From the NCBI GenBank assembly GCA_021774795.1, contig JAJFIR010000031.1, forward strand, positions 434,001-498,000: a stretch of 64,000 nt of DNA, in the 5' to 3' direction. Positions 1 through 64,000 of the stretch are shown piece after piece. Position 1 is the first letter of the stretch, and each line of letters opens with the position of its first letter. A model generated the notes under the pieces. The model saw nothing but the letters and a program-made list of their open reading frames with translations. It ran no database searches and was not told the DNA's origin. This DNA comes from Emcibacteraceae bacterium (lineage in GTDB: Bacteria; Pseudomonadota; Alphaproteobacteria; Sphingomonadales; Emcibacteraceae). A program made the position numbers and the translations under genes.

Positions 1-1028
1 GCACCGAACGTCGCAGCGGTCTTTTCCAATTCTCCTAATTGTCGCGTTATTTCTTCAGAAGTAATGACATTATCAATATAGCGATCGTTTAAAGCGCGAG
101 GCATACCAATTCTTCTGGCAATACGGGCCGCCATACTAAAACGGGTTGAACGCGCATCAAGCAGCATGAGGCCGCGACCATGAATATCTTCTAGTATTGG
201 TGTCAATGCTTCCTCTGATGCTGTAAATTTAGATCCCATATGATTGACAACCCCGACATATCCAGCAACCTGTGAAAGCAGCCAATCCAACCTTAGCAGA
301 TTATCTCGTTCACCAAGGTCTACGATTAAGGTATGTGGACCTGGATCGTTATCAGGATAATTAAGGGGTTCGGTAGGGATCATGAGAAAAGCTTCATGAC
401 CTTTGTTTCGGGCCTTATCCATCCAATTTTGTAGATTTCGGCCATAAGGGGAGAGTGCCAGGTCGATTTGTCCAGGTAGGTCATTTATCGCAGAATCGCT
501 GCTCTTGGTATTTAGGCCGATATCTGTAATAAGTATAGCGATACGCGGTGTATCTTCACTTCCCTCAAACGGTCTTGCATATTCTTGCCAGGCAATTAGC
601 CCGTCAGGTCCGAGCACGGGCTTCATCCCATTGTCGCCACTGATCAGCATGTTTTCATTGGGTGCTTTTTTGAGGGGCGTTTGTGTTTCACGCAACATTT
701 CGATAGCGGGATCAACTATTGGTTTTGGCACAGAGGATATTGAACTGATTTCCTGTGGGGGTGTACTTTCGGATATGCTTATTTGGGACGAGGTTTCCTG
801 ACTGCTACTATCAATTTCTACAGTCGCATCTGTAACAATGTCAGAAGGCGAACTCTCCAATCCTGGTTCAACAGCCGCGACAGGAGGTAGGGGGACTTCA
901 GGATCTTCGGAGAAAGTAATCCATACAACCGTGAGGCTAAGTAATATTATGACGAATGCCCAAGTCAACATCAATGGATTTATTACCTTTTGATGTGTCG
1001 CTGTTTTTAATTCTGGTTCATCCGCCAT
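1..1028 (-). CDS. Divergent polysaccharide deacetylase family protein (3' end outside window)
   Basis: The gene runs off the left edge, so the C-terminus is missing. The visible part starts with a short cytoplasmic stretch (MADEPELK), one membrane segment at about residues 17-38, and a Ser/Pro/Glu-rich periplasmic linker to about residue 120. A divergent polysaccharide deacetylase domain (YibQ/DUF610 type) follows, recognised from the strand reading RIAILITDIGLN, then MIPTEPLNYP and VVNHMGSKF. The family is periplasmic and often sits beside ctpA and envC, as here; its substrate is not established. It is the last visible gene of the minus-strand string, 36 bases after ctpA. The start is the ATG after which the hydrophobic segment follows directly. 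Confidence 0.85.
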   Translation of the reverse strand, partial: MADEPELKTATHQKVINPLMLTWAFVIILLSLTVVWITFSEDPEVPLPPVAAVEPGLESSPSDIVTDATVEIDSSSQETSSQISISESTPPQEISSISSVPKPIVDPAIEMLRETQTPLKKAPNENMLISGDNGMKPVLGPDGLIAWQEYARPFEGSEDTPRIAILITDIGLNTKSSDSAINDLPGQIDLALSPYGRNLQNWMDKARNKGHEAFLMIPTEPLNYPDNDPGPHTLIVDLGERDNLLRLDWLLSQVAGYVGVVNHMGSKFTASEEALTPILEDIHGRGLMLLDARSTRFSMAARIARRIGMPRALNDRYIDNVITSEEITRQLGELEKTAATFG

Positions 1029-1064
1029 AATTATTATGATCCAAAGAAAATGAAGTTTTTGTTA

Positions 1065-2405
1065 TTAATTATTTCTAGCTATAGACATACCGCGTATTAA
1101 ATTGAGCGCGAAATTTAGCTGATAATCATCATTTGCCGTGGTTAGTCGTCTGATATCTTCTGTCTCCGTATCGGTTTCTGATACTTCATCATTTTCGTCA
1201 TTTTGATCATCATCTTCACCTTCAGTGGCCTCTTCTTCATCGGCGTCACCTGCATTTGGATTTGCAAGACTACCCCGTAAGCTCGCTTCGGTACGTCTGT
1301 TTTGATTTTCTTCACTTTCATTTAGGCTCAATTGTTCGACAACGACATCCGGCACTATACCTTCTCCTTGAATGGAATTACCCGACGGTGTGAAGTAATA
1401 AGCTGTCGTAAGGCTCATTGCACCATTGGTTGAAAGTGGCATAACCGTTTGTACGGAACCTTTTCCAAAGGACTGCGTTCCGACAATGACTGCTCTTTCA
1501 TGATCTTGTAATGCACCGGCAACGATTTCGGACGCGGACGCAGAGCCGCCATTAATAAGAACAACAAAGGATTTTCCTTCGATGCTATCGCCTTTTTGCG
1601 CATTATATCGTTGAATATTATCATCATTTCGTGTTCTTGTTGAAACAATCTCACCGCGGTCGAGGAAAGTATTAGAAACGGCAACTGCTTGATCCAAAAG
1701 TCCGCCAGGATTATTTCGAAGATCCAGAACCAACCCTTGCATATTCTCACCAAGCTCTTCCTTAATTTCGTCCAGTGCGTCGCGTAGACCGCTGGTGCTT
1801 TTTTCGGTGAAAGAAGAAATTCTTATATAACCAATTTCATCTTCGATGTGATGGCGCACCGATTTTACCTCGATGACAGCACGTTCCAATGTAACTTCAA
1901 TTACATCTTTTTCGCCTTTACGTACAATCGTGAGGTCAATTTCTGTTCCCGCTTTTCCGCGCATTTTATCGACGGCGTCATTAAGTGTTAGACCGTTGAT
2001 TTGCTCACCGTCAATTTTCGTTATATAATCGCCTGCTTTAACGCCAGCTCGAAACGCCGGCGTATCATCCATTGGTGAGACGACTAATACCACGCCTTTG
2101 TCCATCGTAACTTCAATGCCTAGTCCTCCAAATTCGCCGCTGGTTTGAACTCTCATATTTTCGTATCTTTTGGAGTTTAAATAAGTCGAGTGAGGGTCAA
2201 GAGAGGTCAACATGCCATTTATGGCTGCTTCGATGAGTTCTTCGTCATCGACTTCCTTTACATATTGCGAACGAATACGTTCAAAAACGTCAGCAAATAA
2301 ATTGAGCTGATTATATGTTTCTGTTTTTGCCGCAAAGGACGGGGCAGTAACACTGATGGTTATTAAACCTATAACCATTGCTGTTGATTTTAATAAGTGT
2401 CTCAT
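1065..2405 (-). CDS. ctpA: Carboxy-terminal processing protease, S41 family
   Basis: Periplasmic serine protease of the CtpA/Prc family, which trims or degrades envelope proteins. The 446-residue product has a signal peptide (about 1-25, ending SFA), a PDZ domain at about 85-165 and the S41 catalytic domain at about 190-350. The Ser-Lys dyad can be seen: the middle Ser of GSASASE (S290) and the Lys of FGKGSVQ (K315), spaced 25 residues apart as in E. coli Prc. The last 80 residues are very acidic (Glu/Asp runs) and probably disordered. It follows envC by 18 bases in the same orientation. Together with EnvC it points to control of cell wall hydrolysis during division, which is inference from family knowledge. 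Confidence 0.95.
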   Translation of the reverse strand: MRHLLKSTAMVIGLITISVTAPSFAAKTETYNQLNLFADVFERIRSQYVKEVDDEELIEAAINGMLTSLDPHSTYLNSKRYENMRVQTSGEFGGLGIEVTMDKGVVLVVSPMDDTPAFRAGVKAGDYITKIDGEQINGLTLNDAVDKMRGKAGTEIDLTIVRKGEKDVIEVTLERAVIEVKSVRHHIEDEIGYIRISSFTEKSTSGLRDALDEIKEELGENMQGLVLDLRNNPGGLLDQAVAVSNTFLDRGEIVSTRTRNDDNIQRYNAQKGDSIEGKSFVVLINGGSASASEIVAGALQDHERAVIVGTQSFGKGSVQTVMPLSTNGAMSLTTAYYFTPSGNSIQGEGIVPDVVVEQLSLNESEENQNRRTEASLRGSLANPNAGDADEEEATEGEDDDQNDENDEVSETDTETEDIRRLTTANDDYQLNFALNLIRGMSIARNN

Positions 2406-2423
2406 CTAATTAGTACCTTTCTT

Positions 2424-3728
2424 TTACCTGCCACCACGATCCATGGCAATGATCCATGGCGTAGGGTTAATTGGCTTACCTTGCTGTCTAAATTCTACAT
2501 AAAGTTTTTGTTGAGAATTAGACGTGTTAACATTTGTTGTCATTTGGCCTACAGGTTCCCCTTTTAATACCCATTGTCCAACAACACCATTAATATTCTC
2601 CATACCCGCCAAAAGCGTATGATAACCCTCTCCGTGGGCAATTATCAAGAGAAGACCGTAAGATCTGAATTTTCCGGCAAAAACAATTCGCCCTTCATGG
2701 GGAGCAATTACAGTTGCACCGATGCGAGTATCAATGGTAATTCCCTTGGAACGTTGGCCCGTAGATAACATTTGACCAAATACCTGATTAATATTACCGC
2801 GCGCGGGTAGAGGCAAATTTCCTTTTGCTTCTGCAAATTTCAGATTGCCTTGTGGTAAAGAAGCTCGCGCGGTTCTATTTTCAGCTCGATTACTATTTGG
2901 ACTATCTATTATTGTAGCCTCAGCTCTTCTCGCGGCTTCTTCCCTAATGGCGATTTCCGCCTCTATTTGCGCGATAAGTTCTTGTAAATCTTTCGCATTT
3001 TCAGCAAACTTTTGTAATTTTTCCCTTTCTTGCTGTGTCGCGGCCTCTAATTTTCGTTGCGCCGCAACGCGGCTTTTTAACAATTCGTCAATTTCGTTAT
3101 TTGAAATAACAAGTTTGGTTAATTCACTGCGTAGTTCGACATTTTCCTGGTTAATGTCGACACGTATGCTGTTTAGTTCTGAAAGGTCGCCTTGCAATAT
3201 ATCGGCTCGACTTTTTAAGTCTGGCAAAATTACTCTCAGTAGTGACGTGGTTCTTAGCGTGCTAATGGCATCGCCCGGTTTGAATGCTACAACACTGGTT
3301 TTTTGAACACTTAATCGCTGCATCGCACCTAATGTGCCGGCCATTTCAAAATTTTTCACCGCCAGGTTTTCTTCTAGGCGGGCTTCATTATCACGCAGTT
3401 CTCGAAGATGAGCTTCCTTATTATAAATTTCATCTTCTATAGCTTGAATTTCGGTGGCTGACTTTATGAGCGCCTGTTGAATTCCAGAAACTTCGGCACT
3501 GATTGTGCGGGCTTCATTTTCAAATGATTGCGCTCTTTCTGAAGTTTCTTCTATTTGTTTTTTAATTTCGTTGAGCTTGCTGTCATTTTCGATCTTATCA
3601 TCGCGAATTTGCGCATCTGAAATTTGACAAAACGCTAGAATCATCAATACCGCCGCGCAGGATGATCGCGCGTAATCGATTAACTTATTATTTTTCAGTA
3701 TGTTTATAACGTGTCTAATTCTCTGCAT
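2424..3728 (-). CDS. envC: EnvC-like murein hydrolase activator (degenerate LytM/M23 domain)
   Basis: Periplasmic activator of cell wall amidases at the septum. The 434-residue protein has an N-terminal hydrophobic segment (about 15-40), a long coiled coil (about 45-275, with repeated Glu/Lys/Leu heptads) and a C-terminal LytM domain (about 315-430). The LytM domain lacks the zinc ligands of active M23 peptidases: the HLH-type motif is replaced by LYVEFRQQGKPINP, close to the LYFEIRRQG region of E. coli EnvC. It is therefore expected to activate amidases and not to cut peptidoglycan itself. It lies between gpmI (19 bases upstream) and ctpA (18 bases downstream), the usual alphaproteobacterial order. 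ftsEX, which recruits EnvC in E. coli, is also in this window at 22479-24055. Confidence 0.9.
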   Translation of the reverse strand: MQRIRHVINILKNNKLIDYARSSCAAVLMILAFCQISDAQIRDDKIENDSKLNEIKKQIEETSERAQSFENEARTISAEVSGIQQALIKSATEIQAIEDEIYNKEAHLRELRDNEARLEENLAVKNFEMAGTLGAMQRLSVQKTSVVAFKPGDAISTLRTTSLLRVILPDLKSRADILQGDLSELNSIRVDINQENVELRSELTKLVISNNEIDELLKSRVAAQRKLEAATQQEREKLQKFAENAKDLQELIAQIEAEIAIREEAARRAEATIIDSPNSNRAENRTARASLPQGNLKFAEAKGNLPLPARGNINQVFGQMLSTGQRSKGITIDTRIGATVIAPHEGRIVFAGKFRSYGLLLIIAHGEGYHTLLAGMENINGVVGQWVLKGEPVGQMTTNVNTSNSQQKLYVEFRQQGKPINPTPWIIAMDRGGR

Positions 3729-3747
3729 CCATTTGTGCCAAGTTGTG

Positions 3748-5310
3748 TCAGGTCTTATAAATAAGGCTTTTTCCGGTCATGGTCGTCGGTTGATTTAAGC
3801 CCATAAGAGATAAAATTGTTGGTGCAACATCACACAAGGCACCGTCCTTAAGGGCCAGTTTTTCTTCTTTGCCTGCCGTGACATCATTCACCAGAATAAA
3901 CGGGACCAAATTTGTTGTATGCGCTGTATGAGGTGCGCCGGTATTGGGGTCTTTCATTAATTCGATGTTTCCATGGTCCGCTGTGACGAGCATTGTGCCT
4001 CCCACTTTTTCTAATGATTCTCGCAGTCGGCCTAAACTTTTATCCATTGTTTTTACGGCTTTTAATGCCGCGCTTAGAACACCAGTATGGCCAACCATGT
4101 CTGGATTAGCGAAGTTAACAACGATCAAGTCAAACTTATTTGACATTATTGCCTCCACTAATTTGTCGGTAACTTCAGGGGCAGACATTTCCGGCTTTAA
4201 ATCATATGTGGGTACATCCGGAGACGGGATGAGGACGCGCTCTTCACCCTTATATAAATTTTCGTTTCCGCCATTAAAAAAGAATGTGACATGGGCGAAT
4301 TTTTCGGTCTCCGCTATACGAAATTGCTTCAACCCCTGATTTGAAACAATTTCACCTAAAGTCTCTTTTAAAGGATCAGTTGGAAATAAACAGTCCATAT
4401 ATTCGCTTAACGCGTCGGAATATTTTGTCATACCCAGTGCAGCAACCAATTGCCTGTCCTGTGATTTTTTAAACCCATCAAATGTAGGGTCAACGAATGT
4501 AGCCATAATTTCACGGGCACGGTCCGCGCGAAAGTTGGCCATTACAACGGCATCACCGTCATTCATGCCTGAATAATCACCGACAATGGACGGCTCTATA
4601 AATTCGTCGGTCAGACCCGCATTGTAAGCCTTGTTCACAGCATCAGACGCACTAATGACATTATGACCTTCCGCTAAATTCAGCGCATTATGTGCCTTTA
4701 TAACCCGGTCCCACCGATTATCGCGGTCCATAGCGTAATATCGTCCGCAAATTGTTGCAATGGCTACATTTTGTAGCGACGCTATATCATTTTCGAATTT
4801 TTCGATAAAAGTAAATGCACTTTTCGGCGGTACGTCGCGGCCATCGGTAAAGCCGTGAATTGCAACGGGGATACCTGCTTTGGCGTATTCGCGAGCCAGT
4901 CCCACCATATGGTCCTGATGGCTATGGACACCTCCCGGCGATAACAACCCCATTATATGGCATGTGCCGCCCGTTAGTTTTAATTCAGCGATAGATTTTT
5001 TCAAGCAATCAATATCTTTTAGTTTGTCACGCGCGATGGTTTCATCGATCCGTGGAAGTTCCTGTTTTACTACCCTTCCGCCGCCAATATTCATATGACC
5101 GACTTCAGAGTTGCCCATTTGACCCTCCGGGAGGCCTACCGACATACCGGAAGTTTTAAGCAGAGATGTCGGAAAATCATGAAGCATTGCATCATAATTT
5201 GGTGTATCCGCTATTTTTATAGCGTTATTTTCAGTTTGTTCTCGGTCACCCCAACCGTCCAGGATGCATAGAACAACAGGTTTTGTCGGTATTAAGGTCA
5301 TATTTGTCAT
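3748..5310 (-). CDS. gpmI: 2,3-bisphosphoglycerate-independent phosphoglycerate mutase
   Basis: Glycolytic and gluconeogenic enzyme that interconverts 3- and 2-phosphoglycerate through a phosphoserine intermediate, using two metal ions (Mn2+ in many homologs). Length is 520 residues, normal for the family. Visible signatures are the first metal ligand in LCILDGWG (about D18), the phosphorylated Ser in GNSEVGHMNIGGG (S68), and ADHGNIE near the C-terminus. The substrate-binding insert carries HSHQDH and GFTDGRDVPP. It stands between rlmH (69 bases upstream) and envC (19 bases downstream) on the same strand and is probably part of the same transcript. Confidence 0.98.
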   Translation of the reverse strand: MTNMTLIPTKPVVLCILDGWGDREQTENNAIKIADTPNYDAMLHDFPTSLLKTSGMSVGLPEGQMGNSEVGHMNIGGGRVVKQELPRIDETIARDKLKDIDCLKKSIAELKLTGGTCHIMGLLSPGGVHSHQDHMVGLAREYAKAGIPVAIHGFTDGRDVPPKSAFTFIEKFENDIASLQNVAIATICGRYYAMDRDNRWDRVIKAHNALNLAEGHNVISASDAVNKAYNAGLTDEFIEPSIVGDYSGMNDGDAVVMANFRADRAREIMATFVDPTFDGFKKSQDRQLVAALGMTKYSDALSEYMDCLFPTDPLKETLGEIVSNQGLKQFRIAETEKFAHVTFFFNGGNENLYKGEERVLIPSPDVPTYDLKPEMSAPEVTDKLVEAIMSNKFDLIVVNFANPDMVGHTGVLSAALKAVKTMDKSLGRLRESLEKVGGTMLVTADHGNIELMKDPNTGAPHTAHTTNLVPFILVNDVTAGKEEKLALKDGALCDVAPTILSLMGLNQPTTMTGKSLIYKT

Positions 5311-5379
5311 GTCTGCCAGTATACAATCAATTGATTCAAAGGAAAATATAAAGAATATTTGTTAATGTCGGATGAATAT

Positions 5380-5838
5380 TTAATCCTTGTGATAAGGATG
5401 CCCCAGCAAAATGGTTGAAGCGCGATACAGCTGCTCCGCAAGCATCGCGCGCACCATCATATGCGGCCATGTCATTGCCCCAAATGATATCAATTGGTTG
5501 GCTCTTTTCTTCACTTTATCATCATACCCATCTGCACCGCCGATTAAAAAAACCAGATTTGCCACACCCTGTTCCTGCAAGGTTCGTATTTTTTTTGCAA
5601 AAAGTGTGCTTCGCATCTCCTTTCCCCGTTCATCAAGGGCAACAACCACCGCATCATCGGGGATGGCCTTAAGTAAAAGATCCGCTTCACGGGCCATACG
5701 TTCAACACCTTTTATAGGGCGTTTTTCTTCCACCTCAATAACAGAAATATTCCACGGGATGCGTTGCAGATAAGTCTTTATTATCTCATCTTCAGGACGA
5801 CTTTTTATTCGCCCGACGGCAATAATTTTTACGTTCAT
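5380..5838 (-). CDS. rlmH: 23S rRNA (pseudouridine-1915-N3)-methyltransferase
   Basis: SPOUT-class methyltransferase that methylates pseudouridine 1915 in helix 69 of 23S rRNA on assembled ribosomes. The 152-residue length is typical. The knotted SAM-binding region is visible as FLIGGADGYDD, and the C-terminus carries the diagnostic AEQLYRA and GHPYHK signatures. Its start overlaps the end of rsfS by 4 bases, which indicates translational coupling. The rsfS-rlmH pair is one of the most conserved bacterial gene neighbours and both proteins act on the ribosome. Confidence 0.97.
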   Translation of the reverse strand: MNVKIIAVGRIKSRPEDEIIKTYLQRIPWNISVIEVEEKRPIKGVERMAREADLLLKAIPDDAVVVALDERGKEMRSTLFAKKIRTLQEQGVANLVFLIGGADGYDDKVKKRANQLISFGAMTWPHMMVRAMLAEQLYRASTILLGHPYHKD

Positions 5839-6254
5839 TCTTCACTGTTACTTGACTGTGTTGCCACCATCTTTTCTGGAGTAAAGTCTGCGGCCCACAT
5901 TTTTTCTAAATTATAAAAGCTGCGAACTTCTGGTCTAAACACATGAATGATAACATTACCGGCGTCCAGTAATACCCAGTCGGCTTTTTCCATGCCTTCC
6001 AATTTACATCCGTCGCCCGTGGCGTGTTTTAGTTTGCGATATAAATGATCAGCTATCGCCGAGACCTGCCTCGTCGAGCGGCCTGAGGCAATAATCATCG
6101 AATCGGCGATGCTTGTTTTTCCAGCTAGATTAATTTGAATGATATCTTCTGCCTTGTCGTCCTGCAAAGAATTGATAACCAACTCCTGAAGTTCTACCGT
6201 TGTTAACGGCCTGGTCGGACTAAGTTCGTCCTTTAACTCTGTCGTGTCTTGCAC
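5835..6254 (-). CDS. rsfS: Ribosomal silencing factor RsfS
   Basis: RsfS (Iojap/YbeB family) binds ribosomal protein L14 on the 50S subunit and blocks joining of the subunits when nutrients run short. The 139-residue protein has the family core from about residue 18: the strand around TSIADSMIIASGRSTRQV, followed by EGMEKADWVLLDAGNVIIHVF, which is almost diagnostic. It lies two bases after nadD and overlaps rlmH by 4 bases, the common nadD-rsfS-rlmH order. Start chosen at the ATG directly after nadD. Confidence 0.97.
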   Translation of the reverse strand: MQDTTELKDELSPTRPLTTVELQELVINSLQDDKAEDIIQINLAGKTSIADSMIIASGRSTRQVSAIADHLYRKLKHATGDGCKLEGMEKADWVLLDAGNVIIHVFRPEVRSFYNLEKMWAADFTPEKMVATQSSNSEE

Positions 6255-6256
6255 TT

Positions 6257-6877
6257 TTACGTATGTAACCTCTTGTTATTATTAATTATTTTACGAAATT
6301 CAGTTGACGACGCAGGATTTTCGTTGCCAGTGCAATATACCCACGCCGGTGGTGTTAAACTATATAATTTCCCAGCGTCTTTCTCTTCAATTTGAAAGGT
6401 GCCCAGAACTCTCGCCGCGTTACTCTTTAAACTTGCGCTAGAATAACTTGGTCTATTAAAAATCGCAAATGGAACCGTATTAGCGATGGTTTCCCAATCT
6501 TTCCATTGGTCAAATTGTTCAAGATTATCTGCACCCATGATCCAGACGAACTGATCATCGGGATATGTTTTTTTGATTATTTTTAATGTATCAATTGTGT
6601 ATTTAGTCCCAATTTTCTTTTCTAGGTCGCTGACCAAAATTAGTGGATCACTTGCTATTTGCTGAGCGGAATTCATGCGGGCCTCAAACGGCTCCATATC
6701 GCTGGGATCTTTTAACGGGTTGCCCGGCGAAACCAGCCACCAAATAACATCAAGGTTTAATCGATCAAGTGCGCTTAAGCTGATTTCCAAATGCCCTTCA
6801 TGGGCCGGATTAAATGATCCACCAAATAGTCCAATTTTGCGGCCATTAGTGGCAGAGTTATGGTCTTGTTTGTCCAT
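6257..6877 (-). CDS. nadD: Nicotinate-nucleotide adenylyltransferase
   Basis: Transfers AMP from ATP to nicotinate mononucleotide to form deamido-NAD in NAD synthesis. The 206-residue product has the nucleotidyltransferase signature [11 protein letters not shown] (about residues 19-29) and the second nucleotide-binding motif SSTEFRKI near the C-terminus, corresponding to the ISSTxxR motif of the family. WIMGADNL in the middle is also family-typical. The start overlaps the 3' end of proA by 20 bases, so the two are likely coupled. The gene lies in the usual proA-nadD-rsfS order. Confidence 0.96.
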
Positions 6878-8126
6878 TTCCCCTTACCTGATATTTATAG
6901 CTTGTAAGTTGTTCAAGTCCTACCGGACCACGAGCGTGCATTTTTCCAGTTGATATACCAATTTCCGCACCCATACCAAATTCCCCCCCATCTGCATATT
7001 GGGTTGATGCATTATGGATAACTATTGCGCTATCCACTTCGCTCAAAAATTTCTCCGCAGTGGCCTTGTTTTCGGTAATGATACAATCGGTATGATTTGA
7101 TCCATATTTCGCGATATGATCAATCGCGCCTTGCACTCCATCCACTATTTTCACAGATATAATCGCATCAAGATATTCCGTAAACCAATCTTCTTCGCTC
7201 GCCTTAACAGCCCTTGGATAAAGGTTCAATATTTTTTGATCACCCCTAATTTCGCAGCCACCATCATAAAGAGTATCAAGTATTATCGGTAGATGTGTAG
7301 TCACCACTTTTTCATCAACAAGTAAAGTTTCTGCAGAACCACATATGCCTGTGCGGCGCATTTTAGCATTCAAACTAATATTGACGGCTTTTTCCAGATC
7401 GGCGTCACTATCAATATAAACGTGACATACACCATCCAGGTGGGCCATAACGGGTATGCGACTATCATTTTGAACTCTTTCGATAAGCGATTTACCGCCT
7501 CTTGGTACGATGATGTCCACATATTCAGAAAGTTTAAGTAGTTCGCCGACAGCAGAGCGGTCTTGTGTTGGAATAAGTTGAATACAGGCTTCGGGCAAGC
7601 CAGCTTCTACTAAGCCTTTTGTCAGGCAACGGTGAATAGCACTGCTTGAATTCTCACTTTCACTACCACAACGAAGGATCGATGCGTTGCCGGATTTTAG
7701 ACAAAGTACTCCTGCATCTGCGGTCACGTTTGGTCGTGATTCAAATATAATACCAATTACTCCCAGTGGTACGCGAATGCGTGAAATTTTTAGGCCGTTT
7801 GGCCTTGTTTTTTCACCAAGAATATTACCGATAGGATCCTCAAGTTTTGCAATATCTTCGATGCTGGCAGCAATTGCTTCAATTCGTTCCTGATCCAGAA
7901 ATAGACGGTCAATCATGGCACCTGTGAGACGTTTATCCTTTGCGATATCCATGTCTTGACAATTTGCAGCTATAATCGCAGGGACAGACGCTCTGATTGA
8001 CGATGCGGCCGAGATTAATGCTGCATTTTTTGTGCCTGTGGTCGCCAATGCAAGTATTTTAGAAGCAGATTTTGCTTTCTCACCCATATCCAACAGTAAA
8101 TTTTTAATGTCATTTTCGTTATTCAT
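6858..8126 (-). CDS. proA: Glutamate-5-semialdehyde dehydrogenase (gamma-glutamyl phosphate reductase)
   Basis: Second enzyme of proline synthesis: NADPH-dependent reduction of gamma-glutamyl phosphate to glutamate semialdehyde. The 422-residue length fits. It has the aldehyde-dehydrogenase fold with the catalytic Cys in [14 protein letters not shown] (C262), preceded by [11 protein letters not shown] and the VPRGGKSLI motif. It starts two bases after the end of proB, and its 3' end overlaps nadD by 20 bases. Pairing with proB on one transcript suits channelling of the labile acyl phosphate between the two enzymes. Confidence 0.98.
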
Positions 8127-8128
8127 AA

Positions 8129-9271
8129 CTATTCCTGTCGTTTGCTCATGACGAGGTCACTTCGGTGGATGATTTCTTCACGTTCACTATACCCTAATAT
8201 CTCTTCAATCTCACTGCTCTTAAATCCTGCTATTTTTTCGGTATCAACCATATTATATGCAACAAGGCCTCGGGCAATTTCATCGCCATTTTTCGCTTTG
8301 ATTTTTACGGTATCCCCTCGTTCGAATTTACCTGTTACGTTTATTATTCCGGCGGGTAAAAGGCTTTTTCCCCGCGTCAATGCTCTCACTGCGCCATCAT
8401 CTATGATCAACGTACCCGATGGTGACAAAGCCCCTGCAATCCACTTTTTCTTGGCGACTAGCGGGGTTATCGATGCTTTGAACCAGGTGCCATGACCACT
8501 ATTAACATATTCTTGAATTGGATTGTTTAATGTACCATTTAATATAACCATATGACAGCCGCTTTTGGTTGCAATTTGTGCTGCAGCAATTTTTGTTACC
8601 ATACCGCCGCTCCCAAATCCGGTAGAGATAGGCTCTCCAGCCATCTTTTGAATTTCTGGAGTGACCTCTGTCACAGTCTCGATAAATATGGCTTTTTTAT
8701 CTGATTTAGGATCGGCACTGTATAAACCGTCAATATCAGACAATAAAAACAAGCAGTCCGCTTCGCACATTGTAGCGACGCGTGCCGCTAATCGGTCATT
8801 ATCACCAAAGCGAACTTCGTCTGTTGCGACGGTATCGTTTTCGTTGATAACGGGGACGACGCCAAGTTTTAGAAGTCGGTTAATTGTGCCACGAGCGTTA
8901 AGATACTGGCCGCGATTCTCCGTATTGCTATAGGTTAACAATACTTGAGCAACAGGTATATTATGCGCGTTTAATTTTTCACGAAATGTTGCGGCCAATT
9001 CGATTTGACCAATAGCCGCGGCTGCTTGATTTTCAACCAGCTTCTTGCTCATCTTTAGACCCAGAATCTTACGACCCAGGGCAATGGAACCGGATGAAAC
9101 AAGTATAACATCTTTCCCCTGGCTTCGAAAAATTGACACATCTTTTGCAATGCTCGAAAGCCACTCATCGCGGATTTTACCATTTTCAACATCAACCAGT
9201 AGCGCAGAACCAATTTTAATAACGACTCTTCGGATATCTTCAAACAGTATATTTGTGTCTGGGATGCTCAT
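8129..9271 (-). CDS. proB: Glutamate 5-kinase with C-terminal PUA domain
   Basis: First and normally proline-inhibited enzyme of proline synthesis; it phosphorylates the gamma-carboxylate of glutamate with ATP. The 380-residue product has an amino-acid-kinase domain (about 10-265; [11 protein letters not shown] at the N-terminus, [16 protein letters not shown] and [14 protein letters not shown]) and a C-terminal PUA domain (about 285-370), as in the full-length bacterial enzymes. It is placed between obgE (9 bases upstream) and proA (2 bases downstream). Confidence 0.98.
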
Positions 9272-9280
9272 TTCAAAACC

Positions 9281-10363
9281 TTAAACAGGCGACCATGTTT
9301 CGGCAGCAACGTTATCTTCCCGGCTTTCATCGACATCTAAGTCTCTTAAATTGGACTGCCTTGTTTCTGTTGATCGTACTTTGCTGACATTCATAAGCAA
9401 CGCCCGTAACATTTCTTTTACGCCGGCTCCTGTAAAGCCGGAAATCGGCATGATAGGTGATGATGTTGTTGACCGAAGTTCTTCAGTAAGCATTTTAATG
9501 AGATCATCGTCCAACGCATCAATTTTATTGATGGCGATAATCTCTTTTTTTTCTGTAAGCCCCTGTCCATATTCACTTAGCTCGTGTCTTATTGTTTTAT
9601 AAGCTTCGACAACATCATCGCCTGTAGCATCTATGACATGCAGGATTGTTGCACAGCGTTCAATGTGACCTAAAAAACGATCTCCAAGACCTAAACCTTC
9701 ATGAGCCCCTTCTATCAGGCCGGGGATATCGGCTATGACAAATTCCTTATTATCGACATAAACGACACCAAGTTGTGGTTTTAGCGTTGTAAAGGGATAA
9801 TCGGCAATTTTTGGCTTCGCACGGCTTGCAGCAGAAAGAAATGTGGACTTTCCCGCATTAGGAAGTCCCACAAGACCCGTATCCGCCATAAGTTTTAACT
9901 GCATCCAAATCCACATTTCTTCAGCGGGGCCACCCTGGGTAGTTTGGCGAGGCGCCTGATTTACCGATGTTTTGAAACTGGTGTTTCCACGGCCGCCCTT
10001 CCCTCCTTCAAGCATGAGGACGGTTTGCCCCGCTTTTGTAAGGTCGGCTAACAAAATGTCGTTATTTTCATCAAATATTTGTGTGCCAATAGGCACTTGC
10101 ATGATAATGTCGTCGCCTTTTGCTCCAGACCGGTTTTGGCCCATGCCGTGCATACCGCGGGGTGCTTTGAAATGTTGTTTGTATCTATAGTCTATTAGAG
10201 TGTTTAATCCTTCAATAGCTTCAATAATAATATGGCCGCCGCGACCCCCGTTTCCGCCATCAGGACCACCAAATTCAACACATTTTTCGCGACGAAAACT
10301 AAGGCAACCAACACCACCCGCGCCGGACTTAATATATGTTTTACACTGATCTAGGAACTTCAT
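9281..10363 (-). CDS. obgE: GTPase ObgE/CgtA
   Basis: Essential GTPase that binds the 50S subunit and links ribosome assembly to growth and stress. The 360-residue protein has the glycine-rich Obg fold (about 1-158; repeated GGxGG patterns and [18 protein letters not shown]), then the G domain with G1 GLPNAGKST (about 166-174), DIPGLIEGA (G3) and NKID (G4). The C-terminus after about residue 330 is short and charged. It begins a minus-strand gene run that continues to ctpA. The rplU-rpmA terminator at 10428-10459 separates it from the ribosomal protein genes, so it needs its own promoter or readthrough. Confidence 0.98.
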
Positions 10364-10427
10364 AATTTTCTAATCTTATTCGTTAAATTCAATTATCATA
10401 GCCCAAAATAAAATATTTTAGATGCAA

Positions 10428-10459
10428 AAAAAGGAGAGTGATAGATCATTCTCCTTTTT
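10428..10459 (-). terminator. Rho-independent terminator of rplU-rpmA
   Basis: A perfect stem with AAAAAGGAGA on one side and TCTCCTTTTT on the other, extended inward by a G-T wobble, T-A, G-C and A-T pairs to a four-base loop (TAGA at 10442-10445). On the minus strand the stem is followed by a T-run. It begins 30 bases after the rpmA stop codon. The stem is symmetric with A-runs and T-runs, so it could also stop transcription on the plus strand. Confidence 0.85.
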
Positions 10460-10488
10460 CAAATCTCTTATGGTTTTTTACTTTAAAT

Positions 10489-10746
10489 TTAGGAGGTGCT
10501 CTCAACCGTAACGAAATTACGTTCTAGTTTGCCCTTATAAAATTTAATTTTGCCTTCAGTTAGAGCGAAAAGTGTATGATCTTTACCCATACCAACATTG
10601 TCTCCCGGGTAGAATTTCGTACCACGTTGACGAACAATAATGTTTCCAGGAATTACAGCTTCACCGCCATATTTCTTAACACCAAGGCGGCGACCTGCTG
10701 AATCGCGACCGTTCCGTGAACTACCACCAGCTTTCTTATGTGCCAT
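10489..10746 (-). CDS. rpmA: 50S ribosomal protein L27
   Basis: Large-subunit protein whose N-terminal tail reaches the peptidyl-transferase centre. The 85-residue sequence begins [16 protein letters not shown], the standard L27 start without the cleaved extension found in Firmicutes, and contains [10 protein letters not shown] and [13 protein letters not shown]. It follows rplU by two bases in the near-universal rplU-rpmA order and is followed by a strong terminator. Confidence 0.99.
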
Positions 10747-10748
10747 TA

Positions 10749-11279
10749 TTATTTCTCCTTAGTTTTAGATGCGGGTTTTTTAGTCGTTGTTTTTTTTGCG
10801 ACTGCTTTTTTTGGTGCAACCTTCTTAGCTTCAGCTTTTTTTGGCACTGCCTTCTTAGCTTCAGCTTTTTTCGGTGCTGCTTGTTTTACTTCAGCTTTTT
10901 TTGGCGCTGCTTTCTTAGCAGGTGCGGATTTAGTTTCCGTTTTCTTTGGGGCCGCTTTCTTCCCTGCCGCTTTACCAATATCAGTAATTTTTAGCACAGT
11001 CTGTTCTTGCCTGTGTCCAGCTTTACGGCGGTAATTATGGCGACGTTTTTTCTTAAAAACGATAATTTTACCGGCACGTGAATGCTCAAGGATTTCTGCG
11101 CTTACTGATGTACCGGAAATCGTCGGTGTGCCAACTTTTACACCCTTATCGTCTCCGACCATTAATACTTCGTCCAAAGAAATATTCGAACCGGCTTTGC
11201 CGTCTAGTTTTTCAACTTTTATAATGTCGCCAACTGCAACCTTATATTGCTTAGCACCAGTTTTGATGACTGCAAACAT
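10749..11279 (-). CDS. rplU: 50S ribosomal protein L21 with Lys/Ala-rich C-terminal extension
   Basis: Residues 1-103 are a normal L21 ([14 protein letters not shown] start; [17 protein letters not shown] near residue 80). About 70 further residues form a low-complexity tail built from units of the type [10 protein letters not shown], like the tails of histone H1. Such tails occur on L21 of some alphaproteobacteria. The tail is strongly basic and should be disordered; it may contact rRNA or other nucleic acid, which is inference. The repeats also create long spurious reading frames on the opposite strand. The gene has its own promoter and a long leader (see 11280-11432). Confidence 0.97.
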
Positions 11280-11404
11280 AATTTGTTCCTATTTTATCTT
11301 CTGGTCATAGCCGGTAATGAACCTTGTTCATATTTGTCGACCGGTTTATGACGAATGTCATCTTCTATATATGAGAATCTAGTCTCGCTATTTAAAGTGG
11401 GCGA
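11280..11404 (-). promoter_or_regulatory. Structured 5' leader of rplU-rpmA
   Basis: About 118 bases separate the predicted transcription start (near 11398) from the rplU start codon. Read on the minus strand the leader contains ATGAAC-AAG-GTTCAT, a six-base-pair stem with a three-base loop, flanked by CCGG on both sides so the stem can lengthen. Further upstream is the imperfect hairpin ATGAC-ATTC-GTCAT. L21 operons in other phyla have autoregulatory leaders that bind L21; whether this one does is inference. Confidence 0.45.
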
Positions 11405-11432
11405 AATATAGCGTTCGAGCCGCGTCTGTCAA
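11405..11432 (-). promoter_or_regulatory. Sigma-70-type promoter of rplU-rpmA
   Basis: On the minus strand TTGACA (11427-11432) and TATATT (11405-11410) are separated by 16 bases. The -35 hexamer is perfect and the -10 differs from TATAAT at one position. It is the only good match upstream of rplU and suits a highly expressed ribosomal protein operon. Confidence 0.75.
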
Positions 11433-11448
11433 GGGTTTTGTGATTATA

Positions 11449-12207
11449 TTATTCGCCCGATGCAATTAAATTTAAACGATCCCTGTCAAGGATCGTTACG
11501 TCTGTATTTTCACATAACGAAATAACACAGTCTTTTGAAAGTATGGTGAATTGCCTGCTTACTGTTTCTATGGTTAAGCCTAAATAATCAGCAATATCAG
11601 AACGCGACATGGGTAGATAGATTTTATCTTCGGACAAATCCTTGATTTTGCTAGTCTTCTTGTTGATATCTATAAGAAAACTACACAGTTTTTCTTTCGC
11701 TTTTTTGCGCCCAAGAAGCAGCATTTGTCCGCAAGCGTTATCCATGTCGGTTTGTGTAATTTCCAACATTTTATGGCCCAGATCTGGTAATTTTTCAAAT
11801 TTTTCAAATAATGCTCTGCGGCTCATCCGACATAAATCAACGTTAGTAATGGCTTCTGCGGTGCAGCTATATCCGTTTTCGCAGGCAAAGCCAAATAACT
11901 CTCCCATAAATAAAAATCCTATAATTTGCCTTCTACCATCGGATAACATTTTTGAAAGACGGACACACCCGTCTTTAACACTGTAAAGATATTCCGGGTT
12001 ATCCCCTTCTGAACATATAATTTGTTTTGGGTGTTTTGTAACGTTTTTTACCAGCTCCGACATCTCGCAAAGTTCAATATCTTTTAGGACACCACATAAC
12101 GACACATGTCTCGAATTACAGTTTTCACACAAGGGAGCATTTAAATCCAAAGATGCATCGTCATTTGCACTGCCTGGGACACATCGTACCTTTTCTACAG
12201 CAACCAT
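11449..12207 (-). CDS. fnrL: FnrL/FixK-type Crp-Fnr transcriptional regulator with iron-sulfur cysteines
   Basis: Oxygen-responsive activator or repressor of the Crp/Fnr family. The 252-residue protein has an N-terminal cysteine cluster C27-x2-C30-x7-C38, the spacing of alphaproteobacterial FnrL/FnrN proteins, and a fourth Cys at about 126 that aligns with C122 of E. coli FNR. Together they should hold an oxygen-labile [4Fe-4S] cluster. A cyclic-nucleotide-type beta roll spans about 55-150, and the winged helix at about 185-245 has SRSDIADYLGLTIETVSRQF as its recognition region. It stands alone between rplU and the zinc receptor gene. Targets cannot be named; I found no convincing TTGAT-N4-ATCAA box in the window. 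Confidence 0.88.
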   Translation of the reverse strand: MVAVEKVRCVPGSANDDASLDLNAPLCENCNSRHVSLCGVLKDIELCEMSELVKNVTKHPKQIICSEGDNPEYLYSVKDGCVRLSKMLSDGRRQIIGFLFMGELFGFACENGYSCTAEAITNVDLCRMSRRALFEKFEKLPDLGHKMLEITQTDMDNACGQMLLLGRKKAKEKLCSFLIDINKKTSKIKDLSEDKIYLPMSRSDIADYLGLTIETVSRQFTILSKDCVISLCENTDVTILDRDRLNLIASGE

Positions 12208-12334
12208 ACCTACCCTGTCAGATTTTTATTGGCCTTTTACATGCTTCATAATAAAACAATTACTCTCCAGTAACATATCCAATTAACAATATAAAAGAAA
12301 GCTAATAAGCAAAATTAGTCGCGTGTGATTTTTC

Positions 12335-14404
12335 CTAGAACCCGTAATTTAAAGATAACTTGAAGTTGCGACCGGGCATTGGAATTAAATCTTTCAAAAA
12401 TGACGAATGCTGTCTTCGGTCTGCGTTGGTAATATTTTGAGCCTGCAACCTAACATCAAGATCGCTTTCATCGCCCATCGGTCGCCATGTCAGCGACAAA
12501 TCAAATGATGTATAGCCGTCCGTCGGCAATATATTTTCTGCGGTTTTGGTTTTTTTACCTACAAATCGAACATCGCCTTCTATGTCAAAAAGCGAGGTTT
12601 TATAATCTATGCCTAAATTTGCACTGGCTGCCGGTATACGGGGTATTATGTTTCCATCGTTAAAACGTGCATGAACAAAATCACCAGTTGCTCTTACCAC
12701 CAGGCTATAGTCTTCTTGCTCAATAATGGCATAGCTTAGCTCGACTTCCGCTCCATATAGTTTTGCATCTTTGGCTCTAAACTCAAGAAGGTTAAGGCCG
12801 TCTACTAGCAACCCTGTTTCCTGCTCAAAAATAAAATCTTGATACCAAGTATGATAGATATTTACGCTGCCGCTAAAGGGGCCTTGGTTCCTTTTCACTG
12901 TAAGCTCTGCACTAGTGGCTTTTTCGTCGGTCAGATTCAAATTACCTCTCTCAAATGCACTTGTAGCAAGATGTGGACCATTGGAGAATAATTCTTCCGG
13001 TGTTGGGCTGCGCTCTGATCGACTTAAACTGATGCCGATCAGGTCGTTTTCACTGGGATGGATGGCAGCACCTGTGGAAAAACTGAAATTGTTGAATGAT
13101 TTTTTGATACCTAATGATTTGCTTTCTGTGGTTTGATGATCAAAGCGACCACCAATTTCAAACGTAATGGGCTCGATTTCAATTTCTTCCACAACAAATA
13201 CACCCCATTGGAACGTGTCATTTGGCGGAACAAAAGCTTCTTCGCCAATCGCGGAGAACTCGCGGTTTCTCATTTGCATTCCCATCGATCCATGGACATT
13301 GCCAATTTTTTGTTGGATTAATTCTAAGCGGCCTTCCCAACCTATATTATTAAAACTTGTCCCTGTGGCACCACCTTCTAACTCAACATGTTTATAATCG
13401 GCGTAACCAAAACGAAGGCGACTTTCTTCAAAAATGAGAAAATCTTCTTCAAGATTTCCTTTCAAATCGAAGCGCTTTTGGTCGAGATCAATTCGCACGG
13501 GCCCCTCTTCTTCTTCCTCCTCCTCCTCCTCGCCCTCATGTCCATGGCTTGGCACTCCATAATTACTATTATTTAAATTGAAAGATACGCCTAGAACTGC
13601 GTTATCTCCAATCCAGCTTAAACCAACGGTACCACCCTTGTTGTCAACATCTGAATTTTCGATGAAACCAAATTGTTCTTCTTCGTGCACTTCATCTTCT
13701 TCCGCTTCGAGTGCTCTTAAATTAGCACTTTCCGCAAATCCGGGAATATCATAATTTCCTGTCCGGCGATAATATCCATCGACGTGTAAAACAATGTTAT
13801 CTGTTGCCGCTACGTTAATGGCTGCCCCACCGGATCTGTCATTTGTAACAGTGTCAAATGCAACTCTAGCTCTGCCGGTTGCTCCCATATCAGGTACATA
13901 AGTTGGAATACGGTTATCAATAATATTAATAACGCCGCCAACGGCGTTGTTGCCATAGAGCAAAGTATTTGCGCCGCGCATAATTTCAATTCGTTCAGCC
14001 GTAAGCGGGTCGCCAGCAACGGCATGGTCAGGGCTGGTACTGGCCGCATCTATGCTACCTATACCGTTTATAAGCACGCGTATACGGTCGCCGCCAAGTC
14101 CTCTAATAATCGGACGGCTGGCACCGGGGCCGAAAAAAGACGATGAAATACCGGGTAGACCGTTAAGTGTTTCCCCAATTGTGGCTTCCATCTGCTTGTT
14201 TAAATCATCAGCTGTTAATATATTGCTGCCTTGAAGCACATCCAGGCGGCTCTTTTTATGGGGAGACGCCGTTACAAAGACCACGTCAACTTCATGACCA
14301 TGATCGTGAATTTCATTTTCTGCTTCCTGCGCAGAGGCACTAACAGCATTTAATGCTACCATTGAAATGATAACCAAGCTGGACCCTGACATATATTTTT
14401 TCAT
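12335..14404 (-). CDS. znuD: ZnuD-like TonB-dependent zinc receptor
   Basis: Outer membrane TonB-dependent receptor, probably for zinc uptake. The 689-residue precursor has a signal peptide (about 1-25), a metal-rich N-terminal stretch HDHGHEVDVVFV just before the plug, a plug domain (about 45-165, with RPIIRGLGGDRIRVLINGIG) and a 22-strand-type barrel ending in F. One extracellular loop has HGHEG followed by nine Glu, and another has a second acidic patch with His (EEDEVHEEE), as in the zinc-binding loops of ZnuD. The Zur box at 14444-14458, which overlaps the likely promoter, and the nearby zur gene agree with zinc control. The substrate is inferred, not shown. Confidence 0.88.
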   Translation of the reverse strand: MKKYMSGSSLVIISMVALNAVSASAQEAENEIHDHGHEVDVVFVTASPHKKSRLDVLQGSNILTADDLNKQMEATIGETLNGLPGISSSFFGPGASRPIIRGLGGDRIRVLINGIGSIDAASTSPDHAVAGDPLTAERIEIMRGANTLLYGNNAVGGVINIIDNRIPTYVPDMGATGRARVAFDTVTNDRSGGAAINVAATDNIVLHVDGYYRRTGNYDIPGFAESANLRALEAEEDEVHEEEQFGFIENSDVDNKGGTVGLSWIGDNAVLGVSFNLNNSNYGVPSHGHEGEEEEEEEEEGPVRIDLDQKRFDLKGNLEEDFLIFEESRLRFGYADYKHVELEGGATGTSFNNIGWEGRLELIQQKIGNVHGSMGMQMRNREFSAIGEEAFVPPNDTFQWGVFVVEEIEIEPITFEIGGRFDHQTTESKSLGIKKSFNNFSFSTGAAIHPSENDLIGISLSRSERSPTPEELFSNGPHLATSAFERGNLNLTDEKATSAELTVKRNQGPFSGSVNIYHTWYQDFIFEQETGLLVDGLNLLEFRAKDAKLYGAEVELSYAIIEQEDYSLVVRATGDFVHARFNDGNIIPRIPAASANLGIDYKTSLFDIEGDVRFVGKKTKTAENILPTDGYTSFDLSLTWRPMGDESDLDVRLQAQNITNADRRQHSSFLKDLIPMPGRNFKLSLNYGF

Positions 14405-14443
14405 TTCTTCGAATCCTTTGTAAATTTCAAAGGTAAACTAAAT

Positions 14444-14458
14444 TGTTATAATATAACA
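14444..14458. promoter_or_regulatory. Zur box (perfect 15-bp palindrome) over the znuD promoter
   Basis: TGTTATAATATAACA is a perfect inverted repeat around a single central base and matches the core of the enterobacterial Zur consensus (TGTTATAnTATAACA). On the minus strand its centre supplies a -10-like TATTAT, 17 bases downstream of TTACAC, so bound Zur would cover the znuD promoter. It lies 40 bases before the znuD start and 122 bases before the divergent DUF2946-like gene. Confidence 0.85.
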
Positions 14459-14524
14459 TTCAAGTAATTTGTGTAATTTTTCTATTTATCATTAAATTAG
14501 CAACCAATTCCAACCCGATGAACA

Positions 14525-14553
14525 TTGACAATAATTGAATTGTTACGTAACAC
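14525..14553 (+). promoter_or_regulatory. Possible promoter with a 12-bp palindromic operator for the DUF2946-like gene and zur
   Basis: TTGACA at 14525-14530 is followed after 17 bases by TAACAC, a weak -10. The perfect palindrome TGTTACGTAACA (14541-14552) overlaps the end of the spacer and the -10, the place expected for a repressor site. Its half sites (TGTTA/TAACA) are those of the Zur box, but the spacing is 2 bases in place of 5. It may be a variant Zur site or belong to another factor. Confidence 0.45.
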
Positions 14554-14579
14554 TAAAGGCATCAACATGGGAAAAGTGA

Positions 14580-14864
14580 ATGGTTTCTTTACGCCAACAT
14601 TGCAAATACTTGCTTTTTATTGTGCCGGTTATTTTGATTTGGTCACAATCTATAGTGGCGGGTCATGACCAATTGCATCACCATGTTTCTGATGACTGCG
14701 TTATATGTAAGATAGCAGGAAACGGAATTGATAATGCGAATTTGGTGGATGTATCATATGCCGACAATGTTCATTCGCAAGCCGTATTTACATTTATTAT
14801 AAATGTCGTATCTAAACCTAACTTATGGGCCACCCGCTTAACCCGAGCACCGCCAACTTCCTGA
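14580..14864 (+). CDS. Small exported His/Cys protein, DUF2946-like
   Basis: A 94-residue protein with a signal peptide (about 1-27, ending SIVA), then the metal-ligand-like stretch HDQLHHHVSDDCVICK (three clustered His and a CxxC), and the C-terminal RLTRAPPTS. The His-then-CxxC pattern and the RAPP ending are typical of DUF2946 proteins, often found beside metal receptors. It lies between the Zur box and zur, so a periplasmic zinc-handling role is a fair inference. An overlapping 33-codon frame from the ATG at 14567 has no such features. Start at 14580 is the only ATG that includes the signal peptide. Confidence 0.6.
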   Translation: MVSLRQHCKYLLFIVPVILIWSQSIVAGHDQLHHHVSDDCVICKIAGNGIDNANLVDVSYADNVHSQAVFTFIINVVSKPNLWATRLTRAPPTS

Positions 14865-14995
14865 TATCATTTTATTTTCAACATCAATTTAACGACCATC
14901 AGTAATAGATGTGTTGTTACGATTCTGATTAATATCCGAAATAACAGGCAAATTTAATGCCTCTTTTTTCGGACGAAGGATTTGAAGGAAACGTC

Positions 14996-15457
14996 ATGAT
15001 CAATAGATCAAATGTAGCAAGGGAACAGAGTAATATTTACTCAAAACAATTAATAACACCGAAAGTACACCGTTTAACAACCAATCAAAAAATGGTTTAT
15101 GAAACTTTACTGAACCTCGGACGCTCTGCCGGGGCGTATGAATTACTGGATTTGCTTAAGAAAAAGGGCGTTAATGCTGCGGCAACGGTATATAGAGCAC
15201 TCAACGAACTTAGGACCAAGGGTTTGGTGCAACGCATTGTCAGCACCCGAACATTCATTGCTCATGAATACCCAAAAACTAAAAAAGACGAATCAGTGCT
15301 ATTGATTTGCAAGCATTGTGGGGACGTTTCCTCTATAAAAGATAACCAGATTATTGAAGTTTTTGATAAAAAAATTGAACATAGTGGCTACAGAGTGAGT
15401 AGTTATCATTTGGAACTTATAGTCTTTTGCGATTTGTGTACGGAAAAAGGAATGTAA
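14996..15457 (+). CDS. zur: Zinc uptake regulator Zur (Fur family)
   Basis: Zn-dependent repressor of the Fur family. The protein has a winged-helix domain (about 25-90; VYETLLNLGRSAGAYELLDLL, AATVYRALNELRTKGLVQRI) and a dimerisation domain with the structural-zinc cysteine pairs CKHCGD and CDLC. I chose the ATG at 14996 (153 residues) because AAGGAA lies five bases before it; the in-frame ATG at 14957 has no good ribosome binding site and would add 13 residues. Its place next to the ZnuD-like receptor and the Zur palindrome supports Zur over Fur, Mur or PerR. Confidence 0.88.
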   Translation: MINRSNVAREQSNIYSKQLITPKVHRLTTNQKMVYETLLNLGRSAGAYELLDLLKKKGVNAAATVYRALNELRTKGLVQRIVSTRTFIAHEYPKTKKDESVLLICKHCGDVSSIKDNQIIEVFDKKIEHSGYRVSSYHLELIVFCDLCTEKGM

Positions 15458-15477
15458 CCAGGCAACGAAATAAGGTT

Positions 15478-16059
15478 TTAGGTATTCTGCCCAAGAATTA
15501 TGAAGTTAATGAGCACTTTAGCATCACCTGAATTCCAAGCGGCCGGCCCTAACAATCGGCCAACTTCATTTCCCTCGGCGTTAATGATCACACTTGTTGG
15601 CAATGCATTTGATTTTAGGCTGCGCGCTATACTACGATCAAAATCATGATAAGTATTTAGGTGGGTTATGTTGTTTTCTTTTAAGAACGCTAATGAGCTT
15701 TCAATTCCGTCCTGATTTTCGGACAGGAGAACAACTTCAAATTTTTCACTACCATGTGATTTTTGCAATTCATTTAAATCGGGCATTTCTTTGATACAGG
15801 GCGCGCACCATGTTGCCCAAAGATTAACAAGAATGACTTTGCCTTTATAGTCTGCAAATGATGCTTCATTTCCTTGTGCATCGCGAAAAACCCCTGTTGG
15901 GGCAGGTTTTGGCTTATCGTGAAAAACAAATCTTTTCATTGCCCCTGCTGTAAGGCCTTGCGGTATATTATTTTTTGGCGTATTCCCTAAGTCATAAAGT
16001 GCGAAAGCACCGATACAGAGGACCAACAAAGCAACGAGAAATATTTTTTTATTTTTCAT
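15478..16059 (-). CDS. TlpA/ResA-like membrane-anchored thioredoxin
   Basis: Periplasmic thiol-disulfide oxidoreductase held by an N-terminal membrane segment (about 5-24: [17 protein letters not shown]). The AhpC/TSA-thioredoxin domain spans about 55-190 with the active site WATWCAPC. Length from the ATG at 16059 is 193 residues. That start has GAGG about six bases upstream. A longer in-frame start at 16269 would place 70 codons inside argH on the other strand and is not credible. The start codons of this gene and argH are only 34 bases apart, so the two divergent promoters must overlap. TlpA homologs serve cytochrome c or copper-site maturation; the target here is unknown. argH-tlpA divergence is common in alphaproteobacteria. 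Confidence 0.9.
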
Positions 16060-16093
16060 TTTTACCTCAATAATAGAAATAAAGAATAGACCG

Positions 16094-17497
16094 ATGACCG
16101 AAAATACAAATAAACCAAAAGCAAATACCTTATGGGGCGGCCGTTTCGAGGGCGGCGTATCCGATATTATGGAAAAGATTAACGCATCAATCGACTTTGA
16201 TAAAGTCTTATATACACAAGATATCAAAGGTTCAATTGAACATTGCAAAATGTTGGCCGATAATAACATTATTTCAGCGCAAGATGGTAAGGCTATTCAA
16301 GAAGGCCTTAAGCAAATCAAGCAGGAAATTGAAGCGGTTGAATTCACGTTTTCTGCGAAGCTTGAAGATATTCATATGAACATAGAAGCGCGACTCACCG
16401 AAATTATTGGTCCGGCAGCGGGCAGACTTCATACAGCAAGATCACGAAATGACCAAGTTGCGACCGACTTTAAACTGTGGGTGAGAGACGCCTGTGATCA
16501 GGCCGATGAAGCGTTAAAAGCACTACAGATGGCACTGGTGGAAAAAGCTGAAGAAAACATTGACGTCATTTTGCCCGGATTTACACATTTACAAAGCGCA
16601 CAGCCCGTAACATTTGGCCATCACCTGCTGGCATACTTTGAAATGTTCACCCGCGACCGTGACAGATTCAAGGATGCACGCAAAAGGTTAAACGAATGCC
16701 CATTAGGGGCCGCAGCCCTGGCGGGAACGTCTTTTCCCATTAACCGACACCAAACGGCGGAAGCATTAGGTTTTAATCGTCCAACAGCAAATTCAATGGA
16801 TTCTGTATCAGACCGTGATTTCGCACTCGAATTTATGGCGGCGGCTTCAATTAGTGCGGTTCATGTCTCCCGATTGGCGGAAGAAATGGTCACATGGTCA
16901 TGCGCTCAATTCAATTTTATCCAAATGTCAGATAGCTTTACTACCGGATCATCAATAATGCCGCAAAAGCGTAATCCTGATGCTGCTGAGCTATGTCGCG
17001 GCAAATCCGGACGAATAATTGGATCATTAAATAGTTTGCTCATTACGATGAAAGGCCTTGCTCTAACATTTTCGAAAGATATGCAAGAAGATAAAGAAGC
17101 GACGTTTGATGCTGTCAACACTTATTCGCTCATTATTGCAGCCATGACGGGCATGGTTAAAGATATGAAAGTGAATAAAGATAAAATGCGTGCAGCGTCG
17201 AACGTCGGCTTTATTACAGCAACAGATTTAGCCGACTGGGTGGTGCGGATACTCGGACTTCCTTTTAGAAACGCTCATCATATTACGGGATCATTAGTTT
17301 CGCTTGCTGAAAAGAAAGGCTGTGATCTTGATGGGCTTTCGCTGCAAGAAATGCAATCAGTTGAACCACTTATTACGGAAGATGTTTTTAGTATTTTAAG
17401 CGTTGAAAAATCGGTGGAAAGTAGAATTAGCTTTGGCGGGACAGCACCGTCGGAAGTTTTAAAACAGGTAAAGTTTGCTCGAGAACGGATTGGATAA
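16094..17497 (+). CDS. argH: Argininosuccinate lyase
   Basis: Last step of arginine synthesis: cleavage of argininosuccinate to arginine and fumarate. The 467-residue protein begins with [11 protein letters not shown] and contains [25 protein letters not shown] and the fumarase/aspartase-superfamily signature [12 protein letters not shown] with the catalytic Ser loop. The tiny lipoprotein gene lptM starts two bases after its stop codon, and lysA follows, the usual alphaproteobacterial order. Confidence 0.98.
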
Positions 17498-17499
17498 TC

Positions 17500-17610
17500 A
17501 TGAATAAATTAATGATATTAATATTGTGTGCTTCTTGTTTTACATTGGCATCTTGCGGAAAGCGTGGTGATTTGTTGCCACCCACCGGATATGAAGAACC
17601 CACAAAATAG
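17500..17610 (+). CDS. lptM: LptM/YifL-type LPS-assembly lipoprotein
   Basis: A 36-codon gene between argH and lysA. It encodes a lipoprotein signal peptide with the lipobox LASC at residues 16-19, followed at once by GKRGDLLPP, the LptM (YifL) signature of a Cys-Gly start, a basic pair and a Pro-rich end. In E. coli LptM helps the LPS translocon LptDE to form its disulfides. The gene starts two bases after the argH stop and ends 18 bases before lysA, so it is read on the same transcript. Its small size means it is easily missed by gene callers. Confidence 0.85.
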   Translation: MNKLMILILCASCFTLASCGKRGDLLPPTGYEEPTK

Positions 17611-17628
17611 TAGTTTTTAGGATTTGTA

Positions 17629-18894
17629 ATGAACTTTTTTGAGTATCGCGATGGCGAGATGTGCGCTGAGAATGTAAAAGTTTCTGATATTGCTAATGAT
17701 GTAGGAACACCTTTTTACTTATATTCCAGTGCGTCAATAGGATATCAATTTAGCCAACTTAAAAATGCATTTAATAATTTAGATTTGCTAATTTGTTATG
17801 CGGTAAAAGCAAATACAAATCAGGCCGTTATCAAAACATTGGCAGCGTTAGGTGCTGGTGCTGATGTGGTATCAGAAGGAGAAATGAGGCGGGCACTTAA
17901 TGCTGGAATTTCTCCAGAAAAAATTGTTTATTCCGGGGTTGCAAAAACAATTTTGGAAATGACCTTTGCTCTTAATCAAGGCATTTACCAATTTAATGTT
18001 GAGAGTGGACCAGAACTTTATCAGCTAAGTGAGATTGCGTCGGTGCTGGGCAAAACCGCGAATATTACATTTAGGGTCAATCCCGACGTAGATGCAAAAA
18101 CGCATGCAAAAATTTCAACAGGCAAATCAGAAAATAAGTTTGGTGTTCCTTGGACGAATGTTCGTAAAATATGTGCGAAAGCGTCGGAGCTTCCGGGAAT
18201 AAAACTGGTAGGATTAGATTTACATATCGGATCACAAATCACCGATCTTCAACCTTACGAAGAAGCATACACAAGAGTTGCGGAGCTTATTCAGGACTTA
18301 AGAACGGAAGGGCATGAGATTACACGTTTTGATTTGGGTGGTGGTATAGGCATTGCTCATGATGAAGATAATGATCAACCTATTCATCCAACCGAATATG
18401 CAAAAATGGTAGAACGTGTCGTTGGGCACTTGGATTGCCAGATTATCCTTGAGCCGGGACGTTATCTTGTTGGCAATGCCGGTATTCTTGTTTCTAAAGT
18501 AGTTTACGTAAAAGAAGGTGGAAGCCGTAAGTTTCTTATAGTTGATGCCGCAATGAATGATTTAATTCGGCCAAGTATGTATGATGCGTACCATAGTATT
18601 GTTCCAATCATTAGATCAGATGACAAAAGAGAACTTTATGATGTTGTGGGACCGGTGTGTGAAAGCGGTGATACATTTGCCACTAATAGGCAAATGCCCC
18701 CTATAAAAAGCGACGAACTTGTCGCGATTCGCTCGGTAGGGGCATATGGCGCGGTGATGTCATCAACATATAATACCCGTCTACTGATCCCCGAAGTCCT
18801 TGTAAAAGATAACAAATTTGCTGTTGTAAGACCCCGGCCAACATACAATGAAATTATAGGGCTTGATAAACTTCCCTCTTGGCTGTCAGAATAG
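17629..18894 (+). CDS. lysA: Diaminopimelate decarboxylase
   Basis: PLP enzyme that decarboxylates meso-diaminopimelate to lysine. The 421-residue protein has the alanine-racemase-like barrel with the PLP lysine in CYAVKANTNQAV (about K59), the HIGSQI motif, the glycine-rich phosphate site DLGGGIGI, EPGRYLVGNAG, and the active-site Cys in GPVCESGDTFA. It is in the argH-lptM-lysA order and is followed 21 bases later by the DUF4175 gene. Confidence 0.98.
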   Translation: MNFFEYRDGEMCAENVKVSDIANDVGTPFYLYSSASIGYQFSQLKNAFNNLDLLICYAVKANTNQAVIKTLAALGAGADVVSEGEMRRALNAGISPEKIVYSGVAKTILEMTFALNQGIYQFNVESGPELYQLSEIASVLGKTANITFRVNPDVDAKTHAKISTGKSENKFGVPWTNVRKICAKASELPGIKLVGLDLHIGSQITDLQPYEEAYTRVAELIQDLRTEGHEITRFDLGGGIGIAHDEDNDQPIHPTEYAKMVERVVGHLDCQIILEPGRYLVGNAGILVSKVVYVKEGGSRKFLIVDAAMNDLIRPSMYDAYHSIVPIIRSDDKRELYDVVGPVCESGDTFATNRQMPPIKSDELVAIRSVGAYGAVMSSTYNTRLLIPEVLVKDNKFAVVRPRPTYNEIIGLDKLPSWLSE

Positions 18895-18915
18895 GGTTTC
18901 ATTAGAAGAAAAGGG

Positions 18916-20919
18916 TTGGTTCTGTCACATCAAAACGATGACAATTTGGATGATACTAGGACGATAGGCGCGAAGATACAGACATTGATGCGCGCAATGG
19001 CGTTTCCTAGTATGCTGTTGTTACTTTATTTGATAATTTCGCTTGCTGATTTTTGGGGCTATGTACCGAAAATCGTACATGGTGCTGGGGTTGTTTTATT
19101 TTTATCAGCAGCGGTCTGTTTTTTTCTACTTTACTTTTTAAAAAGATATACATTTTCACTGAAACTAATAGCAGCAAGGTTTTCCATCTGTGCGTTCATT
19201 GCGGCACTTGCAGCGATTTGGAGCGGAGAGGAATTTCCGCGTCTGATGACCCTTGCGTTTAAGCCGCGAGCGTTTTTCGATTACCCTGAGCCAGAAATAT
19301 ACGCAACAATTACGCCGCCACTGTATCTTGGTTTAGATACTGTACGTAAAAATATTCTCGGTCAAGGTGGTCAAAAAACCGACCTAAATCCTATTCATGA
19401 AGGCAGTATTGTTGATGTTCATGTAGAAAATACCGACTGGCGGCCAGTCATTAGACTATCGGACGGCAAGGAAATACCTTTTGAAGAACTTGATGACGGA
19501 AGCTTTAAAGCGACAACAAGATTAATAGATCAAACAAGTTGGTCGATTAATCAAGGGTCACATTCATTTGGTTCATGGCCGACTATTTTAATAAAAGATC
19601 AAAATCCCGAAATTAAAAACTTTGCATTAGAAGATAACAAAAACGAGAAAGGTTATTTAACATTTAACATTGAAGTGGAAGATGATCATAAAATTATCAA
19701 AACGAAGCTTGGCGTAACAGCCGCTAGCCAAAATGATTTTAGCTTAGATAATCAACATGATTTATCACTCAGCGAAATCAAGTCGTTTAATAATAATTTT
19801 TATATAGATCTAACAGCATCTTCGCTGGCGGGAACCGACGTAAATCTGAAGCTTTTTGTAGAAGACGAAGCCGGTCAGATTTCATCGATGACCATGGAAA
19901 ATGTTAGTCTTCCGACAAAAAGGTTTAAGCATGCGGTGGCAGGAAAGCTCATTTCGCTTCGTAAGGATTTGGATCAACCAGATTATGATTTGAGGAGGCT
20001 GACGAGGCAAATACAGGCTCTCGGTCTGTTACCTGATGACGAAGGTTTGCCTCCGGTATATTACATGGCTCTGCGGTCCGCTTATTGGCGACTAACCAAC
20101 CCAACTTATGATGACGATGTAGAAATCGCCAAGGACTTATTGTGGGATGTTGCGATAAAACTTGAAGGAGGTGACATTAGTGTTATTGAAAATTCTCTGA
20201 TATCAAAATTGGATGATCTCCGGTTGGTTCTCAATCAAAAAAAACCGATTGCCGATGTTAGGAATGAGATAAGAAGTGCGGATCGGCTGTTTCGCAAATA
20301 TGCTAATGCAATGAAGATTAATTTTTCCAATTTATATAGCTTGGAAATAGATTTTAAATCTTTAAGAAAATTATATAGTTATATCTTGGCTTTTAGTGAG
20401 CAGGAAAAATATTATAACGCTGCGCTAGTGGTTGATTTTATTCGTAAAGGAATTGTTCAGAACGACGATTTAATATTGAGTAAAGAAGGTCTTGGAAATT
20501 ATTTTGTGCTTTCTGAAAGTAGGCAGATCATTGAAAATTTAATTTCTATACAAAAAACTTTGCTGGCTAGTTCATATAACGAGCAGATGAGTGCAAAAAG
20601 TAAAAACATCATCGATAACCAGGATATGAATAAAAACAGGATAATTCTACAAAGCAAAGTTGGTGATGCCGTTAAACTGTTGGGAGAGAAAATATCATTT
20701 ACCGGAACTTCTTCGGAATTCCTAATTCATAATGCTTCCCAGCTAATTCAGGAAATTTTGACCAACATGAAAACCAGCGAAATTTCACAAGTTACGCAGT
20801 CCCAGTCAGAACTTATTGGTGTTATGAGTAATCTTAGAAGGTTATTAAACAAGCCCGTTTCACAATCCAAAGAACTACGAGACATATTACACGAGATTAA
20901 TTCCAAGCCCGTATCGTAA
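18916..20919 (+). CDS. DUF4175 (TIGR02302) family membrane protein, short version
   Basis: Protein of unknown function found downstream of lysA in many alphaproteobacteria. The N-terminus has two or three membrane segments (about 30-110) followed by the family core with FPRLMTLAFKPRAFFDYPEPEIYATITPPLYL. Much of the rest is alpha-helical and probably periplasmic. At 667 residues it is shorter than the roughly 800-900 usual for the family, and it lacks the Gln/Gly-rich C-terminal region I would expect. The start is a TTG at 18916 preceded by AGAAAAGGG; an internal ATG at 18987 is the alternative. It converges on cpdR with a 9-base gap. Confidence 0.75.
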   Translation: MVLSHQNDDNLDDTRTIGAKIQTLMRAMAFPSMLLLLYLIISLADFWGYVPKIVHGAGVVLFLSAAVCFFLLYFLKRYTFSLKLIAARFSICAFIAALAAIWSGEEFPRLMTLAFKPRAFFDYPEPEIYATITPPLYLGLDTVRKNILGQGGQKTDLNPIHEGSIVDVHVENTDWRPVIRLSDGKEIPFEELDDGSFKATTRLIDQTSWSINQGSHSFGSWPTILIKDQNPEIKNFALEDNKNEKGYLTFNIEVEDDHKIIKTKLGVTAASQNDFSLDNQHDLSLSEIKSFNNNFYIDLTASSLAGTDVNLKLFVEDEAGQISSMTMENVSLPTKRFKHAVAGKLISLRKDLDQPDYDLRRLTRQIQALGLLPDDEGLPPVYYMALRSAYWRLTNPTYDDDVEIAKDLLWDVAIKLEGGDISVIENSLISKLDDLRLVLNQKKPIADVRNEIRSADRLFRKYANAMKINFSNLYSLEIDFKSLRKLYSYILAFSEQEKYYNAALVVDFIRKGIVQNDDLILSKEGLGNYFVLSESRQIIENLISIQKTLLASSYNEQMSAKSKNIIDNQDMNKNRIILQSKVGDAVKLLGEKISFTGTSSEFLIHNASQLIQEILTNMKTSEISQVTQSQSELIGVMSNLRRLLNKPVSQSKELRDILHEINSKPVS

Positions 20920-20928
20920 AAGATAGTA

Positions 20929-21303
20929 TTAGTGGATTTGATGCTTAGCCGTCAGTACGCTTTCAACGGCAAGACAAATTTCGTCCAAAGAGAACGGCTT
21001 GCTAATTACATTGTGGATCAAACTACCCATATTATGAGCACGCTGTCTTTCATGAACGAATCCGGTCATCATTAAGATTGGAAGCGCCGGATACTCGGCC
21101 GTTACTTTTAATGCAAGTGATATACCATCCATGACAGGCATGATAATATCAGTTAAAAGAAGGTCATAATCACTCTTTTCAAGCTCGACAATTGCGGCTC
21201 CACCGTCAGCTACACCAAAAGTTTCATGACCACGAAGTTTTAATGCCCGACAAATAAATGTGCGAACCGCGATTTCATCTTCTGCAATTAAAATTCGTGC
21301 CAT
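20929..21303 (-). CDS. cpdR: CpdR-like single-domain response regulator
   Basis: Stand-alone receiver domain of 124 residues, closely resembling Caulobacter CpdR, which in its unphosphorylated form directs ClpXP to degrade cell-cycle proteins. The acidic pocket (EDE at 8-10), phosphoacceptor D52 in LLLTDIIMPVMDG, the Thr in MMTGF and the Lys in ISKPFSL are all present; RAHNMGSLIHNVISKPF matches CpdR in length and order. I placed the start at MARILIAEDE (21303), the family start, and not 11 codons earlier. It lies alone between two unrelated genes, as cpdR does elsewhere. A CckA/ChpT phosphorelay partner is not in the window. Confidence 0.85.
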   Translation of the reverse strand: MARILIAEDEIAVRTFICRALKLRGHETFGVADGGAAIVELEKSDYDLLLTDIIMPVMDGISLALKVTAEYPALPILMMTGFVHERQRAHNMGSLIHNVISKPFSLDEICLAVESVLTAKHQIH

Positions 21304-21374
21304 ATTACGCTCTTGCTTTCCCGTTACGGCAATCAATACACATAAAATCTTTATAATTTGTTATTTTTTGCAGA

Positions 21375-22199
21375 TTAATTTGTTGTAAATAAGACACTTA
21401 TGTCGCGCGCATTAGCAGGTGGGTTCGGCAGGGAAGTTTCGAAATTCACCATTTCTCCCGGTGACGCATTTAATTTTACCGGATCAAAATTCCATTCCCG
21501 TATATTTTGCCGGTTTTCATCAAGCAATATGATTTTTAATTGAGGGATGGTTTGTTCTGTGCTTGAGATATTTTCTACATTACCGGCTATTACCAAATGA
21601 GGCATATTGTTTCTATTCTCTTGCCGTGGTGCTAAATCACGTATTTGCAGACGCTCATTTATCGGCGTGACTTCCGGGACGTCAAGAACCTTTGGTTGTG
21701 CAGTGTCCGCAAGGCCAACAGCCACATATAATTTTTTGGATGCTGGCCAGCTATTGGTGATTGAGTTTTGAAACAGCAGAAATGAGCCAATAATGGCCGT
21801 GACAAATATAAATAGTGAGATCCAGCCAAGCTTATTCGAGCCATATTTATGGTTTTGAAGAGCCGGTAAGTTCGCTGTTTTCGCCGCCGGACGTCTACGT
21901 TTTTTGGGTTTCTGTATTGGAAAATCGTAGCTGGGTTCTTCACCCGGTTTATCATCGCCGGTATCGTCGTTCTCATTTTCCGAACTAGTATTGTCAGCAG
22001 GTTTTTCAGGCGCGGTATCGGGTTGGTCTACTGGATCCTTTGCCTCTTCTTGAGGCTTAATGACTTCCATCTCAGAATCCGGCTTGTTTTCAAACCAGCT
22101 ATGACTGCATTTAGCGCAACGTACCGTTCGCCCGTTTGGCATAAGGGCACCTGGGTTGACCACATATCTGGATTTACATTCTGGACAGGTTAAAATCAT
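21375..22199 (-). CDS. MJ0042 zinc-ribbon protein with DUF3426 domain
   Basis: A 274-residue membrane protein of unknown role. It opens with a zinc finger of the MJ0042 type (CPECKSRYVV and VRCAKCSHSWF, four Cys within the first 35 residues), then an acidic, Pro-rich linker to about 100, a basic patch (KPKKRRRP), a single membrane helix (about 125-145) and a periplasmic DUF3426 domain ending PPANARDISVLFTTN. This arrangement is common in alphaproteobacteria, where the gene is regularly divergent from ftsEX, as here. Confidence 0.88.
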   Translation of the reverse strand: MILTCPECKSRYVVNPGALMPNGRTVRCAKCSHSWFENKPDSEMEVIKPQEEAKDPVDQPDTAPEKPADNTSSENENDDTGDDKPGEEPSYDFPIQKPKKRRRPAAKTANLPALQNHKYGSNKLGWISLFIFVTAIIGSFLLFQNSITNSWPASKKLYVAVGLADTAQPKVLDVPEVTPINERLQIRDLAPRQENRNNMPHLVIAGNVENISSTEQTIPQLKIILLDENRQNIREWNFDPVKLNASPGEMVNFETSLPNPPANARDISVLFTTN

Positions 22200-22478
22200 A
22201 AATTAGTCCCGATTTGCAGCCAATCACCGCTATTATAAAAACACGTTATAGTATGCGCCTAAATGATTATCAATAGGATAACATTGAGCACTATGAAATC
22301 TCAACATTGTTACATAACAAAATTTTGTTAATAACACGTCTATAATATAATAAAATGATCCAGATTAATAAACTTAATCAACACTTTTTTAAAAGATAAA
22401 ATAAATCTATTGGAATTGCATTGTCATCTCTTCTATGGTCTAAAAGGCAAAATAATCACTTGAGACAAGGATATTTTT

Positions 22479-23177
22479 TTGGTTGAATTTAGAAATGTCA
22501 GTATGGGATATGACAAGGAATTTGATGTCCTGAAGGATATTTCTTTTAAACTAGAGCCCGGCTCAATGCATTTTCTAACTGGACCAAGCGGTGCCGGGAA
22601 AACGTCTCTGCTAAAATTGATGTATTTAGCACACCGCCCCACGCGAGGTGAATTGATAATGTTCGGGCAAGATGTAGCTAAGGCACAACGAGATGACCTG
22701 CCAAAATTACGGCGGCGTATAGGTGTTGTGTTTCAAGATTTTAGGCTGCTTGATCATCTGTCAGCGGTTGAGAATGTCGCTTTACCACTGCGGATAGCTG
22801 GCGGTAAGGGGCCACAAATTAACGAACATGTAGAAGAGCTTTTAAGTTGGGTTGGCCTTGATGACAGAATGATGGCAAACCCGTCATCATTATCTGGCGG
22901 CGAAAAACAACGTATCGCTATTGCACGCGCTGTTATCAGGCGACCTGATATATTACTGGCCGATGAGCCAACGGGAAATGTTGATCCTGAAATGGCAGAG
23001 CGTTTATTGTATCTTTTTGTCGAGCTTAACAAGTTAGGCACAACCATTGTTATTGCCACTCATGATAGTAGTCTTGTAGAGAAGATCGGCGCGCCACGGC
23101 TGCATTTGGAAAAAGGTAAATTGCTGCATATTGAGGGCACAAAACGAATAGTATCAGAGTATGAGGCTCCTCAATGA
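22479..23177 (+). CDS. ftsE: Cell division ATP-binding protein FtsE
   Basis: ATPase of the FtsEX complex, which with EnvC-type activators controls septal cell wall hydrolysis. The 232-residue ABC protein has Walker A GPSGAGKT, the Q-loop at VVFQDFR, signature LSGGEKQR and Walker B ILLADEPTGN. The start is a TTG at 22479 with AAGGA eight bases upstream; it gives the family-typical beginning VEFRNVSMGYD. The first ATG (22500) would delete the first strand. The end overlaps ftsX by 4 bases. Confidence 0.95.
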   Translation: MVEFRNVSMGYDKEFDVLKDISFKLEPGSMHFLTGPSGAGKTSLLKLMYLAHRPTRGELIMFGQDVAKAQRDDLPKLRRRIGVVFQDFRLLDHLSAVENVALPLRIAGGKGPQINEHVEELLSWVGLDDRMMANPSSLSGGEKQRIAIARAVIRRPDILLADEPTGNVDPEMAERLLYLFVELNKLGTTIVIATHDSSLVEKIGAPRLHLEKGKLLHIEGTKRIVSEYEAPQ

Positions 23178-24055
23178 GTACGTCGTTTGATTTTCTTCCA
23201 AGTGTAAAACATCGGGAGGCAACAAAATTTTTGCCGTGGGTAATGGCAATTATGGTTTATTTAAGCGCTTTAGCTGCTTCGGGCAGTCTTTTATTACACT
23301 CAGGATTCGATGATTGGGCGAGCTCTCTACAAGGGCGGGTGACTGTGCAAGTTACAGGCGAAGATTTTGAAGAAATACGGTCTCAAGCCATTGAAATTCA
23401 GGATATGTTACGGCAAACTCCAGGCATACTTTCTGCAAGAGTTCTTGAGAAAGAAGAAATTATAGAACTGTTAGAGCCGTGGTTAGGAGAGGGAAATGTT
23501 ACGGAGGACCTTCCTGTTCCTGTGATGATAGATATGGAAACCGCACCTGATGTCTACGTAAACTTAGAGGCATTGGAAATTAAACTAAAACAAATAACGG
23601 ACACTGTTTATCTTGATGATCACGCGCGGTGGCTGGTTCATTTCTATAATCTGACCTATACGATTGAGTATACCGCTATTGGTATCTTAATTATGATTAT
23701 TTTAGCATCAATATGTATTATTATTTTTGGCACTAAATCGAGCATGTCTGAACATAAAACTACAATCGAGATAATGCATCTTATGGGAGCTCACGACCAA
23801 ATGATTGCGAAGGCGTATCAAAAGCGTTTCATGCTATATGGTTTAGTGGGAGGCGTTTACGGATTATTTCTGGCTTTTATAACTCTTTATGGGTTGTCGC
23901 ATTTAGTACAAAACCTAGCGAGTGGCCTTGTGGAAATACCGACGTTTCCTTATGTGATGATGTCTACTTTGCTGATATTTCCAATAATGTTTGCTCTTCT
24001 TGCCATGCTAACGGCAAGAATTACTGTTATGCGTGAATTAGGAAGGATGACATAA
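23174..24055 (+). CDS. ftsX: Cell division protein FtsX
   Basis: Integral membrane partner of FtsE. The 293-residue protein has the expected four membrane segments (about 20-45, 160-190, 215-240 and 255-285) with a large periplasmic loop after the first, where EnvC-like activators bind in E. coli. It starts inside the last codons of ftsE (ATGA overlap). The envC-like gene at 2424-3728 is the likely partner, by inference from E. coli. Confidence 0.93.
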   Translation: MSTSFDFLPSVKHREATKFLPWVMAIMVYLSALAASGSLLLHSGFDDWASSLQGRVTVQVTGEDFEEIRSQAIEIQDMLRQTPGILSARVLEKEEIIELLEPWLGEGNVTEDLPVPVMIDMETAPDVYVNLEALEIKLKQITDTVYLDDHARWLVHFYNLTYTIEYTAIGILIMIILASICIIIFGTKSSMSEHKTTIEIMHLMGAHDQMIAKAYQKRFMLYGLVGGVYGLFLAFITLYGLSHLVQNLASGLVEIPTFPYVMMSTLLIFPIMFALLAMLTARITVMRELGRMT

Positions 24056-24062
24056 TTTAAAA

Positions 24063-24632
24063 ATGCGGTTAATATTATTAATCTTTATATCATTTTCGCT
24101 GGTTTGGTTAGGGGGCTACCTTTGGTACCTCAACGAGCTTTCTATAATAAAGACTGAAATGGCTGAAAAAACAGACGCAATTGTAGTTCTGACGGGTGGA
24201 AAGAATCGCTTGAATGTAGCAGTGGAATTACTGGAAAACGAATATGCGAAAAAATTATATATATCGGGTGTTGATGAGAAGGTGACCCGCGGGGAACTCT
24301 TGAAGCTGCTTGGCAGCAGTAAAAAATTAGAGGAATGTTGTATAGAAAGTGGCAATCAGGCGGTAGATACCGTTGGAAATGCAATAGAGACAATGAACTG
24401 GATCAATAAAAATAATATCGAAAGCCTCCGTATCGTAACATCGTTAGAGCATATGCCGAGAGCCATCGTAGAATTTAAAAGATTTATGCCTGATGTTCAA
24501 TTGGTTGAGCATCCTGTAGGTAGTTGGCGTCCTGATAATATTAATTATTTTAATTTGTCGCAAGAATATAGCAAATATATCGTCAGTTTGATCAGGGCAC
24601 GAGCCTCAAGTCAAATATATAACGACGTGTGA
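24063..24632 (+). CDS. YdcF/DUF218-type membrane protein
   Basis: A 189-residue protein with one N-terminal membrane helix (about 3-22) and a DUF218 domain. Motifs seen are AIVVLTGGKNRL, LYISGVD and the later NTVGNAIE-like and TSLEHMPRA stretches. Relatives include SanA and ElyC, which influence the cell envelope; the reaction is not known. It follows ftsX by 7 bases and precedes plsC by 23 bases, so it is probably in the same operon. Confidence 0.8.
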   Translation: MRLILLIFISFSLVWLGGYLWYLNELSIIKTEMAEKTDAIVVLTGGKNRLNVAVELLENEYAKKLYISGVDEKVTRGELLKLLGSSKKLEECCIESGNQAVDTVGNAIETMNWINKNNIESLRIVTSLEHMPRAIVEFKRFMPDVQLVEHPVGSWRPDNINYFNLSQEYSKYIVSLIRARASSQIYNDV

Positions 24633-24655
24633 TGAATTAATAGGGAGAGCTTTTC

Positions 24656-25357
24656 TTGCGCTTATTGCGTTCAACATTATTTAAAGTGTTATTTTATATC
24701 TGGACAGGTTTGTTTTGTATTCTATACCTGCCATTAATGAAGTTACCCCGCGATAAACTTATTGCCTGCCAACGATTTTGGTCTCACGGTGTGTTGGTTA
24801 TCCTTCGCGCTGTGATGAATATAAAGCTGGAGATAAGAGGAATAGAGAATATCCCTGCCGGTGGTTCCATAATCGCGATGAAGCATCAATCTTCCTTCGA
24901 TACTTTTGTGATGCACACATTGGTAAGACATCCTGCGTTTGTTATGAAAAAAGAATTGCTGAAAATCCCTCTTTACGGAAGCTTCTGTAAAAATACGGGT
25001 ATGATACCGGTTGACCGTGATGGGGGTCTGAAGGCTTTAAAGAGATTAATGCAGCAGTCATCAGAAACGATTAAAGAGGGCCGTCAGCTCATCATTTTTC
25101 CGGAGGGATCCAGAAGTATTCCTGGGGACAAAATAGAATATCAATCCGGTATTTATGGTATCTATAAATTTACTAAAGTTCCGGTGGTTCCCGTTGCGCT
25201 AAATTCAGGCGTCTATTGGCCAAAAAAAGGCCATTTAGTGCCGGGAGGCACCATTGTTTTTGATTTTCTTGACCCTATTGAGCCGGGCAAAGATAAAGAT
25301 GAGTTTATGAATACGTTAGAAGATGAGATCGAAAAAGCCAGTATCCTTCTATTATAG
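24656..25357 (+). CDS. plsC: 1-acyl-sn-glycerol-3-phosphate acyltransferase
   Basis: Membrane enzyme that acylates lysophosphatidic acid to phosphatidic acid. The 233-residue protein has an N-terminal membrane segment (about 8-28), the catalytic HxxxxD motif in HQSSFD (about residue 77), the substrate motif MIPVDRDGG and FPEGSRS, which corresponds to the usual FPEGTRS. The start is a TTG at 24656 preceded by AGGGAGAG. It is downstream of ftsEX and the DUF218 gene. Confidence 0.93.
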   Translation: MRLLRSTLFKVLFYIWTGLFCILYLPLMKLPRDKLIACQRFWSHGVLVILRAVMNIKLEIRGIENIPAGGSIIAMKHQSSFDTFVMHTLVRHPAFVMKKELLKIPLYGSFCKNTGMIPVDRDGGLKALKRLMQQSSETIKEGRQLIIFPEGSRSIPGDKIEYQSGIYGIYKFTKVPVVPVALNSGVYWPKKGHLVPGGTIVFDFLDPIEPGKDKDEFMNTLEDEIEKASILLL

Positions 25358-25452
25358 AACTAACAAAACGACCTTATTCTCTCTGAATTTTTATATTGCC
25401 CCTGATTTTAATTTCGATAATATGAGGACGTTAATTTACTCGGGAAAGAAGA

Positions 25453-26124
25453 ATGAATACTAAAATCTCAATATTATTAGTAACTTATATCGGCCTCTTT
25501 CAAGCGGCAAATGCCGCTCCGGGCGATATGGCGGTCGGGATAAAAGCGGGGACGTTAGGTGCTGGTCTTGAACTTACGTTGGAAGCCGCAAACAGGGTTA
25601 ATGTTCGCTTCGGCGGGAACTATTTTAAGCTAAACAGGACAGTAGACATTGAAGGCAATGATTACGATCTCGATTTGAAACTGCAAAATTTCACCGCATT
25701 AGCGGACTGGTATATTACAGACGGGTCATTTCGCATCACCGCCGGAGCCGTACTTAATCAAAATGGATTAAAAGGTACGGCTTTAGCGAGCAATACATAT
25801 GATATTGACGGTACTATTTATACGGCAGCAGAAGTGGGGGTACTGAATGCTGATGTAGATTTTAGATCAGTTGCACCATATATCGGGATAGGATGGGGAA
25901 ATCCCCTCTCAGATGACAGCGATTGGTCGTTTATGGCTGATCTGGGTGTTATTTTTGCCGGTAAGCCAAGATTAGATATTATGTCCACGGGGGGAACGTT
26001 ATCAAACGACCCGGGGCTTGAAGCCAGTTTGGCTCAGACCGAAGCAGATTTTGCCAATTCCGATGAGTTACAATATCTTAAATTTCATCCTGTGATTTCA
26101 ATAGGATTAAATTATCGTTTTTGA
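25453..26124 (+). CDS. Predicted outer membrane beta-barrel protein
   Basis: A 223-residue precursor with a signal peptide (about 1-21, ending ANA), alternating hydrophobic and polar strands (AVGIKAGTLGAGLE, NVRFGGNYF, VAPYIGIGWG, SFMADLGVIF) and a C-terminal strand ending in YRF, the usual BAM recognition end. These point to a small eight-stranded barrel of the OmpA/OmpW size class. I do not recognise a named family. GAGG lies some 30 bases upstream and GGAAAGAAG directly before the ATG. Confidence 0.7.
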   Translation: MNTKISILLVTYIGLFQAANAAPGDMAVGIKAGTLGAGLELTLEAANRVNVRFGGNYFKLNRTVDIEGNDYDLDLKLQNFTALADWYITDGSFRITAGAVLNQNGLKGTALASNTYDIDGTIYTAAEVGVLNADVDFRSVAPYIGIGWGNPLSDDSDWSFMADLGVIFAGKPRLDIMSTGGTLSNDPGLEASLAQTEADFANSDELQYLKFHPVISIGLNYRF

Positions 26125-26196
26125 TTATACTCAAATAGGTTATTAAGAGAGTCTGATTTTTTCGGGTTCTTTTTTTGACAATAGCAGGATCTTTTT

Positions 26197-27240
26197 ATGC
26201 GGTTTAAAATAATTATTGCTTCTGTGCTCATATTAATAGCGGCATATAGTTTATTTTGGTTCCAAGTGGCGTCCAGGGTTGAGGACGATACGCTGGCGTG
26301 GATTGAGAAAACCAAAAATAATACTACGGGGCTTAAAGTTTTCGTCGGCGATTTAACGATTTCGGGCTTCCCTTACAGGATCGTTGTTGAAGCGTCATCG
26401 TTAAATGCAAGTTTTCCAAAAGATTCTTATGGGGAGCGTGCTATTTCAATGACAGTACCCGAAATTGCCGCAGTTTACCAACCATGGAACCCCAGTCACA
26501 TCATTGTAGTAACAGACTATTTCGATGCGACAATTGGTGAGATTAACGACCCCGAAATCAACATTAATTTTGATAAGGTTAAGTCATCGATTATCTTGGA
26601 TGCTGAGACAATGAAGATGGATAATCTTTCAATAGTCGCGGAAAAAATAAACTGGCAAAACGTGAATGTCAGCGGTGATCAAGCCGGGTCTGCGATGGAG
26701 ATGGCAGAGCTTCACCTTAGGAATAGTCAGCCGGGAATTGAAACGCAAAGCAGTTATGATTTGCCAGTACAGAAAGCTATATTTTTTAAAGCAAAAAATT
26801 CGGAGATAGCAGAGTTGGAGACAGGTCTATTTGGCAAATACGCAGATGAAATTATTATTGAGACTATTTTACATGCGAACAGACAACCGGACTTTACCAA
26901 ACTATCACTATCAACCTGGCGCGATGAAGGGGGCACTTTAAGTATTAAAAGCTTCGAATATGGCACAACCGACGCTCATATCAGTTTTAGCGGCGATATA
27001 ACGTTGGATGAGAATTTAAAGCCACTTGGTGCATTTGATGCAAAAGTTTCGGGAATTGAAAATATGTTTGGTGCACTTTCACGAAACGAAAATATTCCCC
27101 AAACGACAAGGTTGCTTTTGCAAGGACAGGCGCAAAGTGCCACCTCGTCAGAAGAAGTTCCGCTTTCCGTTAGTATGCAAAACGGCATGATGTATATTGG
27201 CCCTATACCTATTCTTGAATTAGATGCTATTATCGAGTGA
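26197..27240 (+). CDS. DUF2125 domain-containing exported protein
   Basis: A 347-residue protein with one N-terminal membrane helix or signal anchor (about 5-25) and a periplasmic DUF2125 domain; GLKVFVGDLTISGFPYRI near residue 45 is the family hallmark. The extended beta-strand pattern is like that of AsmA-type proteins. Function unknown. In alphaproteobacteria this gene often sits next to tyrC (prephenate dehydrogenase), as it does here, converging on it with a 2-base gap. Confidence 0.85.
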   Translation: MRFKIIIASVLILIAAYSLFWFQVASRVEDDTLAWIEKTKNNTTGLKVFVGDLTISGFPYRIVVEASSLNASFPKDSYGERAISMTVPEIAAVYQPWNPSHIIVVTDYFDATIGEINDPEININFDKVKSSIILDAETMKMDNLSIVAEKINWQNVNVSGDQAGSAMEMAELHLRNSQPGIETQSSYDLPVQKAIFFKAKNSEIAELETGLFGKYADEIIIETILHANRQPDFTKLSLSTWRDEGGTLSIKSFEYGTTDAHISFSGDITLDENLKPLGAFDAKVSGIENMFGALSRNENIPQTTRLLLQGQAQSATSSEEVPLSVSMQNGMMYIGPIPILELDAIIE

Positions 27241-27242
27241 AT

Positions 27243-28157
27243 TTAATCGTCCTGATGTCTACCAAAGTCGGCCACATCGTCTTCTTGTCCGGCATCAATA
27301 ATTTGCTTTCTTATCCGCCGTGTTTTTTCAAACATATCATAGAGTGCCTCCCCGTCACCCCAGCGTATAGCACGCTGCAATGCTGTCAGATCTTCGCTAA
27401 AGCGGCCAAGCATTTCGAGAACCGCATCTTTATTGTTTAAGAATACATCTCTCCACATAGTGGGGTTTGATGCCGCTATTCTTGTAAAGTCCCGAAAACC
27501 ACCAGCGGAAAATTTAATTACTTCGGACTTGGTTACCTCTTCCAGATCGCGGGCGGTCCCAACAATATTATAGGCAATTAAATGGGGTACATGGCTGGTA
27601 ATTGCGAGAACCTTGTCATGGTGTGATGCGTCCATAATTTCTACATTGCTGCCGAGCTGCTGCCAAAACTTTGTAAGGTTTGCCAGCGCGTCCGAATCTA
27701 TGGTTTTTAAGGGCGTTAAGATGGCCCAGCGGTCATGGAACAGACTTGCAAAGCCTGCCTCTGGCCCGGATTGCTCCGTTCCTGCTACGGGATGGCCGGG
27801 TATGATATGTATTTCATCACCGACATGAGGAGTGAGCATCCCGAATACCGCTTCTTTTATGCTGCCGGTATCTGTTAATGTCGCACCGTTTTTTAGATGG
27901 CTGCCTATCTTTTCAACTATTTCAGAATAGGCCCCGACGGGCGTTGCTAAAATTACAAGATCTGCACCTTTAACGGCTGAAACTAGATCAAGTTCCAACA
28001 AATCTACTATGTTCAGGTTGATTATCGGTATCTGGGAATCCGGACCACTGTCAAATCCAACTAGTTTTTCGCAAAGATTTTTTTCTTTTATTCCGCGGGC
28101 TAACGATGATCCTATGAGTCCAAGGCCAATAATTGATATTTTTTTATATAACACCAT
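27243..28157 (-). CDS. tyrC: Prephenate/arogenate (cyclohexadienyl) dehydrogenase
   Basis: NAD(P)-dependent oxidative decarboxylation in tyrosine synthesis. The 304-residue protein has the Rossmann motif GLGLIGSSLARG near the N-terminus, LATPVGAY, the HPVAGTEQSGPEAG region with the catalytic His, and FSAGGFRDFTRIA in the helical domain. No chorismate mutase domain is fused. It starts one base before the hisC stop region and the pair are co-directional, as is usual in alphaproteobacteria, where the HisC paralog can also act as an aromatic aminotransferase. Confidence 0.93.
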   Translation of the reverse strand: MVLYKKISIIGLGLIGSSLARGIKEKNLCEKLVGFDSGPDSQIPIINLNIVDLLELDLVSAVKGADLVILATPVGAYSEIVEKIGSHLKNGATLTDTGSIKEAVFGMLTPHVGDEIHIIPGHPVAGTEQSGPEAGFASLFHDRWAILTPLKTIDSDALANLTKFWQQLGSNVEIMDASHHDKVLAITSHVPHLIAYNIVGTARDLEEVTKSEVIKFSAGGFRDFTRIAASNPTMWRDVFLNNKDAVLEMLGRFSEDLTALQRAIRWGDGEALYDMFEKTRRIRKQIIDAGQEDDVADFGRHQDD

Positions 28158-29246
28158 CTAAGTTCCTAGAAACGCCTTGAGCAATTTAACGACCTCTTTA
28201 TTTTCATCGTCACGGCCAACAGTTAATCTGAGGCAATTTTCCAGTTCACCGGAATTATAATACCGTAAAATATATCCGTGTCTTAACAGATAGTCGTTTG
28301 CGGCAGCTGCACTTTTATTATCACCTTCAAATTTAATGAGAATGAAATTAGTTTGGCTTGGTATTACCGTCAAACCCAGGATTGTCAAATTTTCTGTAAG
28401 CCACGCGCGCCATTTCTTATTATACGTAAGGGCCATTTCTTCAAATTCAGTATCTTTAAGTGCGGCAACGCCAGCAACCTGCGCACTGCTCGGCACATTA
28501 AAAGGGTCACGGACTTTATCTAATGTTTGTGATATTTCTTTGCATGCGTAACCCCATCCCAAACGCAAGGCCGCTATCCCATATAATTTTGAGAAAGTGC
28601 GGGTCATTAGTACATTTTTAGACCGTTCAACCAGCTCTATCCCGGCTTCGTAATCATCTTGGTCAACATACTCTGCATAGGCAGCGTCCAAAATCAATAA
28701 GACATTGTCTGGAATATGCATCCAGAGCCGTTCAATTTCCGCTTTTGGCAGGTAAGTTCCCGTCGGGTTATTTGGGTTAGCAAGGAAAATGATCCGCGTT
28801 TTATCTGATATAGCGGCAAGAATATTATCGACATTTGCCGTATAATCACTGTCAGCAACCTCAATAGCCACACCACCTACAGATTTTATAGCAATGGGAT
28901 ACATGGAAAAGCTGTGCGCCATATATAACGCTTCATCACCAGGGTTTAAATAAGCACGGCAGGCCAACTTAAGTATTTCATCAGAACCAACCCCACAAAT
29001 AATTCGTTTCATATCGATAGCGTACCGTGATGCAATAGTCTGGCGCAATACGTTGTATGCAGGGTCAGGATATCGGTGGAGTTTGTGAGCTTCATTCACA
29101 TAGGCGGCCATGGCCATCGGGCTTGGTCCCATGGCGCTTTCATTTGCAGATAATTTTATAGATTTAGCGGCTTGAGCAGTCTCTGATTTACCGGAGATAT
29201 AGACATCCAATTCGTTAATCCAGTCATGTGCCTTTGGGCCGTTCAT
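28158..29246 (-). CDS. hisC: Histidinol-phosphate / aromatic aminotransferase
   Basis: Fold-type I PLP aminotransferase. The 362-residue protein has LSANESAMGPSP at the start, ANPNNPTGTY, LDAAYAEYV, and the PLP lysine in TFSKLYGIAALRLGWG, with a conserved Arg near the C-terminus (NCLRLTVG). The family makes histidinol phosphate. Linked to tyrC and away from his genes, it may mainly serve tyrosine or phenylalanine synthesis; sequence alone cannot decide. Confidence 0.92.
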   Translation of the reverse strand: MNGPKAHDWINELDVYISGKSETAQAAKSIKLSANESAMGPSPMAMAAYVNEAHKLHRYPDPAYNVLRQTIASRYAIDMKRIICGVGSDEILKLACRAYLNPGDEALYMAHSFSMYPIAIKSVGGVAIEVADSDYTANVDNILAAISDKTRIIFLANPNNPTGTYLPKAEIERLWMHIPDNVLLILDAAYAEYVDQDDYEAGIELVERSKNVLMTRTFSKLYGIAALRLGWGYACKEISQTLDKVRDPFNVPSSAQVAGVAALKDTEFEEMALTYNKKWRAWLTENLTILGLTVIPSQTNFILIKFEGDNKSAAAANDYLLRHGYILRYYNSGELENCLRLTVGRDDENKEVVKLLKAFLGT

Positions 29247-29384
29247 TTTATCACCTTAGCGTGTATAACTATTCTTGAGGTTTGATCTACACGGATATTA
29301 AGCTCATAACCACAAAAAAACATCGATTAATAAGGAAATATTGAACTTTCCGGTTATTTTTGTTGGCTTTAAAGCAAAGATTGG

Positions 29385-29412
29385 TTGACTTAGATTGGTG
29401 CTAGAGTAGAAA
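29385..29412 (+). promoter_or_regulatory. Possible promoter of metX-metW
   Basis: TTGACT (29385-29390) and TAGAAA (29407-29412) are 16 bases apart, 36 bases before the metX start. Both hexamers depart from consensus. The 200-base region between hisC and metX shows no SAM-II riboswitch pseudoknot, although such switches precede metX in other alphaproteobacteria. Confidence 0.35.
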
Positions 29413-29447
29413 ACTAAAAGAATAGAAATGCAAAATAGAAAAATAAA

Positions 29448-30608
29448 ATGACGGTAGCGACGGAAAATATAGGCGAAGATGGTTTTGCTGAGGTTGTAAC
29501 CTTAGGGGAAAATGACCCCCTGCGTCTTACCTCCGGTGAAATTCTATCACCTATTAAAGTAGCGTACAAATGTTGGGGCAAACTAAATGAAGATAAATCG
29601 AACGCGATATTGATTTGTCATGCCTTAACCGGTGATCAGTATGCACGTGGACAGAACCCCATTACAGGCAAAGAAGGTTGGTGGCCTAAATTAATTGGCC
29701 CGGGACTGGCCGCCGACACCAACAAATATTTCGTTATTTGTCCCAATGTCCTTGGCTCTTGCAGCGGGACTAGTGGACCAAAAGAAAATAATCCCGAAAC
29801 GGGTGAACCTTACGGCCTCGATTTTCCGGTGATTACTATAGCGGATATGGTCGGTGCGCAGGTTAAGCTTATAGATCATCTGGGAATTGACGTGCTTTTT
29901 TCTGTTATCGGGGGATCGATGGGAGGTATGCAGGTTCTCCATTGGGCTGTGAACCATAAAGAGCGCCTAAATACGGCAATTCCCATTGCCAGTACATGGC
30001 GGCATTCGGCTCAGAATATTGCATTCCATGAAGTGGGGCGGCAAGCCATTATGGCAGACCCGTCATGGCATGGGGGGCGTTATTTTGAAACAGATGAAAG
30101 ACCACACGCGGGCCTTTCTGTGGCGCGGATGGCGGCTCACATTACATATATGTCAGAAGGCAGCCTTACGGCAAAATTTGGGAGGAACCTTCAGGACAGG
30201 GAAAAACTTACTTTTGGATTTGACGCTGATTTCCAAATAGAAAGTTATCTGCGTTATCAAGGGATATCTTTTGTCGACCGCTTTGATGCTAATAGTTATC
30301 TATATATAACGCGGGCTATGGATTATTATGATATTTCAGCGGACTTTGACGGCAGTCTTACAAAAGCGTTTGAAGGGACATCGGTAAAGTACTGCATAAT
30401 GTCATTTACGTCGGATTGGCTCTATACAACGGCCGAAAGTAGAGAGATCGTCCGTGCGCTAAATGCAGTCGGCGCAAATGTTAGTTTCGTAGAAATTGAT
30501 ATGGATAAAGGGCATGACAGTTTCCTACTCGACTGTTCAGAAATGTTTAAAATTGTTTCAGGGTTTCTTGCCGCAGAAGCGCAAGAAAGCGGGATTAGGT
30601 TACCATGA
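29448..30608 (+). CDS. metX: Homoserine O-acyltransferase MetX
   Basis: Acylates homoserine in methionine synthesis. The 386-residue alpha/beta-hydrolase has [12 protein letters not shown], the nucleophile Ser in GGSMGGMQ (S157), the Asp in SFTSDWLY and the His in KGHDSFLLD. Most family members use acetyl-CoA, but some MetX proteins use succinyl-CoA and the overall sequence does not separate them reliably. Its end overlaps metW by 4 bases. Confidence 0.95.
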
Positions 30609-31243
30609 ACCAGAAAAGTAAAAACATGCACCACCGTGCTTCCGATATTCGTGTTGATTTACTGCTTATAGCCAACATGATCCCGGAGGGTGCGCGAGTG
30701 CTTGATGTGGGGTGTGGTGATGGTGATTTGCTTGAATATTTGCGCCAGGAAAAGAAGGTGGACGCGCGCGGGATTGAATTAAGTCCTGAAGGAGTGCAAC
30801 AAAGTGTGGCTAAAGGGCTCTCCGTAATACAAGGAAACGCAGAAGAGGAGATTAGCCATTTTCCTGATAATAGTTTTGATTATGTGATATTAAGTCAGAC
30901 GCTACAGGCGATGAGCCGACCAGATAGAATTCTTGAAGAATTATTGCGTGTTGGTAAAAGAGCTATCGTATCATTTCCAAACTTTGGTAACTGGCGGGTG
31001 CGGCTTCATTTAATGCTTAAGGGTAGAATGCCGGTAACAAAGTCATTGGACTACCCATGGTATAGCACGCCTAATATTCACTTTTGCACGATCCGTGATT
31101 TTGTTGATCTTTGTGATGAGCTTGGTATCAAAATAGAAAAAGGTATGGCAATTAATAGCACTGGCGGAAAGATCTCATTTCAGTCTCTTTTGCTATCGAA
31201 CTTTTTGGGTACGCAAGGCTTATACGTTATTACACGTTCTTAG
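30605..31243 (+). CDS. metW: Methionine biosynthesis protein MetW
   Basis: Methyltransferase-fold protein that pairs with MetX. The 212-residue sequence has [15 protein letters not shown] (SAM-type motif I), [12 protein letters not shown] and the family-specific [22 protein letters not shown]. The ATGA overlap with metX indicates coupled translation. In proteobacteria MetW is required with MetX for full activity. It converges on the methyltransferase gene at 31245 with a single base between them. Confidence 0.95.
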
Positions 31244-31244
31244 G

Positions 31245-32012
31245 TCATTCTTCATTTGGGGCCATTTGGGAGCCAATTAATACTGGTTTATGAACCATTT
31301 TTTTTGCTTTATCCTGCGGGTTAGCCGCATATATTTGTTTTTCGGCTTCAATGATAAGAACCCCGGCAAACTTACTCCACCACCTTTGGCCTGTGGTCTC
31401 CAACGTTGCAAGCGCTGTGAGCATTGTTCTGCTTTTAAAAGGGGGCAGAAATAATGCAGAAGTCCATCTTGTCGGGCTGAGCATATTCTTTGACAGCATT
31501 TCCTTAATTTGGGATGTAGAGAAAGGCTTTCCGTGCCCGAACGGCGTTGCTTCAGACCGACACCACGGCCCAAGACGGCTTGGGACGATGATAAGAACGC
31601 GACCCCCGGGTGCGAGGGAGCGCCATACTTCACGCAGCATATGTTTGCTGTGATCTGTATGCTCAAGACAATGAACTATTATTATTCTATCCATGCTTGC
31701 TTCTTTGATCGGAAGATCAGTTTCTCGCGCCAATGCAGTAAGATTACCATGATAGCGACCATATTGATCTTTTTGGTGATCCTTGTGGCGTGGCCAACGA
31801 ATTACGCCTTGCAAAGTGGGCATAATGGCCACGGTGTGGGCCGCTTCATCACGAAATGTTTCCAAATAGGGAGGAGCGTATCCAAACCCCAGAATGTCCA
31901 TTCCCTTAATGGAAGGCCACAGGGTTCTAATTTGCCTTCGGATAAGCCTTGTGGTTATCTTCCCAAGCGGAGACGCATAATATGACCTTAACTCTACGAC
32001 ATCTTGAAACAT
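31245..32012 (-). CDS. Class I SAM-dependent methyltransferase
   Basis: A 255-residue methyltransferase of an alphaproteobacterial family of unknown substrate. GFGYAPPYLE replaces the usual glycine-rich motif I, and IIIVHCLEHTDHSKHMLREVWRSLAPGGRVLIIVPSR covers motifs II and III in a Methyltransf_11 pattern. The family commonly lies near the hisC-tyrC-metX-metW cluster and is often divergent from a glyoxalase II gene, which is not present here. Its upstream region carries a terminator-like hairpin (32094-32126), so it may be controlled by attenuation if transcription begins further upstream. Confidence 0.82.
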   Translation of the reverse strand: MFQDVVELRSYYASPLGKITTRLIRRQIRTLWPSIKGMDILGFGYAPPYLETFRDEAAHTVAIMPTLQGVIRWPRHKDHQKDQYGRYHGNLTALARETDLPIKEASMDRIIIVHCLEHTDHSKHMLREVWRSLAPGGRVLIIVPSRLGPWCRSEATPFGHGKPFSTSQIKEMLSKNMLSPTRWTSALFLPPFKSRTMLTALATLETTGQRWWSKFAGVLIIEAEKQIYAANPQDKAKKMVHKPVLIGSQMAPNEE

Positions 32013-32317
32013 GGTGGAACTTCCAACCTTTTAACGTGGTTAAGAAGTATATCGAATAAAAAATTAAAACCAATATCTATGGTGTAAAAAACATTCGGCC
32101 CACTTTTGATTTAAAAGTGAGCCGAAAAGAGAGGGGGAAGTTATTAAAACTGTCACTTAAATTAACGAGTAAATTAAGAGACGATATAACATAACATTGA
32201 ATGTAAAACTTATCAACATATTTCTGAAATAAGAAAAATTCTTGTGAATTTTATGTAAATCATTCAAAATCATCTTCAGATTCAGAAGATTGATGGGTGT
32301 TTCCAAAAGGAATGAAT
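32013..32317. other. 305-base intergenic region with a hairpin and a possible minus-strand transcript
   Basis: No coding potential was seen. The region separates the minus-strand methyltransferase gene from the plus-strand M13 peptidase gene. Its main feature is the stem at 32094-32126 with a T-run on the minus strand, described under the small RNA entry. The remainder is AT-rich. Confidence 0.7.
32086..32182 (-). ncRNA. Candidate trans-acting small RNA with C-rich motif and Rho-independent terminator
   Basis: On the minus strand a -35-like TTGATA (32211-32216) and a -10-like TATGTT (32188-32193) are exactly 17 bases apart, giving a start near 32182. The transcript would end at the T-run at 32086-32091 after a strong stem: TTCGGC and CACTTTT on one side pair with AAAAGTG and GCCGAA on the other (32094-32126; one C-A mismatch, five-base loop). 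Between start and terminator is an unpaired pyrimidine stretch, CTTCCCCCTCTCTTTT, complementary to Shine-Dalgarno sequences. No reading frame of note. The alternative is an attenuator in the leader of the methyltransferase gene. Confidence 0.5.
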
Positions 32318-34366
32318 ATGAAAAAATATTTGAGTATAGTTGTTGCCGTTACGCTAATTTCCGGATGTGATAATAGTGGATCAGAGAATTCAGAGCTGGA
32401 AATGATAAAGTCTGATAAACCGTCGGGTGTAAATTTGGCAAACATGGACACCACGGTCCATCCTGGTGATGATTTTTTTGAATATGTTAGCGGTACGTGG
32501 CTTAAAAATACCGAAATTCCTGCCGACAAAAGCAGGTATGGTGCCTTCAATATATTACGCGATAACGCCGAAACAGATGTTCGTGCCATTATCGAGGAAG
32601 CATCAGCTTCCGGTGCAGTTTCAGGGAGCAGCGAACAAAAGGCTGGCGATCTGTTTAAATCATATATGGATATGGAAACACGTAACGCACTCGGCATAAA
32701 GCCACTGCTTTCGCATTTGGCAGATGTTGATGCTATTACCGACAGAGAAAGTCTTTCCCTTTATCTTGCTCAAGCAAACAAATATTCCACCAGCAACCCT
32801 CTCGCTTTATATATTAGTGTGGATGCTAAAATACCAACGCAATATTCGCTTCATATCTATCAGGCGGGCCTTGGACTGCCTGATAGAGAATATTATTTTA
32901 ATGACGACGAGAAATCGATAGATATCCGGCAAAAATATCTTACTCACATCAAAAAAATGCTCGATCTGGCAAATATTGAGAATGCCGCAAGTTCGGCACA
33001 ACTGATTATGGATCTGGAAACACAAATTGCCGAGGTTCATTGGAAGAAAGAAGAAAACCGCGATAGCAATAAACGATATAACAAGTATGAAATTACTCAA
33101 TTAAAAGAGCTTTTGTCCAATTTGGATTTAGATATCTATTTTGATGAAGTAGGCGCGCCAAATGAAAATGCGATTATCATCAATCAACCCAGCTTTTTGG
33201 AGGGCTTGAATTCACTACTGGGTGAAGTGCCGCTGTCTTCCTGGAAAATATATTTAAAATGGTCACTGGTAAATGATTTAGCCTCCCGTCTAAATGATGC
33301 CATGGACCAGCAAAATTTTGAATTTTATTCGAAAACATTAAGCGGTGTAGAAGAACAGAGACCTATGTGGCGTAGAGCAGTATCCACAGTCAGCGCAAAC
33401 CTTGGAGAGCTTGTTGGTGAGGTTTACGTTTCCAAACATTTTAAACCGGAAGCAAAGAAAAGCATGGTTGGACTGGTTCAGAACTTGATCAAATCATACG
33501 AAATGAGCATAAGGTCACTAGATTGGATGGGCGAAGAGACCAAGCAGAAAGCCCTTGAAAAACTATCAAAGTTTAGTCCGAAAATTGGCTATCCCGATGT
33601 TTGGAAAGACTATTCAAAATTGGAAATAAAAGCGGATGACCTCGTCGGGAATATATACCGATCGGCTTTGGTTGTACATAATAGAGAGCTTGCTAAATTA
33701 GGTGCCCCGATCGACAAAAATGAATGGTTCATGACACCTCAAACGGTCAACGCATATTATAACCCGACAATGAATGAGATCGTATTCCCGGCGGCTATAT
33801 TGCAACCACCCTTTTACAACATGCCAGCTGATGACGCCGTAAATTACGGCGGTATTGGTGGTGTCATCGGGCACGAGATCGGCCACGGGTTTGATGATCA
33901 GGGTAGTCGCTATAATGGAGACGGCAAGCTCGAAGACTGGTGGACAACCAGCGATCAGGAAAAATTTAAAGCAAAAACCGGCGCACTTGTATCGCAATAT
34001 GACACGTACGAACCTGTTGACGGAACTAATGTGAATGGTGAATTTACATTAGGGGAAAATATCGGTGATTTAAGCGGTTTGAGTATAGCTTATAAAGCTT
34101 ACAAACTTTCACTTGATGGTAAGGAAGCGCCGGTGATAGAAGGCTTTACGGGCGATCAGCGGTTTTTCATTGGCTGGGCACAAGCGTTCCAATCGAAAAT
34201 ACGTGATGAGGCATTGATACAGCAAATAAAGACTGACCCACATTCTCCTGATCGATATAGGGTGAACGGAGTCGTTTATAATATTGATGCATTTTATGAT
34301 GCGTTTGATGTTGAAGAGACGCATAAGCTATACATCAAGCCGGAGGACCGCGTTAGAATCTGGTAA
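32318..34366 (+). CDS. M13 family zinc metallopeptidase (neprilysin/PepO type), lipoprotein
   Basis: Oligopeptidase of the M13 family, anchored as a lipoprotein (lipobox LISGC at about residues 14-18). The 682-residue protein has the N-terminal M13 domain, then the catalytic domain with the zinc motif HEIGH in VIGHEIGHGFDDQGSRYN, the third ligand in GENIGDLSG, NAYYNPTMNEI (substrate binding) and a C-terminal RIW in place of the usual VW. Start: the ATG at 32318 has AAAAGGA six bases upstream and opens with MKKYLS; the in-frame GTG at 32297 and ATG at 32312 are less likely. Confidence 0.95.
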   Translation: MKKYLSIVVAVTLISGCDNSGSENSELEMIKSDKPSGVNLANMDTTVHPGDDFFEYVSGTWLKNTEIPADKSRYGAFNILRDNAETDVRAIIEEASASGAVSGSSEQKAGDLFKSYMDMETRNALGIKPLLSHLADVDAITDRESLSLYLAQANKYSTSNPLALYISVDAKIPTQYSLHIYQAGLGLPDREYYFNDDEKSIDIRQKYLTHIKKMLDLANIENAASSAQLIMDLETQIAEVHWKKEENRDSNKRYNKYEITQLKELLSNLDLDIYFDEVGAPNENAIIINQPSFLEGLNSLLGEVPLSSWKIYLKWSLVNDLASRLNDAMDQQNFEFYSKTLSGVEEQRPMWRRAVSTVSANLGELVGEVYVSKHFKPEAKKSMVGLVQNLIKSYEMSIRSLDWMGEETKQKALEKLSKFSPKIGYPDVWKDYSKLEIKADDLVGNIYRSALVVHNRELAKLGAPIDKNEWFMTPQTVNAYYNPTMNEIVFPAAILQPPFYNMPADDAVNYGGIGGVIGHEIGHGFDDQGSRYNGDGKLEDWWTTSDQEKFKAKTGALVSQYDTYEPVDGTNVNGEFTLGENIGDLSGLSIAYKAYKLSLDGKEAPVIEGFTGDQRFFIGWAQAFQSKIRDEALIQQIKTDPHSPDRYRVNGVVYNIDAFYDAFDVEETHKLYIKPEDRVRIW

Positions 34367-34372
34367 TTTCGG

Positions 34373-34867
34373 TTAATCGGCAGCGAGCAGATTGGCTCTG
34401 ATATAATTCCAATTGCTTGTGGCTAAAATCATATTTTTACCACGGTCTGCATTCCAGTGGGTTTTAAACTCTTCGGAATAATGCAAAAATAACATACCCG
34501 CGAAAACGGTATATTGTTCTGGGTCTGTCGGGTTTGTATACCCCAGTGAAATTCTAAGCGGGTCATATCCGCCAAACTGGGGCGCATATCTCTCAGGATT
34601 TTTTGCAAATGAATCGCGGTTTTTGATATCGGAAAAATACCAGGTGGAACCGGCCCAATCCGCCTGAAACTCAGGCAGACCAACTTTTGGTCCATCCTCG
34701 CGGTGATAAGCAACGGTATCATATCCGTTGATCGCGATATTTTTGCTTGTATTGAAAATAACACTATCCGCAACATATTCTTGGGCTGCGAAATAGAATG
34801 ATAAGCCACCAAATAGGGCAATGACCAAAGCGGATACAGTTAGTAATATTCTGGATAATTTTTTCAT
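34373..34867 (-). CDS. YHS-domain protein with N-terminal membrane segment
   Basis: A 164-residue protein with a signal peptide or anchor (about 5-28) and a YHS-like domain at about 40-110: INGYDTVAYHREDGPKVG, WYFSDIKNRDSF and PERYAPQFGGYD. The family is common in proteobacteria and is exported; metal binding has been suggested from the domain type, with no defined substrate. It converges on the M13 gene with a 6-base gap. Confidence 0.82.
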   Translation of the reverse strand: MKKLSRILLTVSALVIALFGGLSFYFAAQEYVADSVIFNTSKNIAINGYDTVAYHREDGPKVGLPEFQADWAGSTWYFSDIKNRDSFAKNPERYAPQFGGYDPLRISLGYTNPTDPEQYTVFAGMLFLHYSEEFKTHWNADRGKNMILATSNWNYIRANLLAAD

Positions 34868-34907
34868 TTTACTGGTAGCCGTGAGTAATATTGCTGATGT
34901 TTACGGT

Positions 34908-35780
34908 TCATCTGGTCGGTACTGCGTCACCGCCTGCATAATCGTAAAAACCGCGTCCTGTTTTTTTCCCGAGCCAACCCGCTTCAACATATTTCACGAG
35001 GAGCGGACAAGGCCTATATTTTGTATCTGCGAACCCGTTGTTTAATACCTTCATAATGGAAAGACAGGTATCTAAGCCAATAAAATCAGCAAGTTGTAAT
35101 GGGCCCATAGGGTGATTGGCTCCTAGTCGCATGGATAAGTCGATCGAGCTAACATTGCCGACGCCTTCATACAAGGTGTAGGCGGCCTCATTAATCATTG
35201 GCATTAATATGCGGTTCACAATGAATCCAGGAAAATCCTCTGATTCTGCGCTAATTTTGCCAAGCTTTTCGACAATTTCTTTAATAATGTTATTTGTTTC
35301 ATCGCTTGTGGCGATACCTCTTATAATTTCAACAAGAGACATAATGGGCACAGGGTTCATAAAATGAACGCCAATAAATTTGTCCGGCCGATCACTAACT
35401 GCGGCAAGACGTGTGACTGATATAGATGAAGTGTTAGTAGCCAATATTGCCCCGGGCTTCAAAATATCACTTAACTCTACAAAAATGGATTTTTTTATGT
35501 CTTCATTTTCTGTGACGGCCTCAATAGCCAAATCTACATCATTAAAGTTTAATAAACCAACCGTCGTATTTATGTTATTGAGTGCTGCGGCACATTCATC
35601 TTCCGAAATAAGTTCCTTTGCCACTTGTCGGTTCAAATTTTTATCTATTACCACTTCGGCCTGTTTTAAAGCATCGGCACTAATGTCACTCAACAATACA
35701 TTATATCCGGCGAGCGCGAAGACATGTGCAATACCATTGCCCATTTGTCCTGCACCGATAACGCCAACTGTTTTTATCAT
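34908..35780 (-). CDS. hbd: 3-hydroxybutyryl-CoA dehydrogenase
   Basis: NAD(P)-dependent 3-hydroxyacyl-CoA dehydrogenase of the short (290-residue) single-function class. Residues 1-185 form the Rossmann domain (GVIGAGQMGNGIAHVFAL) and the catalytic HFMNPVPIMSLVEI His is present; the C-terminal domain has NRILMPMINEA and GANHPMGPLQLADFIGLD. It is 19 bases downstream of etfA, a common alphaproteobacterial order that links acyl-CoA oxidation to electron transfer flavoprotein. Confidence 0.94.
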   Translation of the reverse strand: MIKTVGVIGAGQMGNGIAHVFALAGYNVLLSDISADALKQAEVVIDKNLNRQVAKELISEDECAAALNNINTTVGLLNFNDVDLAIEAVTENEDIKKSIFVELSDILKPGAILATNTSSISVTRLAAVSDRPDKFIGVHFMNPVPIMSLVEIIRGIATSDETNNIIKEIVEKLGKISAESEDFPGFIVNRILMPMINEAAYTLYEGVGNVSSIDLSMRLGANHPMGPLQLADFIGLDTCLSIMKVLNNGFADTKYRPCPLLVKYVEAGWLGKKTGRGFYDYAGGDAVPTR

Positions 35781-35799
35781 TATTTCTGCTTTCTAGTGA

Positions 35800-36732
35800 T
35801 CAAGACAACTCTTTATCAAGTTCCGGTAATGCCTGAAATAGATCTGCGACAAGACCATAGTCGGCCACCTGGAATATGGGAGCCTCTTCATCCTTATTTA
35901 TCGCCACGATGACTTTGCTATCTTTCATTCCGGCTAAATGTTGAATGGCACCGGAAATACCCACTGCAATATAAAGGTCTGGCGCAACAATTTTTCCGGT
36001 TTGTCCTACTTGATAATCATTGGGAACATAACCGGCATCAACGGCAGCGCGGGAGGCACCAATGGCCGCTCCGAGTTTATCGGCAATACTCTCAATAAGG
36101 GAAAAATTATCGCCACTTCCCATACCGCGCCCACCGGATATTATGGTTTTTGCACTTGTGAGTTCAGGACGTTCTGATTTGCTTAATTCTGCACTTACAA
36201 AACGAGAAAGTCCGGGGTTAGTGGGGCCGTCTATAGTCTCCACCGGTGCTGACCCGCCTTCTGCATTCGCTGCGCCAAACGCTGTTGTACGAACAGTGAT
36301 AAGTTTTTTTGCGTCAGTTGATTGAACGGTGGCAATCGCATTTCCAGCATATATGGGACGTTTGAAAGTATCATTGCTTTCAATAGAAATAATATCTGAA
36401 ATTTGCTCCATATCGAGCAAAGCTGCCACGCGTGGCATAAAGTTTTTTCCGGTGGTCGTTGCGGCTACCAAAATTTGATCATATGAGCCCGCGAGGCTGA
36501 CAATCAATGGAGCTATGACCTCGGCCAGTGGATGCTCTAATTCGGGGCTGTCCGCAAATAGCACTTTTGTCACCCCCGCAACTTTACAAGCGGTCTCGCC
36601 AACGCTCGCGCATCCCGCTCCCGCAACAAGAACATGTATATCACTGTTAAAATTTGTTGCCGCAGTTATGGCATTTAAGGTGCTTTCCTTTAATTCGGCG
36701 TTATCATGGTCAGCTATCACGAGGACGGTCAT
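35800..36732 (-). CDS. etfA: Electron transfer flavoprotein alpha subunit
   Basis: Binds FAD and passes electrons from acyl-CoA and other dehydrogenases to ETF-ubiquinone oxidoreductase. The 310-residue protein has the N-terminal ETF fold and the FAD-binding domain with SGGRGMGSGDNF, GASRAAVDAGYVPNDYQVGQTGKIVAPDLYIAVGISGAIQHL split across the nucleotide site, and the C-terminal NKDEEAPIF. It follows etfB by one base. Confidence 0.97.
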   Translation of the reverse strand: MTVLVIADHDNAELKESTLNAITAATNFNSDIHVLVAGAGCASVGETACKVAGVTKVLFADSPELEHPLAEVIAPLIVSLAGSYDQILVAATTTGKNFMPRVAALLDMEQISDIISIESNDTFKRPIYAGNAIATVQSTDAKKLITVRTTAFGAANAEGGSAPVETIDGPTNPGLSRFVSAELSKSERPELTSAKTIISGGRGMGSGDNFSLIESIADKLGAAIGASRAAVDAGYVPNDYQVGQTGKIVAPDLYIAVGISGAIQHLAGMKDSKVIVAINKDEEAPIFQVADYGLVADLFQALPELDKELS

Positions 36733-36733
36733 T

Positions 36734-37483
36734 TTATATTACTCCTGCTTCATCACGAAGTTTTGAGACCAGCTCTGATACGTTTTCTACAATTACCCCA
36801 GCACTTCGCCCGTCGGGTTCTTCAACTTTTAACGTTTTAGTCCGCGCGCTGATATCCACTCCATAATCATCAGGTGTTTTCTCTTCCAGCGGCTTTCTCT
36901 TCGCCTTCATAATATTGGGTAAAGACGCGTATCGCGGCTCATTAAGGCGCAGATCAGATGTTATCACAGCGGGAAGCGTGAGTTTCAGTGTTTCAAGGCC
37001 GCCATCAATTTCGCGGGTCACGTTAACCGAACCACCATCCATCTTCACTTCAGAAGCAAAAGTGCCTTGCCCCCAGCCAAGCAAAGCAGCAAGCATCTGG
37101 CCGGTTTGGTTGCAGTCATCATCAATCGCCTGTTTTCCCATCAAGACAATTTCAGGGCCCTCCTGTTCCACAATGGCCTTCAAAATTTTAGCAACGGGAA
37201 GCGGCCCAACTTCGCTATCTGTTTTAACCAAAATCGCACGGTCGGCACCCATCGCAAGAGCGGTGCGGAGTGTTTCCTGTGCTTGGGCCGGTCCAATTGA
37301 TACCGCTATGATTTCTTCCGCATTTCCTGCTTCTTTGATGTGAATGGCTTCTTCGATCGCTATTTCATCGAATGGATTCATCGACATTTTCACATTTGCC
37401 AGTTCAACGCCACTATTATCTGATTTCACACGTACTTTAACGTTGTAATCGATAACACGTTTTACGGGGACCAATATTTTCAT
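36734..37483 (-). CDS. etfB: Electron transfer flavoprotein beta subunit
   Basis: Partner of EtfA; holds AMP structurally. The 249-residue sequence begins [19 protein letters not shown] and contains [28 protein letters not shown] and the recognition-loop region [17 protein letters not shown], typical of group I ETFs. It is first in the etfB-etfA-hbd transcript and is preceded by a likely promoter at 37518-37545. Confidence 0.97.
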
Positions 37484-37517
37484 AGAACTATCTTCTCCAA
37501 GCTGAAATTTTAGATAT

Positions 37518-37545
37518 ACTATAGTAAGATATGAAGTTTATTCAA
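37518..37545 (-). promoter_or_regulatory. Likely promoter of etfB-etfA-hbd
   Basis: On the minus strand TTGAAT (37540-37545) and TATAGT (37518-37523) are 16 bases apart, 35 bases before the etfB start codon. GGAGA follows near the start as the ribosome binding site. Confidence 0.5.
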
Positions 37546-37580
37546 TTAGAATAAATCATAAAATCACTAAACCATCTACT

Positions 37581-37609
37581 TTGACATTCCCTAAATAACG
37601 GACTACCAT
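37581..37609 (+). promoter_or_regulatory. Likely promoter of the FAH-family triplet
   Basis: A perfect -35 TTGACA (37581-37586) is followed after 17 bases by TACCAT (37604-37609), 35 bases before the first FAH gene. It is divergent from the etfB promoter and 36 bases from it, so the two could share a control site. Confidence 0.5.
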
Positions 37610-37643
37610 TAACGGATATAAAAATTTATAAACGGGGCCGAAA

Positions 37644-38474
37644 ATGAAATATAATTTTAAGCGAATTTTGCTTGGCTTTTTCCTATCACTTGTAATTTTT
37701 TCAACTTCTATTGCGGCAAGTTTCGTTCGGTATGAAGAGAATGGCGCAACTTTGTGGGGAGAACTCCGGGGCGAGACCATCCACCAACTAAATGACGCGC
37801 CGTATCTCGGTGGGAAAGTGACAGGAGTAACCGTTAGTCGAGCGGATGTGAAACTAATGGCACCGGTCGATCCGCGCGATGTCTATATGACGGGTTTTAA
37901 TTATGAAGATCATATTCCTGAAGGGCAGAAAACAACAGCATATCCTGGGATTTTCATGGTACCTGCCGGATCACTGGTCGGACCGGAAGATAATATTGTC
38001 CATCCATCGGACAGTATAAAGGTCGACTATGAAGCTGAAACTGTAATTGTTATTGGCAAACGGGCAAAGGATGTCCCCGTAGAAGAAGCAGCGGGCTATA
38101 TTTTTGGCGTAACAGCAGGCAATGACGTATCTGCACGCGACTGGATTTCTGATGATATCCAGTGGATGCGTGGCAAAGGCGCATATGGCTTTAATGCCGT
38201 CGGGCCGGTTCTGGCAACGGGGCTCGATTATAAAAACTTAAACCTTGTCGCCCGGCTTAACGGTGAGGTCAGGCAGCGCGGCAACACATCAAAAATGATC
38301 CATAATTTTGAAAAAATGATTAGTTATATATCACATTATTTTGTGTTAGAGCCCGGTGATTTGATTTGGTCCGGTACCGTTGGAACATCGGAACAATTGC
38401 GTGTGGGCGATACGTTTGAAGTCGAAATTGACGGGGTTGGTGTTTTAAAGAACAAGATCGTTCAAGGAAAATAA
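37644..38474 (+). CDS. Exported fumarylacetoacetate-hydrolase-family protein, paralog 1
   Basis: A 276-residue protein with a signal peptide (about 1-24) before an FAH domain. The metal ligands of the family can be placed: two Glu in DYEAETVIVIGKRAKDV and the Asp in GNDVSARDW; QWMRGKGAYGFNAVGPVL and LEPGDLIWSGTVG complete the fold. FAH proteins hydrolyse or decarboxylate beta-keto acids and are normally cytosolic, so the export signal is notable. First of three tandem paralogs, 12 bases before the next. The substrate is unknown. Confidence 0.85.
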   Translation: MKYNFKRILLGFFLSLVIFSTSIAASFVRYEENGATLWGELRGETIHQLNDAPYLGGKVTGVTVSRADVKLMAPVDPRDVYMTGFNYEDHIPEGQKTTAYPGIFMVPAGSLVGPEDNIVHPSDSIKVDYEAETVIVIGKRAKDVPVEEAAGYIFGVTAGNDVSARDWISDDIQWMRGKGAYGFNAVGPVLATGLDYKNLNLVARLNGEVRQRGNTSKMIHNFEKMISYISHYFVLEPGDLIWSGTVGTSEQLRVGDTFEVEIDGVGVLKNKIVQGK

Positions 38475-38486
38475 CGGGAGAGAAAA

Positions 38487-39305
38487 ATGATTAAGTCAAT
38501 AACAATGGGATTTATAAGTGCTTTACTGATGATTGCGACGGCATCGGCGCAGAATTATGTAAGATATGAACAAGATGGAACGGCGTCGTGGGGGGAAATG
38601 GATGGTATGACCATTCATCAGCTTAGCAACGCGCCTTATCTGGAGGGTATGCGCACCGGGACTTCAGTTTCAAGGTCAGATGTGAAACTTCTGGCACCTG
38701 TCGATCCGAAACTGGCCTTCATGACAGCACTTAATTTTAAAAGTCATCTCGGTGACCGTGAGCCGGCGGCCTACCCCGGGCTGTTCACTATTCCGGTTGG
38801 GTCAATAATCGGGCCCGAAGATAATATTGTAAGGCCAGCCGAAAGCAAGAACCTTCATTATGAAGCTGAAATGGTAGTTGTCGTTGGAAAACGTGCGAAA
38901 AACGTACCGCTTGAAGAAGCGGGGGATTATATATTTGGTGTCACTATCGGCAATGATGTTTCAGAACGTGATTGGCAATCAAGCGACATTCAATGGCTCC
39001 GTGCAAAAGGGACGCGCGGGTTTAACGCGGTGGGGCCACACCTGGTGAAAGGATTAGATCATACTAATCTTGAAATTGAAGGGCGTTTAAACGGCGAACG
39101 TGTGCAAGGCCAAACATCGTCGGATATGCTCTTTGATATGAATTATATGGTTCATTATATTTCCAAATATTTTACACTTGAGCCAGGGGATATCATTTGG
39201 TCGGGCACCATGGGCAGCACAAAAATGATGGTACCGGGGGATGTTTATGAAGTTGAAATAGAAAGTGTAGGTATTCTGAAAAACACAGTAGTTCAAGGAA
39301 AATAA
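38487..39305 (+). CDS. Exported fumarylacetoacetate-hydrolase-family protein, paralog 2
   Basis: A 272-residue paralog with a signal peptide ending ASA at about residue 21. FAH core motifs: YEAEMVVVVGKRAKNV, GNDVSERDWQSSDIQW, FNAVGPHLV and LEPGDIIWSGTMGSTKMM. Its last third is nearly identical to paralog 3 (NYMVHYISKYFTLEPGD in both), so these two are the more recent duplicates. A GGGAGAG ribosome binding site precedes the ATG. Metal-site residues are intact. Confidence 0.85.
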   Translation: MIKSITMGFISALLMIATASAQNYVRYEQDGTASWGEMDGMTIHQLSNAPYLEGMRTGTSVSRSDVKLLAPVDPKLAFMTALNFKSHLGDREPAAYPGLFTIPVGSIIGPEDNIVRPAESKNLHYEAEMVVVVGKRAKNVPLEEAGDYIFGVTIGNDVSERDWQSSDIQWLRAKGTRGFNAVGPHLVKGLDHTNLEIEGRLNGERVQGQTSSDMLFDMNYMVHYISKYFTLEPGDIIWSGTMGSTKMMVPGDVYEVEIESVGILKNTVVQGK

Positions 39306-39307
39306 AT

Positions 39308-40141
39308 ATGAAATTTAATTCACTGTTAATTGGTGTTACTGCCGCAATTACCATGTCGAACATGGCATTTTCAGAAAATTATGTTCGTTATGAGCAAAAT
39401 GGTATGGTGTTCTGGGGTGAGGTTGTTGGATCAACAATTCATCAATTAGACAATGCGCCTTATTTGAAAGGAAAACGCACCGGAAACATGGTTGAAAGAT
39501 CGCTAGTTAAATTAAAAGCACCGGTTGACCCGAAGCTATCTTTTATGACCGCCTTTAATTACCGTGACCATACTTTACCGGGGTATGAGCAAGACCCAAC
39601 AAAAAGACCCGGCCTATTTACGGTACCTGTCGGATCGATCATTGGACCAGAGGATGATCTTGTGCGCCCACAAGGCAGCACTAACTTTCATTACGAGGCT
39701 GAGATGGTTGTTGTGATCGGGAAAAAAGCAGAAAGTGTACCGCTTGATGAAGCGAGTGATTATATTTTTGGAGTGACCATTGGAAATGATGGATCTGAAC
39801 GCGATTGGCAAGCGAGTGACATTCAATGGACGCGCGCTAAAGGGTCGAACAATTTTAATCCAATCGGACCTGAATTAGTTACCGGCCTAGATTACACAAG
39901 CTTGGATATAGAAGGTCGGTTAAATGGCAATAAATCGCAAGCGGCTAACAGCGCGGGTATGATTTTTAATATGAATTACATGGTTCATTATATCTCTAAA
40001 TATTTTACCCTGGAGCCCGGGGACATTATTTGGTCCGGGACTATGGGATCAACCGGGAAAATGGAGCCCGGCGATGTCTATGAAATTGAGCTAGAAGGCG
40101 TGGGTATTCTGCGTAATAAATTGGTGCAGGGAAACAAATAA
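39308..40141 (+). CDS. Exported fumarylacetoacetate-hydrolase-family protein, paralog 3
   Basis: A 277-residue paralog two bases after paralog 2, with a signal peptide ending AFS at about residue 22. The Glu pair (HYEAEMVVVIGKKAESV) is kept. The Asp motif reads GNDGSERDW, with Gly in place of the Val found in the other two copies; the Asp itself is intact. It converges on feoB 28 bases further on with no evident terminator between them. Confidence 0.85.
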   Translation: MKFNSLLIGVTAAITMSNMAFSENYVRYEQNGMVFWGEVVGSTIHQLDNAPYLKGKRTGNMVERSLVKLKAPVDPKLSFMTAFNYRDHTLPGYEQDPTKRPGLFTVPVGSIIGPEDDLVRPQGSTNFHYEAEMVVVIGKKAESVPLDEASDYIFGVTIGNDGSERDWQASDIQWTRAKGSNNFNPIGPELVTGLDYTSLDIEGRLNGNKSQAANSAGMIFNMNYMVHYISKYFTLEPGDIIWSGTMGSTGKMEPGDVYEIELEGVGILRNKLVQGNK

Positions 40142-40169
40142 AAAGCTCAGTAGCGAGTAAGAACCTTGT

Positions 40170-42029
40170 TTATGCCATCAGTGCTTTGGCAGATACATTA
40201 ACGATAAACGCGATAAGATACGCAAGCCCGAATAAGTAGCCTGCCATAAAAGCGGTCCAGCCCCAGCTGTTTGTTTCGCGCCGCGCTGTGGCGAGCGTGG
40301 CCAGACACTGCGGCGCATATACAAACCAGGCCAGAAACGCGAGGGCGGTGGATAATGGCCAAGCGGACTGAAGGACGGTGGCGAGGCTTTCTGCAACCTG
40401 ATCTTCGGTACCTTGCAGCGCATATACTGTTCCAAGCGCACTTACGGCCACTTCACGGGCCGCCATACCCGGCACGAGGGCGATGGAGATTTCCCAGTTA
40501 AAACCAAGTGGTGCAAATATATGTTGCAGTGTGCGGCCGATCATCCCGGCAAAACTATAATATATATCTGCTTCTGGTGCGTCTTTTGGTGCGTCTTTTG
40601 GTGCGTTAGGGTATAGTGTTAATGCCCAGAGCGCAATAGCCGCATATAAAATAATCGTTCCTGCGCGTCTTAGAAACGCGCGAACGCGTTGCCATAAACC
40701 GAGCAGAATATGACCTATGCGCGGCACTTGATATTTGGGCAGTTCCATTAAGAAGGGTTGCAGGGTGCCTTTTGTTATGGTTTTTTTCATAACGGCTGCG
40801 ACGATAATTGCGCTGACGATACCGGCCATATAAAGCGCGAAAAAAACCATACCCTGAAGGCCGAAATAACCCATAACGGTATCATTTGGAATAAAGGCAG
40901 CGATCATCAATGTATAAACAGGAAGACGTGCGGAGCATGTCATAAGAGGCGCGATCATTATTGTTGTGATGCGGTCACGGTGGTTTGCGATGGTGCGGGT
41001 TGCCATTATGCCCGGTATGGCGCAGGCAAAGCTGGAGAGAAGGGGAATAAAAGCACGGCCATTAAGGCCGACTTTTGCCATCAGTTTATCCATAATAAAG
41101 GCGGCGCGTGCCATATAACCGCTTGCTTCAAGAACCAGAATAAAGGCAAATAAAATAATAATTTGCGGTAAAAAGACGAGTACGCTACCTACACCGGCGA
41201 TAAGGCCATCCTGGATAAATCCTCTAAACCAGTTATCCGGTATATATGTTGCTACTACTTCACCCAGAATAGCAAATGATCCTTCGATCATATCCATGGG
41301 TGCTTCTGCCCAACTGAATACCGCCTGGAACATAAAAAACAACATCGCAAAAAAGATGATCGGCCCAGCCAGGGGATGAAGTACCACACCATCAAGAATA
41401 CGGGTCATTTTATGATGACCGCCTTCGGCAATCTGAACTAGTTTAGTGATACGACCGGCTTCTTTTTGCAACGCTCGTGTGGTTGTTTCTGAAAGGGTAT
41501 TGCTGGTTTTGCTGAACGCGCTGACATCGCGGTCTAAAAATTCCTTCAGCGCACCGACGCCACTTTTTCTAACGGCAATTGTTGTGATAACGGGAAGACG
41601 TAATTCTTCGGATAGCCGACTTACATCAATTTCTATGCCGTCACGTGTCGCCAAGTCGTGCATATTAAGGGCGACAATCATCGGCAGGCCGAGTGCTTTT
41701 AATTCAAGCACCAACCGTAAATGAACACGAATATTTGAAGCATTAATAACGCAGATAAGGACCTCAGGCTGTGCTTCATTTTCATGTACACCGGTAATTA
41801 TTTCGCGACTGACTTTTTCATCTAAGCTTCGGTCATTAAGGCTATATATACCGGGCAGGTCAATAATTTTGATTTGGTGGCCCCCCTCGGTTGTTACTGT
41901 CCCTGAGCGGCGTTCAACAGTCACCCCCGGATAGTTGGCGACTTTTTGATGGCTGCCGGTTAGGGAGTTGAACAGCGAACTTTTTCCTGAATTTGGTGCG
42001 CCGATGAGAGCCGCGTTTAACGGGTTCAT
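40170..42029 (-). CDS. feoB: Ferrous iron transport protein B
   Basis: GTP-dependent Fe(II) permease of the inner membrane. The 619-residue protein has the N-terminal G domain (G1 GAPNSGKSS at about 10-18, IIDLPGIYSL for G3, ALNMHD for G4) and about eight membrane segments with the two Gate regions (SFACAIPGIMATRTI and the later GMAAREVAVSALG). It is shorter than E. coli FeoB (773). A small loop contains a tandem repeat encoding APKDAPKDAPEA. It overlaps feoA by 4 bases. No feoC is present. Confidence 0.96.
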   Translation of the reverse strand: MNPLNAALIGAPNSGKSSLFNSLTGSHQKVANYPGVTVERRSGTVTTEGGHQIKIIDLPGIYSLNDRSLDEKVSREIITGVHENEAQPEVLICVINASNIRVHLRLVLELKALGLPMIVALNMHDLATRDGIEIDVSRLSEELRLPVITTIAVRKSGVGALKEFLDRDVSAFSKTSNTLSETTTRALQKEAGRITKLVQIAEGGHHKMTRILDGVVLHPLAGPIIFFAMLFFMFQAVFSWAEAPMDMIEGSFAILGEVVATYIPDNWFRGFIQDGLIAGVGSVLVFLPQIIILFAFILVLEASGYMARAAFIMDKLMAKVGLNGRAFIPLLSSFACAIPGIMATRTIANHRDRITTIMIAPLMTCSARLPVYTLMIAAFIPNDTVMGYFGLQGMVFFALYMAGIVSAIIVAAVMKKTITKGTLQPFLMELPKYQVPRIGHILLGLWQRVRAFLRRAGTIILYAAIALWALTLYPNAPKDAPKDAPEADIYYSFAGMIGRTLQHIFAPLGFNWEISIALVPGMAAREVAVSALGTVYALQGTEDQVAESLATVLQSAWPLSTALAFLAWFVYAPQCLATLATARRETNSWGWTAFMAGYLFGLAYLIAFIVNVSAKALMA

Positions 42030-42292
42030 GATTTTATTTCCTCATCCAGAATGATGGCATCGGCTTCTGCGCGCCTAAGCGCGACAGTCATGTTTCCAAT
42101 TTTTACAGCGAGGGGATCTTTTCCGATCGGACCTTGGTGAAGGAGCTCTACAGCTAATCCTTCCTCAAAACCAATTTCCAGTAGCCGATCTTCTAGATCG
42201 GCGGCAAAATCATTATCAACAATACGGCTTGTGTCGAAACTCTGAATTGTCGCGGTTTCGCCAATTTTCAAATCAGTTAGATATTTTGTCAT
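42026..42292 (-). CDS. feoA: Ferrous iron transport protein A
   Basis: An 88-residue SH3-like protein that works with FeoB. It has the family pattern DLKIGETATIQSF and LLEIGFEEGLAVELLHQGPIGKDPLAVKIG. The ATGA-type overlap with feoB indicates coupled translation. Upstream on the minus strand is AATGATAATTAAT, half of which resembles a Fur box (GATAAT-x-ATTATC), but the match is too weak to assign a regulator. Confidence 0.93.
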   Translation of the reverse strand: MTKYLTDLKIGETATIQSFDTSRIVDNDFAADLEDRLLEIGFEEGLAVELLHQGPIGKDPLAVKIGNMTVALRRAEADAIILDEEIKS

Positions 42293-42383
42293 TATATGCT
42301 TTTATTAATTATCATTCTTAATATCATCTAGTCATAGACGATTCTAATAATCAAGGAAACAAAATAATCGTTCAAAAATAAAA

Positions 42384-42415
42384 GGGCCCGCCAAACTTAA
42401 AATGTTAGCAGACCC
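42384..42415 (-). terminator. Rho-independent terminator of the ALDH7 gene
   Basis: On the minus strand GGGTCTGC pairs with GCGGGCCC (two G-T wobbles), and the stem continues with TAAC against GTTTG. A T-rich run follows (complement of AAAAATAAAA). It lies 28 bases past the stop codon of the dehydrogenase gene. Confidence 0.8.
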
Positions 42416-42442
42416 TCAGTTATCTTAATGGAGTATGTAGAG

Positions 42443-43951
42443 TTATTCAGTGTCGAACTTAATCCCTTGCGCCAACGGTAATTCGGTTGAATAATTTACC
42501 GTACTTGTCATGCGGCGCATGTATCCGCGCCATGCATCCGAACCACTTTCGCGGCCGCCTCCGGTTTCTTTTTCACCGCCGAAAGCACCACCGATTTCGG
42601 CACCACTTGTACCGATATTTACGTTGGCGATGCCGCAGTCACTTCCTGTTTCAGAAGTAAATGTTTCTGCTTCCAATATATTTGTTGTGAATATGGCCGA
42701 AGATAAACCTTGGGGTACATCATTTTGACGGAAGATTGCGTCGCTAAGGTCACTATATTTAAATACATATAGAATTGGGGCAAATGTTTCTGTTTTAACA
42801 TTGTCCACTGCACCCTTCATTTCAACAAGAGCTGCATTCACATAATAAGCATCGGGATATTCTGTTTCCAGAGTGCGTCCGCCACCGGTTACTTCGCCGC
42901 CGTTACTTTTTGCCACTTCAAGGGCTTTTTCCATATTGTTGAAGCTATCTTCATCAATTAATGGACCCATTAATGTGTTTTCATCAAGGGGATTACCAAT
43001 AGAAACACCAGAAAATGCTGATTTGATCCGTGGAATAAGATCGTCATATACATCCTCGTGAACGAATAGGCGGCGCGTAGTCGTGCAGCGCTGACCGCAT
43101 GTGCCGACGGTTCCAAAAACGATGCCCTGAAACGCCAGGTCAAGGTCGGCGTTTGCGGTTACTGTGATAGCATTGTTACCGCCAAGTTCTAAAATAGATT
43201 TACCAAATCGTTTAGCTACATTGGCACCAACAATGCGCCCCATGGCAGAACTTCCCGTTGCGCTGATTAGCGGTACGCGTTCATCCGCTACTAATATCTC
43301 ACCTATGTCTCTGTCACCAGTAAGAATTTGTGAAAGCCCTTTTGGTGCATCGTCGCCGAATTCGGCACATGCCATATCAAAAAGTTTTTGACAGGCGAGA
43401 GCGGTTACAGGTGATTTCTCGGACGATTTCCAAATTGTCGGGTCACCACAAACCAAAGCAAGAGCCGCATTCCACGACCAAACAGCAACCGGGAAGTTAA
43501 AGGCACTAATGATGCCGACAGGTCCAAGCGGTTGCCATATTTCCCGCATTTTGTGCAGCGGGCGCTCAGACACTATTGAAAGGCCGTGCAACATGCGGCT
43601 CTGGCCAACGGCAAAGTCACAAATGTCAATCATTTCCTGAACTTCGCCCAGACCTTCCTGGTAAATTTTACCGCATTCCAAGGTAACAAGTGAGCCAAGA
43701 GCTTCTTTCTTGTCACGAAGAATATTTCCCAATATGCGCACAAGTTCGCCGCGACGTGGTGCAGGAACATTACGCCACGTTTTAAAAGCTTCTACTGATT
43801 TTGCGATTTTTGTTTTTGCTTCTTCAACAGTATCCATTTTCACATTGGCAATTTCTGCACCGTCAATTGGGCTGTATACTTTAAGGTTTCCGCCTTTAAC
43901 GTCGGCATCAGTTAGTCCTAATGCGCCGTAGATTTCTTGTGTGTTCATCAT
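42443..43951 (-). CDS. amaB: ALDH7-type aldehyde dehydrogenase (aminoadipate semialdehyde / piperideine-6-carboxylate dehydrogenase)
   Basis: NAD(P)-dependent oxidation of 2-aminoadipate-6-semialdehyde to aminoadipate in lysine catabolism is the usual role of this family. The 502-residue protein has the general base Glu in LELGGNNA, the catalytic Cys in GQRCTT, and the ALDH7 ending GSDAWRGYMRRMTSTVNYSTELPLAQG. An Lrp/AsnC regulator lies upstream, the usual neighbour of lysine degradation dehydrogenases. Between them is the fused remnant of a thiamine-pyrophosphate enzyme. A terminator follows at 42384-42415. Confidence 0.88.
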   Translation of the reverse strand: MMNTQEIYGALGLTDADVKGGNLKVYSPIDGAEIANVKMDTVEEAKTKIAKSVEAFKTWRNVPAPRRGELVRILGNILRDKKEALGSLVTLECGKIYQEGLGEVQEMIDICDFAVGQSRMLHGLSIVSERPLHKMREIWQPLGPVGIISAFNFPVAVWSWNAALALVCGDPTIWKSSEKSPVTALACQKLFDMACAEFGDDAPKGLSQILTGDRDIGEILVADERVPLISATGSSAMGRIVGANVAKRFGKSILELGGNNAITVTANADLDLAFQGIVFGTVGTCGQRCTTTRRLFVHEDVYDDLIPRIKSAFSGVSIGNPLDENTLMGPLIDEDSFNNMEKALEVAKSNGGEVTGGGRTLETEYPDAYYVNAALVEMKGAVDNVKTETFAPILYVFKYSDLSDAIFRQNDVPQGLSSAIFTTNILEAETFTSETGSDCGIANVNIGTSGAEIGGAFGGEKETGGGRESGSDAWRGYMRRMTSTVNYSTELPLAQGIKFDTE

Positions 43952-43966
43952 GTTATTTTTCCTAGT

Positions 43967-44173
43967 TTATTTATTATTTCGAATTTCAGATAAGGTTTTA
44001 GCAGGGGTTAAGGCCTGCGGGGCAATGGTTATTTCTATTAAGGTTGCTTTGTCTGCTTTTAAAGCAGAATCAAAAGCAGGGTCGAATTCTTCTGTCTTAG
44101 ATACTTTTACGCCATTTGTGACCAATGTTTGCACAAGGCATTTTGCCGCTGTATTTGTAGTGATATTTTTCAT
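43967..44173 (-). pseudogene. Internally deleted remnant of a thiamine-pyrophosphate (acetolactate synthase-like) enzyme
   Basis: A 68-codon frame whose two ends look like the two ends of a much larger protein. Residues 8-24 (AAKCLVQTLVTNGVK) resemble the first helix of the TPP-binding N-terminal domain, where families read ALVxxLxxxGV. Residues 25-68 (TEEFDPAFDSALKADKATLIEITI and APQALTPAKTLSEIR) resemble the extreme C-terminus of acetolactate-synthase-like enzymes. About 450-500 residues between would be missing. The reading frame is preserved across the junction and no stop interrupts it, but no good ribosome binding site is visible. It sits 15 bases before amaB. Confidence 0.6.
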
Positions 44174-44288
44174 TTTAATAAATATTTTATCTAAAAAATT
44201 AAATTAACGTACGATATATTACGAATTATGAACAAAAGTCAATTAATAATGAACAATATAACTAATTATAATGCAGTTGGAACATTAG

Positions 44289-44723
44289 CTACGGCATTCT
44301 ATTGAACTTAGACGATAATATCATGTGACTTTCGGTTTTAATCACACCGTCGAGCATCGCAATATTGGTAAGAACCTCATCCATCTGATGATGATCGACT
44401 GTCCGTACCAGTATCATAAAGTTGATGTTGCCAGCAACGGCTGCAAGGCAATCAACCTCCGCCATATTATATAGTGAATCTTCAATTTGCGCAGATTTCT
44501 TAGGGTCGCGGATAATTGTGACATAGCACCTTGTGTCATCATTGAGAATATCAGACTTAAGCTTTACCGTGTAGCTATCAATGATTTTATCTTCAAGTTT
44601 ACTTAACATCATATGAATGGTTGAACGAGCAAGATTAAGTTTGCGGCCAAGTTCCGCAGCGCTCATCCGGCTGTTAATTTTTAACAAATCCAGCAATTGT
44701 TTTTCATTTTTCTGTAAATTCAT
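44289..44723 (-). CDS. Lrp/AsnC family transcriptional regulator
   Basis: A 144-residue regulator with an N-terminal helix-turn-helix (LLDLLKINSRMSAAELGRKLNLARSTIHMMLSKLEDKII) and a C-terminal RAM ligand-binding domain (AAVAGNINFMILVRTVDHHQMDEVL). It is upstream of and co-directional with the TPP remnant and the ALDH7 gene, separated by 115 bases, so it probably controls the dehydrogenase in response to an amino acid such as lysine or aminoadipate; this is inference from position. The gap upstream (44724-44908) is shared with the divergent P1 peptidase. Confidence 0.9.
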   Translation of the reverse strand: MNLQKNEKQLLDLLKINSRMSAAELGRKLNLARSTIHMMLSKLEDKIIDSYTVKLKSDILNDDTRCYVTIIRDPKKSAQIEDSLYNMAEVDCLAAVAGNINFMILVRTVDHHQMDEVLTNIAMLDGVIKTESHMILSSKFNRMP

Positions 44724-44908
44724 TATTTTGACCTATTTATTATGAATATGAACAATTTACAATAAAAAAATACATAATAAAAGTGTTAATGGACATAATT
44801 TACATATTAATGTAACAGTTATAGTTTATCAAGTTAGCGTATAAACCATTTTTAAAAAAGAAAAGCATCAACTATAGTGTGCAAAACTTTATATAATGTA
44901 GGTTCCAC

Positions 44909-46069
44909 ATGTTAGAAAAAGTCAGTTATCTGGTCATTTCTTTATTGATGACATTATCAACAACTTATCAGATTGCGGCGGCGGACCAAGTGCGTGCCCG
45001 TGATATTGGAATAAAGCCGGGAATATTAAAAACGGGTAAGTATAATGCGATTACTGATGTAGCGGGTGTTAAAGTAGGTCATGTTACACTGAGCGAGAAT
45101 GGCACGGTAAATACCGGGGCTACGGCGATCCTTGCGCACGGAGATAATATCTATCAAAATAAAGTTCCCGCCGCAGCCGTCATCGGTAACGGTTTCGGCA
45201 AAATGATGGGTTATTCCCAAATCCGGGAACTGGGTGAAATTGAAACGCCGATAGTGTTAACAAATACTCTAAGTGTGCCAAGAGCTGCTGACGCAATTTT
45301 GGACTGGACATTAAATCAGAAGGGAAATGAAGATGCCCGCTCAGTCAATATGGTCGTTGGCGAAACCAATGATGCAGGTCTTAATGATATTCGCGGTCGC
45401 CATCTAACACCGCAAATTATTATTGAAGCAATTGAAAATGCGAAATCAGGTGAAGTTGCAGAAGGCGACGTTGGTGCCGGAAAAGGAACTATCGCCTTTG
45501 GATGGAAAGGCGGCATCGGTACTTCTTCACGCGTATTACCGAATGACCTGGGGGGATATACCGTCGGTGTCTTAGTTCAAAGTAACTTTGGCGGTATTTT
45601 GACGATGGACGGTGTGCCGATCGGTGAAGAACTAAATCAATATTACTTGCAAAATTATGTTGATACTGATGTTGCCGATGGTTCCGTTATGATGATTGTT
45701 GCGACCGACGCTCCGTTATCAGATAGAAACTTGGAACGGCTTGCCAGGCGTGCGTTAACGGGACTTGCGCGGACCGGCTCATCAATGACAAACGGCAGTG
45801 GTGATTATGTAATTAGTTTTTCAACGGCCCAGTCGGTGCGCCGAACCGCAAAACTTCGTAATAGCAATGCAGCCATTGAAGAACTTCCTAATAACCGCGT
45901 ATCGCCTTTGTTCCAGGCCGTAAATGAAGCAACCGAAGAAGCAATATATAATTCACTACTCATGGCACAAACAGTGACATCCAAGAATATTAGAACCGGA
46001 CAAACTAGGACAGTTCACGAACTGCCAATTGACAAAGTACGAGACATCATGAAGAAATATGGTAGATAA
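44909..46069 (+). CDS. Exported P1 family peptidase (DmpA/BapA type)
   Basis: N-terminal-nucleophile aminopeptidase of family S58 (DmpA, beta-aminopeptidase). The 386-residue precursor has a signal peptide (about 1-25, ending AAA). Core motifs are NAITDVAGVKVGHVTL, TGATAILAHG, AAVIGNGFGKMMG and the autocleavage and nucleophile site MTNGSGDYVISFSTA, where the Ser after Gly is the expected new N-terminus of the small chain. The family cleaves D-amino-acid or beta-amino-acid N-termini; the substrate here is unknown. Confidence 0.9.
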   Translation: MLEKVSYLVISLLMTLSTTYQIAAADQVRARDIGIKPGILKTGKYNAITDVAGVKVGHVTLSENGTVNTGATAILAHGDNIYQNKVPAAAVIGNGFGKMMGYSQIRELGEIETPIVLTNTLSVPRAADAILDWTLNQKGNEDARSVNMVVGETNDAGLNDIRGRHLTPQIIIEAIENAKSGEVAEGDVGAGKGTIAFGWKGGIGTSSRVLPNDLGGYTVGVLVQSNFGGILTMDGVPIGEELNQYYLQNYVDTDVADGSVMMIVATDAPLSDRNLERLARRALTGLARTGSSMTNGSGDYVISFSTAQSVRRTAKLRNSNAAIEELPNNRVSPLFQAVNEATEEAIYNSLLMAQTVTSKNIRTGQTRTVHELPIDKVRDIMKKYGR

Positions 46070-46110
46070 GAGATCCGTTGTAATTTGAAGGTTTCTATTA
46101 AGCCGCAACT

Positions 46111-49044
46111 ATGAAAAATATTTCCAATCAATCCCTGTCCACCGAAGGTCATGTGAAAGCGGTACTTGGTCCGACGAATACCGGAAAAACCCACCTCGCC
46201 ATTGAACGGATGCTAGGTCACGCATCTGGCATGATCGGGTTGCCCCTGCGCCTGTTGGCACGCGAAATATATGACCGTATTGTCGCCAAGCAAGGTGCAC
46301 TTCACGTGGCCTTGATTACTGGTGAAGAAAAAATTATCCCAAAACATGCTCGGTATTTTGTGTGCACCGTTGAAAGTATGCCGATTGAAAGAAAGGTAGA
46401 CTTTTTGGCGATTGATGAAGTGCAACTTGCATCCGATATGGACCGGGGGCATGTTTTTACCGATAGGCTGCTTCGTGCGCGTGGCCGTCATGAAACAATG
46501 CTTTTGGGATCAGAAACCATTAGGCCGCTTATAAAGCGACTTGTCCCGGATGTGGAATTTATCACGCGCCCACGATTTTCCGAACTTATATATGTTGAGC
46601 CAAAGAAATTAAGCCGACTGCCACAGCGAAGTGCCTTGATCACTTTTAGCACCGCTAATGTTTATGCTTATGCGGAAATGTTACGCCGGTCAAAGGGCGG
46701 CGTTGCCGTCGTAATGGGTGCTCTAAGCCCACGAACGAGAAACGCTCAGGTGGAACTTTATCAGAATGGCGATGTAGATTATGTGGTTGCGACTGATGCA
46801 ATTGGTATGGGCCTTAATATGGATATTGATCATGTTTCATTTGCCGCCACCTCGAAATTTGATGGCAGGCAGATGCGTGACCTCAATGCTGCCGAACTAT
46901 CGCAAATTGCCGGACGCGCCGGGCGTTATATGAATAACGGAACGTTCGGATGTCTTACTGAAGGGGCGGATTATCAACATGGTCTTGATCCAGAATTGAT
47001 ATATGCGGTTGAAAACCATCAATTTGCCCCCCTCACCGTTTTGCAATGGCGAAATGTTTTTCTGGATTTCACGCGGGCAGATACGGTGATTCGGTCGTTA
47101 AATGCTATTCCAGAACGATTTGGCCTGACCCGTGCACAGGAAAGACTGGATTTGCAGACATTTAGAAATTTATCTGAAAATGGTGAGATCAAACCTAAGT
47201 TGGGCGGTGCTGCGGCGGTAAAAACATTATGGGAGATATGCCAGATCCCTGACTTTAGACAAGTGTCTGATGATGAACATGCAAAATTATGTGCAAGTAT
47301 TTTTCGGCAGATTTCAGCGGATAACGGGCTAATTCAAGAAGACTGGTTTGCTAACATGGTAAAGCCGCTTAATCGAATGGACGGGGATATTGATACGTTG
47401 TCTGCACGGATTTCTCATGTCCGTACTTTGACCTATATATCCAACCGAAATGATTGGTGTGAAAATCAAAAATATTGGCAATCGACAACAAGAGATATTG
47501 AAGACAGGCTATCAGATGCGCTACATGAACGGTTGAGACAACGATTTGTTAACAAACGCACGTCGATATTAATGAGGGAATTACGCCAAAAGGGAAAATT
47601 AATGGCAAATATAGAAACAGACGGCAGTATTTTCGTCGAAGACCATTTTATTGGCACTATAGAAGGCTTTCATTTTAAAGAAGATGAAGGGGCTTTTGGT
47701 GAAGACAGTAAAACGTTGAGAAGTGCTGCTAACAAGGTTCTCGCAGAAGAAATTAAAAAACGTGCGGAGGAATTTAATACCGTAGAAGACGGAGAAATCA
47801 GTCTTATTTTTGGCGACCCTCTAACCAGGAGCACCATGAATTGGCGCGGTATTGTTGTTGGACGCATTGCGAAGGGAGCAAGCATTTTAACTCCCAAGGC
47901 GATTGTGCAGCCGACACCAATCCTTCAAGGTGACGAATTAAATATAGTGCAAGCAAGGTTGGATAGGTGGCTTGACGCACATATATCAGAAACCTTAACA
48001 CCGCTATTTGCCTTACAGGAAGCGGTGAATGGTGCCAAAGATGAAGAAGGTAACGAGCGAATAAATGGCATGGCGCGGGGGATTGCCTTTCAAATGGTCG
48101 AAAAGCTTGGTACCATTCCAAGGCGGTTAATAGCAAAAGATTTTAAAGAAGTAGACCGCGAAGGTAGATTTCAGATTAAAAAGTTGGGGGTGTGGCTTGG
48201 TGCAACGAGCCTTTATATTCCTACATTACTCAAACCGGCCCCGGCTCAGCTGCGGCTCTTACTATGGGCACTTTATAACGATCAGGATAATCTACCCGAT
48301 ATACCGCCAGCGGGGCTTTGTACTATAAAAGTTGATCAAAAAGCCTCACGGATATTCTATGAGGTTTCTGGTTATCGCGTTGTTGGCAAAAATGCTGTTC
48401 GTCTTGATATGCTTGAGCGGCTCGCAAATGCGGCGCGCGAAGTTTCAATGAAGGGCCCTTTTGAAATGGATGCTGATTTGATGAGCTTAGTCGGCACAAG
48501 TGGAGACGATTTCATAGAAATAATGAAGTATCTTGGCTACATTACTAAAGAGGTTGAGGCTGAAGAAGCTGAAGAAATATTAGCGAAACGGGATGATGTT
48601 AGTGATGACAAGAAAAATGACGCAAAAGTGGATTTAAAAACTGAAACGAAAAGTGATGTTGAAGAAGCCATTGCGACTAAAGATGAAAGCACGCCGGATA
48701 CTGCGGAAATAGCTGACGCAGCCATAAGCGATAGTGATGGCGAAAATGTAGCAGTAGAAAGTAAGTCTAAAGCGGATAAATCGGAAGATATTGAAAAATC
48801 AGAGAAGGTAATTTTATTTTTTCATCAGCCTGAAGGACTTCGTAAAAAGGGCAATAGAACATCTAGTCAGAAACCCCGTAGACGCGAAAACAAAAAATCC
48901 ACAAAAGAAAGCAAAGCCGCTCAGAATAATAAGGTCGTTAGAAACAAAAATAAGAAACTGAAAGCAAACAACGTTCCACTTGACCCGGATTCACCGTTTG
49001 CGGCACTTGCGGGTCTAAAAGAACAATTAAAAGGTAAAAAGTAA
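46111..49044 (+). CDS. SUV3-like DEAD/DEAH-box helicase
   Basis: Large alphaproteobacterial helicase related to mitochondrial SUV3. Residues 20-27 (GPTNTGKT) are the Walker A motif, DEVQ (about 105) is motif II, and motif VI is QIAGRAGRYMN. A helical domain follows to about 800. The last 170 residues are low-complexity: first Glu/Asp/Lys-rich (SDDKKNDAKVD and similar), then Lys/Arg-rich, ending FAALAGLKEQLKGKK, the conserved alphaproteobacterial C-terminal tail. At 977 residues it fits the family. RNA unwinding in turnover is the inferred role. The S4 gene begins directly after its stop codon. Confidence 0.9.
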   Translation: MKNISNQSLSTEGHVKAVLGPTNTGKTHLAIERMLGHASGMIGLPLRLLAREIYDRIVAKQGALHVALITGEEKIIPKHARYFVCTVESMPIERKVDFLAIDEVQLASDMDRGHVFTDRLLRARGRHETMLLGSETIRPLIKRLVPDVEFITRPRFSELIYVEPKKLSRLPQRSALITFSTANVYAYAEMLRRSKGGVAVVMGALSPRTRNAQVELYQNGDVDYVVATDAIGMGLNMDIDHVSFAATSKFDGRQMRDLNAAELSQIAGRAGRYMNNGTFGCLTEGADYQHGLDPELIYAVENHQFAPLTVLQWRNVFLDFTRADTVIRSLNAIPERFGLTRAQERLDLQTFRNLSENGEIKPKLGGAAAVKTLWEICQIPDFRQVSDDEHAKLCASIFRQISADNGLIQEDWFANMVKPLNRMDGDIDTLSARISHVRTLTYISNRNDWCENQKYWQSTTRDIEDRLSDALHERLRQRFVNKRTSILMRELRQKGKLMANIETDGSIFVEDHFIGTIEGFHFKEDEGAFGEDSKTLRSAANKVLAEEIKKRAEEFNTVEDGEISLIFGDPLTRSTMNWRGIVVGRIAKGASILTPKAIVQPTPILQGDELNIVQARLDRWLDAHISETLTPLFALQEAVNGAKDEEGNERINGMARGIAFQMVEKLGTIPRRLIAKDFKEVDREGRFQIKKLGVWLGATSLYIPTLLKPAPAQLRLLLWALYNDQDNLPDIPPAGLCTIKVDQKASRIFYEVSGYRVVGKNAVRLDMLERLANAAREVSMKGPFEMDADLMSLVGTSGDDFIEIMKYLGYITKEVEAEEAEEILAKRDDVSDDKKNDAKVDLKTETKSDVEEAIATKDESTPDTAEIADAAISDSDGENVAVESKSKADKSEDIEKSEKVILFFHQPEGLRKKGNRTSSQKPRRRENKKSTKESKAAQNNKVVRNKNKKLKANNVPLDPDSPFAALAGLKEQLKGKK

Positions 49045-49425
49045 ATGCCGGAAGCCAGGCTTTCCCAACGCATAGATGTTTGGCTTTGGCACGCACGGTT
49101 TTATAAAACGCGGTCTCTGGCTACAAAAATGATACGTGGCGGCAAAGTGCGTTTGAATGGAAATCTTTGTAAAAAGGCAAGCTCTTTGATTGCCTGTGAC
49201 GATATTCTTACATTTATACGTTCCGACGAAATATTAATTGCTAAAATTCTATCAATCGGCACCCGCCGCGGACCAGCACCTGAGGCACAATTGTTATATG
49301 AAGATTTAACACCACCAAAGGAAGAATATAAACAAGATACCAAAGATGTGGTTGCCGCGCGACCACGAGGTTCGGGTCGTCCGACGAAAACCCAGCGTCG
49401 TGCCATTGATAAATTGATGAATTGA
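49045..49425 (+). CDS. hslR: S4-domain RNA-binding protein (Hsp15-like)
   Basis: A 126-residue protein with an S4 RNA-binding domain at about 6-65: RIDVWLWHARFYKTRSLATKMI and GKVRLNGNLCKKASSLIACDD. The tail is basic and Arg/Pro-rich (AARPRGSGRPTKTQRRA). E. coli Hsp15 rescues 50S subunits with a stalled tRNA. The start codon abuts the helicase stop codon, so the two are read together. In most alphaproteobacteria fdxA and carD come next; here about 4 kb of accessory genes intervene. Confidence 0.9.
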   Translation: MPEARLSQRIDVWLWHARFYKTRSLATKMIRGGKVRLNGNLCKKASSLIACDDILTFIRSDEILIAKILSIGTRRGPAPEAQLLYEDLTPPKEEYKQDTKDVVAARPRGSGRPTKTQRRAIDKLMN

Positions 49426-49824
49426 TGAATAAATAAACAGATATTTCCACTATTAATTTAATTATGATTCGTGCGATAAGCAACTTTTTATTAACCATTA
49501 TTTTCCCATAAAGGGACAGAATTCGGAAACCTTTACCTTAATATATTGTTTTCTTTATTATCAATAAGTTAATCAGAAAAAACTATAATTAAAGTAGATA
49601 GTGTGACTATTTTATCTCAAAATAAACACAAATTTTCTGTTATATTTTGACCCCTAATTTTGATTATGTTAAAATCAAATCAGAAGAGTGGACTGAGTGG
49701 CTCTGATAAAACTTAAATAATTATATCTCGAGAATTGAATAATACTCAATCCTTGAAAATATTAAATGTAACCTAAATAATCTTGTTTTTTTGACAAGAA
49801 GTTATTGAAGAAGAGTATAAGAGT
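49426..49824. other. 399-base AT-rich intergenic region with two small inverted repeats
   Basis: No reading frame or promoter is convincing. Two adjacent inverted repeats were seen: TTTGATT against AATCAAA (about 49659-49679) and ATCAGA against TCTGAT (49679-49707); the second encloses the direct repeat GAGTGG-ACT-GAGTGG. They share the central ATCA, so the two hairpins exclude each other. The hslR transcript may end here. Confidence 0.5.
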
Positions 49825-50520
49825 ATGATCAAAAAAATAGCAGTATTAACGGTAGCAGCAGTTACCGCTACTACCTTAATGAACGCACCCTCCCAAGCAG
49901 CAACGTTGGATTTTACGAAAGACACATTCATCGGTGCGAGTGGACCGTTTGCAGGGACTGGCTATACTATTTCAGTTGTTGGCGGAACATTATCTACTAA
50001 TCAATCTCAAGATGGCAATACTTGTGTTGGCCTCGATTGTATTAGGGATGGTATTGGTGTAAGTGACGGCAATGGAAATCAGGATGATGATGATGAGATA
50101 TCATCACGTAACGGCCAGTCGCTTACCATTACTTTTGATACTGCAATCAGAATTACGGGGCTTGCATTTTTAGATTTATTTATGGATGACGAATCTAATA
50201 ATCGTGAAAAAGCCCATGTGGCATATACGGGTGGGTCTATGGATTTTCTTGCTGATCCTAACCAGGTGCGGTTTGATGGATCAAGCGGATTTTTAAATGT
50301 AACCGGCCTCAATCTCTTTACAAGTTTTTTAACATTCACCGTTGCCGATGGCATTTTGCAAGGTCGTGAATATGGTGATTATGCGCTTGCCAGCGTTTCC
50401 GCCGTGCCTTTACCGCCGGCGGTTGTTATGTTCGGTGTTGCACTTAGTGGTGTTGGTTTCATGGCACGTCGCCGCAGAAAAAGCGGTTCGAATACGAGAA
50501 GCGGTTCGAACATTCAATAA
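49825..50520 (+). CDS. VPLPA-CTERM sorting-signal protein, copy 1
   Basis: A 231-residue secreted protein with a signal peptide (about 1-26, ending SQA) and a C-terminal sorting tripartite signal: VPLPPA, a hydrophobic helix (VVMFGVALSGVGFM) and a basic cluster (ARRRRK). This is the VPLPA-CTERM type of PEP-CTERM-like signals, processed by an exosortase that is not in this window. The mature part (TLDFTKDTFIGASGPFAG, DNREKAHVAYTGGS-like strands) is a beta-rich domain shared with the copy at 50944. Function unknown; surface or matrix placement is inferred. Confidence 0.85.
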   Translation: MIKKIAVLTVAAVTATTLMNAPSQAATLDFTKDTFIGASGPFAGTGYTISVVGGTLSTNQSQDGNTCVGLDCIRDGIGVSDGNGNQDDDDEISSRNGQSLTITFDTAIRITGLAFLDLFMDDESNNREKAHVAYTGGSMDFLADPNQVRFDGSSGFLNVTGLNLFTSFLTFTVADGILQGREYGDYALASVSAVPLPPAVVMFGVALSGVGFMARRRRKSGSNTRSGSNIQ

Positions 50521-50565
50521 TTTCCAAAATGCGGATTTTTCGCATCCGAATAATAAAGATCAATT

Positions 50566-50618
50566 AAATGCCGAATTATAAAACTGCTTAATGTAGTATT
50601 TGATAGTTCGGCATTTTT
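50566..50618 (+). terminator. Rho-independent terminator after VPLPA copy 1
   Basis: AAATGCCGAA (50566-50575) pairs perfectly with TTCGGCATTT (50607-50616) and a T-run follows to 50618. The 31-base loop contains a small inner stem (ACTGC against GTAGT). A second, smaller stem (ATGCG against CGCAT) lies just upstream at about 50529-50545. Confidence 0.7.
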
Positions 50619-50937
50619 GTATCTAATGGCTACCAGCAATAATGATTCGGGGCATAAAGGAGTTGATCGACAGGTTGGATTTGCGTCATGCTAACCGTTA
50701 AATAATTTAATTTTCATAGACGTTAACCATGGCAAATTTGTATTTTCAATCACTTAGAACGTATAGAAGAATTAGACTTTAACCATATTAATATATTAGG
50801 CAGGTTTTTGTTAATATATATGCTCTAGTTTTTGATGCAACAGGCACTTTCTGGTACTTTAATTGAGCTAATAGATTTGTATTTTGAAGCGGTCATTCAC
50901 TGTAACGTGTCTTTAAAATTAATTGGATATAGGGTAA
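50619..50937. other. Intergenic region between the two VPLPA-CTERM genes
   Basis: After the terminator at 50566-50618 about 320 AT-rich bases precede the second copy. I found no clear promoter and no similarity to the region upstream of the first copy, so the duplication does not appear to include the control region. Confidence 0.5.
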
Positions 50938-50943
50938 ATGAGT

Positions 50944-51579
50944 ATGAAAAACAGTTTAAAGAGTTTTATTGGGGCACTTGCATTTTCTTGTATGTTTGTT
51001 TCAAATTCCGGCGCAGAAACGCTTGATTTTACAAAGAATCCTTTTGTTGGTAGTAGTGGCTCCTTTGCTGGCACTATATATACTATCACCGCAATTGGCG
51101 GTTCTTTATCCTGGGGCCAGAACGAGGATGGCGGCAGTTGCTTTGGCTTGGCTTGTCAGAAAGACGGACTGGGTGTTGATGATGATGAAATCAGTATTGG
51201 CGATGAGCGGATTAGAATTCAATTTGATGACTTTATCACTATTTCCGGTTTTGCATTTTTGGATCTTTTTACCAGTACAAATGGAAACATGCATGAAAGA
51301 GCAGTTGTAGAATATGATGGCGGCTCAACATTTTTCGATAGTCTGGACGATGAAACACCAAACGGGGACAGTGGTTTTAGAATGGTTACAGGACTGAATA
51401 TATTCACTAACTTTTTAGTATTTTCCGCTGGTGGATTGAACGATGATGTCGGTGTTGACGATTACGCGCTTGCCGCAATAGTGTCACCTGTTCCGATTCC
51501 TCCCGCATTGTTGATGTTTGGCGCAGCACTTGGCGGTATCGGGTTTTTAAGCCGCCGCCGCAAATTTGTTCGTGAATAA
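50944..51579 (+). CDS. VPLPA-CTERM sorting-signal protein, copy 2
   Basis: Paralog of the protein at 49825. The mature N-terminus (TLDFTKNPFVGSSGSFAGTIYTI) and the middle (FAFLDLF, VTGLNIFTNFLVFS) follow copy 1 closely, including a Cys-containing motif (CFGLACQKDG against CVGLDCIRDG). The C-terminal signal is VPIPPA, a hydrophobic helix and RRRKFVRE. AGGG at 50931-50934 gives better spacing to the ATG at 50944 than to the one at 50938, two codons upstream in frame. Function unknown. Confidence 0.83.
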   Translation: MKNSLKSFIGALAFSCMFVSNSGAETLDFTKNPFVGSSGSFAGTIYTITAIGGSLSWGQNEDGGSCFGLACQKDGLGVDDDEISIGDERIRIQFDDFITISGFAFLDLFTSTNGNMHERAVVEYDGGSTFFDSLDDETPNGDSGFRMVTGLNIFTNFLVFSAGGLNDDVGVDDYALAAIVSPVPIPPALLMFGAALGGIGFLSRRRKFVRE

Positions 51580-51676
51580 TCAAGCTACTTAAATTTTAAA
51601 GAAATTTGTAATCTTACATTAAACTACTGTTAATTGAATGACATTATAATACTTCACAACAGTTGAGGATATTATT

Positions 51677-52198
51677 GTGGCATTTCTTTTTAAAACATTG
51701 TTTTTTTGTGGACTGGTTACTTTATCAGTATCGTTTTATGGAGACGATTTGATTAGAATTATCAATCAAGGGTCACTTCCCAGCAAAAGCAATAACTCAA
51801 ACAGTTCATCGTCCAATGCAAATATAGTACATACTCTAAAAATTCCCAGACAAAATGATGGTCATTATTGGCTGGACATGAATGCAAGTGGTAACAATAT
51901 CAGATTCATTGTTGATACCGGCGCAAGCTATGTAACATTAAGTCACCGGGACGCAGAACAATTAAACCTCCATTTAAGTGAAAATGATTATGATGTTCCG
52001 ATGAACACTGCGGGCGGACTTACGACCATGGCAGCGGCCAATATCGATGTGTTAACTTTTGGGTCTATTGAGCTTTATGACGTAAAAGCATTTGTCGCAA
52101 GAGAAGGCATGCTAAATGTTTCATTACTCGGGATGAATTACCTGAATCGGTTAGATCGTTTTGAGTTTCGCGATCGGCAGCTTATTTTTGAACAATAA
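51677..52198 (+). CDS. Membrane-anchored retroviral-type aspartic protease (TIGR02281 family)
   Basis: A 173-residue protein with an N-terminal membrane helix (about 3-22), a Ser/Asn-rich linker (about 35-50) and a clan AA aspartic protease domain. The catalytic motif is FIVDTGAS (D80), followed by VTLSHRDAEQLNL and LLGMNYLNRL, which gives the second family signature. It should act as a dimer in the periplasm. The start is GTG at 51677 with TTGAGGAT upstream. A TTAA-N7-TTAA sequence (51619-51633) precedes it. Confidence 0.88.
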   Translation: MAFLFKTLFFCGLVTLSVSFYGDDLIRIINQGSLPSKSNNSNSSSSNANIVHTLKIPRQNDGHYWLDMNASGNNIRFIVDTGASYVTLSHRDAEQLNLHLSENDYDVPMNTAGGLTTMAAANIDVLTFGSIELYDVKAFVAREGMLNVSLLGMNYLNRLDRFEFRDRQLIFEQ

Positions 52199-52218
52199 TA
52201 GAAGAACAATAATATATA

Positions 52219-52246
52219 TTGACACTGTAAACATTATTTCTAAAAT
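52219..52246 (+). promoter_or_regulatory. Sigma-70-type promoter of the TetR gene
   Basis: A perfect TTGACA (52219-52224) and TAAAAT (52241-52246) are 16 bases apart, 29 bases before the start codon. One of the best promoter matches in the window; a start near 52253 would leave a short leader. Confidence 0.65.
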
Positions 52247-52275
52247 AGCGTCTGGGGAATAATGTTATAGTTGTA

Positions 52276-52890
52276 ATGAATATTAAAAAATCTACATATC
52301 ATCATGGAAACTTGCGTGAAGTATTAATATCTTCTGCCCTTGAAATACTTAAAGAAGGAACGCTGCAAGATTTAAGCCTTAGAGCACTGGCCCGCAAGGC
52401 TGGTGTATCACAGACGGCACCTTACAGACATTTTGAAGATAAAGAAGCTTTGATCGTTGTTTTAATGCAGGAAGGTTCAAGCTTGCTTCAGGACAGTATG
52501 CGTGTTGCGTGCGAAAGTTCCGATGGACCCGTCGACCAACTTATCAATCTCGGATTGGCATATTATGATTTTTCTCAGCAACATCCGGCTCACTTTAGAT
52601 TGATGTTTGGTGGAAGCCTTGAATGTAAGGAAAAATACTCTGAACTCGTCGAAACAGAGCAAAAAGGTGGTGAAATTGTTAGATTTGTTGTTAATGAATG
52701 TATGAAACTACCACACGCGCCGGAAATTTCACCGGATATAGTGCGTTTAACATGTTGGTCTCTGGTGCATGGCCTCGCCAACCTTATTTTAAACGATGTT
52801 ATTCAAGATGATATCTTGAAGGGTGATGATAAAAGAACGGTTGTAAGCCAAGCTATATCCTTTTATACAAGATCAATGTTTGAGAAGTAA
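52276..52890 (+). CDS. TetR/AcrR family transcriptional regulator
   Basis: A 204-residue regulator. The N-terminal helix-turn-helix is clear (HHGNLREVLISSALEILKEG, SLRALARKAGVSQTAPYRHFEDKEAL), and the C-terminal domain has the WHG-type pattern (HFRLMFGG, LTCWSLVHGLANLIL). There is no divergent transporter gene next to it, so its target cannot be read from position; the TerB-like gene 43 bases downstream is co-directional. Confidence 0.88.
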   Translation: MNIKKSTYHHGNLREVLISSALEILKEGTLQDLSLRALARKAGVSQTAPYRHFEDKEALIVVLMQEGSSLLQDSMRVACESSDGPVDQLINLGLAYYDFSQQHPAHFRLMFGGSLECKEKYSELVETEQKGGEIVRFVVNECMKLPHAPEISPDIVRLTCWSLVHGLANLILNDVIQDDILKGDDKRTVVSQAISFYTRSMFEK

Positions 52891-52933
52891 GCCTCAATAA
52901 GCATAAACAATTCAATCAAGGGTAATATGTTCA

Positions 52934-53404
52934 GTGTCTATTTTTGCAAAAATTGGAACCTTATTTAACGACGATGAAATTTCAAAGTCAGCTATCAAAT
53001 CTAATGAAGTAGATGCAGAGAAATTGGCGGCAGCGGCTTTGATGGTTGAAGTGGCGGTTCAGGACGGCGATTTTACTGATAAGGAAAGACAAGCCATAGA
53101 GCGACTTTTGATAGAAAAACTAGATCTATCGCCCGACGATGCTAAAGAGTTACTTAGTCAAGCAGAAGAAAAACAAAGTCAATCTATTCAGATTTTATCT
53201 TTTACACGGGATATAAAAAATCATTTTGATGATGAAGGGCGCGTCAATATTATGGAAATGCTTTGGGGGATTGTTTTTGCGGACGGGCAAGAAGATAATT
53301 ACGAAAGCAATCTAATGCGCCGCATTGCCGGGCTGTTATATATTTCGGATAAAAAGAGCGGTGAATTACGTAAAAAAGTAATGCAAGAGAATAATCTATT
53401 ATAA
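52934..53404 (+). CDS. TerB-like (COG4103) protein
   Basis: A 156-residue, mostly helical, acidic protein of the tellurite-resistance TerB fold. AAALMVEVAVQDGDFTDKERQAIERLL and EMLWGIVFADGQEDNYESNLMRRIAGLL are the two repeated helical halves with conserved acidic residues. The name does not imply tellurite resistance. The start is GTG at 52934; AAGGG lies about 11 bases upstream. Confidence 0.83.
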   Translation: MSIFAKIGTLFNDDEISKSAIKSNEVDAEKLAAAALMVEVAVQDGDFTDKERQAIERLLIEKLDLSPDDAKELLSQAEEKQSQSIQILSFTRDIKNHFDDEGRVNIMEMLWGIVFADGQEDNYESNLMRRIAGLLYISDKKSGELRKKVMQENNLL

Positions 53405-53503
53405 ATTATAATTATAGATTTGACGTAATTCAGAAAAGTGCTATATGCAAATTATAAGTAAAATAATTTATATTTCGCCAATTGTGTAAATTAGGAGAGC
53501 TCG

Positions 53504-53842
53504 ATGACATATGTGGTCACAGAAGCATGTATTAAATGTAAATTCACAGACTGTGTTGAAGTCTGTCCTGTAGATTGTTTTTACGAAGGTGAAAACATGC
53601 TGATTATCAACCCCAGCGAATGTATTGACTGTGGGGTATGTGAACCTGAATGTCCCGCCGAAGCCATTCTTCCCGATACTGAAGATGGTATGGAAAGGTG
53701 GGCTGACCTTGCGGAAAAATATGCAGATGATTGGCCCAATATTACAGAACAGAAAGATCCTATGGAAGGCGCAGATGACGTCATATCCGAAGGTGACAAA
53801 TTTAAAAAATATTTTAGTGAAAATCCTGGCGAAGGGTCGTAA
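53504..53842 (+). CDS. fdxA: Seven-iron ferredoxin FdxA
   Basis: A 112-residue ferredoxin. The N-terminal clusters of cysteines, [18 protein letters not shown] and [16 protein letters not shown], match the Azotobacter-type 7Fe ferredoxins with one [3Fe-4S] and one [4Fe-4S] cluster. The C-terminal half is acidic and carries the family-typical [18 protein letters not shown] precedes the ATG. It is next to carD, as in most alphaproteobacteria. Confidence 0.96.
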
Positions 53843-54208
53843 CAAGCGCAATAATTGCTATAAACTCCGTGCTTCATAAGTAATGCTTTATATTGCATAT
53901 GATATGCGGGGTGTTTTTTATGTGAATTTTATGTTACACTATACGCTATAAAACATGATAGTTTAACAGGGATTGACATTAACGTACTGATTCTGAAACA
54001 ATTTTAAAAAATAGTCATTAGGTTTAGTAAAGCGAATAATAGCTTTGGCTAGGCTTTTTTGGAATTTTTTAATATTGTGCATTTGCAAAACAGCTTTCTG
54101 TATTCCCGTTCCAACTGTCTTGGATTATTTTTATATTTAATAATGAGAACTCTGGTTAGAAAATTCTAATTTTATTGATTAAACAGAGTTCGTGTGGAGA
54201 GAGTTTTA
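53843..54208. other. 366-base intergenic region with carD leader
   Basis: No reading frame. TAGC-TTTG-GCTA followed by a T-rich run at about 54040-54062 could be a weak terminator of fdxA. The last 60 bases hold an inverted repeat: AACTCTG (54148-54154) and CAGAGTT (54184-54190), with an inner TTAGAA/TTCTAA pair. This hairpin ends just before the carD ribosome binding site (GGAGAG). Confidence 0.5.
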
Positions 54209-54721
54209 ATGGCTAAATCTGAAAAATTGGAATTTTCCATCGATCAGAATATCGTTTACCCTAAGCACGGTGTGGGCAATATTACTGGCATTCAAGTACA
54301 AGAAATTTCAGGAATGTCTATCGAGTTATATGTAATTCGTTTTGAAAAAGAGAGAATGACATTAAGAGTGCCTACCGACAAAGCGGTAAGTGTCGGGATG
54401 CGATGCATATCCGATAAGGACACTATGGAAAAAGCGTTTGTTACGTTAAAAGGTAAGGCACGGATCAAGCGTACTATGTGGAGCCGGCGTGCACAGGAAT
54501 ATGAGACAAAAATCAATTCTGGCAGCATTATTTTCCTCGCCGAAGTTGTTCGTGATTTATACCGTAGCGGCGACCAATCCGAGCAATCCTATAGTGAGCG
54601 ACAAATTTTTGAAGCCGCTATCAGTCGGTTGGCACGTGAAGTGGCGGCAGTTGAAGAGATTTGCGAAAAAGAGGCCCTGATAAAATTGGAAAGTGTATTG
54701 TCGCCGGAAATAGCGGCTTGA
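54209..54721 (+). CDS. carD: CarD family transcriptional regulator
   Basis: RNA polymerase-binding factor that stabilises open complexes at promoters such as those for rRNA. The 170-residue protein has the RNAP-interacting Tudor-like domain (IVYPKHGVGNITGIQ, about 15-70) and a helical domain that binds upstream DNA (GSIIFLAEVVRDLYR, about 100-165). The ATG at 54209 with GGAGAG seven bases before is preferred; an in-frame GTG at 54194 would overlap that ribosome binding site. A strong terminator follows 24 bases after the stop. Confidence 0.96.
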   Translation: MAKSEKLEFSIDQNIVYPKHGVGNITGIQVQEISGMSIELYVIRFEKERMTLRVPTDKAVSVGMRCISDKDTMEKAFVTLKGKARIKRTMWSRRAQEYETKINSGSIIFLAEVVRDLYRSGDQSEQSYSERQIFEAAISRLAREVAAVEEICEKEALIKLESVLSPEIAA

Positions 54722-54744
54722 TTACCTTGTTCAGAGAGTTACAG

Positions 54745-54773
54745 AAAAAAGCCCGTTTCAGACGGGCTTTTTT
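54745..54773 (+). terminator. Rho-independent terminator of carD
   Basis: GCCCGT-TTCAG-ACGGGC with an A-run before and a T-run of six after; the whole AAAAAAGCCCGT/ACGGGCTTTTTT stem is perfect over 12 base pairs. It can also act on the minus strand. Confidence 0.92.
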
Positions 54774-54840
54774 GTTTCATAACGCTAATATACTTGTTAA
54801 GTCTATTTCTATCATATGATTACGCGGGACAAAATATTTT

Positions 54841-55668
54841 ATGGACGAGAATGCATTATCTAACATGGACGACAGCCGATACGGCATCTTAAAGAATGCC
54901 ATACGGGTTTGGGCTATTGGCTCAATTCATGGTGAGGTAGGCTTACTTCGTGATGTGCATAAAGGTCTTATTTCGAAATTTCGACGTGGCGACAAACTCG
55001 TATATTTGGGTAATTACTTTGGTGATACAAAGCTTAATAAAGATACGTATGATGAATTATTGCGTGCGCGCCGTCAGTTGATGTCTTTACCGGAAGTATT
55101 TATGCCGGAAGATTTTGTATATCTTCGTGGTGCACGCGAAGAGATGTTTTTCAAATTGCTACAATTGCATTTTGCACCTAACCCTGTTGAAGTGATGGAC
55201 TGGTTGCTTGATCATGGTATGGCAAGCTCGATAGCTGCTTATGGTGAAAATGAAGTAACGGCGCGTGCTATTGTTCGTCAGGGTACGATGGCGTTAACAA
55301 AGTGGACGAATGGAATCCGCCGGCAAATACAATCTTGCCCCGGACATATCGAATTAACAAGCTGTCTAAAAAGAGCTTGTTTTACATTCGACGGAAAGCT
55401 TCTTTTTGTTCATGCAAGCGTTGATGTAAGCAGACCACTTACAATGCAAAAGGATCAGTTCTGGTGGGATAACGGAAATTTTGATAAAATTGACCAAAAA
55501 TTTTCTGAATTCTCGAAGGTCATAAGAGGATATGATCATTCTAACAGCGGGGTTGATTTGGAAAGCGAACATACCGCGACGATAGATGGTGGCTGCGGTC
55601 GTGGCGGTTGGCTGCAAGCGGTCTGTTTTTCACCAAACGGCGATAAGTTGGACGAAATAGCTACTTAA
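54841..55668 (+). CDS. PPP-fold metallophosphoesterase-like protein lacking metal-site motifs
   Basis: A 275-residue protein that follows the serine/threonine phosphatase (PPP/ApaH-like) family over its whole length, but the three metal-binding motifs are altered: GDxHG reads GSIHG (27-31), GDxxDRG reads GNYFGD (57-62) and GNHE reads GARE (97-100). FVHASVDVSRPL matches the later FVHAG motif, and the HT motif reads GYDHS. If the calls are right it cannot bind the usual two metal ions, so a phosphatase activity is unlikely and a binding or regulatory role is possible. It stands alone between carD and the RND operon. Confidence 0.75.
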   Translation: MDENALSNMDDSRYGILKNAIRVWAIGSIHGEVGLLRDVHKGLISKFRRGDKLVYLGNYFGDTKLNKDTYDELLRARRQLMSLPEVFMPEDFVYLRGAREEMFFKLLQLHFAPNPVEVMDWLLDHGMASSIAAYGENEVTARAIVRQGTMALTKWTNGIRRQIQSCPGHIELTSCLKRACFTFDGKLLFVHASVDVSRPLTMQKDQFWWDNGNFDKIDQKFSEFSKVIRGYDHSNSGVDLESEHTATIDGGCGRGGWLQAVCFSPNGDKLDEIAT

Positions 55669-55700
55669 TTCCCCTTTCATTTGAACCGTAACAGATTGTT

Positions 55701-55742
55701 TTTGAGACGAAAAAGCGAAAATTTGAGACTAAAGGCGAATTT
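55701..55742. repeat. Tandem imperfect direct repeat upstream of the RND operon
   Basis: TTTGAGAC-x-AAA followed by an AGCGAA or GGCGAA end occurs twice, starting at 55701 and 55722, a period of 21 bases (two turns of the helix). It lies in the 198-base region before the efflux operon. Such phased repeats often bind a regulator; which one is unknown. Confidence 0.5.
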
Positions 55743-55866
55743 GCCTCTGGCTCTGGACGCTCTAGTGAGGTATTTTATAGTCAGGAAGATATTTTGATAA
55801 TAATAATATTCAGAAGTTATATAAAAAATGATGCCTTTCTGAATGATAAATATTAAGAGCGTTATA

Positions 55867-57339
55867 ATGAACACGTTTAAATTATGGGCCACTACGGCGA
55901 TATCAATGATATTGTCTGGTTGTGCATCACTTCCTGTCGACGACGGGGAACTTGCAAACTTTGTTAATATCGAGCCGCAATGGCAGGCACGTGAAGGGGT
56001 AGCCTTTTCTGTAGAAAATGGCTGGCTTGATGATTTAAAAATTAATGGACTTAGCAAATTTGTTGATGAAGTGCTGCTTAACAACCCGAATTATAACGAG
56101 GTTGCATTTCGTATGAGGGCGGCTGGATATAATGCTGACGTAGCAGAAGGGAGATTGTTACCCCGGGTAAGTGGTTCGACCAATGCTTCACGAACAGGTG
56201 TCGAAAATCCGATCCAAAACACGTCGAATAATTTTACGGTTGGACTTAATGCCAGTTGGGAAGCGGATGTGTGGGGAAAATTATCCTCAAGTTCCGCGGC
56301 CGCGCGCTCAAACTATGAAGTCGCTGAGCATGATTATTATGGTGCCCGTCTTTCCCTTGCGGCGCAGGTTGCCCAAGGTTGGTTTGACGTAATTGAAGCC
56401 AAACAGCAGTTGGATTTGGCCACGAGAACAGTTGAGAATTTCGAGCGTACGACAAATATAATTAATAACCGTTTTAAACGCGGTCTTACCACTGGCCTGG
56501 ATTTGCGCCTCTCAATTACTAATCTGGAAGCTGCGAAAGCGTCTGAAAAACAAAGAGAAGCAGCCTATAGACAAGTCATAAGGCGAATAGAGTTGTTGGC
56601 AGGTCGTTATCCGTCCGCCATGATGAATATTTCAGGTGAAATTCCTGACAATATTATGGAAATACCAACAGGCGTCCCGCTGGATATTCTGGAGCGTCGG
56701 CCGGATTTACAAGCTGCGAAATCAAGACTTTTTGCCGCAGGATACAGGACGCAAGCGGCTGAGAAAGCGTTGCTCCCAAGCTTTTCCATTACAGCCAGCG
56801 GAAATAATTCTTCTGAAGAATTTGGAGAGCTTTTGAAGTTTGACAATGTTTTCTGGAACCTTGTCGGCGGTATCACACAGCCAATTTTTCAGGGTGGTCA
56901 GTTGCGCTATGCTGCCAAAGCGGAACAAATGAATTTTGAGGCGCAGAAACAAAATTACGCACAAACCTTACTGCGAGCCTTTAAAGAAGTTGAAGATGCG
57001 ATAGATAATGATAAGTCATTGGCGGCAAGAGTTGATCACACGGAACAGGCGGCGCGTAACGCGGTAGCAGCGGAGGAAGTGGCACTTGATCAATATTCGC
57101 AGGGATTAATTCGAATATCAACTCTTCTTCAATCACAACGTTCAAGCTTGACGCAGCAAAGCCAATTATTAAATATTAAGAAACAAAGGATTAATAATAG
57201 AATAGCACTTTATTTGTCACTTGGTGGCGATTTTACAACTCAAAACACACCCGGCAATCAAGAAAATTCTGTCATTGAAATTAACGAGAACCGGGTATCT
57301 GAAATAATGCCCTCTGGTAGCGACGAGGTAACTTCATGA
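55867..57339 (+). CDS. NodT-family RND outer membrane factor lipoprotein
   Basis: Outer membrane channel of a tripartite efflux pump. The 490-residue protein is a lipoprotein (lipobox ILSGCASL at about residues 15-22). Two OEP repeats are seen: the first near TVGLNASWEADVWGKL and the second near DILERRPDLQAAKSRLFAAGY, which is a NodT hallmark; GGITQPIFQGGQLRYAAK is in the second. I preferred the ATG at 55867, preceded by AAGAGCG, to the one eight codons earlier, because it yields a normal lipoprotein signal peptide. It overlaps the next gene by 4 bases. Confidence 0.9.
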   Translation: MNTFKLWATTAISMILSGCASLPVDDGELANFVNIEPQWQAREGVAFSVENGWLDDLKINGLSKFVDEVLLNNPNYNEVAFRMRAAGYNADVAEGRLLPRVSGSTNASRTGVENPIQNTSNNFTVGLNASWEADVWGKLSSSSAAARSNYEVAEHDYYGARLSLAAQVAQGWFDVIEAKQQLDLATRTVENFERTTNIINNRFKRGLTTGLDLRLSITNLEAAKASEKQREAAYRQVIRRIELLAGRYPSAMMNISGEIPDNIMEIPTGVPLDILERRPDLQAAKSRLFAAGYRTQAAEKALLPSFSITASGNNSSEEFGELLKFDNVFWNLVGGITQPIFQGGQLRYAAKAEQMNFEAQKQNYAQTLLRAFKEVEDAIDNDKSLAARVDHTEQAARNAVAAEEVALDQYSQGLIRISTLLQSQRSSLTQQSQLLNIKKQRINNRIALYLSLGGDFTTQNTPGNQENSVIEINENRVSEIMPSGSDEVTS

Positions 57340-58550
57340 GTGTTGTTCGTAGATTCGCGCCAGGTCTTATTGTCATTGTTGTTGCCGCTTCAATCAGTGG
57401 TGCGATATTTATGCTAAAGCCAGAACCGGAAAGCACCGCGTTAAAAATTTTGCCGCGTACCATTCGATCTGTAGTTGCTGAAACATCAGATATCCAACTT
57501 TATGTAGAAACTCAAGGCACAGTCGCTACAAAGCAGGTGATTGATCTTACGCCGCAAGTGGCTGGCGAAATCATATATGTATCTGAAAGTTTTGTGGCCG
57601 GCGGACGTTTCGAAAAAGATGAAATAATCTTAAAAATCGAACCGCGTGATTTCGAACTTGCTGTAACGATTGCTGAAGCGAGGGTGGCGGAAAGCAGACA
57701 ACGTGTCATGCAGGAAGATGCTGAAGCTGACCTGGCTAAATCTGAATGGGAAGAGCTGGGTACAGGCGAAGCCAGTGACCTGACATTAAGAAAACCACAG
57801 CGTGAAGGCGCGTTGGCAGCATTAAAATCTGCACAGGCAAGTCTCCTGCAAGCAGAACTGGATTTGCAACGTACGGTCATTCGCGCCCCTTTTTCGGGCC
57901 TTTTAACAGAGAAAACAGTCGATCTAGGCCAGTTTCTCAACCGCGGCGCGAAACTCGGTAAATTTTATTCGACAGAAATTCTCGAACTACGCCTGCCACT
58001 CACCAATCGTGATATTGCGCAATTTGACTTAAGCGGCCTTCTTACGGGCAACAAACAGTATAATGTCCGCCTAACGGGTACTTTTTCTAACAAACAAAGT
58101 ACTTGGCGGGCGCGACTTGTCCGCTCTGAAGGGGTGATTGATGTTAATAGCAGAATATTATATGTGGTGGCTGAGCTGAGAGGCGATGAGCTTTATTCAA
58201 TCGAAGACCGGACACCAATAACAATTGGACAGTTTGTAAGTGCGGAAATAGAAGGGCGCGCATTGAAAGATGTTGTTGTTCTTCCCCGCGAAAGTTTGCG
58301 TCAGGGAAATCAAGTCCTTGTGGTCGATCCGGATAATAAGCTCCGCACTAAAATGGTCGACGTACTTGAAACTAATAGTCAATATATTGTGGTGGCATCC
58401 GGCGTTGAAAATGGTGATATTGTTAATCTATCACAGTTGGGGATAAGTGTTGACGGCTTACTCGTCGAAACGACAAATCTGCCGAATATAATGGCTGGAT
58501 CAGCTTCACGGAATAATGCCTCGCTCATTGGGGAAAATGATAATGACTAG
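57336..58550 (+). CDS. RND efflux periplasmic adaptor (membrane fusion protein)
   Basis: Links the inner membrane pump to the outer membrane channel. The 404-residue protein has an N-terminal anchor helix (about 8-28), the lipoyl halves (VDLTPQVAGEIIYV-like start near 70 and TVIRAPFSGLLTEKTVDLGQF near 185), an alpha-helical hairpin between them, a beta-barrel and a membrane-proximal domain (VLPRESLRQGNQVLVVDPD). It is coupled to the OMF by an ATGA overlap and overlaps the permease by 8 bases. Confidence 0.93.
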   Translation: MSVVRRFAPGLIVIVVAASISGAIFMLKPEPESTALKILPRTIRSVVAETSDIQLYVETQGTVATKQVIDLTPQVAGEIIYVSESFVAGGRFEKDEIILKIEPRDFELAVTIAEARVAESRQRVMQEDAEADLAKSEWEELGTGEASDLTLRKPQREGALAALKSAQASLLQAELDLQRTVIRAPFSGLLTEKTVDLGQFLNRGAKLGKFYSTEILELRLPLTNRDIAQFDLSGLLTGNKQYNVRLTGTFSNKQSTWRARLVRSEGVIDVNSRILYVVAELRGDELYSIEDRTPITIGQFVSAEIEGRALKDVVVLPRESLRQGNQVLVVDPDNKLRTKMVDVLETNSQYIVVASGVENGDIVNLSQLGISVDGLLVETTNLPNIMAGSASRNNASLIGENDND

Positions 58551-61500
58551 TTTCGTCAAATGGTTTGTTAAAAATCCGGTTGCCACTAATCTCATCATGC
58601 TTGTTATTCTCTGCGTTGGAGTATTGGGTTATATCAATGTTGGAAAAATAGCCTTTCCCAGTGCAGCTATGGATATCATTAACGTTAGCGTGCCTTATCT
58701 TGGTGCTGGCCCAAAGGAAGTAGAAGATAGAATTGTAATACGTCTCGAAGAAGCAGTATTTGATGTGCGCGGTATTAAGCACCTTACGGGACGTGCAAGC
58801 GAAGGCGTTGGCTCAGTTACGCTGGAAATTGAGGAAGGTGAAGATGTCGAGAGCATCCTAAACCAGGTTAAAGCGCGCGTTGACGCAATTAACACTTTTC
58901 CAAGTCTCTCTGAAAGACCAATTGTGTCTCGTTCTTTTGCTCAGATGGATATTATTAATCTGGCGATCTTTGGTGACGCGACGGAATATGAATTAAAGGA
59001 GCTTGGCCGGACAATTCGCGACCGCCTTGCGCAAATACCCGGGGCCGCCAAGACCGCTCTTGATGGAGACCGGAGCTACGAGGTTTCTGTTGAAGTATCC
59101 GAACTTCAACTACAAAAATTTAATCTGACATTTGACCAAGTTTCTAATGCAATTTCAAAATCTTCGACAAATTTACCTGCCGGGAAAGTGGACAGCACTG
59201 CTGGCCAAATTCAGATCGTGACCCGTGGGCAAGCTTATAATAAGCAAGATTTTGAAGAAATTGTTGTGTTACAAAATTCCGACGGCACACGGGTCTTGCT
59301 TAAGGATGTGGCATCCGTTATCGATGGCTTCACAGATGATCATTTATTGCTCAGATTTAACGGTAAAACTGGATTATTCTTATTCATCAGATCAGAAACA
59401 ACGCCTGACGTTGTTAAATTAAGTGCCGAAATTAACCGTGTATTAGAGGAAGAAATTATCCCCGGATTACCGGACGGTATTGAAATCAGCAATTGGTTTG
59501 ATACTTCCGAGCATTTTGAGAGCCGTCTCAATATGTTGATGTGGAACGGAGTTACCGGTCTGGTTCTTGTATTTTTTGGTTTGATGGTATTTTTGACTCC
59601 TGCTCTTGCCGGTTGGGTTACCGCCGGTATAGCAATTTCTTTCTTAGGATGTTTCGCTATCCTGCCTTATACAGGTGTGCCGCTTAGCATGATCAGCTTA
59701 TTCGCGTTTCTGCTTATTTTGGGCATTGTTGTTGATGATGCGATCATCATTGGTGAAAGCGTTCACTTGGAAAATGAGAAAGGCAACGAAGGTGATAAAG
59801 GGGCTATCAATGGCGCAGTAAAAGTTGCTAAACCTGTTATTTTCTCAGCCTTAACGACGATGATATTCTTTTCACCAATGCTATTCACTGAAGGGATTAT
59901 CGGACGTATTATACTTGGCATTCCGGTGGTTGTAATTTTGTGCCTAAGTTTTTCAATACTGGAATCATTGTTTATACTGCCAGCTCATTTGCGTCATTTG
60001 TCCGACAAAAAACCTAATGATTTCGCGCGAATCTTCTTAATGTTTATTCCGAATTTCATTTGTAATATTGTTAGTCGCGCAGTTACGGCGGCACGATCGA
60101 AAGCTACGAGATATCTTAGCCACTTTATCAAGCAGATATATAGGCCGTTTTTAGATAAAGTGGTGCATCACAAGGGGCTTTCACTACTTTGTATTGTTAG
60201 TATGAGCGCCGTAATAATTTCCGTTCACGCCGCTGGCTGGATTAAAGTGACGTTTAATCCTGAAGTATCTATGAACTTCATTCAGGCGCGGGTTCAATTT
60301 CCTGCCGGCGCACCTTACGATATAGTGGATGAAGCCGCCTTAATACTGGAGGATAAAGCGCGCGAGCTGGAGCATCAGATTAATGAGGAATATCCGGGTG
60401 AAGAGATTTTCAAAGATCTATTAGTCTGGGCGGACGGTAATTCTTCAAGTGCTTCTGCTTTTTTGGTGTTTCAAAATATGGAAGAAAGTAATTTTGATGT
60501 TGAGGAATATGCTGGCCATTGGCGTGCCGCAATGCCGCTTATTCCTGATGCTAAAGAAATGTCATTTAATTTCTCCACCACAGGCGGATCGGGTGAAACC
60601 GTCAATATAATGCTCAAATCTAAAGACGGTGCCGCCCTGGACGAATTTGCCGAAGAACTTAAAGGTGTTTATGCACAGTATAATGGCCTTTATAGCATAA
60701 CGGACTCAGGGGATACCGCGAGAACAGAAGCGGTACTTTCCATTATGCCCAGTGCGGAAAATATGGGGCTTACTCTTACGGATCTGGCAAGGCAAGTACG
60801 CCAGGCATTTTACGGCCAGGAAGTTCAACGTGTCGCGCGCGGACCGGATACCGTCAAAGTGATGGTCCGATTGCCAAAAGATGACCGCAGATCATTTGAC
60901 ACAATGGATACAATGCGTATCCGCACCGGGGGTGGTAATGAAGTGCCATTTGAAGCGGTAGCGGAAGTGAATTATCAGCGCGCTTATACATCGATAACCC
61001 GCACCGACAGGCAGCGGACCTTAACGGTGAAAGCCAACGTTGATAAAGAAACCGGAAATGCAAACGAAATTATTGAGGATATCAAAAGCAAATATACGGC
61101 GCAGTGGAATTCAAAATATCCAAATGTCGAAATCAGCTTTGAAGGACAGCAGCGAAGACAACAGGAATTTACGTCGTCGCTAATGGCCGGGTTTGGTGTT
61201 GCATTGATTGCTATTTATATTCTTCTTGCGGTGGCATTTAATTCCTACAGTCAACCTATTATCATTCTTACTGCCTTACCGTTTGCCTATATGGGTGGTA
61301 TCCTTGGGCATTTCTTCCTCGGGATGGATTTTAGCCTGTACTCCATTTTGGGAATTGTCGCAGCGGCAGGTGTGGTGGTAAATGATAACTTGGTACTTCT
61401 TGACTATATTAATCAGATAAGAGCAAAAGGCGAAACAGCATTGCGAGCTGTTGAAATTGCGGCGGAAGAAAGGTTTAGGCCAATTTTTCTGACTTCATTT

Positions 61501-61716
61501 ACGACTTTTATTGGATTGGCCCCGATGATGACCGAAACAAGTTTACAGGCACAGTTTTTAATTCCCACCGTAGTGGCATTGGCATTTGGTGTTCTGTTTT
61601 CCACTATCGCTACCTTGTTCCTGGTGCCGATTGTTTATCTATACCTTAACGACTTTAGGAAAAATATACTCGGTATCTTTAAAGGTACCAAGTCTGGTGA
61701 AGTCGCTGCCGAATAA
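58543..61716 (+). CDS. RND efflux permease (HAE1-like subfamily)
   Basis: Proton-driven inner membrane pump. The 1057-residue protein has the standard 12 membrane segments with large periplasmic loops after segments 1 and 7. The proton-relay pair Asp-Asp is in GIVVDDAIIIGESVH in segment 4. The porter subdomains begin with FPSAAMDIINVSVPYLGAGPKEVED. The ATG at 58543, six bases after GGGGAAA, is chosen over two earlier in-frame starts. Substrates cannot be read from the sequence; its AcrB-family branch includes lipid- and drug-exporting pumps. No local TetR repressor lies next to the operon. Confidence 0.93.
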   Translation: MTSFVKWFVKNPVATNLIMLVILCVGVLGYINVGKIAFPSAAMDIINVSVPYLGAGPKEVEDRIVIRLEEAVFDVRGIKHLTGRASEGVGSVTLEIEEGEDVESILNQVKARVDAINTFPSLSERPIVSRSFAQMDIINLAIFGDATEYELKELGRTIRDRLAQIPGAAKTALDGDRSYEVSVEVSELQLQKFNLTFDQVSNAISKSSTNLPAGKVDSTAGQIQIVTRGQAYNKQDFEEIVVLQNSDGTRVLLKDVASVIDGFTDDHLLLRFNGKTGLFLFIRSETTPDVVKLSAEINRVLEEEIIPGLPDGIEISNWFDTSEHFESRLNMLMWNGVTGLVLVFFGLMVFLTPALAGWVTAGIAISFLGCFAILPYTGVPLSMISLFAFLLILGIVVDDAIIIGESVHLENEKGNEGDKGAINGAVKVAKPVIFSALTTMIFFSPMLFTEGIIGRIILGIPVVVILCLSFSILESLFILPAHLRHLSDKKPNDFARIFLMFIPNFICNIVSRAVTAARSKATRYLSHFIKQIYRPFLDKVVHHKGLSLLCIVSMSAVIISVHAAGWIKVTFNPEVSMNFIQARVQFPAGAPYDIVDEAALILEDKARELEHQINEEYPGEEIFKDLLVWADGNSSSASAFLVFQNMEESNFDVEEYAGHWRAAMPLIPDAKEMSFNFSTTGGSGETVNIMLKSKDGAALDEFAEELKGVYAQYNGLYSITDSGDTARTEAVLSIMPSAENMGLTLTDLARQVRQAFYGQEVQRVARGPDTVKVMVRLPKDDRRSFDTMDTMRIRTGGGNEVPFEAVAEVNYQRAYTSITRTDRQRTLTVKANVDKETGNANEIIEDIKSKYTAQWNSKYPNVEISFEGQQRRQQEFTSSLMAGFGVALIAIYILLAVAFNSYSQPIIILTALPFAYMGGILGHFFLGMDFSLYSILGIVAAAGVVVNDNLVLLDYINQIRAKGETALRAVEIAAEERFRPIFLTSFTTFIGLAPMMTETSLQAQFLIPTVVALAFGVLFSTIATLFLVPIVYLYLNDFRKNILGIFKGTKSGEVAAE

Positions 61717-61733
61717 TATTGGTGGTGGGCTTG

Positions 61734-62963
61734 TTAGCCCACCTGCTTATATTTCGGTAGCAATAACGTCAAGCCGGCTGCAACAGTTAGTATTATGCCG
61801 CACGTGGTTAATATATTAACGTATGAGCTAAAAGTTTCGTATGCAACGCCGTATATGACGGGGCCGGTAGATACGCCAAGCAGGAATGCAGAAAATAATA
61901 AACCGTATATCATGCCAAAAGAGCCGAGGCCAAAATAGCGCGTTGTCAGATATGCGAGCAAATCCAGCTCAGCACCAATACTGAAGCCAACAAATATCGC
62001 TGCAATAAATGCCATACCGCCGCCAGCACCGCTTGCAAGTATTGCGATGCCAATGGCGGATAATAATACACAAATCATTGCCACTCTTGGTGCAAAGTAT
62101 TTATCAAGCAATAGCCCTATACTTGCTCGTGATACGATAATGGTTATTCCCAATGTAGAAAAAACAAGTGCGGCGGTGGCGGCGTCCATACCCCGATCAT
62201 TGAGCAACGGCACAAAATGAGGCATTAATCCGTAAAGGCAAAGAGAAAGTAGCACAAAAATCAAATAGAGTAGCCAGAATGTTTTTAGCTTTAAAACCTG
62301 GGACAAAGTTAACGTTATATCTTCATCTTGTGTTATCACTTCACCTTCGGTATCACCATCTTGTCGTAAATTCATGTCTGCCGGTTTATTGCGTACCACT
62401 AGTAATATAAGTGGCATAGACAAAACCAGTACAATTGCAGCGAGGGCGTAATACCCATACCGCCAACCAAAATCATCAATTAAGTACTGAAGCATTGGCG
62501 GCACATAGGTATAACCAAGGCCACCACCGGCCATGGTTATTCCAAAAGCGAGACCCCGCCGTTTGTTAAACCACGCGCTTATGATACGCAAGTAGGAGAC
62601 GGCTGCGGATCCGGCGGTCAAAGAGCCAATCAGAAAAAAGATAAAATAGAGATGCCAAAGCTCCGAGACAAAAAGTGGAATGGTGGCGAGCAGAGAACCA
62701 AAAATTAAAATTGACGGGATTAATATTTCCTTAGCACCGTAACGGTCAACCATTCTGCCGACAACGGGCGTAGCGAAGAACTGGACTACCGTGAATATTA
62801 AAAGAGCGAGGCTGATTTGTGTTCTATCCCAGTTAAACTCGACGGATAGTGGTATCATAAAGAGGCTCATAGCCCCGAATGCGAATTGGCCAGGGCTGGC
62901 TGAAAAACCAATGATAGAAGCGGCGACGACCCACCAACCATAAAATAATTTGGGAATTTTCAT
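61734..62963 (-). CDS. MFS transporter, OFA (oxalate/formate antiporter-like) type
   Basis: A major facilitator with twelve membrane segments. FYGWWVVAASIIGFSASPGQFAFGA at the N-terminus and the loop GRMVDRYGAKEILI are typical of the monocarboxylate/OFA group. The start at 62963 (409 residues, MKIPKLFYGWW) is preferred because earlier in-frame starts at 62999 (ATG) and 63011 (GTG) add a polar stretch with no good ribosome binding site; this is uncertain. It converges on the RND permease gene, 17 bases away. The substrate is unknown. Confidence 0.85.
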   Translation of the reverse strand: MKIPKLFYGWWVVAASIIGFSASPGQFAFGAMSLFMIPLSVEFNWDRTQISLALLIFTVVQFFATPVVGRMVDRYGAKEILIPSILIFGSLLATIPLFVSELWHLYFIFFLIGSLTAGSAAVSYLRIISAWFNKRRGLAFGITMAGGGLGYTYVPPMLQYLIDDFGWRYGYYALAAIVLVLSMPLILLVVRNKPADMNLRQDGDTEGEVITQDEDITLTLSQVLKLKTFWLLYLIFVLLSLCLYGLMPHFVPLLNDRGMDAATAALVFSTLGITIIVSRASIGLLLDKYFAPRVAMICVLLSAIGIAILASGAGGGMAFIAAIFVGFSIGAELDLLAYLTTRYFGLGSFGMIYGLLFSAFLLGVSTGPVIYGVAYETFSSYVNILTTCGIILTVAAGLTLLLPKYKQVG

Positions 62964-63144
62964 TGTTTTTCCAGTTTTTATTATATTTCCCGTATCCATT
63001 TTTTTTAGCACGCCGTTTTAATGACTACAAGTAATCAATAATTGCGCGCCATTTGAAATATTTTAAACTTGCCACATCGTGTTTATATGGTGATGATCAA
63101 AATATAGATCGCAACAACAATGAGGGCTGACTTTCAGGGAAAGA

Positions 63145-64000
63145 ATGCAGGAAAATCAATTTCATCTATTTAAGACAAAAAGATTTATGCCACTTTTTAT
63201 AACGCAATTTCTTGGTGCATTTAATGATAATGTATTCAAGAATGCTCTGGTCGTTTTGATAACCTACGATGTTGGTATTCGTGCCGGACTGGATCCTGCT
63301 CTTTTGGTTTTGATCGCGGCAGGTATTTTCATTTTGCCTTTTTTCCTCTTTTCGGCGATGGCGGGCCAATATGCTGACAAGCTAGAAAAATCAGCCATGA
63401 TCAGTAAAATAAAGCTTGTAGAAATAGTTTTGATGTTGCTTGCCACAGCGGGCTTCTTTATCGGTAACCTCTATTTATTGATGATGGTCTTGTTCTTAAC
63501 GGGTGTTCAATCGACTTTTTTTGGCCCCATTAAGTACGGTATTTTGCCCGATCATTTGGAAGAATACGAACTTATCGGTGGTAATGGGCTTATTGAAATG
63601 GGGACTTTCCTCGCCATTCTTCTAGGTACAATATTAGGGGGGCTGCTCATTCTAACGGACTATGGGATTGAAATCGTTTCATTGCTATTGTTGCTAATGT
63701 CAGTCACCGGTTACTTGGCCAGCAAAAAAATACCCGAGGCGCCTGGTGCGGCACCTGACTTAAAGATTAATTATAATTTTTTCAATGAGACAATAAACAT
63801 AATTGGTAAAGCACATGCGAAAAGCCGGGTGTTTCTGTCGATATTGGGTATTTCGTGGTTTTGGTTATACGGTGCTACTTATCTGGCACAGTTTCCAACC
63901 TTTGCCAATGAAGTGCTAGGGTCAAACGAAGAAGTCGTGACATTATTGCTTTGCACTTTTTCAATTGGTATAGGCATTGGATCGCTTATTTGTAATAAGC
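63145..64000 (+). CDS. LplT/Aas-type MFS transporter or acyltransferase fusion (3' end outside window)
   Basis: The first 285 codons of a membrane protein cut by the window edge. FITQFLGAFNDNVFKNALVVL and FFGPIKYGILPDHLEEYELIGGNGLIE are hallmarks of lysophospholipid flippase LplT. In many proteobacteria this domain is fused to acyltransferase and acyl-ACP synthetase domains (Aas) for lysophospholipid remodelling; whether that is so here lies beyond the window. The gene is divergent from the MFS gene with 133 or more bases between. GGGAAAG precedes the ATG. Confidence 0.88.
   Translation, partial: MQENQFHLFKTKRFMPLFITQFLGAFNDNVFKNALVVLITYDVGIRAGLDPALLVLIAAGIFILPFFLFSAMAGQYADKLEKSAMISKIKLVEIVLMLLATAGFFIGNLYLLMMVLFLTGVQSTFFGPIKYGILPDHLEEYELIGGNGLIEMGTFLAILLGTILGGLLILTDYGIEIVSLLLLLMSVTGYLASKKIPEAPGAAPDLKINYNFFNETINIIGKAHAKSRVFLSILGISWFWLYGATYLAQFPTFANEVLGSNEEVVTLLLCTFSIGIGIGSLICNK

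Follow-up and report, generated by a model that had tools for sequence, protein, structure and literature searches.

Between the genes for an M13-family metallopeptidase and a SAM-dependent methyltransferase, this Emcibacteraceae bacterium carries what is very probably a small RNA gene, belonging to a new family confined to a single Kordiimonadales-type genus. The RNA probably acts in trans as a free-standing regulator of the anti-Shine-Dalgarno type, an estimate that covers the trans-acting sRNA and excludes its possible control by Zur. A sigma-70-type extended -10 promoter would start the RNA at about 32182 of the window (the whole stretch of DNA analysed, 64,000 nucleotides), and an intrinsic terminator would end it at about 32087. 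An unpaired linker, UUAAUAACUUCCCCCUCUCUU, is predicted to lie between a hairpin at the 5' end and that of the terminator; it probably base-pairs in trans with mRNAs, at ribosome binding sites rich in G, and would block their translation. A repressor on a 15-bp dyad lying over the -10 element probably controls the promoter. The best single candidate for this repressor, with roughly even odds, is Zur, encoded 17 kb away, and with Zur as repressor zinc scarcity would turn the RNA on.

Parts of the element and its neighbours

The features of the locus, and those elsewhere in the window that bear on its control, are as follows:

32211..32216, minus strand: -35 element TTGATA; the TTG is kept in the alignment of relatives
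32193-32188, minus strand: extended -10 TATGTT, following TTGATA after a 17-nt spacer that ends in TGT
32182..32196, minus strand: 15-bp dyad TGTTATGTTATATCG over the extended -10 and the start site; candidate Zur operator, from conservation and dyad class
32087..32182, minus strand: putative small RNA of about 96 nt; start placed by the promoter and the conserved block GTCTCT
32150..32182, minus strand: 5' hairpin, GUC.CUUAA/UUAAG.GAC in the window and GUCUCU/AGAGAC in eight relatives
32127..32147, minus strand: near-invariant unpaired linker, containing the C-rich anti-Shine-Dalgarno-like stretch
32140-32129, minus strand: C-rich stretch CTTCCCCCTCTC inside the linker
32087..32126, minus strand: intrinsic terminator, a 14-pair stem (32126-32094) and then the U-run TGTTTTTT, from sequence and fold
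32046..32073, minus strand: promoter-like sequence of the methyltransferase gene, TTGGTT-N16-TATACT, 3' of the terminator
31245..32012, minus strand: SAM-dependent methyltransferase (Methyltransf_11, by domain match), downstream neighbour
32297..34366, plus strand: M13-family (zinc-type) metallopeptidase, divergent neighbour; likely true start near 32318
14957..15457, plus strand: Zur-like Fur-family regulator (Pfam FUR, 3e-12), proposed controller of the RNA
14444..14458, minus strand: perfect palindromic Zur-type box TGTTATATTATAACA, upstream of the ZnuD-like TonB receptor
12335-14404, minus strand: ZnuD-like TonB receptor; best NCBIfam match ZnuD, below cut-off

Several of these parts had been reported in a first-pass annotation. 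The TTGATA/TATGTT pair with 17-base spacing is present on the minus strand at 32216-32211 and 32193-32188, and the terminator stem with its T-run lies on the same strand as described, with 14 pairs and not 13. For the C-rich stretch, which had been called unpaired, the mean unpaired probability is 0.88 in the window; eight relatives give 0.96-1.00. Across the nine ensembles the stretch is thus largely or fully free of pairing (mean 0.88-1.00). The linker around it is unpaired in the predicted folds of the relatives and largely unpaired in that of the window.

The fold of the 96-nt RNA has z = -4.9 against dinucleotide shuffles, and the 100-nt stretch from the probable start site has z = -7.4. 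All nine sequences share a similar predicted fold, with the 5' hairpin of the window genome formed by a different, shifted pairing. The nine aligned RNAs share no reading frame that begins with a start codon, and a small ORF inside the RNA is not conserved.

Conservation and distribution

BLASTN with a 181-base query was run on the 12 other genomes of the genus, 8 of which gave strong matches (E 1e-11 to 1e-20). The promoter, C-rich linker and terminator are kept in 9 of the 13 genus genomes, the window's genome included, and in all nine the element lies between the M13 peptidase and methyltransferase genes, with metW beyond. Conservation of the stem and the C-rich motif, on which the first-pass annotation had staked its proposal, is found in these 9 of 13, and the covariance search it had suggested recovered nine syntenic members (E 1e-12 to 1e-20). 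Its central claim, a free-standing small RNA with its own promoter and terminator, is supported by this comparison.

The element appears to be confined to the genus. The covariance model, made from the nine sequences and run on 32 family genomes and 198 order genomes, returned the same nine members and no other convincing match; matches in sister genera had E values of 0.09-0.8, and those inspected were mostly terminators behind other genes. A GTDB scan with the exact motif found other matches only in unrelated phyla, so that neither search gave a convincing homologue outside the genus. Sister genera have the methyltransferase gene with a different upstream neighbour and without the element. 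No Rfam family matched the RNA at or above its gathering score, and a literature search found no sRNA study in Kordiimonadales-type bacteria – the Kordiimonas paper that names "small RNA" concerns a coral microbiome. The family would thus be a conserved sRNA outside Rfam in these marine bacteria.

Conservation within the locus is strongly blockwise. Mean pairwise identity among the nine genomes is 98% in the -10/start-site block (TGTTATRTTATATCG-GTCTC) and 97% in the linker, 73% in the 5' hairpin and 68% in the terminator, and it drops to 40% ahead of the promoter, 43% over the -35 and spacer and 42% beyond the terminator. The 15-mer holding the -10 varies at one position only; its non-consensus hexamer, TATGTT, is conserved, with TATATT in one genome. 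The distance from the -35 TTG to the -10 is 17 nt in eight of the nine genomes and 16 in one, and the spacer sequence varies. The strongest constraint therefore falls on the promoter-control block and the linker, as expected of an sRNA that is regulated and acts by base pairing.

The stems are less alike in sequence yet keep their pairing: five terminator pairs have changed on both sides among the nine genomes, a number reached by 2 of 500 shuffles. When the partners are slid by 1–3 columns, pairing falls from 92% to 33-57% of cells.

It is extremely improbable that there is no RNA gene here and that promoter and terminator are chance matches in AT-rich intergenic DNA. Sigma-70 consensus matches are indeed no commoner in this region than in shuffles (2 found, 5.1 expected by chance), and for this reason the case rests on comparison with relatives. 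Conservation at the same locus in eight other genomes raises the promoter above chance, and the blockwise conservation, covariation and synteny in nine genomes are taken to refute a chance origin.

Two further matches within the genus were noted. An exact copy of GAGAGGGGGAAGTT in G007, 46 bases from the end of a sequence, was considered as a second copy of the RNA and rejected, as no promoter/terminator arrangement was seen. In G012 a weak covariance-model match (C1:737129-737210, minus strand; L058) has TTTAATAACTTCTC directly 5' of a terminator hairpin with a T-run, and is possibly a second, related sRNA.

Relation to the methyltransferase gene

The main alternative named in the first-pass annotation was an attenuator or leader of the methyltransferase gene, in which the terminator would control read-through from the upstream promoter. 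The terminator is on the same strand as this gene and about 80 nt upstream of it, and synteny with the gene is kept in nine genomes. The attenuator is nevertheless very unlikely, because the methyltransferase gene has a promoter-like sequence of its own and because one genome has the gene without the RNA. The promoter-like TTGGTT-N16-TATACT (32073-32046) lies between the terminator and the methyltransferase start, and TTGGC...GATATAMT is conserved before the gene in most relatives. In G007 the two genes are likewise neighbours (methyltransferase 78% and M13 peptidase 70% identical to those of the window), with the promoter-like sequence kept and a shorter spacer that lacks the RNA. No conserved antiterminator alternative was found, the linker being unpaired in the relatives, and elsewhere in the family the methyltransferase gene stands in other contexts without the element. 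Given the second promoter-like sequence and the RNA-less gene pair of G007, the RNA is best regarded as a separable unit.

The promoter dyad and possible control by zinc

The -10 block of the RNA forms a 15-bp dyad; neither this Zur-box-like dyad nor the conserved 5' hairpin was part of the first-pass annotation. Six genomes (G000, G002, G006, G007, G009 and G010) have a palindromic form of the dyad, TGTTATANTATAACA, upstream of genes for ZnuD-like zinc receptors. Across the genus, the pattern TGTTATRNTATAWCR, which covers both forms, has 62 matches against 6 for a reversed control, with palindromes counted twice. Other genes behind such boxes encode TonB (three genomes), other TonB-system proteins, a weak match to ZIP and His-rich small proteins, and boxes also precede genes for a 2Fe-2S (Fer2) subunit, a flavin amine oxidase and a DUF2336 protein. 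The dyad is thus a putative operator, probably of a metalloregulator.

A screen for Zur sites in Caulobacter used GTTA-N5-TAAC, and the Zur operator of that organism overlaps the -10 of znuK, znuL and znuGHI (PMC4176598). The RNA's box, GTTA-N5-TATC, is one base off the proteobacterial Zur consensus GTTA-N5-TAAC and is invariant in 9 of 9 genomes; position 13 of the dyad is T in all RNA boxes (TATATC) and A in the ZnuD boxes (TATAAC). G012 has a second box adjoining that of the RNA. The regulator encoded at 14957-15457 has Zur as its best NCBIfam match, below the equivalog cut-off, and among its PDB matches are a Fur-family regulator and 4mtd, the Zinc uptake regulation protein.

These matches suggest that zinc-loaded Zur might repress the RNA, which would then be produced under zinc starvation and be the first Zur-controlled sRNA; we give this reading slightly less than an even chance. 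As regulator of the RNA promoter, Zur is the best single candidate, with the prospects of its being correct about evenly balanced because the RNA's box departs from the consensus at a fixed position. The fixed T, together with the T-type boxes of non-zinc genes, leaves room for another regulator. A rival account keeps the same trans-acting sRNA and competes only with the Zur step: the promoter would answer to a different, T-type regulator, or the dyad would be a conserved extended -10/discriminator with no repressor. We would give this account an even chance of being right. It is in keeping with the T13 form being fixed in all nine RNAs and occurring also before genes with no obvious zinc link (flavin amine oxidase, DUF2336 and Fer2 subunit), and part of the constraint on the dyad may reflect promoter function, since the dyad overlaps the -10. 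Against it, the T-type box of tonB is reversed relative to its promoter in three genomes, which fits an operator more than a core promoter; orthologues of the Fer2 gene swap the T and A forms; and the RNA's -10 is conserved although its hexamer is non-consensus.

Metal-responsive sRNAs are known for several regulators. Table 1 of a 2022 review lists RyhB/Fur, s-SodF/Nur, RsaC/MntR and NikS/NikR, and gives "none reported" for Zur (PMC9294342). No counter-example of a Zur-controlled sRNA was found among literature titles and abstracts. The RNA would resemble the RyhB-type sRNAs in having a metalloregulator-type operator over its promoter; it differs in that its regulator and metal are putative and in matching no Rfam family. 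If the Zur step holds, the RNA would fill a gap noted in the literature, given that cognate sRNAs are known for the regulators of iron, manganese and nickel. It could then be a zinc counterpart of RyhB, sparing or reallocating the metal through repression of mRNAs whose ribosome binding sites are G-rich.

The search for boxes also brought out other arrangements. Within the window, at 12335-15457, a ZnuD-like receptor gene and a gene for a small His/Cys protein (HDQLHHHVSDDCVICK) are divergent, with a box between them, beside the Zur-like gene, a layout that recurs in relatives. A TGTTATANNNTATCA-type dyad is conserved before the gene for the Fer2 oxidoreductase subunit in most orthologues, and flavin amine oxidase and DUF2336 genes have T-type boxes in front of them in a number of genomes (L229, L236, L237, L238, L242, L264 and others). 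Together these genes would form a regulon that shares no evident theme. The boxed tonB gene has a 5' leader of about 150 nt with conserved sequence and stems, AATGCTTT...AAAGCAGACGCCTTAGTGGGACGTCCCAAAGGATCAATCG...GATCCG (L303 minus strand, L268, L291); this leader, seen in three genomes and without an Rfam match, is a candidate cis-regulatory RNA.

Possible targets of the linker

Target prediction with the C-rich motif, another step the first-pass annotation had put forward, had a divided outcome: no mRNA target conserved across genomes was found, and one Fer2 subgroup pairs with the linker far above background. By direct search, GAGGGGGA occurs shortly before an ATG at about 100 places in the genus, and the recurring translated genes behind these sites are glyS and a gene for a Fer2-domain subunit. 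The first was dismissed because the G-rich site belongs to the 3' end of the preceding reading frame and differs among genomes. In the Fer2 subgroup, the predicted pairing energy of the linker is -15.0 to -18.9 kcal/mol in all five genomes that have it; the background from 90 genes, computed over a slightly narrower span than the Fer2 test, has a mean of -7.2, a standard deviation of 2.7 and a minimum of -13.9 kcal/mol. Two of the five genomes were chosen by the motif, one is without the RNA, and the window genome is without the subgroup, so the Fer2 subgroup as a target is only a lead. The two genes neighbouring the RNA are not exceptional (-11.0 and -8.9), and the box-bearing genes tonB and amine oxidase, considered as targets, were rejected with pairing near background.

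A less likely role for the C-rich linker is to sequester a protein or titrate another RNA as a sponge, and not to target ribosome binding sites. Genus-wide, a 14-base complement of the linker, with one mismatch allowed, is not enriched over control, and this, with the lack of a target conserved across genomes, is what such a sponge would lead one to expect. Speaking against it, G-rich 8-mers stand directly before the ATG in tens of genes, an excess of about 2-fold over control that is largely expected for ribosome binding sites, and pairing of the Fer2 subgroup is far stronger than background. We consider the sponge improbable and regard pairing with ribosome binding sites as the probable function of the linker.

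Comparison with known small RNAs

Alphaproteobacterial anti-Shine-Dalgarno sRNAs such as cuckoo/CcsR, AbcR and alpha-r14 carry an unpaired CU-rich motif complementary to the Shine-Dalgarno sequence, mainly in hairpin loops. The RNA described here shares a CU-rich unpaired motif with them; it differs in carrying the motif in a linker and in having no Rfam match at threshold. In PmaR of Agrobacterium a C-rich single-stranded sequence is the proven target contact, as established by a 4-nt exchange (PMC6234868). Like PmaR, the RNA would be a lineage-restricted alphaproteobacterial sRNA with a putative single-stranded C-rich contact sequence. Compared by layout, PmaR is a long-stem "spoon" with its C-rich part in the loop, while the linker here lies between the 5' hairpin and the terminator. 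Bacillus ncr982 (RF02454) likewise has a CU-rich stretch directly 5' of a terminator hairpin, a resemblance of layout only, the match scoring 25 bits where the gathering score is 50 (E 0.2). Elsewhere in the window, positions 1409-1721 on the plus strand match the Rickettsia sRNA Rp_sR47 in Rfam, at 60.6 bits against a threshold of 60.

Follow-up and report, generated by a model that had tools for sequence, protein, structure and literature searches.

Pseudophosphatases have been studied mostly in eukaryotes. Some kinetoplastid sequences of the PPP phosphatase family had earlier been predicted to be pseudophosphatases because of substitutions at catalytic residues; they are eukaryotic proteins, and the part of the source available to us contains neither functional data nor a link to a transcription regulator (PMC2175518). 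PfPPP8 was described in 2023 as the first PPP-family pseudophosphatase and, according to the available portion of that paper, has a demonstrated essential role that is non-catalytic (PMC10317984). PfPPP8 and the other apicomplexan PPP-type pseudophosphatases have a PPP fold with an altered motif II (GNLINRG), one core motif is mutated, and some homologs have no obvious mutations (same partial source). Searching the open-licence literature in PMC, we found neither a PPP pseudophosphatase from bacteria nor any paper about the gene that we describe here.

This gene lies in a window of 64,000 nucleotides, the whole stretch of DNA that we analyzed, from the genome of an Emcibacteraceae bacterium. 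Its product shares the altered motif II and the PPP fold with the apicomplexan proteins. It differs from them in belonging to a bacterial family, known from sequence only, in which several motifs have been lost in all of the orthologs that we surveyed. The closest active systems are the PPP/ApaH enzymes of bacteria, phages and plants–for example, lambda NinI/PP, PrpE, ApaH and Rhizobiales-like phosphatase 2–which have the same fold (Z-scores of 16.6-20.0), the same order of motifs, a helical insert with the same W, Y-G and H positions, and an IDxG end, and to which the family is also connected by a match to PHROG 246. Unlike these enzymes, the family lacks both metal-binding Asp residues, the Asn, the catalytic His and the motif-V His; it has invariant residues of its own and it forms a separate clade. 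We interpret it as an old alphaproteobacterial family of PPP-fold pseudophosphatases, apparently of single origin, that would act by binding and not by hydrolysis, and we give this reading a probability of about 0.75.

Fold and motifs of the protein

The sequence-only reading of the window had placed GSIHG, GNYFGD and GARE at the metal-binding motif sites of a PPP/ApaH-like phosphatase encoded by an intact reading frame. The frame starts with ATG, stops with TAA and has no internal stops. The register of the motifs (Table 1) is confirmed by alignment to a PPP relative in the same genome (L267, on contig C2), whose motifs are all intact (GDIHG, GDYVDRG, GNHE, FVHAG and GHT), and to other motif-intact relatives. 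The alignment adds a further loss to the three already noticed: motif V reads RGYDH, and its metal-binding His is replaced by Tyr or Phe in most orthologs, with Arg 229 nearly invariant. In motif II, N58 is the consensus residue of the family. The C-terminal end, IDGGCGRGGWLQA, is present. The sequence-only reading had also called the flanking sequence well kept, which is too strong for the His of the FVHA motif, present in only 67 of 134 orthologs from the class.

Table 1. Coordinates of the pseudophosphatase gene, its motifs and neighboring features in the window.
Feature	Position	Strand	Description
FdxA-type ferredoxin	53504..53842	+	next gene of the conserved block; named by sequence recognition
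CarD (CdnL)-type regulator	54194..54721	+	175 aa, Ala-Ala end; conserved upstream neighbor; named by sequence recognition
Intrinsic-terminator-like hairpin and U-run	54745..54773	+	between CarD and pseudophosphatase genes; stretch MFE -19.3 kcal/mol, z -2.69
Pseudophosphatase gene	54841..55668	+	275 aa, predicted PPP/ApaH fold, metal centre lost
Motif I	54919..54933	+	GSIHG, residues 27-31, versus GDxHG; Asp gone, His 30 retained
Motif II	55009..55029	+	GNYFGDT, residues 57-63, versus GDxxDRG; both Asp gone
Motif III	55126..55143	+	RGAREE, residues 96-101, versus RGNHE; Asn and catalytic His gone, Glu retained
Motif IV	55405..55419	+	FVHAS, residues 189-193; His 191 retained here, not family-wide
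Motif V	55525..55539	+	RGYDH, residues 229-233, versus xGHT (canonical G-H-T/S)
C-terminal IDGGCGRGG	55582..55608	+	counterpart of IDTGAxxxG in motif-intact PPPs

Structure prediction, which had been proposed as a check, gave a model with a mean pLDDT of 91.0 and a pTM of 0.90, and its structural matches are of the PPP/ApaH type. The best is Rhizobiales-like phosphatase 2 (5vjv; Z = 20.0, 3.1 Å over 221 residues), followed by a putative diadenosine tetraphosphatase (2qjc; Z = 19.6), the phosphatase domain of PnkP (4j6o; Z = 19.2), lambda phosphatase (1g5b; Z = 17.7) and ApaH (Z = 16.6-16.7, the latter for E. coli ApaH, 9ojd); the alignments to 5vjv, 2qjc and 9ojd span 196-221 residues. In Foldseek the same model gave modest TM-scores of 0.47-0.57 by query length, with rmsd values of at least 6 Å. 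From the model, we are confident that the fold is a metallophosphoesterase alpha/beta sandwich of PPP/ApaH type.

Searches with single sequences are much less informative. The window protein has no meaningful match in Pfam, its best match in NCBIfam is below the cut-off (E = 0.031), and in the PDB it hits only ribosomal protein L25 (E = 0.85). The 27 aligned orthologs likewise have no meaningful Pfam match; family PF00149 was found in none of them and, below the cut-off, in one of seven more distant members. (The 27-row alignment was built from 30 loci; L018 and L024 were excluded for unknown residues and L029 was missed by the pattern.) The gene is therefore probably annotated as "hypothetical". 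PHROG 246, the NinI-like serine-threonine phosphatases, matches all 27 of the aligned orthologs, with a best E-value of 3.6e-13 (4.5e-4 for the window protein). A profile made from the orthologs picks up motif-intact PPPs at about 1e-11 in a whole-genome search, and the family profile finds them at E-values down to 1.3e-22 in a small set of ORFs. The PHROG match, the ortholog profile and the predicted fold thus agree with the alignment first made by eye, which was right where single-sequence searches of Pfam and the PDB missed the relationship.

Distribution and the CarD gene block

We drew 385 genomes evenly across the Alphaproteobacteria, and 134 of them have an ortholog (E < 1e-40); beyond these, matches are no better than 2.6e-11, and their motifs are intact where we read them. 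A draw of 398 genomes from the whole phylum produced 13 matches below 1e-40, all within the same class or closer, and the best match from outside the class (4.4e-12) is a protein with motifs I to IV intact. Among 60 genomes of relatives, the window's own included, 33 have a match and 30 of these are near full length, so that there are near full-length orthologs in 29 relatives and weak or partial matches in three; one genome from the same taxonomic family (G018, listed as 99% complete) has no match. The nearest relatives are in metagenome-assembled genomes (MAGs) of Emcibacteraceae and Kordiimonadaceae. When species genomes were scanned with a pattern, 385 stretches that encode a relative came up, and we kept 80 of them, including records from Emcibacter, Kordiimonas, Sneathiella, Magnetospirillum, Terasakiella and Aquibaculum. 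In plasmid records the sole match was a distant Ser/Thr phosphatase, and orthologs were absent.

Some individual records stand out. The matched stretches of three orthologs (L137 in G293, L214 in G137 and L218 in G395) each contain one in-frame stop, which may reflect a sequencing error, a match that overruns the stop codon, or true damage. Three MAG records titled Anaerolineae, Mesoflavibacter and Stygiobacter (L082, L085 and L086) carry the alphaproteobacterial CarD block and are probably mislabelled or contaminated bins.

The neighborhood of the gene is also conserved. The order of the block is helicase, S4 protein, FdxA, CarD, pseudophosphatase (all named by sequence recognition), and on the 3' side there is an RpoH or M48 peptidase gene in many lineages, or an RND efflux operon in the window's taxonomic family. 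Elsewhere in the window, at 49825-50520 and 50938-51579, there are genes for two similar secreted proteins, each ending in VPxPP, a hydrophobic stretch and an RRR tail, an arrangement that we take to resemble a PEP-CTERM-type sorting signal.

In 111 of the 134 class genomes with an ortholog, the stretch that we fetched has CarD upstream of the gene and on the same strand. CarD is about 1.4 kb upstream in two more, G095 and G319, and in G363 the gene is at a contig end. We could place both genes in 66 genomes, namely those whose CarD location is among the 150 locations listed from 337 genomes; CarD is within 400 bases in 52 of these, and far off or on another contig in 10. The two genes are mostly together, yet separable. 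In one family (L224, L225 and L229) the pseudophosphatase gene has ffh (SRP54) as its neighbor instead of CarD, and in L224 it is flanked by dapF on the other side (both names by sequence recognition). The relocated copies have no common neighbor theme: ffh is found in this one family and the others differ.

Conversely, CarD was found in 337 of the 385 class genomes, far more than the 134 that have the pseudophosphatase. We fetched 40 CarD regions from genomes without an ortholog, of 84 listed, and none has a homolog adjoining CarD, so we reject the idea that a divergent copy is hidden there. The rest of the block is often in place in these 40 regions, with FdxA in 34, M48 in 20, S4 in 19 and RpoH in 12, and CarD in them often directly adjoins the RpoH or M48 gene. 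On a tree of CarD and FdxA with 163 rows, limited to loci where both genes were found and so missing genomes that lack them or have moved them, the pattern of presence and absence needs at least 15 changes (gains or losses), four of them forced by starred branches, and a single group of 21 rows contains 20 of the 34 that lack the gene.

A terminator-like hairpin followed by a U-run separates CarD from the pseudophosphatase gene in the window (Table 1), although a simple terminator scan placed it on the minus strand only (54763-54751). Many genomes of the window's taxonomic family and of the Sneathiella relatives have similar hairpins in the same gap, whose median length over the CarD-pseudophosphatase pairs is 118 bases. 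Terminator-like hairpins were present in 82 of 147 distinct cases of adjacent CarD and pseudophosphatase genes, by a loose scan that counts some weak hairpins. The two genes therefore need not form one operon, and they are stable neighbors though apparently terminated separately.

These observations bear on the strongest alternative to a role with CarD, which is that the pseudophosphatase is maintained by selection for a task unrelated to CarD, and is found there only because the helicase, S4, FdxA, CarD, RpoH and M48 genes form an old block that rearranges slowly. The entire block is conserved with or without the pseudophosphatase, the relocated copies persist, and the hairpins lie between the two genes. 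CarD is not singled out as the partner by position, because the FdxA, S4, RpoH and M48 genes share the neighborhood. Set against this, the slot after CarD is kept in most of the genomes while the genes on the far side vary by lineage. We regard a CarD-unrelated job as having just under an even chance of being correct.

Motif loss, ancestry and selection

We aligned all 134 orthologs from the class draw. None has the motif-I Asp and none has the motif-II metal Asp. The Asn of motif III is present in four, its catalytic His in two, and the His of motif V in four, whereas His 30 of motif I is kept in 109 and His 191 of motif IV in 67. No ortholog retains more than three of these seven site residues. 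Among the 161 distinct orthologs from all draws (taken from 203 strong ORFs after excluding duplicates and sequences with X), the motif-I Asp is again absent (0/161) and the motif-II Asp is found in six; those listed come from the Magnetospirillum/Terasakiella group and its neighbors. We found no orthologs with intact motifs that could be intermediates, and the nearest intact proteins belong to a separate clade. Judged from these residues, none of the sequences that we examined has an intact metal centre, and the window protein is very probably inactive as a PPP phosphatase.

We built a tree from 30 family members together with 22 PPPs whose motifs are intact; one branch splits the two groups with SH-aLRT support of 99, and the same split has a support of 100 after removal of the motif columns. 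These are quick trees that contain some long branches (L267 and L141), and five rows that we chose were missing from the set of 161 orthologs and hence lie outside the tree. The loss of the metal centre thus appears to be ancient and of single origin.

The family is constrained at many other sites. Among these, residues W24, D51, N58, G61, R77, E101, K105, W155, G168, W208 and R229 are each conserved in at least 93% of the 161 orthologs and not in the 22 intact PPPs, and D205 is a further new charged invariant beside D51, R77, E101, K105 and R229. The family and the intact PPPs have W121, Y134, G135, H169, Q203, W209 and D249 in common. The combination of lost catalysis and newly constrained sites points towards a new function. 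Pairwise dN/dS values (YN00) for the seven usable pairs, all from outside the window's genus (within it, dS is saturated in most pairs), are 0.055, 0.112, 0.207, 0.060, 0.094, 0.115 and 0.060. The gene is under purifying selection.

The partial survival of the old site, in His 30 and His 191, counts against the view that the enzyme is dead. It could be argued that the protein is still an enzyme whose site was rebuilt from His 30, Glu 100 and Asp 249 together with the family-specific Arg, Asp and Glu residues, since E100 is invariant (161/161) and the new charged invariants (D51, R77, E101, K105, D205 and R229) might supply the remainder. We consider this quite improbable: the conserved set of metal ligands is gone, the histidines that survive do so variably, and E100 and D249 may be structural, because they are equally conserved in motif-intact PPPs.

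That the gene is decaying after a recent loss of function in the window's genome, for which only the raw motif losses speak, is ruled out for practical purposes by the ortholog survey, given the same losses in every ortholog, the intact ORF, dN/dS values of 0.05-0.21, and the 29 relatives with near full-length orthologs. The sequence-only reading had judged the protein to be a selected pseudoenzyme and not a decaying one, and had named intact-motif orthologs in close relatives and relaxed selection as the signs that would speak against this. The search for orthologs showed the same losses throughout, with neither metal-binding Asp in any of the 134 class genomes, and dN/dS shows no relaxed selection where dS is usable, so that this judgment is supported by the comparison of orthologs.

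Possible functions of the family

We think it very probable that the protein has a selected function, and we infer that it acts by binding. It would be unable to hold the two catalytic metals and would instead bind a partner or a ligand. In a PPP fold that would be free of metal, the conserved arginines R77, R96 and R229, together with the tryptophans, could allow a phosphorylated ligand or protein to be bound but left uncleaved. The notion that a pseudophosphatase can act as a "phosphate trap" is not new, in the available part of the source (PMC5106787). The protein could serve as a scaffold, or it could sense a phosphorylated ligand held in a putative arginine-rich former active site.

CarD is an RNA-polymerase-binding activator of rRNA transcription, as described in the portion of the source to hand (PMC5324124). 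In Caulobacter, the C-terminal Ala-Ala of CdnL drives its clearance by ClpXP on starvation, and an adaptor for this clearance was suggested, not identified, in the sections available of that paper (PMC11034885). In genomes with the pseudophosphatase gene, CarD ends in Ala-Ala in 125 of 143 cases and in Val-Ala in nine (134 of 143 combined). We considered whether the Ala-Ala end is restricted to genomes that have the gene and rejected this, because 29 of the 40 CarD proteins from genomes without it also end in Ala-Ala; the link to ClpXP is therefore a lead only.

A role with CarD or RNA polymerase is our best lead, unproven. The most likely working model is that the pseudophosphatase would modulate CarD/CdnL or the polymerase complex, and we hold the tie to CarD and RNA polymerase tentatively, at somewhat less than an even chance. 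A more specific version, which we consider unlikely, is that the family is a hitherto missing regulator of CarD/CdnL in the Alphaproteobacteria, a sensor with a metal-free PPP fold that controls how firmly CarD grips RNA polymerase or how CarD is cleared by ClpXP. In that case the ligand in the putative arginine-rich former active site could be an alarmone, an Ap4A-like nucleotide or a phosphoprotein.

PPP-type pseudophosphatases were known in protists, and what is new here is a bacterial family. It is carried by about one-third of the alphaproteobacterial genomes sampled (134 of 385), and the loss of its metal centre is complete and apparently happened once, which makes the family a clear example of an enzyme fold that has become what would be a binding protein. 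Because members occur in culturable genera such as Sneathiella and Magnetospirillum, the family is open to experiment, and its adjacency to CarD leads to a specific and testable proposal that it may take part in growth control.
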